A stretch of 33,021 bases of DNA from Lentisphaeria bacterium (GTDB taxonomy: Bacteria; Verrucomicrobiota; Lentisphaeria; Victivallales; Victivallaceae), in NCBI GenBank assembly GCA_017462015.1, contig JAFTRX010000008.1:1-33021 (forward strand). Reading direction: 5' to 3'. Within the stretch, counting starts at the first letter, position 1. Every line of letters starts with the position of its first letter. The notes beneath the pieces were generated by a model. It was not told the origin of the DNA, searched no databases, and saw nothing but the letters and a program-made list of their open reading frames with translations. The position numbers were made by a program, and so were the translations under genes. Positions 1-33,021 of this stretch are shown one piece after another.

Positions 1-375
1 CCTTCGATTACAGCGCCTGCGGTCAGCCGATTGCATCGTCTGACCTCGCGGCTTACTGCTCGGCTTCCTCCGCCCGCGCTGAATTTCTTCAGCGCGTCCG
101 CCGGCTGTTGACCGGCGGTTCGCTACGTCCAGCCTGCGCGCTCGGCGGCGACCGCCTCGCATCACGATTCCAAGACGAGGTTTTGCAGCAGCCCCTTTCT
201 CTTTGTTATACCACATGCGGGATCTTACGGATTTGATCATCATAAGTGATTGTGGTGACAAATCAAGATTTTTGTCCGGTGAAAATGCTTGATTTTTTTG
301 CTTTCTGATGCTATGTTAACAGTGGCAGAACAGTAGTGATTTTTTTGAAGCAAAAGCAATGGTGAGCACAGCTAA
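1..375. other. GC-rich left-edge segment without an assignable gene
   Basis: The first 200 bases are clearly richer in G and C than the rest of the window and contain two perfect-stem hairpins: 76-95 (GCGCTGAA, loop TTTC, TTCAGCGC) and 98-118 (CCGCCGG, 7-nt loop, CCGGCGG). One plus-strand frame is open from base 3 to a TGA at 234-236 and could be the tail of a gene that starts outside the window, but its translation is not recognised and has no clear domain. From about 237 the sequence is AT-rich and looks like ordinary upstream DNA of the AraC gene. A structured intergenic repeat is an equally good explanation for the GC-rich part. Confidence 0.4.
289..317 (+). promoter_or_regulatory. Candidate sigma-70 promoter of the AraC-type gene
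   Basis: TTGATT (289-294) and TATGTT (312-317) are separated by exactly 17 bases, in the AT-rich stretch before the gene at 376. The predicted transcript starts near 324. It would contain a minimal ORF, ATG at 359 reading MVSTAK, whose TGA (377-379) overlaps the ATG of the AraC gene. No strong Shine-Dalgarno sequence precedes 376, so translational coupling is possible. Prediction from sequence only. Confidence 0.4.
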
Positions 376-1212
376 ATGAAAGAAACTTTATTGATAAATA
401 GATTTCTTTTTTCCAGATATTCCGGGGACTTGGGCTTTTTTGTCAGAAGCATCGGCGAACATCTGCTGTATCCGCCTCGCCACCCCCGGGTTAAAACAAT
501 TAAATTCGGTGAGATATTCTGGGGCATCGCCGGTTGTGGACTGTTTGAATATAATGGCGAAATTCATCGGTTGAAACCCGGTTGGGTATGGTATTATCCA
601 CCTGGTTCTCTGCATTCTTTCATGCCGGCGGAGGAAGGTTTTCACTGCCGCTGGCTGGCGATCGAAGGAGAGCAAGCCGGCGAATTGTTTGCCGCATTGG
701 GGATTCAGCCGGGAATGGTCAAAGTCGGGGATTGTCCGGATGAACTTTTTTGCAATATCGAAAAAAATATAAGAAAACCTGGACGACAGCTGCATATTCT
801 GCAGGAGGCTTTCAAAATATTGACCATAGTCAGTGCTCCGGGACAACTGAAGCATTTATCGGTCCGACGTGACCTCGCTGCTGAATTGAAGCAGATCATT
901 GATGAGGAATTTGATAATCCTCTGCTTAATGTTGATCAGCTGTCTGCCCGGATCGACCGTCATCGGGTTACTGCCAGCAGAATATTCCAGAAGCGATATG
1001 GGATCACGCTCTCTGATTATTTGATGCAGATGCGGCATAACGAGGCGTTGAATTTGATCATGAACACCGATATTCCCCCCGAGCAGCTGCCGGAACTGTG
1101 TGGTTTTTCATCAAAGACCTATTTTTATCAGGTCATTAAAAAAATTACCGGCAAAACGCCTGAAACTTTACGCAGGGAAGAAAAAATAAAGCGGCTTCCT
1201 GAAAACAGTTGA
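376..1212 (+). CDS. AraC/XylS-family transcriptional regulator
   Basis: Predicted cytoplasmic DNA-binding regulator of 278 residues. Roughly residues 1-150 form a cupin-like sensing domain, including a GWVWYYPPGSLHSF stretch typical of AraC_binding domains. Residues about 165-270 hold the two helix-turn-helix motifs of the family: the first around LNVDQLSARIDRHRVTASRI, the second around LPELCGFSSKTYFYQVIKK, ending in the usual GKTPETLRR. The gene converges on the minus-strand operon that ends at 1239. Its stop codon lies inside the hairpin that serves as that operon's terminator. Its ligand is unknown; control of the neighbouring DUF4838/prepilin operon is a guess from position. The ATG at 376 has a weak ribosome site and overlaps the stop of a 6-codon upstream ORF. 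Confidence 0.9.
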   Translation: MKETLLINRFLFSRYSGDLGFFVRSIGEHLLYPPRHPRVKTIKFGEIFWGIAGCGLFEYNGEIHRLKPGWVWYYPPGSLHSFMPAEEGFHCRWLAIEGEQAGELFAALGIQPGMVKVGDCPDELFCNIEKNIRKPGRQLHILQEAFKILTIVSAPGQLKHLSVRRDLAAELKQIIDEEFDNPLLNVDQLSARIDRHRVTASRIFQKRYGITLSDYLMQMRHNEALNLIMNTDIPPEQLPELCGFSSKTYFYQVIKKITGKTPETLRREEKIKRLPENS

Positions 1213-1220
1213 AGCCGCTT
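1181..1220 (-). terminator. Rho-independent terminator of the DUF4838 operon
   Basis: AAGCGGCTTC (1189-1198) and GAAGCCGCTT (1211-1220) form a 10-bp perfect stem with a 12-nt loop. On the minus strand the stem is followed by TATTTTTTC, a good U-tract. It lies about 20 nt past the stop of the minus-strand gene ending at 1239 and overlaps the last codons of the convergent AraC gene. Confidence 0.75.
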
Positions 1221-1238
1221 GATCTGTCGTTTGGACGG

Positions 1239-3254
1239 TTATTTTTTCTTCGGCACAGGCCATTTGGAACCATGGACTTCGCGCATCAGAAAATATGCGT
1301 GATTACTGGTGAAATCAGGATCGATTTTTACTCTGTACTGATTGAGCTCATTCACCGCATTTTCAAAATTATGTTTATTTTCTGCGTTCGGTTCTTTGAT
1401 GAATTTCACCTGTGCCAGACGGGCTTTGACAGTAAGTTCCGCTTCACGCAGTCCTTTTTGCAGATATTCCACCCGTTTTCTGGCCAAAGGATCTGATGCG
1501 CTTTTTTGCCACGCCCGGTCAAGGAGTTTGGCTGCATCTTCAAAATCTTTCAAAGAGAACAGACGGTGAGCGATCGTCACATAATTTTTGAATGTTCCTC
1601 CGCGGCGTCCGTTAAAAGTTTCTTCACGGCAGATTTTTTTCATATCATACGTTTTGAGTTTGGCCGAATGTTTCTCCCAGAACTCAAAATAGGCCTTAAC
1701 CTCATTTTTTACCGAACCGAAACAGCTGTAATATTCGTCAAGTATACTGTCGGCAGAAGAGGTGGGATCATCCATCATCCGGATGATCGTATACAATGTC
1801 GGGCCCTGAACGGCATAAGCGCCGAGCAACGCATCCAAACTGGCGCCTACCATGCCGTTTTGTGCGGCAAATTTGAAGTCAGCAGCAAATTCTCTTGCAT
1901 AGAAGATCGGCAGATTGGCTCCGGCGTGGGTGAGATTCGGGCGGAATACAATTTCTTCGATACCGGCTTTTTTCCATGCAAGGATGTGTTCACGGAATTT
2001 TTTACTCATCGCATCGGTGTACGGGAACCAGTGCGAACCGACATACACCAGAAGCATATTGGAAATTTTTTCTTTTACGGGCGGATTGGTGTAGTTGGCA
2101 TAAGCGAAACCGATCGCCTTGATATTGGGATCACGCTGCCGGGCAAGTTTTACCACCTCGTTGACAAAGCGGCAGAAACGGTCGCTCAAAGACGGTTGTA
2201 TTTCAGTATTGATTTTGGCATTTTCGCCCCAGCTGGTGGCAGCTATACTGAATCTCTCGGAGGAAGTGATGAATCGTTTGCCTGTCCAGTAGGAGCTGGT
2301 TTCAAATGCGGGATCTTTTGCATCCCAGCTGCGGCATCTGGCACATTGACAGAGGATAGGAGTGTCATTCAGTGTCAGGATGATCCGGTTTTCTCCTGAT
2401 CCGGCTCTCAGTCTTGCAAAGTGACTTTTGACGATACGTCTGTGAAGTACTGGTGAAGAAAGACACAAGTCGATATTGCGTCCGGTAGAATCACCCTTCA
2501 GCGGTTTGCGTCCATTGGGCGGAACAAATGCAAAAATTTCAGGTTTGGTTTTGCCGTACATTTTCCAGTACTGGTAAAAATTGTGTCCTGCACGCATATG
2601 TTCAATGGCGCCGAGACGATTGCGGAGCACAAAGCGTTTCTGCGCTTCAAGAAAGGCCATGGAGTTTTTGAAAATGAATTTTTTAAGATACGGTTTGTAT
2701 TTCAATCCCTGAAAAGCGGTATGTCGCAGTGCAGGTTTCCGGGAGCGTACCGAATCCTTAAAAACAATATCCTTGCGTTCCGGGATATGTTCGCCGAGTT
2801 TTCCGGGCCAGATCCAACGTATTCCGAGTTCATTGCGCAGCAGATCATAGACGCCCCACAGCGTACCGTGCCAGGTCGGAGCATAGGTGCTGCCGATGGA
2901 ACCTTTATTATCACTGCCGCAGATAAAAAGTTCATTTTTCAGTGAAACGATTTTGAATTCAGCCGGGCTCAATTTTTTATGGTCGATTCCGGCGGCGGCG
3001 GTTCTCCGGCAGGGGCCGATATAGACATAATTGCTCACTTTAGGCGCCTTGCTTTCAGAATAGAGCGGCAGCGTTGCGCCGGTAGCTCTTTTTACGTGAT
3101 AGATCAGCTCTTCTGCAGCCAGTTTCTGAACCGGGAGAGGATCATCCGGCAGGATGACTGCTGCCTGGGGGGTGCCGTTTGAGACCAGCGTGACCGCTGA
3201 CAGGGGCCATGCACAGAAAAATAGCATCGACAACATCAAAATTTTGTAGTTCAT
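1239..3254 (-). CDS. Secreted DUF4838-domain protein (putative glycan-active)
   Basis: Protein of 671 residues with an N-terminal signal peptide (MNYKILMLSMLFFCAWPLSA). After it comes a region like the N-terminal domain of alpha-glucuronidases and GH20 enzymes (PVQKLAAEELIYHVKRATG, about residues 40-60), then the DUF4838 core. Family marks include GHNFYQYWKMYGKTKPEIFA and NDTPILCQCARC, whose three clustered cysteines suggest a metal or disulfide site. DUF4838 proteins are widespread in glycan-degrading bacteria but their reaction is not established. The start has a strong ribosome site, AAGGAGG, 6 nt upstream. It is the last gene of a minus-strand operon with the glycosidase-like gene (3309-4529) and the prepilin-like gene (4569-5648), and is closed by a terminator at 1181-1220. 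It is paralogous to the protein at 13764-16106. Confidence 0.85.
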   Translation of the reverse strand: MNYKILMLSMLFFCAWPLSAVTLVSNGTPQAAVILPDDPLPVQKLAAEELIYHVKRATGATLPLYSESKAPKVSNYVYIGPCRRTAAAGIDHKKLSPAEFKIVSLKNELFICGSDNKGSIGSTYAPTWHGTLWGVYDLLRNELGIRWIWPGKLGEHIPERKDIVFKDSVRSRKPALRHTAFQGLKYKPYLKKFIFKNSMAFLEAQKRFVLRNRLGAIEHMRAGHNFYQYWKMYGKTKPEIFAFVPPNGRKPLKGDSTGRNIDLCLSSPVLHRRIVKSHFARLRAGSGENRIILTLNDTPILCQCARCRSWDAKDPAFETSSYWTGKRFITSSERFSIAATSWGENAKINTEIQPSLSDRFCRFVNEVVKLARQRDPNIKAIGFAYANYTNPPVKEKISNMLLVYVGSHWFPYTDAMSKKFREHILAWKKAGIEEIVFRPNLTHAGANLPIFYAREFAADFKFAAQNGMVGASLDALLGAYAVQGPTLYTIIRMMDDPTSSADSILDEYYSCFGSVKNEVKAYFEFWEKHSAKLKTYDMKKICREETFNGRRGGTFKNYVTIAHRLFSLKDFEDAAKLLDRAWQKSASDPLARKRVEYLQKGLREAELTVKARLAQVKFIKEPNAENKHNFENAVNELNQYRVKIDPDFTSNHAYFLMREVHGSKWPVPKKK

Positions 3255-3308
3255 TTTTCCTCCTTATTTTATTGGTTAAGAATTACAAAATATAATTTGA
3301 TTTTTCTG

Positions 3309-4529
3309 TTAAAGCTGTTGGCAGGGGGACGCTTCAGTACTGTTTTCACGCAGCAGATATTCCGCTGCCGCCTGAATGAAAAAGATGGTTCCGAGATCCC
3401 GGATATGATAAGGAGAAGCATCTGTGCCGGCAGGCGGTACAATTTTTTCAAGAATTGCACCGTGCAGATTATGATCTTGAGGATGGGTGAATTGCATGCT
3501 CATGCAGTAGTTGAGAGCCTTGCCGAGAAGAGGTTCAAAAACAGTATTTCCGGTTTCTGCCCGATACTGCATGAAATAACGGGCGGCGCAGGCGGAACCG
3601 CTGGTGGCGTGGCCAAAACTTTCGGTGTTGAAGTCCAGCCGGGTCCGCCTGATGATGCCGCCGTCAGAACGCAGGGCCTGGGCATACCACTGTGCTCCGC
3701 GTTCAAAACAGGCCAGAAAACGTTTGTCCCCGGTGGCATGGTAAAGTTTACGCATCGGCATGCCCCACCAGTATGCGTGCCGGGGATGAATATCCTGTCT
3801 GCTGGTGTTGCAGGGGATGTAAGCGATCCAATTGCCTTGCGGATTCTCTTTTTCAAGGAGTGTTTCGGCAATACGCTGCGCCATATCGAGGAAAGAGTGG
3901 TCGCCGGTCAGTTGCCAGGCGGTTACCATGACAGCATCATCCAGCAGCGGGCGGCCCTGATGGCATTTGGTTTCAAAATTGAATTGCCGCTTCTGTGGAT
4001 CGTAAATATCATTGAAGATACCTTTCTCCGGCACCCAGGCATGATCTCTGATCCATTTGAGTGATTGTACGGCGGCATTGGAATAACTTTCGTCTCCGGT
4101 CATCCCGGAAAGATGAAACAAACCGTCAAGAGATTCCAGTACCGCTGAAATATTGATTTGATCGGGAATATCTTCAAAAGCGGGGATCAAACCGGCATCT
4201 TCAGGTGAGGTGATCCGGTTGTCCATGATAAATCCTGCACTGAAGCGTGCATCATCCAGCAGCTCTGGTTTATTCAGGGCCTTGGCTGCCATACACAGCG
4301 CTTTGATCGCCTGCCCGGTGTGCCACATCGGGCAGAACATTGTCCACTGTTGTCCGGCAACATTGTATTCGCCGCGTATTGCACCACGCCAGCGTTGATA
4401 GGCGAGGCGTTTGGTGAAGTTTATCTGTTCCTCGTTGCGGACCGTGGCAATTTCAGTCAGCCATTTGACGGCAAGTTCAAGCGAGTCGCAAAGTTTTGCG
4501 GCATCAACAAAACAAATAGTGCTATCCAT
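3309..4529 (-). CDS. Six-hairpin glycosidase-like protein
   Basis: Protein of 406 residues without a signal peptide, so probably cytoplasmic. The pattern of repeated helical pairs with aromatic and acidic residues (QQWTMFCPMWHTGQAIKALC, LDDAVMVTAWQLTGDHSFLD, HAYWWGMPMRKLYHATGDKR) is that of an (alpha/alpha)6 barrel, as in unsaturated glucuronyl hydrolases and related six-hairpin enzymes. I cannot assign it to a numbered GH family. The ATG at 4529 lies 39 nt after the stop of the prepilin-like gene; in-frame upstream codons run straight into that stop, so no earlier ATG, GTG or TTG start exists. The ribosome site is weak (GAGAC). It sits between the prepilin-like and DUF4838 genes in one operon, suggesting work on the same glycan. 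Confidence 0.6.
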   Translation of the reverse strand: MDSTICFVDAAKLCDSLELAVKWLTEIATVRNEEQINFTKRLAYQRWRGAIRGEYNVAGQQWTMFCPMWHTGQAIKALCMAAKALNKPELLDDARFSAGFIMDNRITSPEDAGLIPAFEDIPDQINISAVLESLDGLFHLSGMTGDESYSNAAVQSLKWIRDHAWVPEKGIFNDIYDPQKRQFNFETKCHQGRPLLDDAVMVTAWQLTGDHSFLDMAQRIAETLLEKENPQGNWIAYIPCNTSRQDIHPRHAYWWGMPMRKLYHATGDKRFLACFERGAQWYAQALRSDGGIIRRTRLDFNTESFGHATSGSACAARYFMQYRAETGNTVFEPLLGKALNYCMSMQFTHPQDHNLHGAILEKIVPPAGTDASPYHIRDLGTIFFIQAAAEYLLRENSTEASPCQQL

Positions 4530-4568
4530 GGGGAAAATCGTCTCAAAAAAGTGTTTGTGTGCGGTTGA

Positions 4569-5648
4569 TCATTTAACTCCCCAGAAACGACGGTTATTCG
4601 GCTTGGTGGCGCTGGTATTCATACAGCCTTTCAGGAAAGCGGCCCGGACAGATCCGGCGTGGCCATCCAGATAAAGCAGCGGCATTGAAGTTCTTTTATT
4701 GTGTATGGTTATGGCGTTCACGTCTGCAGTACAATCCATGCCGTATGTCACTCCACAGTAAATATAGGAGGCCTGGGAAAGAGACGGAATTTTTATAATG
4801 TCGGTACCGTTACGGCATGAGTATTCAAATTTAAAGTGAGTGATTTTTCCCATATAGTCGTTAACACCATAAGAACATCTGGGCATGGTACCGTTGGAAC
4901 GCCGGTACATTTTGCAATTCCAGAAACTGAGGGTGCGATCATTGTCAAAACTGAACGGATTGGAAATATAACGTTTGTTGGGCAGATCTTCCTGAAATCC
5001 GCCAACCTGAGCGTACCAGTAGCCATTGGACCCTCTGGCGTTGCCGGATCTGGGCTTGTAGCCGTCGAAATCCTCAACATAATGCATGACAGCTTTGCCC
5101 ATTTGTGAGAGTTTGTTCACACATTCCAGTTCGTTGGCACGTTCCCGGGCGCTTTGCAGAGCGGGCAGCAGCAATGCTGCCAATATGGCAATTATCGCAA
5201 TAACAACGAGCAGTTCTATTAAAGTGAAATGGCTCGCGGGGAAAGGGGAAAAACTTCTTTTCACGGGAAAAGAGTTTTTTCCCCTCTCCCCGCACCCCTC
5301 TCCTCTTTTCAAGAAAAGCGGAGTATTTTGCGGCTCCAGTTTGTCGCCGCGCTTGAAAAAACGCATTGGTGAGATAGAAGTATTCACGAGCAGTTCTATT
5401 AAAGTGAAATGGGAGTGTGCGGGGGACAAGGAAAACTTTTTTTCACGGGAAAAAAAGTTTTTCCTTTCCCCCGCGCCCCCTTTCTCTTTCAAAAAAAGCG
5501 GGATGATTTTGCTCCAGTTTGTCGCAAAATTTGACAAATACTTCTGCAGAAACAACAACGAAACACATATTTGGCAAGTTTTACTCACCAGCAGCTCGAT
5601 CAAGGTGAAGTGGAAGCGTGGAGAAATGGTACAGGTATGCTTTTTCAT
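4569..5648 (-). CDS. Prepilin-like protein with three tandem leader motifs
   Basis: Protein of 359 residues with the type IV prepilin / type II secretion pseudopilin signature FTLIELLV three times, starting near residues 14, 81 and 141. Only the third is followed by the hydrophobic helix ([16 protein letters not shown]) that normally makes such a leader work. The first two are each followed by a hydrophilic insert (59 and 52 codons) that belongs to the repeat element described at 5229-5384 and 5409-5585. The body after the third leader is an ordinary Lentisphaerota-type pseudopilin head with conserved cysteines and an H...DG motif near the C terminus ([13 protein letters not shown]). The start is preceded by AAAGGGG. 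It is the first gene of an operon with a glycosidase-like and a DUF4838 protein. Whether the expanded N terminus is exported and cleaved is unknown. Confidence 0.85.
5206..5232 (-). repeat. 27-bp direct repeat over the third leader motif
   Basis: This 27-bp segment, which encodes most of HFTLIELLV, is repeated without a mismatch at 5386-5412, exactly 180 bp away (60 codons). The flanking bases differ on both sides. The first leader of the same gene (5586-5609) uses different codons, so the match comes from DNA duplication and not only from protein conservation. Confidence 0.9.
5229..5384 (-). repeat. Leader-inserted repeat unit, 52-codon type
   Basis: A 156-bp unit between the second and third leader motifs of the prepilin-like gene. 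Read with the gene it contains a conserved block around GCGACAAACTGGAGC, a purine-rich tract (GAGGAGAGGGG), and a strong hairpin at 5245-5284 whose arms are GGGGAAAAACTTCTTTT and AAAAGAGTTTTTTCCCC around a CACGG-type loop. The same block recurs at 23254-23430. It contains no transposase and is too short for an intein. The insert is in frame. Confidence 0.85.
5386..5412 (-). repeat. 27-bp direct repeat over the second leader motif
   Basis: Exact partner of 5206-5232. Recombination between the two copies would remove one 180-bp unit and leave an in-frame gene with one leader fewer. Confidence 0.9.
5409..5585 (-). repeat. Leader-inserted repeat unit, 59-codon type
   Basis: A 177-bp unit between the first and second leader motifs. 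Its gene-proximal part (from AGTAAAACTTGCC) differs from the 52-codon type, but from GCGACAAACTGGAGC onward it is the same kind of element, with purine-rich tract and hairpin (5428-5466). Its first 138 bases match 32884-33021 at 137 positions, although the leader codons just before the junction differ between the two genes. The repeat therefore starts precisely after the last valine codon of the leader. Confidence 0.9.
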
Positions 5649-5706
5649 TTAGACCCCTTTCATATTTATAAAAAGTCGATGGATGCCTGTCTGAAACCCT
5701 GCAAAT

Positions 5707-5735
5707 AATATATCGCATCTGAATTTGCAATGCAA
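5707..5735 (-). promoter_or_regulatory. Candidate promoter of the prepilin/glycosidase/DUF4838 operon
   Basis: On the minus strand TTGCAT (5730-5735) and TATATT (5707-5712) are 17 bases apart, a near-consensus sigma-70 arrangement. The transcript would start near 5700, giving a leader of about 50 nt before the ATG at 5648. An imperfect inverted repeat touches its upstream edge. Confidence 0.5.
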
Positions 5736-5763
5736 TTATAAAATTGATGCATTTTATTATAAT
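5735..5763. promoter_or_regulatory. Imperfect inverted repeat between divergent genes
   Basis: ATTATAAAAT and ATTTTATTATAAT face each other around TGATGC. The right arm contains a consensus TATAAT (5758-5763) oriented toward the small plus-strand ORF at 5777, and the left edge abuts the -35 of the minus-strand promoter. It could be an operator shared by both directions; the AT richness makes a chance palindrome possible. Confidence 0.3.
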
Positions 5764-5776
5764 ATGGAAATATGGC

Positions 5777-5968
5777 ATGAACGAAAAAAACGCTCCAGAT
5801 ATTGGAAAAATCAATGCTGCCGGATGGTGTAATTTTACTCTGTTATCAATCTTTCTTGTTCCATTTTATCTTCTGACACGGGCAAAAATCACCCGGCGTT
5901 GGGCAATATTTTTCATCTGGCTTCCGGGATTTATCTGCAATTGGCTTTTCAATTGGCATCTTATTTAA
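5777..5968 (+). CDS. Small two-helix membrane protein, unknown
   Basis: Predicted 63-residue protein starting MNEKNAPDIG, with two hydrophobic segments (about residues 19-34, FNTLLS-type start through FYLL, and 43-58, AIFFIWLPGFICNWLF) separated by a basic turn RAKITRR. This suggests an inner-membrane hairpin protein. I chose the ATG at 5777 because GGAAA lies 7 nt before it; an in-frame ATG at 5744 is less well placed. It is followed after 13 nt by another small ORF with its own ribosome site. No family is recognised. Function unknown. Confidence 0.45.
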   Translation: MNEKNAPDIGKINAAGWCNFTLLSIFLVPFYLLTRAKITRRWAIFFIWLPGFICNWLFNWHLI

Positions 5969-5981
5969 TGGGGGAATTATT

Positions 5982-6077
5982 ATGAACCGTCAAATGTTGT
6001 TTCGATACATTATCATCTTTATCGGAATTGTATTGTTCGCCAAACTTACTTCATTGATAAAAACGGATTCATGTTAA
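5982..6077 (+). CDS. 31-residue single-span peptide, unknown
   Basis: Short ORF beginning MNRQMLFRYIIIFIGIVLFA, a basic N terminus followed by one hydrophobic helix, ending in KTDSC. GGGGGA lies 7 nt upstream of the ATG. It follows the 63-residue membrane ORF closely and may be cotranscribed with it. The composition resembles small membrane peptides, including type I toxins, but nothing proves that role. Confidence 0.35.
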   Translation: MNRQMLFRYIIIFIGIVLFAKLTSLIKTDSC

Positions 6078-6130
6078 TCCAATAAACAACGAAATCGCAT
6101 AGTGCGTTTCAAAAATAAGGAGGACAAACC

Positions 6131-6220
6131 ATGTATAATGTATCACCCCGCCAAGCCGGAAAAATGGTCAGCATCCGCATATTCCGCAACTTCTATACCG
6201 GAGTATCCCGCATCTGCTGA
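6131..6220 (+). CDS. 29-residue basic peptide ORF, unknown
   Basis: ORF of 29 codons (MYNVSPRQAGKMVSIRIFRN at its start) with the strongest ribosome site of this small cluster, AAGGAGG, 8 nt before the ATG. It is basic and ends in cysteine. It could be a real small protein, or the intact start of a gene whose remainder is lost, since the sequence beyond it is noncoding in this direction. Confidence 0.3.
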   Translation: MYNVSPRQAGKMVSIRIFRNFYTGVSRIC

Positions 6221-6320
6221 AAGATTGTCCATAAAGCACCTCTTTGGTTATGAAAAAAAGCAAGAGCTGCCGATGCAAACATGGGGTATTGCCCCCGGCA
6301 AGGGGCAACCGTGAATCATA

Positions 6321-6356
6321 CCGTTCCGATGACAGCTCCTGCGGTCACCGGAATGG
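6321..6356 (-). terminator. Strong hairpin after the PIG-L gene
   Basis: CCGTTCCG (6321-6328) pairs with CGGAATGG (6349-6356) and, after one mismatch, TGAC pairs with GTCA around a 10-nt loop. It lies 12 nt beyond the minus-strand stop at 6369. There is no U-tract, so it may act as a 3' stabiliser or a weak terminator. A second small hairpin (TTGCCCC/GGGGCAA, 6289-6308) follows. Confidence 0.4.
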
Positions 6357-6368
6357 CATACATGTATC

Positions 6369-7214
6369 TTATTTCCATTGGGCGAACGGAAAATCCTTTT
6401 TGACCCGGGAGAGAGCCGTCGGATCGTTCCAGCTGCCTCCGCCCCAGGCGGTCACGGAAAAATATTCGTTCCAGTTCTCTGTATGGACATTGCAAAGTTC
6501 ATTGCGTTTCAGATGCCGGATATCGGTCTTTTGGGTCCACTCTTCCTCGGACCAGGAAGGGATCTCTTCTTTATCCAAATTGTTCACAAAGGGCAGCCAC
6601 TCTTCCAGTTGGGATTTGTGGCAGCGGAGCATCTGAAGTTTCTTTTCTTTAAACCCGTTCACGTCCACACGGAAATGCCAGCGGCATTCTGAAGCGTATC
6701 CGTCAATGCAGTTGAGGATCACTGGAGGCTTATACCGCAAAACCATCTCCCCTTTCATCGTGGGATAGGCATGAGGCACCCCCAGCTGATATGCCACAAG
6801 CCGCACCGCCTCTGCCGTATGCTGGTGATCGATATGGACTCCGGCAAGTGGATCCACTGACACTGGCGGGCAGATAATATAATGCGGCGCGAAAGAACGG
6901 ATGGCATTCCACAATCCCCCCATAAAGTTCCTGTCAATAAAGACCTGTCCGGGAAGGGGTTTGCCGTCAAGGAGCAGCATGTTTTCATATTCAGCCCCCA
7001 CCAGAGCGGCACTGGCTCGTGCCTCTTGATCCCGGATGGCAGCGGTAGTGTCAACATCATGCAGATAATGACCGCTGCCCCCGCGGGTGGTGGTCAGGAT
7101 CTTCAAACGAACCTGATCGCCATAATGCTGACGCAGTTTCAGAAACAAACCGGCCGCTTCAAATTCAAAATCGTCCTGATGCGCCATGACGGACATAACT
7201 CGCAATTCAGACAT
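6369..7214 (-). CDS. PIG-L family deacetylase
   Basis: Predicted 281-residue zinc-dependent de-N-acetylase (LmbE/PIG-L fold) acting on N-acetylglucosamine-type groups, probably cytoplasmic as no signal peptide is seen. The N-terminal metal motif reads MAHQDDFEFE (the usual AHPDDxE with glutamine for proline), and the second metal ligand pair is in HIDHQHTAEAV. I start at ATG 7214 (MSELRV), 4 nt after the stop of the oxidoreductase gene with GGAAT upstream; a longer frame to 7259 would overlap that gene. It is last in an operon with Gfo/Idh, isomerase and GH20-like genes, which fits deacetylation of an amino sugar released by the GH20-like enzyme. The actual substrate is inferred. Confidence 0.85.
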   Translation of the reverse strand: MSELRVMSVMAHQDDFEFEAAGLFLKLRQHYGDQVRLKILTTTRGGSGHYLHDVDTTAAIRDQEARASAALVGAEYENMLLLDGKPLPGQVFIDRNFMGGLWNAIRSFAPHYIICPPVSVDPLAGVHIDHQHTAEAVRLVAYQLGVPHAYPTMKGEMVLRYKPPVILNCIDGYASECRWHFRVDVNGFKEKKLQMLRCHKSQLEEWLPFVNNLDKEEIPSWSEEEWTQKTDIRHLKRNELCNVHTENWNEYFSVTAWGGGSWNDPTALSRVKKDFPFAQWK

Positions 7215-7218
7215 AACA

Positions 7219-8277
7219 TCAATTCCAATCTTTAGGATTCTGTTTGTGACACTCCTCAATAATTGCGATCTGACGTCTCACGTCATCCAAAGGAATAAAC
7301 AATTCCGCATTGTTACGGATCACATCATACAAATTGATATAGAACTGTTCTCCCATATAATCAGCTCCTCTTGATCCATTGTCGTGCCAGGAGTTTTCAA
7401 AGAAATCCAGTTTTTCCGAACAGTAGGCGCGTCCCGGCAGCGGCGTTGTGATCAGATGCCGGTCCGGAGCTTCAGAAGGTTTATAATACTTCCATTCCAC
7501 GCTTCCGGGTTGGGCTGTGATGCCGCCGAACTCCCCATACACCTGAAATCTCGGGGGTGAATAGGGCGCGCAGGAACTCACTTCCAGGTCGATGGTGGGA
7601 TGTCCCTTTTTGCTGAACACAAGTTTCACATGGTCCTCTGCCGTTCCAAAACTGCTGGCGCGATCCATGGAAGCATAGATACGGTCCGGCATCCCTTCCC
7701 CGAAAAGGACAAGGGCCTGATCCAGAGGATGAGAACCGGTGTTGAGGAGAGCCCCTCCGTTCTTTTCAAATAAGGTCTGCCAATCCCAGCGTCTGGCGCA
7801 GTTGTTCCGGGTGAAACGTGCCATGACGATCCTGCCCAGTACACCACTGCGGCAGATCTCCAACACTTTCAGGAAGGTGGGCTCAAAGCGAGCCTCCTGA
7901 AAAACTGCAAAAACTTTCCCGGTTTCTTCAGCTTTTTTCAGCACTTTATCCACTTCACTGACCTTGGCGGCAAGGGGTTTTTCCGACACTACATGGAAAC
8001 CTGCCTCCAATGCCTCCACGGAAATGGGCACATGCTGTTCGCTGAAAGAGGCGTTGACAATCAGTTCCAGACTTTTATCCTGCAGCATCTCTTTGTAATC
8101 TTTGTAGACAACGCAGCCGGGAAATTCCTCTTTGGTCTCCTTGCAGCGCTCTTCAATCAGGTCTGTAATGGCTGCGATCTCAAAGCGTTCTTTGCTTTTG
8201 GCCCGTTTCAATGCTTCCACATGGATTTTGCGACCGCTGCGTCCCTGCCCGATAATTCCAACTCTGATCTTTTCCAT
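7219..8277 (-). CDS. Gfo/Idh/MocA-family oxidoreductase
   Basis: NAD(P)-dependent sugar dehydrogenase-type protein of 352 residues. The N terminus has the Rossmann glycine motif (IRVGIIGQGRSGRKIH), followed by the family's EKPLAAK motif, whose lysine is catalytic in characterised members, and GGALLNTGSHPLDQAL in the C-terminal domain. I chose the ATG at 8277 (MEKIRV) because it directly follows the TAA of the isomerase gene with GGAAA and AAG upstream; a longer frame from 8316 overlaps that gene. The one-base spacing on one side and 4-nt spacing to the PIG-L gene indicate a single transcript. Substrate unknown; the operon suggests an oxidised or epimerised amino-sugar derivative. Confidence 0.85.
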   Translation of the reverse strand: MEKIRVGIIGQGRSGRKIHVEALKRAKSKERFEIAAITDLIEERCKETKEEFPGCVVYKDYKEMLQDKSLELIVNASFSEQHVPISVEALEAGFHVVSEKPLAAKVSEVDKVLKKAEETGKVFAVFQEARFEPTFLKVLEICRSGVLGRIVMARFTRNNCARRWDWQTLFEKNGGALLNTGSHPLDQALVLFGEGMPDRIYASMDRASSFGTAEDHVKLVFSKKGHPTIDLEVSSCAPYSPPRFQVYGEFGGITAQPGSVEWKYYKPSEAPDRHLITTPLPGRAYCSEKLDFFENSWHDNGSRGADYMGEQFYINLYDVIRNNAELFIPLDDVRRQIAIIEECHKQNPKDWN

Positions 8278-8278
8278 C

Positions 8279-9163
8279 TTACTTATTTCCTTTTTTTCCG
8301 TACAGAAGTGCTGCACTTTCTTTCAATGATTTCATGTAGGCAATACTTTCGCTGACCCCATCCAATGAGGACGCTTCATATTCCAGAGAACAAAAGCCCG
8401 CAAAGTTATTTTCTTCCAGCAAATAAGCCATCTGACGCAGCGGGACGATCCCGTCTCCTTTGCCGCAGACACAGGGTGTCACCCGTTTGGGAGCATCCAG
8501 CGGAGCCCGTTTCCAATCTTTGTAATGCACATGTTTGACATATTTTTTCAAAACGGAATAGGCATGAAGTGCATCTTCCGTTTCATTCATATTGTGGGCA
8601 TAGAAATTTGCTACATCCATACACACTCCCAGTTCCGGCACATCGAATTGCTTCATTATGTAAAGGATCTCTGCAGACAACCCCGGCAGACGGCCATGAT
8701 TTTCCAGAGCCAGACACACATTGTATTTCTGCGCTTCGGGCAAGACCTGTTCGATCCCCTTGATAACAAGAGCCAATCCTTCAGCATAATCCATATCGCT
8801 TGAAGTGGCCACATCCCTGTGATAGCCGCCGAAGATCCGCAATACATTGGTTCCCATTTCAGCGGCATCCCGGATGGCGGTCTTCACCAGCTCCACCTGA
8901 TGACGGAACTTTTCCTCATCCCGGATGGAAAAATGATTGCCCGTGGCATAAGCAGCAATAACAAGGCCCCGTTTGGCAGCGGCATCTTTCAGGGCGCGTT
9001 TCTCTTTTTCCACATCGCGCCAGAACCATCCATAATAGTTGGGGTCCATGATGTCAGTTCCATCGGCTCCCGCTTGTGCGATGAGTTCAAAATATTCCTC
9101 CTGTTTTATTTCCCCTTTGGCAAAAGCTCCTTTTGCACTGATTGGTGTACATGAGATTTTCAT
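8279..9163 (-). CDS. TIM-barrel sugar isomerase/epimerase (AP_endonuc_2 family)
   Basis: Protein of 294 residues of the xylose isomerase-like TIM-barrel family that supplies sugar and inositol isomerases and epimerases. Metal-ligand positions expected for the family are present: the Glu in ALENHGRLPG, the Asp in GVCMDVANF, the His pair in KHVHYKDWKR, and the Glu in CSLEYEASS. Cytoplasmic. A clear ribosome site, AAGGAG, stands 6 nt before the ATG. It is followed immediately by a Gfo/Idh oxidoreductase, a frequent partner of this family in sugar catabolism. A hairpin with CCGG arms (about 9194-9221) lies in the 98-nt gap from the GH20-like gene. Exact substrate not deducible. Confidence 0.85.
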   Translation of the reverse strand: MKISCTPISAKGAFAKGEIKQEEYFELIAQAGADGTDIMDPNYYGWFWRDVEKEKRALKDAAAKRGLVIAAYATGNHFSIRDEEKFRHQVELVKTAIRDAAEMGTNVLRIFGGYHRDVATSSDMDYAEGLALVIKGIEQVLPEAQKYNVCLALENHGRLPGLSAEILYIMKQFDVPELGVCMDVANFYAHNMNETEDALHAYSVLKKYVKHVHYKDWKRAPLDAPKRVTPCVCGKGDGIVPLRQMAYLLEENNFAGFCSLEYEASSLDGVSESIAYMKSLKESAALLYGKKGNK

Positions 9164-9261
9164 TGCATACTCCTTGTGTTTCTATGTTTTTTGTAAGCCC
9201 GGAATATTTATCCGGAACTTACATTGATAATTCATTACAGAGATACTGTTCAAAAATAGAA

Positions 9262-10845
9262 TCACCGGATCCCTTTTGAGCTTTCCTCCAAGATCTTCCG
9301 GCATGCCGCAAGAGGGGCATCGAACAATATCTGCAAGAATATTTCCAAACATTCCGCAGTCACTCTTTTGGCATACATTTTACCGGTGGCATCCCTGAGC
9401 CTGGTCAAATCGGCGATCAGGGGGCGTGGATTCATCCGTTCTTTGATTCCCGCGTGCAGCAGCAATAACGCAAATCTGCTGCGGGCAATAAGGTTTTCCA
9501 CAGCAAGCAGCCATAAATCGAGTTCTTCTTTGCCGTACGGAACAGATTGGCGCAGAGTTGTCAATTTCTGACCGGCAAGGAAAAAATCCTCCAATGCCCG
9601 GGCAGTTTTCTGCTGCTCTTTGCGATTTTCTTCTTCAGTCAGTTTGCTGACATACTGAAAGAAGAACTCAGGATCCACAAAGGGATAGGCCTTGTAATAT
9701 CCTGAACCGCTGCGACAGCTCGTAAAAAGCGGGGCTTGGTTCAAAAGGGACAGAATGTGCAGGAATGGCGAAGAGTCGCTCATGCCAAAGTGTTCTTGTG
9801 TATAGGAATCACAGTAGTCTTTGCGCTGACCGCCGGGGACATTGTGAGTTGTGAGATACTTCGGAGTTTCAATGGCAAGCGACTGCAGTTCGTAAGGGAA
9901 CAGGTGGACTGTCCAACTGGTGACAGCACATCCATCGGCAGCAACTCCTTTGCGCACGGAGTCAAAGGTATTGTCAAAGCGCACTTCCGTTTCTCCGGTA
10001 AAGATTGAACCGCCGCCGCAACTTGTAGAGGGACAGGTAACGACTTCAAAACCAAATGAACGCAGATAATCGACAAGATAGAAATGGTCGACTTGGGTGT
10101 TGTTTCCCGATGGATACAGGAATTTAATAAATTCCTTTCTGGCGGCATCTGGAAATTCTGCTTCTGTGCAGTATCCGAAACCGGGACAAAATAACTCATC
10201 TCTGGTGTCGCTTATTCTGTAACGCCACTCAAAAAGAATCAAATCACGGGGCAATTCACAGATTTTTTCACGATGGGCAACAAGCATATCCGCCCAGATA
10301 GCACTGCGGATATTTTTTTTCTGCAAGATGCCATGCACACGGCAAATATGTTTTATAAGCAGGGCAGAGGTCCCGTGGTCCCGCACGAAATCCCTGCATT
10401 CAGGGCAGCTTTCGCCAATCATACGCGCCTCATCGCAGCCAATATGGAAAAACGGTGCATCGTAGAAAAGTTCGCAGTATTCATTGAGCCATTTTTCCAA
10501 AAAAGAATACAACTCCGGATTGGAAGAACAGTACATAGTCCCGGAATCCCCTTCGCTCAAATGGGCGTATTCTTTATGGATAAGGACATATTCCGTATGA
10601 GCAAGTGTTTGAAGCAGGGGGACGTTCCGGAATCCGAGAGAGCGGCTGTATTCAAGAAGTTCCGCAAATTCTTCTTTGCTGACGGCATCGTGTGCTGCCA
10701 CAGCGGGGGCAGTGTCGAATCTGACCGCATTTTCCAATTCCCAGATGATCGTATCGTAGGAATTGCTCCGCAGATAACGCAGCTGTTCTTTCAAATAATC
10801 TATGCGAAAATGGGCAAAATTAAAATCAAAGTGAAAGGCAATCAT
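9262..10845 (-). CDS. GH20-like beta-N-acetylhexosaminidase-type hydrolase
   Basis: Protein of 527 residues without signal peptide, so probably intracellular. The TIM-barrel catalytic domain begins directly at the N terminus (MIAFHFDFNFAHFRIDYLKE). The paired acids of GH20 are seen in FFHIGCDEARMIG (Asp138-Glu139), the Asp positioning the substrate acetamido group and the Glu acting as acid. The usual GH20 N-terminal accessory domain is missing and the last 150 residues are helical. AGGAG stands before the ATG. It leads an operon with isomerase, oxidoreductase and PIG-L genes, a layout fitting release and processing of an N-acetyl sugar. Transcribed from a promoter of the shared block also found before the genes at 16576-17358 and 17558-18946. 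Confidence 0.75.
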   Translation of the reverse strand: MIAFHFDFNFAHFRIDYLKEQLRYLRSNSYDTIIWELENAVRFDTAPAVAAHDAVSKEEFAELLEYSRSLGFRNVPLLQTLAHTEYVLIHKEYAHLSEGDSGTMYCSSNPELYSFLEKWLNEYCELFYDAPFFHIGCDEARMIGESCPECRDFVRDHGTSALLIKHICRVHGILQKKNIRSAIWADMLVAHREKICELPRDLILFEWRYRISDTRDELFCPGFGYCTEAEFPDAARKEFIKFLYPSGNNTQVDHFYLVDYLRSFGFEVVTCPSTSCGGGSIFTGETEVRFDNTFDSVRKGVAADGCAVTSWTVHLFPYELQSLAIETPKYLTTHNVPGGQRKDYCDSYTQEHFGMSDSSPFLHILSLLNQAPLFTSCRSGSGYYKAYPFVDPEFFFQYVSKLTEEENRKEQQKTARALEDFFLAGQKLTTLRQSVPYGKEELDLWLLAVENLIARSRFALLLLHAGIKERMNPRPLIADLTRLRDATGKMYAKRVTAECLEIFLQILFDAPLAACRKILEESSKGIR

Positions 10846-10913
10846 TATTCATCTCCTGAAGTTGAGATCTTCTGTTATCAAAGGCGGTTTCAAATCTAAA
10901 ATTTTCTACGTCA

Positions 10914-10942
10914 AATATACCATACAGACATTTTTTTTACAA
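10914..10942 (-). promoter_or_regulatory. Shared promoter block, copy A (GH20-like operon)
   Basis: On the minus strand TTGTAA (10937-10942) and TATATT (10914-10919) are 17 bases apart. The surrounding 80 bases (10901-10982) match two other places, 17450-17530 and 19055-19135. The most conserved part is TCAATAATTTCATTGTAA, which overlaps the -35 and holds the dyad CAAT-6-ATTG. The transcript would start near 10907, about 60 nt before the GH20-like start. The dyad next to a modest -35 fits an activator site, for example for the AraC protein encoded just upstream at 11068-11868. Confidence 0.65.
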
Positions 10943-11067
10943 TGAAATTATTGACTAAAGTATAGATAAAATGATGTTTTCAAAGAAGCTGTTTTCAGCG
11001 TGGCGGAATGCAACAGTGACCGGGACCGCCGGCAGAAGTAAAGGGGTCGTGATGGCAAACGACAGCT

Positions 11068-11868
11068 TTACTCGTTGCTGCTGGAACGGAAAAGAGTAGG
11101 AGACAATCCACGGCTCCGGTGGAAGGTCCGGGAGAAATGAAACTCGTCCTCAAAACCGCAAAGATGAGCTATTTCACTGATACGCAAGGCGGTGGACAGA
11201 AGTAATTCCTCCGCTTTCCGCAGGCGGCACTCCAGAAGAAAACGCCAGGGGGGACTCCCGGTCATTTGCTTATACAGAAAACGGAACTGACTGTAACTTA
11301 AGGAACGTCTGCGGGCCTCGGCTTCAAAATTCCAGTTTTTTTCCGGCGATGTGGCGATCGCTTCCTGCAGGAGGCGAAGCTCCTTCCAATGATTCTTCTC
11401 CCGGAAGCAGGATCTGGTATTTTCCGCTTGAAGCATCAGAAGCAGTTCTTCCAGAATCAGAACGCACTTGGCATGATGAAACTGGTCCGGAGAGCGCAAT
11501 AGTCTGATCAGCAGACGGAAACGTTCCAAAAAAAACTTGTAGTCGCAGACTGGGATCAGCGGATTATCCCGTTTGATGGGAAGAAAGCCGCTTTTTACAT
11601 ACTCTTCGACACGTTTCCCTTGAAAACAGCAGTAATAATGGTTCCTTCTGGTCCGTACGGGGCTGCCGTAGGAAAAAAACTCATCCGGGTAGGTTATAAA
11701 CACACACGGTGTCGAGCAGGAAAAAATCTTGCCATCCCCAATTTGCAGAGTAAATTCTCCGCTCCAAACAAATTGCATCCCCCAATAATCGAACTTCCGC
11801 TTGTGAAAAGAGCTGCTCCCCTCTTTCATCGCGGATTTGACAAAATCAAGATTCGAAAAGTAATCCAT
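11068..11868 (-). CDS. AraC/XylS-family transcriptional regulator
   Basis: Regulator of 266 residues with an N-terminal cupin-like sensor (MQFVWSGEFTLQIGDGKIF, PCVFITYPDEFFSYG) and a C-terminal double helix-turn-helix: EAEARRRSLSYSQFRFLYKQ for the first and ISEIAHLCGFEDEFHFSRTF for the second, ending GLSPTLFR. I start at ATG 11868 (MDYFSNL), preceded by AGGAAA at good distance; a longer frame would need a TTG at 11898. It lies 38 nt after the acyltransferase gene, probably in the same transcript, and upstream of the shared promoter block copy A. It is the best candidate in the window for binding that block, but this is only inferred from position. Confidence 0.9.
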   Translation of the reverse strand: MDYFSNLDFVKSAMKEGSSSFHKRKFDYWGMQFVWSGEFTLQIGDGKIFSCSTPCVFITYPDEFFSYGSPVRTRRNHYYCCFQGKRVEEYVKSGFLPIKRDNPLIPVCDYKFFLERFRLLIRLLRSPDQFHHAKCVLILEELLLMLQAENTRSCFREKNHWKELRLLQEAIATSPEKNWNFEAEARRRSLSYSQFRFLYKQMTGSPPWRFLLECRLRKAEELLLSTALRISEIAHLCGFEDEFHFSRTFHRSRGLSPTLFRSSSNE

Positions 11869-11906
11869 AAAGCCGTTTTCCTGTTTCCGCCGAAGCAATT
11901 GATTGA

Positions 11907-13115
11907 TTAAATGATGCAGGAAGCCTGATCCAAAGGAAAGTTATCAACTTCATCAAATGGCAACAGCATGCCGCCGGGACGCAAAGTCCCTTTTTCCTTC
12001 CAAGCCCGGATCATGGCACGGCGGAGAGAGTTGTCCGCCGGATATTGTCCGGGATCCCCGTCATCCCGGGCAAAGAGAAAAATAAGCCCGCTCCGGGGAT
12101 TGTGGGGTCCCGGGAAAGCCAATGTGGCTCTCTGCAGTTTGCTCATATTGGCTTCAGGGACATACTCCTGCCAATCAGGGTTGAAGATCCACGAGGTACA
12201 TCCAAAAACAGAGATCGGTACTTCCGGATAATATTTCCGGAAAAAATCCCGGGCTTCGGCAAAGCTTGCTTTGCATTTTTCCAGAGACATACCGCCACCG
12301 CCGGGAATATGCATCAGCAAAACATTGCTGCCGGGGCCGGTAAGCCTGATGTATTCCTTAAGATCCAGAGTCAGGATCTCTTCAGTGGCGACTCCTTTGG
12401 CAAGGTTGACTTTACGTCCTGTAATACAATTTCCCTTCTCTGAAAATTCAACCGGCGGGGCAGACTCATCATCCGGTGCAAGCAAAAAACCTGTTTTGCC
12501 GACTTTCCAACCGACACGGCACAGAGCGATATATTTACCGCTTTCACGATGACGGAAAAGCTCCGGATAAGCAGCAGGACAAGGCATAAGAACAAAGTCA
12601 AAACGCCCCAGCCTGAAGCACGGCGAATTTTTGTAATTCAAAATAAAGACCATCGAGCGCCCCAGGATACCTTTTTCTCCCGGGTAGTGAACACTGCGGT
12701 TTCCAAGCACTGGAACGATACGGCAGAGAACACGATCCGCAAGTTCTTCCGGCAATCCTTCCATCTGCATTTTAAACCGCAGATGCGTATAAAGACTGCA
12801 GAAAATGATCAGATAGAGAATACCTGTTCTATCCCCTGTAAGATCGATATGATCCGGGAAAGGTTTGAAATCAGCCAGACAGCAATAAAGACGATAAAGA
12901 TGCCATGCCAGCTTTTTTCTGATCGGATCTTCCCGGATTTCTGAAGCATAATCGATCATCCCGGCAGTCAGTTCTGCCGGAAACCCCGCCAGTATGGCAC
13001 ATCTTTTCAGATAATCCGGGTCCAGAAAAAAAGGTTTTGCAGGAGCTGTAAGAAAAGATACTGACCAGTCTCTGACATCTATTTGATTGCGTTCAAGGAT
13101 ATTTTGAAAATCCAT
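11907..13115 (-). CDS. Acyltransferase with NAT_N / GNAT_C-type architecture
   Basis: Protein of 402 residues, cytoplasmic. The first half is an all-helical domain (LAGFPAELTAGMIDYASEI, IRKKLAWHLYRLYCCL) as in NAT_N acyltransferase N-terminal domains. The second half carries features I associate with the GNAT-like C-terminal domain: VLLMHIPGGGGMSLEKCKAS, a C-S-W-I-F-N-P segment, and YVPEANMSKLQRA. Such proteins are common in Lentisphaerota and Clostridia but their acyl acceptor is unknown. AGGAG precedes the ATG. It stands 90 nt after the small secreted protein gene and 38 nt before an AraC gene, probably one transcript. Assignment rests on remembered family patterns. Confidence 0.6.
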   Translation of the reverse strand: MDFQNILERNQIDVRDWSVSFLTAPAKPFFLDPDYLKRCAILAGFPAELTAGMIDYASEIREDPIRKKLAWHLYRLYCCLADFKPFPDHIDLTGDRTGILYLIIFCSLYTHLRFKMQMEGLPEELADRVLCRIVPVLGNRSVHYPGEKGILGRSMVFILNYKNSPCFRLGRFDFVLMPCPAAYPELFRHRESGKYIALCRVGWKVGKTGFLLAPDDESAPPVEFSEKGNCITGRKVNLAKGVATEEILTLDLKEYIRLTGPGSNVLLMHIPGGGGMSLEKCKASFAEARDFFRKYYPEVPISVFGCTSWIFNPDWQEYVPEANMSKLQRATLAFPGPHNPRSGLIFLFARDDGDPGQYPADNSLRRAMIRAWKEKGTLRPGGMLLPFDEVDNFPLDQASCII

Positions 13116-13205
13116 TTCAGAACTCTCCTGTTGATTTTTTTGCGGATCACAAAATCAGAAAGGGGAAATCCATGCCTGCAGGCTCAAATTTGCCGGCAGT
13201 ATTCA

Positions 13206-13748
13206 CTATCGTTTGACTATGGGCGAAATATCCAGTTTGAGGTTTCTCACATAGAGTTTGTCTCCGGGCTTCAAAAAACAGCTTTGCAGATAAATTTGCA
13301 AACGTTCCGTTTTTTTACTGACATAACATTCGCAATTATAGCGATTCCATTCGCCTGTGGTTTCCCATTTGGAGATAATCGTCTGACGGTAATGGAGCGT
13401 GGATTTTTTTCTGGATTCCCGAATCATCAGTTTGAAACTTCCGGAAAGCCGTTCCACCTTGATCTCCGCAGAAAGAGTAACCTTCTGTCCGCGTATATCC
13501 CTGGTGCTGACCGGTATCGGGAGAATGATCTGCCGATAGCCCGATACCTGGCTTTCACCTTGTTCCGATCCCCGAACCACCAGAGTATTGATCCCATCGA
13601 GCGGTATGACCTGAAATTCCGATTGTTTCCCGACGCCGCGCCAGTTTTTCAGACCGGCGGAAAAATCCAGGTTTTCTATTGTGATTTCTTTGCCGTTCAG
13701 CAGACAGACTGTGCCCAGAAGAGCCAGAAAAAGATATTTTTTCAACAT
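13206..13748 (-). CDS. Small secreted beta-sandwich (CBM-like) protein
   Basis: Protein of 180 residues with a signal peptide (MLKKYLFLALLGTVCLLNG). The mature part reads like a single jelly-roll domain of the CBM4/CBM9/CBM22 type: ENLDFSAGLKNWRGVG at the start, alternating strands, and the typical end GDKLYVRNLKLDIS. No catalytic motif is seen, so a carbohydrate-binding or glycan-holding role is likely. It starts 15 nt after the DUF4838 gene and is surely cotranscribed with it, suggesting both meet the same polymer outside the cell. Family assignment is inferred from strand pattern only. Confidence 0.65.
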   Translation of the reverse strand: MLKKYLFLALLGTVCLLNGKEITIENLDFSAGLKNWRGVGKQSEFQVIPLDGINTLVVRGSEQGESQVSGYRQIILPIPVSTRDIRGQKVTLSAEIKVERLSGSFKLMIRESRKKSTLHYRQTIISKWETTGEWNRYNCECYVSKKTERLQIYLQSCFLKPGDKLYVRNLKLDISPIVKR

Positions 13749-13763
13749 TACCCAACATACTCC

Positions 13764-16106
13764 TTATTTTGCTTTCAGCCAGACACCCTTCCAGATACCG
13801 CCGACGCCCTGAGAATCTTCCACCCGGACGAAGATATTGACACAGCGGGACTTCCAATCGATAAACGGAGTTATCTCCATGTCGAAAGGTTTCCTCCAAG
13901 CCTTTCCCTCCCGCAAGTTCTTCGTGCCGACCTTTTTCCCGTTCACGTAAACGGTGCATGCTTCGTCAACTCCCCCAAAGTGGAGATAGATCTTCCTGCC
14001 TTTCAAATTGGGATCAAGGAAGACCCTCGTACTGTACCAACCGATCCCGTCATAGTTGCGCAGTTTTTCCAACAGTCGGGGGGGGAGGCCGTCCGTAGCG
14101 GTCGCCCATTCCCAATTCTTCGTGACAAAGAATGGACTCCAGACACTGCGGACCCGTTGCGCCGGATATTCATACCATTTTTCCTTTTCTCCGACATTTT
14201 CCTCGTCCAGGTCAAAATACCAATTATCATTGATTTCCCGTACCCAGAAACAATCTCCGAATTTTGCCGCAGAGGTCATACCGATCAGATCTTTGCTTTC
14301 TTCATTTTTGAGCAGCGTATACCAGAAAATGTTGAGTGTGTTTTTGTACCGGCGCCGGAAATCCAACAGAGCCTTGTTGGCACTCATCTTACTGGCGAGA
14401 GGCGCATGGATCACCCGCGCAGTTAAAATAGCATGGTTATTTGCCAGTTTCAACAGTTCCACCCGTCTTTTGGCATCGGGGGAGAGAGTATTCAAATCGA
14501 TCATTTCCAGAAAATTTCCCGCATCGCGATAGATCTTTTCATCCACGATGTCTCTGATACGGGGGGCAATATAGCGCTTCAAATTGTCGTATCCCGGGCC
14601 CACCTGAATCTTGCCTGCACCGACCCGTCCTTCCCAAATGTTTTTGCGGATGAACTGGAAATATTTTTTTATTTGTTCACGGGCGCTGCCAAATGCCTGG
14701 CAGTACTCGTCTTCCCAATATTCGAAGGGTTTTTCAGGATCGATATAACTCCGGGCAAGGATGTAGGGCGCGATCCCATTGATGCTCCAGGTATTGGAAA
14801 GAGAATCTACATCAACGCCGAAAACCCCGTATTTGCGCCCCAGTTGGAACTCGTTGAAAACATCCTTTTCGTATCCCAGGGGCAGTCCGATATCCACGTG
14901 AAAAGTATTGGGACGCAGAAAGATCTTCTTGCAGCCCATTTTCTTCCAGTTTTTGTAATATTCCTCCATCTTTTTCAGGTTTATAAAGATGGACACGAAA
15001 CCGATGACTCCGGTTTCCGGGACCCGGATCTTTTCCGGAGCATCCATATAAAGCTGATAGGCATAGGTTGTGATCTGCACATCTTTCCGGATCTTCACCG
15101 CCCGTTTGGAAACTTCATTCATAAAATGGATCATTAAATCGCTTTTGCTGCCAAATTTTTTACATTCCGGGCAGATACAGAAAAGACTTGAATCGTTGGG
15201 GCAGATATTGAGGCACCGGCTTTTTTTATTTTTCCAAAGGTTCACTATCATATCCGCCACCGCCGGATTGCTCATACAGAGTTGAAGCCGGTAGAGCGGT
15301 TCTTTGCCCGGACCACGCTTCCCCGAGGGATTCATGGCAAAGTATTCGGGATGAGTTTTCCCGAACATCGGCCAGTATTGGCGAAAGGAGTGACCATACT
15401 GAATGGAGATCGCTTTGCGGAACCGCTGCCGCATCTGCCAGAGAGCGACCTCATGTTCCCACCGTTTGTATTCCGATTTGGAAAGCACGAATTCCCGCGG
15501 CAATGTGGCAGCCCTCTTTTTATAAACCTTTTTATAATTCAGAATACCACTGCGGATCAGCCGGAATTCCAGAGAGCTTCGCCAGGAAAAATTGCCGACA
15601 GGTATTTTGATGGTCTTGGATTTTTCATAAACGATCCCGTTTTTCCCCGGCTCTATATGCTTGATCCCCAATACATTATTAAGGAAATCATACACCGCAT
15701 GGGCACTTCCCCGGGAGGAGATCAGGAGACTGCTCATCAAGCCGGCAGGGTGTTTGTAATCAACGTCATCCCCATAAAAATAGATTTTTCCATCTTTTCC
15801 TGCCTGCCATCTCCCCTCTTCAGGAAGCAGAGGCTTGGAGTCAGAAGGTGCCGGTATACCGACATAAAAAGTAAATTTCGCCGACTTTTTCCGCAAATCT
15901 TTTTGGTCAAGAACAGGAATCTTTATCCCCGTGACCAGTTGCAGGTGATACTGCAGTTCGTCAGCGGCAAGTTTTTTGGCTGCGGATTTTTTATCAGACA
16001 GAACGATCACACTGTCAGCGGGATCAACATGCAGAAAGTTATCCTCCACGCCCGGCAGGAGCAGAGGAAGGAGCGCAAGCAAAACTAATGTAAGATGTTT
16101 TTTCAT
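13764..16106 (-). CDS. Secreted DUF4838 protein with C-terminal jelly-roll domain
   Basis: Protein of 780 residues with signal peptide (MKKHLTLVLLALLPLLLPG). Order: alpha-glucuronidase-like N-terminal domain (SAAKKLAADELQYHLQLVTG), DUF4838 core with GHSFRQYWPMFGKTHPEYFA and NDSSLFCICPECKKF, helical stretch, then a C-terminal domain like the GH2 sugar-binding jelly roll (GRKIYLHFGGVDEACTVYVN, GKKVGTK). The smaller paralog at 1239-3254 lacks this last domain. AAGGAG lies 8 nt before the ATG. The gene leads an operon with the small CBM-like protein. Its reaction is unknown; the extra jelly roll suggests polymer binding. Upstream DNA at 16173-16209 resembles the shared promoter block. Confidence 0.85.
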   Translation of the reverse strand: MKKHLTLVLLALLPLLLPGVEDNFLHVDPADSVIVLSDKKSAAKKLAADELQYHLQLVTGIKIPVLDQKDLRKKSAKFTFYVGIPAPSDSKPLLPEEGRWQAGKDGKIYFYGDDVDYKHPAGLMSSLLISSRGSAHAVYDFLNNVLGIKHIEPGKNGIVYEKSKTIKIPVGNFSWRSSLEFRLIRSGILNYKKVYKKRAATLPREFVLSKSEYKRWEHEVALWQMRQRFRKAISIQYGHSFRQYWPMFGKTHPEYFAMNPSGKRGPGKEPLYRLQLCMSNPAVADMIVNLWKNKKSRCLNICPNDSSLFCICPECKKFGSKSDLMIHFMNEVSKRAVKIRKDVQITTYAYQLYMDAPEKIRVPETGVIGFVSIFINLKKMEEYYKNWKKMGCKKIFLRPNTFHVDIGLPLGYEKDVFNEFQLGRKYGVFGVDVDSLSNTWSINGIAPYILARSYIDPEKPFEYWEDEYCQAFGSAREQIKKYFQFIRKNIWEGRVGAGKIQVGPGYDNLKRYIAPRIRDIVDEKIYRDAGNFLEMIDLNTLSPDAKRRVELLKLANNHAILTARVIHAPLASKMSANKALLDFRRRYKNTLNIFWYTLLKNEESKDLIGMTSAAKFGDCFWVREINDNWYFDLDEENVGEKEKWYEYPAQRVRSVWSPFFVTKNWEWATATDGLPPRLLEKLRNYDGIGWYSTRVFLDPNLKGRKIYLHFGGVDEACTVYVNGKKVGTKNLREGKAWRKPFDMEITPFIDWKSRCVNIFVRVEDSQGVGGIWKGVWLKAK

Positions 16107-16575
16107 TGAAAAACTCCTTTTTCAGTTGGATTATTGTCACAGCCAATTTCAAAAGTATTGGCTTTTTCTGTTAATTTTACGTTTTACCATACCGTAACCC
16201 TTTTTACGGCATCTCTCTTGTTTTTGGTAAAAAAGTCTGAAAATCAAGTTTTTGAGCGTATACCTCCATTCCCTTCTCTAACAAAATTTGATTTGTTTTA
16301 TAAATTAACATTCTTTGATCAAACATATTAAACATTTTTGTCTTTCAGGGCATCCGATGCCCTTTGCATCAGTTCCCGACGCTGTCAAATGAGAAAACGG
16401 AATAACAAGAAGCACACAGTCCGACCGGTTATGCCGGATTTCCACTTGACATCGCACGGGGTATGATCCATTTCCCCGCACGCAACTCCTTTCATCTTTT
16501 CATTTCTCCTTTACAGACCCGAATTTCGTGCTGCAACAAGATATCGCTCAAGTTATGACGACAGCTCTCTCGAGA
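16107..16575. other. Intergenic region with a block-like element and a hairpin
   Basis: This 469-bp gap separates the DUF4838 gene (16106, minus) from the end of the prepilin-like gene (16576, minus). At 16173-16209 the minus strand has GGTATGGTAAAACG behind a palindrome CCGTAA-6-TTACGG, which partly matches the shared promoter block (GTATGGTATATTTGACG). It may be a diverged fourth copy serving the DUF4838 operon. At 16347-16363 AGGGCAT and ATGCCCT form a short hairpin without a U-tract. No convincing ORF was seen in the rest. Confidence 0.4.
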
Positions 16576-17358
16576 TCAAAGACCAGGGTAATAGTGGGAA
16601 CTGTAATCGAGATCGTAATAAGGAAGGAACTGCCGGCAGCGCCTCAACTGGGCTTGTTCGTAAAATTGGGATACCGCCCCTGATAAGGAGATGATATTGG
16701 CATATCTTCTTTTGTGCCGCTGAAAAATCACTCCATACGGAACCGAAAGCGGCTTGGCATAGGAGAGGGCAGTATACCCCTGGAAAACATCACCGATTAT
16801 ACCATGATGACGTTTGCATTGGGTAACTCTGCCGTCCATACTGTTGGCAACCGGGGTGTCGCCGAAAACCGTCACGCCGGGTGCATATCGGCTTTTCATG
16901 ACAACGGATAATTTGATCATACACGACTGGTATGAGTTGTTTGCAACGGGAATTATCCGTGAAGAGGTTCCAAAAGTGGACCCATTATGACCGATATGCG
17001 GATTTTTCGTTCCATTGTCACTTACGCCCGATCCTTCTTCCGGACACCGCCAGACATCTCCCAGCTTGAGGTAGCCAAGTCTATCCAGGACAACCGTGAA
17101 GAAATCACCGTATACGATGGACGGCAGACACCATTCGGAATCTTGGGAATACATGTTGAAAGCCAGATACGCCTGCCGGAGATTGGAAGCACAAGCAGAA
17201 CTGCGGGCGGTACTCCTCGCCGAGCTCAATGCCGGCAACAGCAACGCCGCAAGAATTGCAATAATGGCAATAACGATGAGAAGCTCTATAAGGGTAAAGA
17301 TACCGTGCCGCTTCGATGACAGATGACGAAAGTTGGAAAAAGATGAAATACGATTCAT
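16576..17358 (-). CDS. Prepilin-like protein, single intact leader
   Basis: Protein of 260 residues with a normal prepilin/pseudopilin N terminus: short basic leader (SSKRHGI), FTLIELL and the hydrophobic helix [17 protein letters not shown], then a globular head with several cysteines ([17 protein letters not shown]). It is the only one of four prepilin-like genes here without a repeat insertion, so it shows the normal layout. I start at ATG 17358 because AAAGGA stands 8 nt upstream and because the shared promoter block B lies at 17466-17493; the longer frame to 17475 would start upstream of the predicted transcript start. Expected in the inner membrane and periplasm as a type II secretion or surface pseudopilin; real role unknown. 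Confidence 0.85.
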
Positions 17359-17415
17359 GTCCGATATCCTTTCTGCAGTTTTCTGCATTTTGTCCGTCCG
17401 GTTGATTTTTCCGAA

Positions 17416-17442
17416 CGTTCCGGGAAATATAAAATCAGAACG
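17416..17442 (-). promoter_or_regulatory. Conserved 5'-UTR hairpin (prepilin-like gene)
   Basis: On the transcript CGTTCTG pairs with CGGAACG (one G-U pair) around a 13-nt loop. The same structure occurs at 19025-19051 with CGTTCCG, so the stem is kept through a pair change. A second small hairpin (TGCAG-AAAA-CTGCA) follows just before the ribosome site. Confidence 0.5.
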
Positions 17443-17465
17443 ATCTGAAATTTTTTTCCACGACC

Positions 17466-17493
17466 AATATACCATACAGATATTTTTTTACAA
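17466..17493 (-). promoter_or_regulatory. Shared promoter block, copy B (prepilin-like gene)
   Basis: Minus strand TTGTAA (17488-17493) and TATATT (17466-17471) with a 16-base spacer, embedded in the same conserved sequence as copies A and C, including TCAATAATTTCATTGTAA. The transcript would start near 17459, giving a leader of about 100 nt. The similarity with copy C extends past the promoter through the 5'-UTR, roughly 17375-17530 against 18980-19135. Confidence 0.65.
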
Positions 17494-17557
17494 TGAAATT
17501 ATTGACGAAAATATGGATAAAATGATGTTTTCAGTTTGCCGGAATGTATCCGATGGA

Positions 17558-18946
17558 TCATTTTGCGGATTTTGAGTACTTTTTGAGTATGACCTCTCTG
17601 ATATGCGGCGGTTCCGGGTAGTAGAGCTGCACCCAGTTGGAATCGTCGTAACGCTTCGGTTCGGGCGTGCTGGTCTTCAAACGCGTGGCTTTGTCGATCA
17701 AATTCGCCGGCAGCTTGACATTGCGCAAAGCTTTCATGCCTTCGGCAATGGAAAATACCGTTGCCCAGTGACGGCGCAATTTAACGTCTTCAATCACCGA
17801 ATCCGCCAGCGTGCCCTGAATGAAAATCGCAGCGTCAGCATTGCTGTGGATGTTGCGGATGGTTATGTTGTGCGTATCGCCTATTGCCGCATAGCCGCCG
17901 TAGTTGCGGTCGCCGATCCTGACGGCAGCGCGGTTTTGGAGGGCTGAGGGCGAACGATCGTTCAGATTTTCGATCGTCACATGGTGGATCTTTACACCTC
18001 TGTTGTTCAACAGCCGGATGATATTGCAATTCCCGGCGCTGAAACCATAAACGTTGCGGATATTTATGTGATGGGTGTCATCATCGGCTCCGCGCCGTTC
18101 CGGAGCGCTGAACATAGAGCTTTTTTCGCTGCCGGATCTGCCTTTTATATCTGTCCCGATCGCGGTAAGGGCGATCAGGTCGTCGCCAGCCCAACCGGTG
18201 ATATTTTCTATATCTATATACTGACAGCCGCGCCGCAGATCCAGTCCGTCCTGATTGAGCGTAAGTTCCGGCTTACCATCAATTTCTGTAGAACCTGACG
18301 AGTAAAACTGTATATCTTTGACTTTGCCCCGGCGGCAGTATTCCAGCGAAATCGCCCAGCAGTGCGAATCTATTATTGTCAGATTGGATATTTCAAAGTC
18401 ATCCACATCTGCCAGCAATATGCCGATATTTCGCCAGTTGCCGATCTGTACTTCACCGGCTTTTCCCGCATCGGTGCCGTAGGTTTTGACTCCGAGTTTT
18501 TTGCCGCTGTCGCCGGTGGCGCGGGGGTGGTCGGCTCCTTCAAGCACCGCTTTGCCGATACCGCGGATCTTTATGTTTTTGACTTTGGCGATGCGGTCAA
18601 GACCAGCGATGCAGTTGGCGCTGCGAATAAAATTATCACGGCTCCGGTCAGAAAGTTTGATCTTGCAATCAACTATCTGCAGTTCCATATTACCCGGCAG
18701 CAGGATCGCGCGGTCGAGCAGCCAGTAACTTCTACCGTCGGGCGCACAGCGCGCGGTGATTTCCAGCGGGAGCTGATTTTTTGCTGCATAAACCAGCGCT
18801 TTTTCGATCTTTTCCGAATCACTGCCGCAATAACTGTTGGGATTATTGAGCTTTTTCCCCGGGCGGCTGTATGTGCAGCAGCCGCTTAAAACCAATACGA
18901 TCGGCATAACGCGCAAAACCAGTCCGATATAACGTAATTTTTTCAT
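17558..18946 (-). CDS. GH28-like parallel beta-helix lipoprotein
   Basis: Predicted 462-residue lipoprotein: signal sequence ending in LSGC (Cys23) for lipid attachment. The rest is a right-handed beta-helix of the polygalacturonase (GH28) type. Acidic motifs are present (LNQDGLDLRRGCQYIDIENI, then GWAGDDLIAL), but the usual GHG histidine motif is replaced by FSAGNCNIIR and the RIK motif by VRIGDRN, so the activity or substrate may differ from pectinases. AAGGAG is followed by TTG-ATG-ATG; the second ATG (18946) has the best spacing, 6 nt. It has its own promoter (shared block C) and a conserved hairpin leader. Cell-surface glycan cleavage is the likely role. Confidence 0.7.
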   Translation of the reverse strand: MKKLRYIGLVLRVMPIVLVLSGCCTYSRPGKKLNNPNSYCGSDSEKIEKALVYAAKNQLPLEITARCAPDGRSYWLLDRAILLPGNMELQIVDCKIKLSDRSRDNFIRSANCIAGLDRIAKVKNIKIRGIGKAVLEGADHPRATGDSGKKLGVKTYGTDAGKAGEVQIGNWRNIGILLADVDDFEISNLTIIDSHCWAISLEYCRRGKVKDIQFYSSGSTEIDGKPELTLNQDGLDLRRGCQYIDIENITGWAGDDLIALTAIGTDIKGRSGSEKSSMFSAPERRGADDDTHHINIRNVYGFSAGNCNIIRLLNNRGVKIHHVTIENLNDRSPSALQNRAAVRIGDRNYGGYAAIGDTHNITIRNIHSNADAAIFIQGTLADSVIEDVKLRRHWATVFSIAEGMKALRNVKLPANLIDKATRLKTSTPEPKRYDDSNWVQLYYPEPPHIREVILKKYSKSAK

Positions 18947-19024
18947 CATCAACTCCTTGATTAGTTAAAGATACAGCACTACTGCATTTCTCTGCATTTT
19001 GTCGGGTTGCTTGATCTCTCCAAA

Positions 19025-19051
19025 CGTTCCGGGTAATAAAAAATCGGAACG
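19025..19051 (-). promoter_or_regulatory. Conserved 5'-UTR hairpin (GH28-like gene)
   Basis: CGTTCCG and CGGAACG pair perfectly around 13 nt, and the stem extends outward with CCAAA against TTTGG past one bulged base. It matches the hairpin at 17416-17442 in position relative to the promoter, about 20-45 nt into the transcript. Confidence 0.5.
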
Positions 19052-19072
19052 ATTTGGAAATTTTCTGCGTCA

Positions 19073-19101
19073 AATATACCATGATAAATATCTTTTTACA
19101 A
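19073..19101 (-). promoter_or_regulatory. Shared promoter block, copy C (GH28-like gene)
   Basis: Minus strand TTGTAA (19096-19101) and TATATT (19073-19078), spacer 17, within the conserved block. The upstream part (TTTATCCATGCTTTCG followed by the TCAATAATTTCATTGTAA core) is nearly identical to copy B. Predicted leader length is about 120 nt. Confidence 0.65.
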
Positions 19102-19194
19102 TGAAATTATTGACGAAAGCATGGATAAAAAAATGTTTTTGAATAATCTGTTTTCAACTTGAAAATATGCTGAAAACAGAGGTCATCTTATTAG

Positions 19195-19431
19195 CGGTGC
19201 CAGCAGCACTATGAGTTCAATAGTAAATTTAAAAGTATTCTGGCGAAAAAGGCTTTAAGCAAAGATTATTTTGAAAACATACGTCAGCACTACAAATGGA
19301 GTGAGGCACTACCTGTAGAAAAACAATCCCGTGAGCAAATGCTCTCTTCAAGGTTTGCTGCCAGAGCTTATGACGCAATAAAAATCCGCGTTAAATCAAC
19401 AGTGGCATCAAATAAAGTCTTGAAAACGTGA
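19195..19431 (+). pseudogene. C-terminal remnant of an unidentified gene
   Basis: An open frame of 78 codons follows a TAG (19192-19194) and ends at TGA 19429-19431. Its translation looks like real protein (KSILAKKALSKDYFENIRQH, then SRFAARAYDAIKIRVKSTVA): charged helices and normal codon use. It has no start codon before a methionine deep inside, and no ribosome site. I read it as the 3' end of a gene whose front is gone. Its last codons (LKT, stop) are formed by the first of the 33-bp repeats, so the repeat array and the gene end overlap. Family not recognised. Confidence 0.5.
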
Positions 19432-19531
19432 TAAAACTCCCCTTGAAATATCTTGAAAACGTGATATATTCATAACTAAAACAGCTTGAAAACGTGATAT
19501 ATTCATAACTGAAACAGCTTGAAAACGTGAT
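19419..19531 (+). repeat. Four-copy 33-bp tandem repeat (iteron-like) before the ATPase gene
   Basis: CTTGAAAACGTGAT occurs at 19419, 19452, 19485 and 19518, exactly 33 bases apart each time. The second and third full units differ by one base (CATAACTAAAACAG or CATAACTGAAACAG); the first unit is diverged after its core. There are no unique spacers, so it is not CRISPR. It ends 21 nt before the ATG at 19553 and each core includes a TTGAAA, so it could hold repeated protein-binding sites or promoter elements for the ATPase gene. Confidence 0.85.
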
Positions 19532-19552
19532 TTTATTTTGCAGGAGCAGTCA

Positions 19553-20905
19553 ATGAAGCGGAAAATTTATAATTCTCTGTTGGCTTGGAAAGAGAAAGAT
19601 GCAAGCCGGGTGGCATTGCTGATTGATGGGGCAAGACGTGTCGGTAAAAGTTATATTGCCGAAGAGTTTGCCAGAAACGAATATAAATCTTATATCCTGA
19701 TCGACTTCAATAAAGTAAACAAGGATATAAAACGTCTGTTTGAAGATTTTCTGGATGACCTTGACACATTTTTCACCTATTTGTCTGCGTACTTCAACGT
19801 CCAGCTGTATCCACGGGAGTCATTGATCATTTTCGATGAAGTACAGTTGTATCCGCGCGCAAGAGCAGCAATAAAATATTTGATCGCTGATGGACGTTAC
19901 GATTATATTGAAACCGGCTCTCTGGTGTCTATCAAAGCCAATGTTGCCGATATCGTCATTCCGTCAGAAGAACGGCATATCAAAATGTATCCGCTGGATT
20001 TAGAAGAGTTTCTCTGGGCAAACGACAATGAAACCTTGATGCCTTTAATTCGTCAGAATTTTGCCAAACTACACCCGATGGGAGATGTACTCCACCGCAA
20101 AGCGATGGATTATTTCCGGCAATACCTGATTGTGGGCGGTATGCCGCAAGCAGTCCAGGAGTATGTGAATTCCAGAAATTTTTCCGAGGTGGATGCTGTA
20201 AAGCGAGACATTCTCACCTTGTACCGCGCCGACATTATCAAACACGCCAAAGGTTATGAGCGCAAAGTAGAATCGATCTTTGATGAAATACCGTCTCAGC
20301 TGCAGAAGCACGAAAAGCGTTTCAATTTAGCTTCCATAAGCAAACAGGCAAGATTCCGGGAATATGAAGATGCGATATTTTGGCTTGAAGATGCCATGAT
20401 CGCAAATATTTGCTATAATTCAACGGCTCCTACTGCCGGATTAAAAATGAACAGCGATCGTATGACCCTGAAGTGTTATATGGCTGATACCGGATTGTTG
20501 ATAAGCCACGCCTTTGATGAAAATACGATCGTTTCAGAAGGACTCTACAAAAAGCTTCTGCTCGACAAATTGGAATTCAACGAGGGAATGATCGTTGAAA
20601 ATATCGTGGCTCAAATGCTTGTTGCTTCTGATCACCGCTTGTATTTTTACAGCAATCCAAACCGGGAAGATGCGTCAGAGAGGATGGAGATCGATTTCCT
20701 GATTGCCAAGCAGAAGATTACCAGCAGACATAATATTTCTCCACTGGAAGTAAAATCCAGTAAAGGCTATACTTTGACATCGATCCAAAAATTTCAAAAG
20801 AAGTTTGCTCAGCAACTCCACACGCCTTATGTACTTCACAGCGCAGATATCATGGAAAAAGATGGCATAAAATGTCTGCCGCTTTACATGACTCCGTTGC
20901 TGTAA
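19553..20905 (+). CDS. AAA-type ATPase with DUF4143 C-terminal region
   Basis: Protein of 450 residues. AAA_14 domain at the N terminus with Walker A GARRVGKS (residues 26-33) and Walker B LIIFDEVQ (91-98). The middle has the DUF4143 patterns YLIVGGMPQAVQEYV and DILTLYRADIIKHA. The C-terminal part contains EIDFLI and PLEVKSSK, the spacing of a PD-(D/E)XK nuclease-like core. Such proteins are common single genes that move between bacteria; their biological role is not known. I start at ATG 19553, which AGGAG precedes by 6 nt; a TTG at 19538 is less likely. It is preceded by four 33-bp repeats and surrounded by gene remnants, and its 3' end overlaps one of them, which suggests it was inserted here. 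Confidence 0.85.
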   Translation: MKRKIYNSLLAWKEKDASRVALLIDGARRVGKSYIAEEFARNEYKSYILIDFNKVNKDIKRLFEDFLDDLDTFFTYLSAYFNVQLYPRESLIIFDEVQLYPRARAAIKYLIADGRYDYIETGSLVSIKANVADIVIPSEERHIKMYPLDLEEFLWANDNETLMPLIRQNFAKLHPMGDVLHRKAMDYFRQYLIVGGMPQAVQEYVNSRNFSEVDAVKRDILTLYRADIIKHAKGYERKVESIFDEIPSQLQKHEKRFNLASISKQARFREYEDAIFWLEDAMIANICYNSTAPTAGLKMNSDRMTLKCYMADTGLLISHAFDENTIVSEGLYKKLLLDKLEFNEGMIVENIVAQMLVASDHRLYFYSNPNREDASERMEIDFLIAKQKITSRHNISPLEVKSSKGYTLTSIQKFQKKFAQQLHTPYVLHSADIMEKDGIKCLPLYMTPLL

Positions 20906-21059
20906 ATGCGGCACTAAAGGTTTCGTGGATCTTACCGTTGAGCTGTTCGGAGTTGAGCCCGTCCGGGAGTTCCACCTCGATACTGGCGTGGTAACTCTGA
21001 CTGGTGTATTCGCCCTCGGCAGGGACTTTCTTGGAATAACTTGCATTTAATTTCAACAT
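20850..21059 (-). pseudogene. Small conserved-looking protein gene, probably truncated at its 3' end
   Basis: ORF of 69 codons starting MLKLNASYSKKVPAEGEYTS, with AAAGG 11 nt before the ATG. The first 48 residues (up to KIHETFSA) look like a compact beta-rich domain seen in small proteins of mobile elements. The last part runs antisense into the final 56 bases of the ATPase gene and reads like random sequence, so the original end was probably lost when the ATPase gene arrived. It may still be expressed. Function unknown. Confidence 0.5.
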
Positions 21060-21074
21060 AATAAATTACCTTTC

Positions 21075-21102
21075 TTGTTTTTTTGCAAAGATATGCTATA
21101 TT
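21075..21102 (+). promoter_or_regulatory. Candidate promoter of the small-ORF/nucleotidyltransferase pair
   Basis: TTGTTT (21075-21080) and TATATT (21097-21102) with a 16-base spacer. A ribosome site AAGGAG (21110-21115) follows, 8 nt before the ATG at 21124. The sequence lies between the start of the minus-strand gene at 21059 and this gene, so the two are divergent. Confidence 0.45.
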
Positions 21103-21123
21103 AACTTTGAAGGAGTACAGCTT

Positions 21124-21312
21124 ATGGATATTCGTGAACAGAAAATACGGCTTTGGTTGAAGAATCCACCGAAAATGAAATTTCCGGTGCCGTTGAATCT
21201 GCCCGGATTTTCCAAAAAATCATTTCGCTCATACGAAGAAATGAATGCTTGGAAACAGGAATATCTTAAAGAGATTGCTGCACAAGGCGGGATAAAATGG
21301 AAACACTGTTGA
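21124..21312 (+). CDS. Small basic protein paired with a nucleotidyltransferase
   Basis: Protein of 62 residues, MDIREQKIRLWLKNPPKMKF at the start, rich in lysine and tryptophan, without membrane segments. It has a strong ribosome site (AAGGAG) and its last 16 bases overlap the start of the nucleotidyltransferase gene in another frame, so the two are translated as a pair. The layout, a small first gene overlapping an MNT-type enzyme, resembles toxin-antitoxin modules, but the protein does not look like HEPN or AbiEi partners. No family recognised. Confidence 0.7.
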   Translation: MDIREQKIRLWLKNPPKMKFPVPLNLPGFSKKSFRSYEEMNAWKQEYLKEIAAQGGIKWKHC

Positions 21313-21749
21313 AGCGTTTAAATGATGCACAAGTACGCTATGTGGTAATTGGCGGTCAAGCGATGCTGCAGCAGGGAATGCCCCGTTTCACTTTGGATTG
21401 GGACATTTTCGTTCCACCTTTTGACCAGGAAAATTTTGACAAAATCAATACCGCCCTTGCTGATGAACTGGATATGGATGTCGAAAAATTGGACATCCAG
21501 ACCGGGGAAGGTTTCGTTCAAACTTTTCAAACCACTGCCGGAATAGTCCAATTTCATCTGGCTCCTCCCGGATTGCCGAAATTTGCAATAGTTGAAGAAC
21601 GCGCTATCACGTGTGATTACAACGGCGTACCGGTCAAATATCTGAATTTAGATGACTTGTTAAGTTCAAAACAAGCCGTAGCTCGTGATAAAGATTCTGA
21701 TGATATTCTCTTTCTGACAATCAAAAAGCAAAATCAGCAGAATTCTTAA
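21297..21749 (+). CDS. Nucleotidyltransferase-fold protein (MNT/AbiEii-like)
   Basis: Protein of 150 residues with the nucleotidyltransferase signature: GGQAM at residues 19-23 and, 13 residues after the glycine pair, LDWDIFV with Asp34 and Asp36 for metal binding. The helix-strand order around YVVIGGQAMLQQG resembles AbiEii and other minimal nucleotidyltransferases that modify tRNA or partner proteins in toxin-antitoxin systems. Its start overlaps the end of the 62-residue gene. Nothing follows in the same direction. It sits among mobile-element remnants. Whether it is a toxin, an antitoxin or neither cannot be read from sequence. Confidence 0.75.
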   Translation: METLLKRLNDAQVRYVVIGGQAMLQQGMPRFTLDWDIFVPPFDQENFDKINTALADELDMDVEKLDIQTGEGFVQTFQTTAGIVQFHLAPPGLPKFAIVEERAITCDYNGVPVKYLNLDDLLSSKQAVARDKDSDDILFLTIKKQNQQNS

Positions 21750-21753
21750 ATCG

Positions 21754-22069
21754 TCATGCGGATACGTTCAATAGCACGACGGGCTGACCGGCACCGCCTG
21801 AAGCAACGACTGGAACCAAACCGTCCGAATGTGCATTGAAAGTGGTGTAACCTTGCAAGAGCATCCGCAACAGGATTTCACGATCGAGCGTCAGAACCGC
21901 CCGGGGCGTTAACCCGGTAACAGTGGCAGCGGTTGAAAGCTGATACTCCGTTTGGATGCAGGAGATCAGCGTTACTGATAGAGCGGTACAGTTCCACCGG
22001 ACTGGTCTGACAGACCATTTTGCCCAGCACCCGCAGGGCACGATTCAGAACATGTTTGTTGATTTTCAT
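21754..22069 (-). pseudogene. Frame-disrupted gene remnant
   Basis: A very strong ribosome site (AAAGGAGG) precedes ATG 22069 and the first 30 codons (MKINKHVLNRALRVLGKMVC, then QTSPVELYRS) look like a real protein start, similar in style to DNA sliding-clamp N termini. Downstream the plausible coding sequence lies in a different frame (LTPRAVLTLDREILLRMLLQ, 22041 to 21754). I read this as a gene broken by a frameshift or internal deletion. The clamp resemblance is weak. It points the same way as the truncated gene at 20850-21059, and both may come from one former element. Confidence 0.5.
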
Positions 22070-22171
22070 AAAAACCTCCTTTGGGTTTAATGGTTAGATG
22101 TCCCTCATGTATTTATACCAGAAAAAATTGGCTCAAGTACGTAAAAAATCAACGTTTTTTATTTAAAAAAC

Positions 22172-22200
22172 TTGACAAATACAACTTTGTTATGTATATT
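22172..22200 (+). promoter_or_regulatory. Strong promoter of the fucose operon
   Basis: TTGACA (22172-22177) and TATATT (22195-22200) with a 17-base spacer, the best sigma-70 match in the window. The transcript would start near 22207. TAACATAGGTTA (22215-22226), a short inverted repeat just after the start point, could be an operator for the LacI-type regulator that is the first gene; this last point is weak. Confidence 0.7.
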
Positions 22201-22234
22201 TCACAGAAAACAACTAACATAGGTTATCAAAGTT

Positions 22235-23215
22235 ATGGTTACAATGAAAGAGATTGCCGAAAAGGCCGGTGTAAGCCGTACCACGGTATCTTTTGTCTTG
22301 AACGGGCGGTGTCATAAGGATCAGCGTGTATCCAAGGCGGTACAGAAAAAAATTCTCGATACCGCAAAGAAATTGGGCTATGTACGCAACGATCTGGTGC
22401 TTTCGTTGGTCAAGGGGCGTACTCATGCCATTGGCATCGTCTCCGAATTCAAAGATTTTGTCTTCCCAATCATCCGCGGCTATGCGCAGGAAGCTCAGAA
22501 TCATGGTTATTCTCTCCGGCTGTTTCAGGTAGATGACGATCTCGAATCAGCCCTGACCAAAGCGATCCAGGCCAGAATGGATGCGATCGTCTGTCTGGGT
22601 ATTTCAAGCTCTCTGGTTAAAAATATTCCACAGCATTTTTTTAATATGGGTATTCCGATCGCCGGATTGAATCAGACCGGACATCCGGAGCATCCTTTTC
22701 TGGATCAGCAGCACAGTGCGGCGGCAATGACGGAATATCTGGTTGAGTGCGGATATAAGAAAATCATTTGTTACGGAGGCAACTACCCCCAGATGCCGCT
22801 GCGCGAAGCCGGATACCGGGAAGTTATGGAAAAATATCAGCTTCCATCACAATTTCTGAACCATCACTCAGTTTCTCCGGATGATATTATCGACCTGAAG
22901 CCGGATGCGGTTTTCTGTGGTGACGACTACCTTGCCTGCCGGCTGCTTCAGGCGGCATATTTGCGCAACATCCGTATTCCAGAAGCATTCGGTGTCGCCG
23001 GTTTCGGCAATACCAATGTCAGCAATTTCTCATCCCCGGCACTGACCACGGTGGATGAATCTTTTTTTGAATCCGGTGTAATCAGCATGCGCAATATAAT
23101 TCTCTCCATTGAAAACAAAAAATTTCCGGAACAAACTCCGATAACCGGAAAACTTATAATCAGAGGAAGTACAAAAAATTTACCCCATAATTTAAAAGGA
23201 AAGGACGAAAAATGA
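22235..23215 (+). CDS. LacI-family transcriptional regulator
   Basis: Protein of 326 residues. The N-terminal helix-turn-helix is typical ([20 protein letters not shown]), then a hinge and a periplasmic-binding-protein-like sensor domain ([37 protein letters not shown]). The sensor lacks a strongly conserved repressor C terminus but is of full length. It is the first gene of the operon and overlaps the next by ATGA, so it likely controls its own operon, with fucose or a fucosylated sugar as the probable signal (inferred). The ATG at 22235 was kept; a second ATG at 22244 is also possible, as neither has a clear ribosome site. Confidence 0.9.
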
Positions 23216-24162
23216 AAACAAAGAAAAAAATGGCGTTTTTCACCTTGATCGGATGGCAGGAGGATTTATCTGTATCACCACTGCGTTTTTTCAAACGCTG
23301 CGACAAACTGGAGCAGCAAAACACCCCGCTTTTCTTGAAAAGGGGAGAGGGTTTGGGAGAGGGAAAACCCGGTGCCGACGTTCGGCTCTTTTCCCGTGAA
23401 AAGAAGTTTTTCCCCTCTCCCATAAAACCCTTCACTTTGATCGAACTCCTGGTCGTAATTGCGATCATTGCAATTCTGGCGGCAATGCTGCTTCCGGCGT
23501 TGGGGTCGGCGAGAAAGCGGGCAATCGCAGTAAACTGTACAAATAACTTGAAACAGGCAGGTTTTCTCCATGCGCTGTATATGGATCAGAATGATGAATA
23601 TGCTCTGGGAGCCTATGCTTCCGGCAAATGGTGGTTCAGCCATCTGCAGGGGATGAATAAAAACCGCAAACCGGATTATTTGAGCTGCCCTGCCAATCCG
23701 ATAAATAAATGGAATGACGGAGTCAATACCTGCTATGAGATGTCATACGGTTTGAATATCGGAACTTTCGGCAAAAATCACGTCGCCAATCCGGGGAAAA
23801 CTACGATGAATCGTTTAAGCAAACTTGGTGTATTGATGAAATTTCCCAATGCCAACAACTGCATATTCCTGATAGATGTGGCAAATTACAAAAGCAATAC
23901 GATGATATCCAAAACCGCAGAAATTTATCAATTCCACTCTTACGATAAATATTTCCATCCATTCAATATTACCGCCAAGGGGGTGCTGGCGGCGCACCAC
24001 AACAGGAGGACCAATGCGCTTCATCTGGCCGGACACGTTTCCAGTCTCGGTGTTGGTGAACTCTTTGATGGATCCGGAAAATTCACCCAAGCCGGTCTTT
24101 ATAAATATATGAATCCGCACATTATGGATACCTGTGAACTTCATAATCGTCCGAAACCGTGA
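23212..24162 (+). CDS. Prepilin-like protein with broken first leader and repeat insertion
   Basis: Protein of 316 residues. It begins [19 protein letters not shown], where FTLI is the start of a leader motif that breaks off into repeat-element sequence. After the inserted unit, an intact FTLIELLV (23431-23454) is followed by the hydrophobic helix [16 protein letters not shown] and a pseudopilin head domain. First and second leader starts are 192 bp (64 codons) apart, in frame. The start codon overlaps the LacI stop (ATGA). It lies in the fucose operon ahead of the glycosidase genes, as in the operon at 1239-5648. The intact leader begins near residue 74, far from the N terminus, so normal export is doubtful unless an internal start is used. 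Confidence 0.85.
23254..23430 (+). repeat. Leader-inserted repeat unit in the fucose-operon prepilin gene
   Basis: It shares with 5229-5384 a head (TATCACCACTGCGTTTTTTC against CTCACCAATGCGTTTTTTC), the GCGACAAACTGGAGC core, the purine-rich tract and the right arm of the hairpin (CTCTTTTCCCGTGAAAAGAA). About 17 bases around CGGTGCCGACGTTCGG interrupt the left arm. The hairpin region is read one base out of frame compared with the 52-codon unit, so peptide identity is lost while DNA identity is kept. Confidence 0.85.
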
Positions 24163-24180
24163 AATTGAAAGGTATATAAA

Positions 24181-26709
24181 ATGAAACAGTTTATTTTAAC
24201 TGTCGCCCTGCTGTTTTCTGCAATTCTTTCCGGCGCAGCAACAATGAAGTGGGATGCCTCCAACAAATTCGGTTCCTGGGGCAGACCGGTAAGAATGACT
24301 CTTCAGCGGAAAGACGGCATTCTCGTTATCAATTCCAAAAGCAATGATCCCTGTTTTCAAATCGACAAACTTTCAATGAAACCGGGCGATTACAACCTCT
24401 TTATTATCGAATACCGTGTGCCAGGAAAAATCACCTCCGGCAATCAGGGGAAAATTTATTTCCTGCGGGATAAAGATAAAGCCTTGTCCGGAGTTTACAT
24501 CAATCTCGGCAGTTACATCTGTGACGGTCAATGGCACAAAAAAGAGGTAGCTCTTTCCTCTGCCAACATCCGCCCGTTCAAGTATTGGAAAGATGCCTCC
24601 GGTATCAAAAAACTACGCTTTGACCCGTTTGAAAACAAGGGTTCTCTGGAGATCCGTTCCATGGAGTTTGTTAAAGATGACCAGCGGGCACAATCTGCCG
24701 CCTCTGCTCAAAAAAAGTTGACTTTCAGACCTGAAGAACTTCTGGAAAAAAGCTCCGATGGTTCAACTTTTGACGGTTTCGGCGGAAATTACGCGCTCTC
24801 TGCAGAAAATCCCGCTGACGGCAAATTCTGCATGGAGCAGAGCGGTGATTCCAATAACGAGTACGAAGCCAAAAGCAAGACGGTCATCCCGGTCAAACCT
24901 GACACCCGGTATGTGATACGTTTCTATTCCCGCAACACTATTCCGGTCGGACACGTCCTTTTCCGTTTCATCCAGAGCCGTAAAGCCGATGAACTTGCCC
25001 CCTCAAGTTACCTTGACAGCGGCTGGACACAACTCGCCTGCAATCTGGACAAGTGGACGCTCAGCGAAAAAGAGTTCCGCACCTATAAAAACACTCGCGG
25101 CATCGGTATTGCATTTCATGTAAAAAACAATGGTGTCGGTAAGGCGTGGTGGGACAAAATCGAACTGGAAGAGATCAAGGAAACCGCTCCGGCAGTAACG
25201 ATCCAGCCCAATTCGCTCTTTTCCACCTTTACTGACATGAAAACTCAAGAAGCCTATCAGTACACCGTTGAAGGAAAAAAACGCAAGCATATAGCCTGGC
25301 GCGAAATCACCGCAAAGGATAATCCGCTGGTCATCACCTGCAATGAATTGGTTCCTTCCGGGGCAAAAGTCTCCATCAAACTGGAACGCAACGGGAAAAT
25401 CTTTTTGCAAAATTCCCGTAATGCCGCCGCAAAAGTCGCTTTTGACTTTCCCGTACTCGATCTGCCCGAAGGCAAATACCGCCTGACCGTTTCCGCAGAA
25501 AAAAATGGCAAAATCCTCTGTTCTGAGGAAAAATTCATCTACCGCCATCTGTCGGTCAAACTGGAAAAACCAGCCGCCATCGAAACCGTGACCGGCAAAT
25601 CCGGCAAACGGGGATTGTATGTCAACGGCAAACCTTTTCTGTGGATCAATCTCAGCGGTTTTCCCTACACCTTTATCTCTCCGGATCTGACCGTTTACCC
25701 CGATGTGGAAAAACTCATACTTCTTGCCAGAAAACACTTCGGCATCAATACGTTGTCGGTCATTGCCAACAGCGGCTTTCCCCATTACGACAGACTGCCG
25801 CGGGCGCAATTTCTTCCGCAGGCGGTCAAGTTTTTTACCGAAAGCTACCAAAAGCAGCTTGATTTCTGCTTAAAAAACCAGATGTATGCCAGAGTTTCGA
25901 CGCACATGGGCAGCGGCTATGCCCGCAAAGGCGTTCCTGACCCGGAACTTGCCGCAAAAGTTTATGAAAGCATCAAATCTCACCCCGCTTTATTTGCTTA
26001 CACCTACGATGAACCGGAACCCCGCCGCTGTCCACCGGAAGCCATCGGCAAACTCTACAACGCAATAAAAGCTGTGGATAAAAACCATCCGGTAAATATC
26101 AATCTCTGTGTCCGGCACACTTTCAAAGATTATCTCAAATACACCGACATTGCTTCCTATGATTTCTATCCATTCCCCCATTCGGATTTGAAATATTGGC
26201 AGGTTTACAATTCAGAGATGCTTAAACACAAACCCGATGCCCCGTTTGCCGCCTATCTGCAAAACTTCCAATTCGGCACCACGGAGTTTCCCACCCATGA
26301 AAATATGTACGGCAGTTTTGTCACCAATTTTATCAACGGCAGCCGGAGTGTATGGTTTTTCACCTATTACGCAAACTCTCTGCAAACGCTGACCACCCAT
26401 CCGTATGCCCAGTCAACAGTGCGTCTGATCAGCAATCATGCGATAAAACTTTTCCCCTTTCTCTGCGAAGCAAATGAGGTGAAACTCTCTCTTAAAGCTG
26501 ACAGCGACATCCTGTATCAATATTACAGCAACGGTCAGGAAGGCTGCTTGATGGCGGTCAATCTTTCTTCCAAAAATCCGGCATCAATGGAGCTTGCACT
26601 TCCCGGCAACGGAGAGATAACCGACTTCTTTGACAGTGCATGGAAATATAAACGCAACAGCAAAATCACCATTCGCCCCTGCGAATCAATCATTTTGAAA
26701 GTAAGATAA
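24181..26709 (+). CDS. Secreted multidomain glycoside hydrolase-like protein
   Basis: Protein of 842 residues with a signal peptide (MKQFILTVALLFSAILSGAA). Two jelly-roll, carbohydrate-binding-like domains occupy about residues 20-330 (the second ends KAWWDKIELEEIKE). A beta-sandwich follows (about 380-460), then a TIM-barrel domain (from RGLYVNGKPFLWINLSGFPY) as in GH2/GH5-type enzymes, with a probable catalytic acid in LFAYTYDEPEP, and a short C-terminal beta domain (CLMAVNLSSKNPASMELALP). I cannot assign a GH number. GAAAGG precedes the ATG and the next gene starts 1 nt after the stop. As the only clearly exported enzyme of the operon it may cut the fucosylated polymer outside the cytoplasm. 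Confidence 0.7.
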   Translation: MKQFILTVALLFSAILSGAATMKWDASNKFGSWGRPVRMTLQRKDGILVINSKSNDPCFQIDKLSMKPGDYNLFIIEYRVPGKITSGNQGKIYFLRDKDKALSGVYINLGSYICDGQWHKKEVALSSANIRPFKYWKDASGIKKLRFDPFENKGSLEIRSMEFVKDDQRAQSAASAQKKLTFRPEELLEKSSDGSTFDGFGGNYALSAENPADGKFCMEQSGDSNNEYEAKSKTVIPVKPDTRYVIRFYSRNTIPVGHVLFRFIQSRKADELAPSSYLDSGWTQLACNLDKWTLSEKEFRTYKNTRGIGIAFHVKNNGVGKAWWDKIELEEIKETAPAVTIQPNSLFSTFTDMKTQEAYQYTVEGKKRKHIAWREITAKDNPLVITCNELVPSGAKVSIKLERNGKIFLQNSRNAAAKVAFDFPVLDLPEGKYRLTVSAEKNGKILCSEEKFIYRHLSVKLEKPAAIETVTGKSGKRGLYVNGKPFLWINLSGFPYTFISPDLTVYPDVEKLILLARKHFGINTLSVIANSGFPHYDRLPRAQFLPQAVKFFTESYQKQLDFCLKNQMYARVSTHMGSGYARKGVPDPELAAKVYESIKSHPALFAYTYDEPEPRRCPPEAIGKLYNAIKAVDKNHPVNINLCVRHTFKDYLKYTDIASYDFYPFPHSDLKYWQVYNSEMLKHKPDAPFAAYLQNFQFGTTEFPTHENMYGSFVTNFINGSRSVWFFTYYANSLQTLTTHPYAQSTVRLISNHAIKLFPFLCEANEVKLSLKADSDILYQYYSNGQEGCLMAVNLSSKNPASMELALPGNGEITDFFDSAWKYKRNSKITIRPCESIILKVR

Positions 26710-26710
26710 A

Positions 26711-28033
26711 ATGATTTCTGAAATCACTCTCAACTATTCCAATATCATCGGCAGGATCCGTCCCCTCAACGGCGGCAACCTCGGCCCCTGCATAAAACCG
26801 GAAGATCCCGTCCAACGTGCAGACTTCAATAAACTGGAAATTCCGCTCACCCGGCTCCACGATGCCCCCTGCACCCACGGCGGAATGCGTCTGGTCGATG
26901 TCCAGCATATCTTCGGTAACTGGAACGCCGACCCGGAAGATCCGGACAACTACTACTTCGATCAGACTGATGAATATATCCGCCGCATGGTCGAAGACGG
27001 CACCGAAATCATGTACCGTCTGGGAACCTCCATCGAGCATTGCGAACCGCATTATTACGCGCTCCCCCCCAAAGATTTTGAAAAGTGGACAAATATCTGT
27101 CTGCACATCATCCGCCACTACAACGAAGGCTGGGCAAACGGTATGCACGCCAACATCAAGTACTGGGAAATCTGGAACGAACCGGATGACAGCCGCTGTT
27201 TCGCCCCCAAACCATCTTTGATGTGGAACGGCACTGCCGAAGAATTTTTTGAACTTTACCGCATCTCTGCTACCGCCATCAAAGCGGAATTTCCAGAACT
27301 TAAAGTCGGCGGTGCCGCATTCTGGAAGATAAATCCGACCTTCGGTGCCGGAGACAATCAGTTCATCGACAAATTCCTCGCCGGATGCCGCGACCACAAT
27401 GTGCCGCTGGACTTTTTCTCATGGCACAGCTACGGCAGCCCGAAAAATCCGTTCGGCATCAATGAAGAACCGTTTACCGCCCGGAAGCTTCTGGATTCCT
27501 ACGGCTTTACCGCTACGGAACTGCACCTCAACGAGTGGCACTATGTCGAAAAATGGGATTCGTATTTCATGCACCATGGTGGTTTGTCCACCATCCAGTG
27601 TGCCGTCCATGCTGCCGCTGTTATCACCGCGTGGCAGGATACTCCGCTGGATATGGCAAACTACTACACCATCGGCAGAGGCGGGCTCTTCAGCGCGTGG
27701 TATCCGTGGGGAGAAAAGAACCGTATCTACTACGCGTTCCTCGCGCTTGCCGCGATCAACCGTCACGCGGAACGGATTTCTGCAACGAACTCCACTGAAA
27801 ATATTTTCGTACTTGCCGGAAAAAATTCTTCCGGCAAGGCAGCAATACTGATTTCCAGTTTCTATGCGGAAACAGAGAAAATCGTTTTGAATACTGAAGG
27901 CAGAAATTTTCAGGTCAAAGTCTTGGATGAAACCCGGAATTTGGAAGAAATTCCCTGTCTGGTCGAAAACGACAAACTGCATATCCCGGTGTGTTCCGGC
28001 ACTCCGGCATTGTGGCTGATTGAGGAAATTTAA
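26711..28033 (+). CDS. GH39-like glycosidase
   Basis: Protein of 440 residues without signal peptide. The barrel of clan GH-A is indicated by YWEIWNEPDD, with Glu157 the probable acid/base, and by ELHLNEWHY, with Glu275 the probable nucleophile. The general layout, including RIRPLNGGNLGPCI at the start and the C-terminal beta-sandwich, resembles GH39 beta-xylosidases and related enzymes. It starts one base after the previous stop, so translation is coupled. Located between a secreted hydrolase and an alpha-L-fucosidase, it probably splits imported oligosaccharides. GH39 is my best guess; another GH-A family is possible. Confidence 0.7.
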   Translation: MISEITLNYSNIIGRIRPLNGGNLGPCIKPEDPVQRADFNKLEIPLTRLHDAPCTHGGMRLVDVQHIFGNWNADPEDPDNYYFDQTDEYIRRMVEDGTEIMYRLGTSIEHCEPHYYALPPKDFEKWTNICLHIIRHYNEGWANGMHANIKYWEIWNEPDDSRCFAPKPSLMWNGTAEEFFELYRISATAIKAEFPELKVGGAAFWKINPTFGAGDNQFIDKFLAGCRDHNVPLDFFSWHSYGSPKNPFGINEEPFTARKLLDSYGFTATELHLNEWHYVEKWDSYFMHHGGLSTIQCAVHAAAVITAWQDTPLDMANYYTIGRGGLFSAWYPWGEKNRIYYAFLALAAINRHAERISATNSTENIFVLAGKNSSGKAAILISSFYAETEKIVLNTEGRNFQVKVLDETRNLEEIPCLVENDKLHIPVCSGTPALWLIEEI

Positions 28034-28051
28034 AAAACAGGATTTATTATT

Positions 28052-29368
28052 ATGGCTAAATATCCGCATGGCGATACAAAATGGTTCAAAGAGGCGCGTT
28101 TCGGAATGTTCATCCACTGGGGATTGTATTCTCTTCCGGCACGGCATGAATGGATACGCCACTACGAAGAAATTACCGATGAAGATTATCAAATCTATTT
28201 TGATATGTTTAATCCGGATTTGTTTGAGCCGGAAAAGTGGGCCAAAGCTGCTAAAGCTGCCGGAATGAAATATATGGTCATCACCGCCAAACATCACGAA
28301 GGCTTCTGTCTTTTTGATACCAAATATACCGATTTCAAAGTCACCAACACTCCCGTCGGGCGCGATTTGCTCAAAGAGGTGGTCGATGCGTTCCGCGCCG
28401 AAGGTTTGCGCATCGGATTTTACTATTCGCTCATCGACTGGAATCATCCGGACTTTGTCATCGACCGGAGAAACGGGCCTTACCGCAACCTCCCCGAAGA
28501 AGAGTTCAAAAAGCACAACGAAAACCGCGATATGCGCCGTTATGCACAATTTATGCGCGATCAGGTGACGGAACTTCTCACCAATTACGGAAAAATCGAT
28601 ATCCTCTGGTTCGACTTCTCCTACCCGAACAAGGAACACCCGGAAGATATCACCCTCGGCAAAGGACATACCCATTGGGAGTCTGAAGAGCTTCTCAAAA
28701 CCGCCCGTGCCATTCAACCGGATATCATCATCGACAATCGCCTTGATCTGCCCGGTTCAGCCGACATCGTGACCCCGGAACAGTATACCCCCGGTAAACC
28801 GATGCAGGATGAAGAAGGTAATCCGGTGGCGTGGGAAGGCTGCCAGACCTTCTCCGGTTCATGGGGCTACCACCGGGACGAATCGACCTGGAAAAGCGAA
28901 GAGCAGTGCATCAAGCTGTTGATAGACCACGTTTCCCGGGACGGCAATCTGCTGATGAATGTCGGTCCTACTGCCCGCGGATTTTTGGATGACCGCGCCG
29001 AAAAAGGTCTGGGCTATTTTGCCAAATGGATGAAATATCACAGCTGTTCCATCTACGGTTGTGGAGCAGCCCCCGGTTTGACTGCCCCCGACGGCTGCCG
29101 CTACACCTGGAATCCTAAGACCAACCGGTTGTATTTGCACATATATTCCTGGCCGTTCCGGTTTCTGGAACTCAAAGGTCTGGGCGGCAAAGTAAAATAT
29201 GCTCAATTATTGCGCGACCACAGCGAGGTTCTCCGGGATGAGGCTTCGGCGGCAATCACCGGCAAAGCCGGAACCGATGTCGGCAACATTTCACTGAAGC
29301 TTCCGGTGCAAAAGCCGGATGATGCCGTTCCGGTCGTGGAAATCATCCTTAAAGAACCGCTTGCGTAA
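28052..29368 (+). CDS. Alpha-L-fucosidase, GH29
   Basis: Protein of 438 residues of GH29, which releases alpha-linked L-fucose with retention. Family motifs: WFKEARFGMFIHWGLYSLPA (residues 11-30), ITAKHHEGFCLFDT (77-90), and IDILWFDFSYP, in which Asp188 is the expected nucleophile (the usual WFDG reads WFDF here). Further on, NLLMNVGPTARG is also typical. No signal peptide, so it probably works in the cytoplasm. It directly precedes the L-fucose isomerase gene (27 nt gap), giving a straight path from fucosyl-oligosaccharide to L-fuculose. Confidence 0.92.
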   Translation: MAKYPHGDTKWFKEARFGMFIHWGLYSLPARHEWIRHYEEITDEDYQIYFDMFNPDLFEPEKWAKAAKAAGMKYMVITAKHHEGFCLFDTKYTDFKVTNTPVGRDLLKEVVDAFRAEGLRIGFYYSLIDWNHPDFVIDRRNGPYRNLPEEEFKKHNENRDMRRYAQFMRDQVTELLTNYGKIDILWFDFSYPNKEHPEDITLGKGHTHWESEELLKTARAIQPDIIIDNRLDLPGSADIVTPEQYTPGKPMQDEEGNPVAWEGCQTFSGSWGYHRDESTWKSEEQCIKLLIDHVSRDGNLLMNVGPTARGFLDDRAEKGLGYFAKWMKYHSCSIYGCGAAPGLTAPDGCRYTWNPKTNRLYLHIYSWPFRFLELKGLGGKVKYAQLLRDHSEVLRDEASAAITGKAGTDVGNISLKLPVQKPDDAVPVVEIILKEPLA

Positions 29369-29395
29369 ATCAATATCAATTTGAGGAAATAAAAA

Positions 29396-31207
29396 ATGAG
29401 TAAATCAAACAATATCGGAGTCAAACGTTATTACGGCAATATGCCCTGCATCGGTATACGTCCGACCATTGACGGCAGACGTGGAGTTTTGAAAGTCCGC
29501 GAATCATTGGAAGAACAGACTATGAATATGGCAAAGAGTGCGGCAAAACTCTTTGAAGAACATCTCCGCTATGCCGACGGTACTCCGGTCAAAGTCGTGA
29601 TCGCCGATACCACCATCGGCCGTGTCGGCGAAGCCGCCGCCTGTGCCGACAAGTTCCGCCGCGAAGGAGTCGATATCACATTGACCGTCACCCCCTGCTG
29701 GTGCTATGGTGCAGAAACGATGGATATGGACAAAAACACCATCAAAGCGGTCTGGGGTTTCAACGGTACGGAACGTCCGGGAGCCGTATATCTGGCTTCG
29801 GTACTTGCAACGCACGCCCAGAAAGGGCTTCCGGCTTTCGGCATCTACGGTCACGATGTGCAGGATTGCGATGATACGGAAATTCCTTCTGATGTAAAAG
29901 AAAAACTGCTTCGCTTCGGCCGTGCCGCCATTGCAGTTGCCACCATGCGCGGCAAATCCTATTTGCAAATAGGTTCCATCTGCATGGGTATCGGCGGCTC
30001 GATCATCGACACCGGATTTATCGAAGAGTATCTCGGTATGCGCGTTGAATCCGTCGATGAAGTCGAAGTCATCCGCCGCATGACCGAGGGCATCTACGAT
30101 CACGCCGAATATGAAAAAGCCCTAGCCTGGACCAAAGCCAACTGCATTGAAGGCTTCGACAAAAATCCGGCAGAACTCCAGCGCACCCGGGAAGAAAAAG
30201 ATGCTGACTGGGAATTTGTGGTCAAAATGATGGTCATCATCAAAGACCTTATGAGCGGCAACAAAAATCTGCCCGCCGGATGTGAGGAAGAGATGGTCGG
30301 TCATAATGCCATCGCCGCCGGATTTCAGGGACAGCGGCAGTGGACGGACTTCTATCCCAACTGCGACTTCCCGGAATCACTGCTCAACTCATCCTTTGAC
30401 TGGAACGGCGCCCGTGAACCCTACATCCTCGCCACCGAAAACGATGTTCTCAACGGTGTCAGTATGCTCTTTATGAAGTTGTTGACCAACCGCGCCCAGA
30501 TGTTCGCCGATGTCCGCACCTATTGGAGCGGCGATGCGGTCAAGCGCGTGACCAGTTACGAAATTGAAGGCAAAGCCAAAGCGGCAGACGGCTTCATTCA
30601 CTTGATCAACTCCGGAGCCTGCTGTCTGGATGCCAACGGCGCCGCCAAAGATGAAAACGGTAACGGCGTGATGAAACCGTGGTATGAAGTAACTGAAGCT
30701 GATCAGAAAGCGATTTTGGAAAATTCCACCTGGAACTATGCCGATTTGGGCTACTTCCGGGGCGGCGGATACTCTTCACGCTTTTTGACCACTGCCGAAA
30801 TGCCGATGACCATGATCCGTTTGAATCTGGTCAAAGGTCTGGGGCCTGTGGTGCAGATCGCTGAAGGATGGAGCATCAATCTGCCCGATGAAGTTTCCGA
30901 TACCTTGTGGAAACGCACGGATTACACCTGGCCCTGCACCTGGTTTACTCCGCGTATCACCGGCAAAGGAGCGTTCACCTCTGCCTACGATGTGATGAAT
31001 TGCTGGGGAGCCAACCACGGAGCGATCTCCTACGGTCACATCGGAGCGGATGTTATCACCCTCTGTTCGATGCTCCGGATCCCGGTGTGTATGCACAACG
31101 TGGATGAAAAAGATATCTTCCGTCCGGCGGCGTGGAATGCCTTCGGCATGGATAAAGAGAGTGCCGACTACCGCGCCTGCGAAAATTTCGGTCCTCTTTA
31201 CAGTTGA
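29396..31207 (+). CDS. fucI: L-fucose isomerase
   Basis: Protein of 603 residues, close to the usual length. It converts L-fucose to L-fuculose in the cytoplasm using Mn2+. Recognised by [15 protein letters not shown] near the N terminus, [60 protein letters not shown], and the C-terminal [16 protein letters not shown] with a probable metal-binding histidine. GAGGAAA lies before the ATG. It is the last gene of the operon; fuculose kinase and aldolase genes are not in the window. D-arabinose may also be a substrate, as in other members. Confidence 0.95.
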
Positions 31208-31393
31208 TGAATTTTAAAAGCCGACTTTTTCTGTATCAGCAGATTTCCCGCAAATAACGATATATCAGATGGCACCTGCAAGGGGAGTCTTTGCAAAATA
31301 AATATTCATTTCTGACAAAAAATAATCTTTTTCACTGTTCTCAAGATCTCCTGTAAAAGCAGCTGTTTTATGAGATAAATTATTGTTGTATAT

Positions 31394-31422
31394 TTGCAAA
31401 ATCAATAAAATGCTGATATATT
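31394..31422 (+). promoter_or_regulatory. Promoter of the aminotransferase/prepilin transcript
   Basis: TTGCAA (31394-31399) and TATATT (31417-31422), spacer 17. It lies in the 270-bp gap after fucI, which has no clear terminator and only weak stem-loops (for example TAAAAGCAGCTGTTTTA at about 31354-31370). The predicted leader is about 50 nt. Confidence 0.55.
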
Positions 31423-31477
31423 ATATCATCTTTTGCTCTACACGAGTGTGTAATTGATAATTAAGGAGTTTTGGTCG

Positions 31478-32788
31478 ATGGGAGTATTAGCCTTGACCGG
31501 CGGATATAAGGCCGGTAACAGTGTGTCTGAGGAACTTTTTAAATGGCCGATCGTCACCGCAGAAGATGAAAATGCGGTGATCGAAGTTCTCCGCGCCGGT
31601 TCGATGAGCGGAACCGATATTACCCAGATATTTGAAAAAGAATATGCTCAATGGAACGGTGTCAAATACGCTCTCGGATGCTGCAACGGCACTGCCGCTC
31701 TTACCGAAGCCCTCTGGGCATGCGGAGTAGGGGCTGGAGATGAAGTTATATGTCCGTCTATGACTTATTGGGCAAGTGCCACTCCTGTCGTTGCTCTCGG
31801 CGGTACAGTTAATTTTGCCGATATTGACCGCAATACCCTCTGCATTGATCCGACTGATATCGAACACCGCATCGGACCGCGTACCAAAGCGATCGTGGTC
31901 GTTCATTATGCCGGTTATCCCTGCGATATGGATGCTGTCATGGACATTGCTGCACGCCATGATCTCAAGGTGGTTGAAGATGTTTCCCATGCTCAGGGAG
32001 GTCTTTATAAGGGCAGAAAACTCGGTTCTATCGGCCATATCGCCGGAACCAGTCTGATGGCAGGCAAGGCTCTTGTCGCCGGAGAGGGCGGCATGGTAAC
32101 CACCAACGATCAGCGGCTGTTTGACCGTTGCGTTGCATTCGGACACTATGAAAGACTGGTAGCTTCAAACTATTCCACTGCCAGTATGAGTCTCAGCTCT
32201 CCGGAACTGCTCCCCTATGTCGGTCTGCCGCTCGGCGGCGTGAAGCACCGGATGAATCAAACCTGTTCTGCTATGGGCAGAGTGCAGCTGCGGAACTACC
32301 CGGAACGCTGTGCCGAAATCCAGAAAGCGATGAATTATCTCTGGGACAATCTCTCCGATCTGCCGGGAATAAAAGCTCACCGTCCGGCTTCTGACAGCGG
32401 CAGTACCATGGGCGGCTGGTATCTGCCCAAAGGTATCTTTTGCAGTGAAGAACTTGAAGGAGTGTCCTGCAAAGTTTTCTGTGCCGCACTTACCGCCGAA
32501 GGATTACCCTGCCGTCCGGGAGCAAATACCGCGCTGCACCGGCACCGCTGGTTCCACGATTTTGATATTTACGGTCACGGCAAACCATCTGTGACAGCTT
32601 TTTCAGAACGTGATGTGCGGCAAGATGATTCCACTTTGCCTAATGCCGCGCATTGTGAAGAATTCTGCTTTACTGTGCCCTGGTTCAAAAAATATATTCC
32701 TGAAGAAATCGATCAATACATTGCCATCTACCGCAAAGTGTTGACTAACTACCGGGAATTGTTGAGTATCGATCCGGAAAAAATTTAA
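31478..32788 (+). CDS. DegT/DnrJ/EryC1/StrS-family aminotransferase
   Basis: Protein of 436 residues, PLP-dependent, of the family that aminates keto-sugars bound to nucleotides or forms related products. Seen: substrate and cofactor loop LGCCNGTAALTEAL (residues 66-79), the PLP-binding Asp in VVEDVSHAQGG (Asp168), and the Schiff-base lysine in TSLMAGKALVAGEGG (Lys197). I start at ATG 31478, which AAGGAG precedes by 9 nt; a longer frame needs a TTG at 31454 upstream of the ribosome site. It has its own promoter after the fucose operon and is followed by a prepilin-like gene 26 nt on. The link to fucose use is not shown by sequence; cell-surface sugar synthesis is another option. Confidence 0.85.
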   Translation: MGVLALTGGYKAGNSVSEELFKWPIVTAEDENAVIEVLRAGSMSGTDITQIFEKEYAQWNGVKYALGCCNGTAALTEALWACGVGAGDEVICPSMTYWASATPVVALGGTVNFADIDRNTLCIDPTDIEHRIGPRTKAIVVVHYAGYPCDMDAVMDIAARHDLKVVEDVSHAQGGLYKGRKLGSIGHIAGTSLMAGKALVAGEGGMVTTNDQRLFDRCVAFGHYERLVASNYSTASMSLSSPELLPYVGLPLGGVKHRMNQTCSAMGRVQLRNYPERCAEIQKAMNYLWDNLSDLPGIKAHRPASDSGSTMGGWYLPKGIFCSEELEGVSCKVFCAALTAEGLPCRPGANTALHRHRWFHDFDIYGHGKPSVTAFSERDVRQDDSTLPNAAHCEEFCFTVPWFKKYIPEEIDQYIAIYRKVLTNYRELLSIDPEKI

Positions 32789-32814
32789 ACCGTTTTTACA
32801 AAAGGAGGTTTACA

Positions 32815-33021
32815 ATGAAACATCAGATGCCCAGGTATACCGGGGTAAAGCACTTGGGCTTTACCCTTATAGAACTTCTCGTGAGTAAAACTTGCCAAAT
32901 ATGTGTTTCGTTGTTGTTTCTGCAGAAGTATTTGTCAAATTTTGCGACAAACTGGAGCAAAATCATCCCGCTTTTTTTGAAAGAGAAAGGGGGCGCGGGG
33001 GAAAGGGAAAACTTTTTTTCC
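32815..33021 (+). CDS. Prepilin-like protein, partial, with repeat insertion after its leader
   Basis: The first 69 codons of a gene that runs off the right edge. AAAGGAGG precedes the ATG by 6 nt. The leader is textbook (GVKHLG, then FTLIELLV at 32860-32883, with glycine at the -1 cleavage position), but instead of the hydrophobic helix the repeat unit follows directly and the frame stays open to the edge. The gene at 4569-5648 predicts that a second FTLIELLV comes about 60 codons after the first, beyond the window. Probably cotranscribed with the aminotransferase. Confidence 0.8.
   Translation, partial: MKHQMPRYTGVKHLGFTLIELLVSKTCQICVSLLFLQKYLSNFATNWSKIIPLFLKEKGGAGERENFFS
32884..33021 (+). 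repeat. Leader-inserted repeat unit, 59-codon type, cut by the window edge
   Basis: These 138 bases equal the minus strand of 5585-5448 at all but one position. The preceding leader codons (ACCCTTATAGAACTTCTC) differ from those of that gene (ACCTTGATCGAGCTGCTG), so only the insert was copied, with a sharp boundary after the GTG valine codon. Confidence 0.92.

Follow-up and report, generated by a model that had tools for sequence, protein, structure and literature searches.

How does a prepilin gene come to carry its leader motif three times in a row? The question is raised by the window, a 33,021-nucleotide stretch that is the whole of contig C125 of genome G000, a 2.8 Mb, 131-contig Lentisphaeria MAG that is 93% complete. 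The 80 loci kept from at least 295 relative-encoding stretches are all from Lentisphaerae/Lentisphaeria MAGs (80/80), many of them from sheep colon, and the window has no match in Rfam at gathering thresholds. The gene at 4569-5648 encodes FTLIELLV three times in frame, with leader codons that begin at 5609, 5408 and 5228, and the hydrophobic helix VIAIIAIL follows the last copy only. The first-pass annotation had described three leader motifs 201 and 180 bp apart with the frame kept, which the minus-strand ORF confirms; its unit size of about 160-180 bp (156-177 bp) is corrected here to 201 and 180 bp. The features are as follows.

4569..5648, minus strand: prepilin-like gene of 359 aa with three leader motifs (ORF plus PF07963 matches)
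5586..5609, minus strand: leader 1, TTCACCTTGATCGAGCTGCTGGTG, probably the recipient gene's original leader
5386..5586, minus strand: unit A, 201 bp, with the 5' module SKTCQICVS, palindromic core, 3' module and its own leader
5385-5408, minus strand: leader 2, carried by unit A
5206..5385, minus strand: unit B, 180 bp, with 5' module, palindromic core, 3' module and its own leader
5205..5228, minus strand: leader 3, carried by unit B, presumably the working leader
5239..5290, no strand: self-complementary core of the dispersed repeat, a long hairpin with compensatory changes between copies
16576-17475, minus strand: prepilin gene without a unit
23212..24162, plus strand: second prepilin gene with a unit, its first leader decayed to FTLI-GWQ (23239-23250)
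23251..23453, plus strand: decayed unit of the second gene, closing with the working leader 23431-23454
32815..33021, plus strand: start of the third prepilin gene, with leader 32860-32883 and unit A, cut at the contig end

The repeat occurs four times in the window, as first counted: twice in gene 4569-5648, once in 23212-24162 and once at 32883-33021. Three of the four prepilin genes bear it, and the fourth (16576-17475) does not. The window also lacks a transposase, as had been pointed out, yet this says little about the whole genome. Orthologs of the two complete unit-bearing window pilins were sought in the 34 genomes of the genus. Pilin 1 has matches in five other genomes, at 39-42% identity, and each of these loci (L120-L124) has a single parsed prepilin leader with no cassette before it (5/5). 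For pilin 2 no match was found at E<=1e-15. A separate direct repeat of 51-104 nt (TTTTTTTACAATGAAATTATTGAC...), with copies 81-94% identical, lies at 10899-11002, 17483-17533 and 19058-19161, and one copy lies beside prepilin gene 16576-17475 (minus strand), right ahead of its start.

The three-leader pattern is not chance, since it recurs in many genes and genomes. The gene at 4569-5648 itself could be the product of an assembler joining two genes through unit A, because unit A is 99% identical over 144 bp to sequence at two other contig ends, those of C3 and C15. Leader-insert-leader arrangements occur in 66 genes of the loci loaded (54 double, 11 triple and 1 quadruple), a count that includes two doubles later dropped, L031 and L091. 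L031 is probably not a double leader, given its ortholog L294 (STLSELQK), and L091 is decayed. The four-leader gene is L141, and the triples include L050, L051, L052, L055, L057, L129, L132 and L150; in L050 like units stand in tandem.

What the first-pass annotation saw as one repeat is a composite of two layers, a palindromic core and a leader-flanked unit. The core is REP/MITE-like. In its own genome 25 of the 45 places examined are in prepilin genes and 20 outside them, numbers that are no full census (the underlying search scored 40 of 100 candidates). The claim that the repeat sits in prepilin leaders and nowhere else holds inside the window but fails genome-wide on those 20 places. They have different ends and no leader, and 14 of them overlap no ATG-initiated ORF of at least 100 aa. 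Seven further prepilins beyond the core count (L091, L098, L101, L103, L111, L113 and L114) have an element or remnant. The core hairpin has 31 consensus pairs, nine of them with changes on both sides among 20 chosen copies of the 45. At L134, L142, L145, L146, L179, L183 and L247 further repeats are nested inside the core (SGKRAASEVSRPSRWSGLIESLKN; PARSAGCGKTRPSVFVSLRRDESLRWGSDND), and because of this nesting repeats seem to insert into repeats.

The targeted entity is the unit ending in its own leader, not the palindromic core. Each unit opens with a 5' module, continues with a cargo and closes with a complete leader of its own. The cargo is often the palindromic core; other cargoes are a SLRPAGRTSR...HIFTQSA type, a VRKHTESA...FIRSA type or a small hairpin type without the core. 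Two exact 5'-module patterns taken from known units were searched in the 34 whole genus genomes with no mismatch allowed, a search that misses other modules and diverged copies elsewhere. Module 1 was found at 20 places in seven genomes and module 2 at 27 places in seven genomes, in every case directly behind a prepilin leader (20/20 and 27/27). All 47 places have the same base and the same orientation relative to the leader. Neither pattern has an intergenic copy in the 34 genomes, and reversed control patterns of both modules gave no matches there. Five of the 47 target leaders are degenerate (FTLIKLLV, FTLIELPV, FPLIKLPV and, twice, FILIELLV).

The parsed prepilins of G000 number 69, and 28 of them carry an element or remnant. 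The frame is open across the element in 28/28, two of which (L039 and L040) are cut by a contig end. The first leader is recognisable in ten of the 28, one of them doubtful; the other 18 include one decayed first leader and two genes cut by contig ends, and for the remaining genes decay or deletion has to be assumed. For leaders with no native helix behind them (n=92) the longest gap to the next leader is 360 bp, and 17 have no next leader within the available sequence; the measured inserts (75/92) are at most 360 bp. Most genus genomes with at least 40 prepilin-like candidates have many element matches; the prepilin-poor G006, G009, G019, G027 and G031 (1 to 5 candidates) have none or one.

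The left boundary of the units is sharp. The boundary analysis covered 82 inserts, L031 and L091 included, 16 of which are not directly before a hydrophobic helix and are mostly followed by another unit, so that some of the leaders scored as leader 1 are themselves unit-borne. In 139 pairs whose units start almost identically (90% or more over the first 40 nt; the pairs are not independent), ten synonymous sites of leader 1 match at 0.50, compared with 0.50 in 2464 unrelated pairs. Likeness climbs from the last base of the Val codon, and the bases that follow are nearly identical. Because the synonymous codons of leader 1 match as in unrelated pairs despite near-identical units, leader 1 is read as the recipient's own, probably preserved as FTLIELLV until recently, and the last leader as having come with the unit. 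This profile also speaks against homologous exchange with crossovers spread over leader 1. At the other end, 323 pairs of unit ends alike over their last 40 nt, again not independent, match at 0.75 of the leader-2 synonymous sites versus 0.56, best at sites 2, 5, 6, 17 and 18. Past leader 2 the wobble sites are at baseline. First and second codon positions just past it are slightly raised (about 0.8 versus 0.7), and for this reason slightly more than the unit may travel at times. Taken together, the matching profiles in leader 1, in leader 2 and behind it suggest that the transferred piece begins just behind the GT of leader 1 and stops near where leader 2 ends.

Leaders 1 and 2 of the same gene share a suffix of 6.2 nt, compared with 4.0 (sd 0.3) in 2000 shuffles (80 inserts). 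The likeness exceeds the shuffles but is far from complete: a subset of these pairs has been evened out or duplicated, and target duplication, though possible in some genes, is not general. Leader codon usage in 52 native targets shows no clear synonymous preference compared with 47 empty leaders (lowest p 0.033 of 10 tests).

Empty and filled versions of the same leader can be compared between genomes. L085 is empty in G000, and its filled counterpart L243 (= L155) in G003 has upstream DNA that is 95% identical over 179 bp and the identical leader TTCACGCTTATCGAATTATTGGTA. On the filled side, L180 has the leader brought by the unit, TTCACTTTAATAGAATTGCTGGTA, followed by the GTTATAGCTATTATAGC that is also present in the empty L085; L180 is G003:C42 by sequence, with the overlap in the unit, and the filled counterpart therefore spans two contigs that share unit sequence only. 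In this pair the target may have been duplicated over no more than 5 bp (TGGTA). Between L085 and L301 no codon of the TM part differs (0/14), which makes this the clean-insertion case. In the second pair, L090 (empty) and L226 (filled, in G008), compared on the left side only, the DNA is 97% identical over 168 bp and the leader is shared except for one base before the third base of the V codon. L111/L232 is not counted as a clean pair, having common upstream DNA but differences inside an older relic. Between G000 and G003 there are 38 reciprocal best prepilin pairs, 32 of them at 60% or more. By sequence signatures, 21 of these 32 are element-free in both genomes; among the other 11, five differ in presence, three differ in the kind or number of leaders and units and three agree. 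The first-pass annotation had expected most copies in leader codons, with empty sites in related strains. This stands for orthologous leaders, which are found empty and filled, and for the modules, which lie only at leaders (47/47), but not for the core, which is also found outside pilins.

The units have spread between unrelated pilins. Median cassette DNA identity is 0.86 and median mature-domain residue identity 0.29 (medians only are used, since some pairwise cassette alignments are a few bases long), and the two are uncorrelated (Spearman -0.03, p 0.60). In 29 ortholog pairs of at least 75% identity, codons for the same residue differ at 81/230 positions in the leader, 150/394 in the TM part and 558/2169 in the mature part. 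L088/L309 is an extreme case, with 8/8, 6/14 and 2/83 codons changed in leader, TM and mature part; others are L113/L290 and L091/L303. In such pairs the leader and TM codons are scrambled although the mature part has hardly changed, so paralogs seem to swap their N-terminal stretch.

Two further observations concern the region before the leader. In the G000/G003 pairs L104/L311, L108/L304 and L115/L299 the stretch from start codon to leader is strongly different, even without a unit, while the mature parts are 83-93% identical; by this comparison the pre-leader region appears to be hypervariable. An inverted repeat just before the leader, its last arm formed by the leader's first bases, occurs in 16 of 64 own prepilins examined and in 0.9% of shuffled upstream sequence; in many cases it takes the form of two hairpins, for example CACCTGCCCGCGGGCAGGTGAAGC...GCTTCACC. 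Stems of at least 10 nt are found in 12/64 own prepilins versus 0/1280 shuffles. The loci include L046, L047, L080, L091-L094, L097, L100, L105, L106, L109 and L110, and the inverted repeat is possibly another leader-linked repeat or a translation signal.

We give a probability of roughly one half to the reading that the units are non-autonomous in-frame cassettes copied into pilin leaders, probably by repair synthesis between paralogs. Both ideas of the first-pass annotation, a non-autonomous homing element and cassette exchange between pilin genes, survive in it, with the reservation that the object is composite and its core untargeted. Prepilin leader codons would serve both as the landing site and as the carried end of the cassette. 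A break or free 3' end at the GT of a leader would invade another pilin gene that has leader, unit and leader; synthesis would copy the unit and its leader, whatever sits between both leaders, and then return to the recipient. The unit would land directly after the GT of ...LLV in the recipient leader. That leader would remain ahead of the unit, no longer in use, and the pilin behind, itself unchanged, would now depend on the leader brought by the unit. Repeated landings would give arrays of two to four leaders. Prepilin peptidase is established as the enzyme that cleaves the pre-leader part off type IV pilins. The gene would stay in frame and should still work, because the peptidase removes everything before the leader's Phe, and the insertion would then be neutral. 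Repair synthesis would account for these features: the left boundary is sharp, cargoes differ, orientation is constant, synonymous codons do not matter and the units contain no gene. Against it, the break would have to fall always at the same base, and neither a break nor a nuclease or intermediate was seen. Donor leader-1 codons carried along, expected often from plain homologous exchange, were not seen in any insert.

A related proposal is held more tentatively. The leader codons may be the attachment site of a cassette system without a transposase, in which sequence between two leaders spreads itself and is copied at one exact base whatever the synonymous codons, either through leader-primed break repair or through a recombinase that reads the codon-fixed bases. 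Homing endonucleases can ignore the wobble positions of coding targets.

The enzyme search in G000 and the genus covered three families: Y1 transposase, RVT_1 and the Resolvase family. Y1 (TnpA_REP) transposase PF01797 has no match at E<=1 in G000, with 10 of 14 control genomes positive. RVT_1 (PF00078) is found in eight of 34 genomes, the unit-bearing G001, G015, G016 and G018 among them, and was not found in the unit-bearing G000, G002, G003, G008, G012, G017, G021, G029 and G030, which are incomplete MAGs. Homing by reverse transcriptase is rejected as a general cause on this distribution. The single Resolvase-family gene of G000, a serine resolvase (G000:C9), has relatives in two of the 33 other genomes and is rejected as the main cause.

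A possible though doubtful alternative to repair synthesis is a site-specific recombinase or transposase, encoded elsewhere, that inserts circular or linear units after the GT at the leader end, in the manner of integrases whose element bears a copy of the end of its target. It would yield the same sequences. The base-exact left boundary, the unit end at the same leader position, the fixed orientation and the up to 5 bp (TGGTA) that may be duplicated between L085 and its filled counterpart all agree with such an enzyme. However, the ends vary by unit type and show no terminal inverted repeats by inspection, target leaders have no clear synonymous-codon preference, and of the three families searched, Y1 was not found in G000, RVT_1 was not found in nine unit-bearing MAGs and resolvase relatives occur in 2/33 genomes.

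Ordinary inheritance, by duplication of one repeat-bearing ancestral pilin and unequal crossing over between leaders, is unlikely. Prepilins are a large paralog family (69 in G000), their leaders are obvious sites of unequal exchange, and the tandem like units of L050 have the expected look; some tandem arrays may have arisen in this manner. As the main cause it is rejected on the lack of correlation between cassette and mature-domain identities and by a leader 1 of recipient type even where units are near identical, and empty orthologs with the same upstream DNA also speak against it. Random REP/MITE-like insertion, visible only in leaders since the cleaved pre-leader part tolerates inserts, is less probable again. 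The core does lie outside prepilin genes at 20/45 places, and inserts with an open frame (28/28) sit where the product is processed off; random insertion is possible for the core's original arrival. Yet tolerance would permit any in-frame site from start codon to leader, and intergenic DNA as well, and the modules sit at one base in 47/47 places, which rejects it as the main cause. Assembly artefact, with leader arrays as chimeras joined through identical repeats, is very improbable as a general cause: contigs C125, C15 and C3 do break off within near-identical copies of unit A, and contig ends also fall on several units of other genomes, but in-frame double, triple and quadruple arrays with different units lie inside contigs of several MAGs, the triple and quadruple ones at L050, L051 and L141.

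If copying into leaders is the true course, this would be mobile DNA adapted to a protein motif rather than to a fixed DNA word, its target being a conserved peptide signal present in about 70 genes of one genome, with an insert that supplies a new copy of the signal and keeps the frame. The N-termini of such Lentisphaerae prepilins, which are long and odd, would be accounted for, the movement of gene-less elements would become testable through empty versus filled leaders, and a method for inserting sequence in frame at conserved coding motifs could follow. The way of spreading has a fair chance of being new. Among the open-licence papers listed in searches on Lentisphaerae/Victivallis prepilins and on prepilin repeats, none deals with leader insertions, which is weak evidence of absence.

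The nearest published kind appears to be the Rickettsia palindromic elements (RPEs), which the passages cited here describe as palindromic, about 100-150 bp long and inserted in frame inside genes (PMC10969869, PMC3767692). The leader units also insert in frame into ORFs, and they share the hairpin-forming palindrome for the core cargo only. In the same passages RPEs are described in unrelated genes, whereas the leader units lie at one codon of one paralog family, with the modules at prepilin leaders in 47/47 places; also unlike RPEs as described there, they have copies of the target's own coding motif on either side and are stacked in arrays. The core resembles REP/RAYT elements and MITEs in being a dispersed palindrome with compensatory changes and no gene of its own. 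Unlike in REP/RAYT systems, the Y1 transposase was not found in G000. As for the marks of a MITE, inspection of the leader-flanked unit shows no inverted repeats at its ends, and one pair allows a target duplication of up to 5 bp. Neither of the two modules searched turned up in intergenic DNA.

In collaborative homing, as outlined in the passage cited, an intron that lacks an endonuclease is served by a free-standing one (PMC2988022). Like homing elements, the leader units sit at an exact position in a conserved coding target that is empty in other alleles, as two DNA-level pairs show, one on the left side only. Unlike in homing elements, the targets are some 70 divergent paralogs in one genome, and the insert, which keeps the frame, is not known to be spliced. 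Neisseria pilin genes recombine with silent cassettes, exchanging through conserved stretches; this changes the exposed mature part of the pilin, whereas leader units change the part before and around the leader. Integron gene cassettes have unlike cargoes, each ending in its own recombination site, and are arrayed behind a resident site. The leader units have this topology in common, since leader 2 travels with the cassette and the left junction is fixed at the GT, but their site is a translated motif that varies at synonymous bases.
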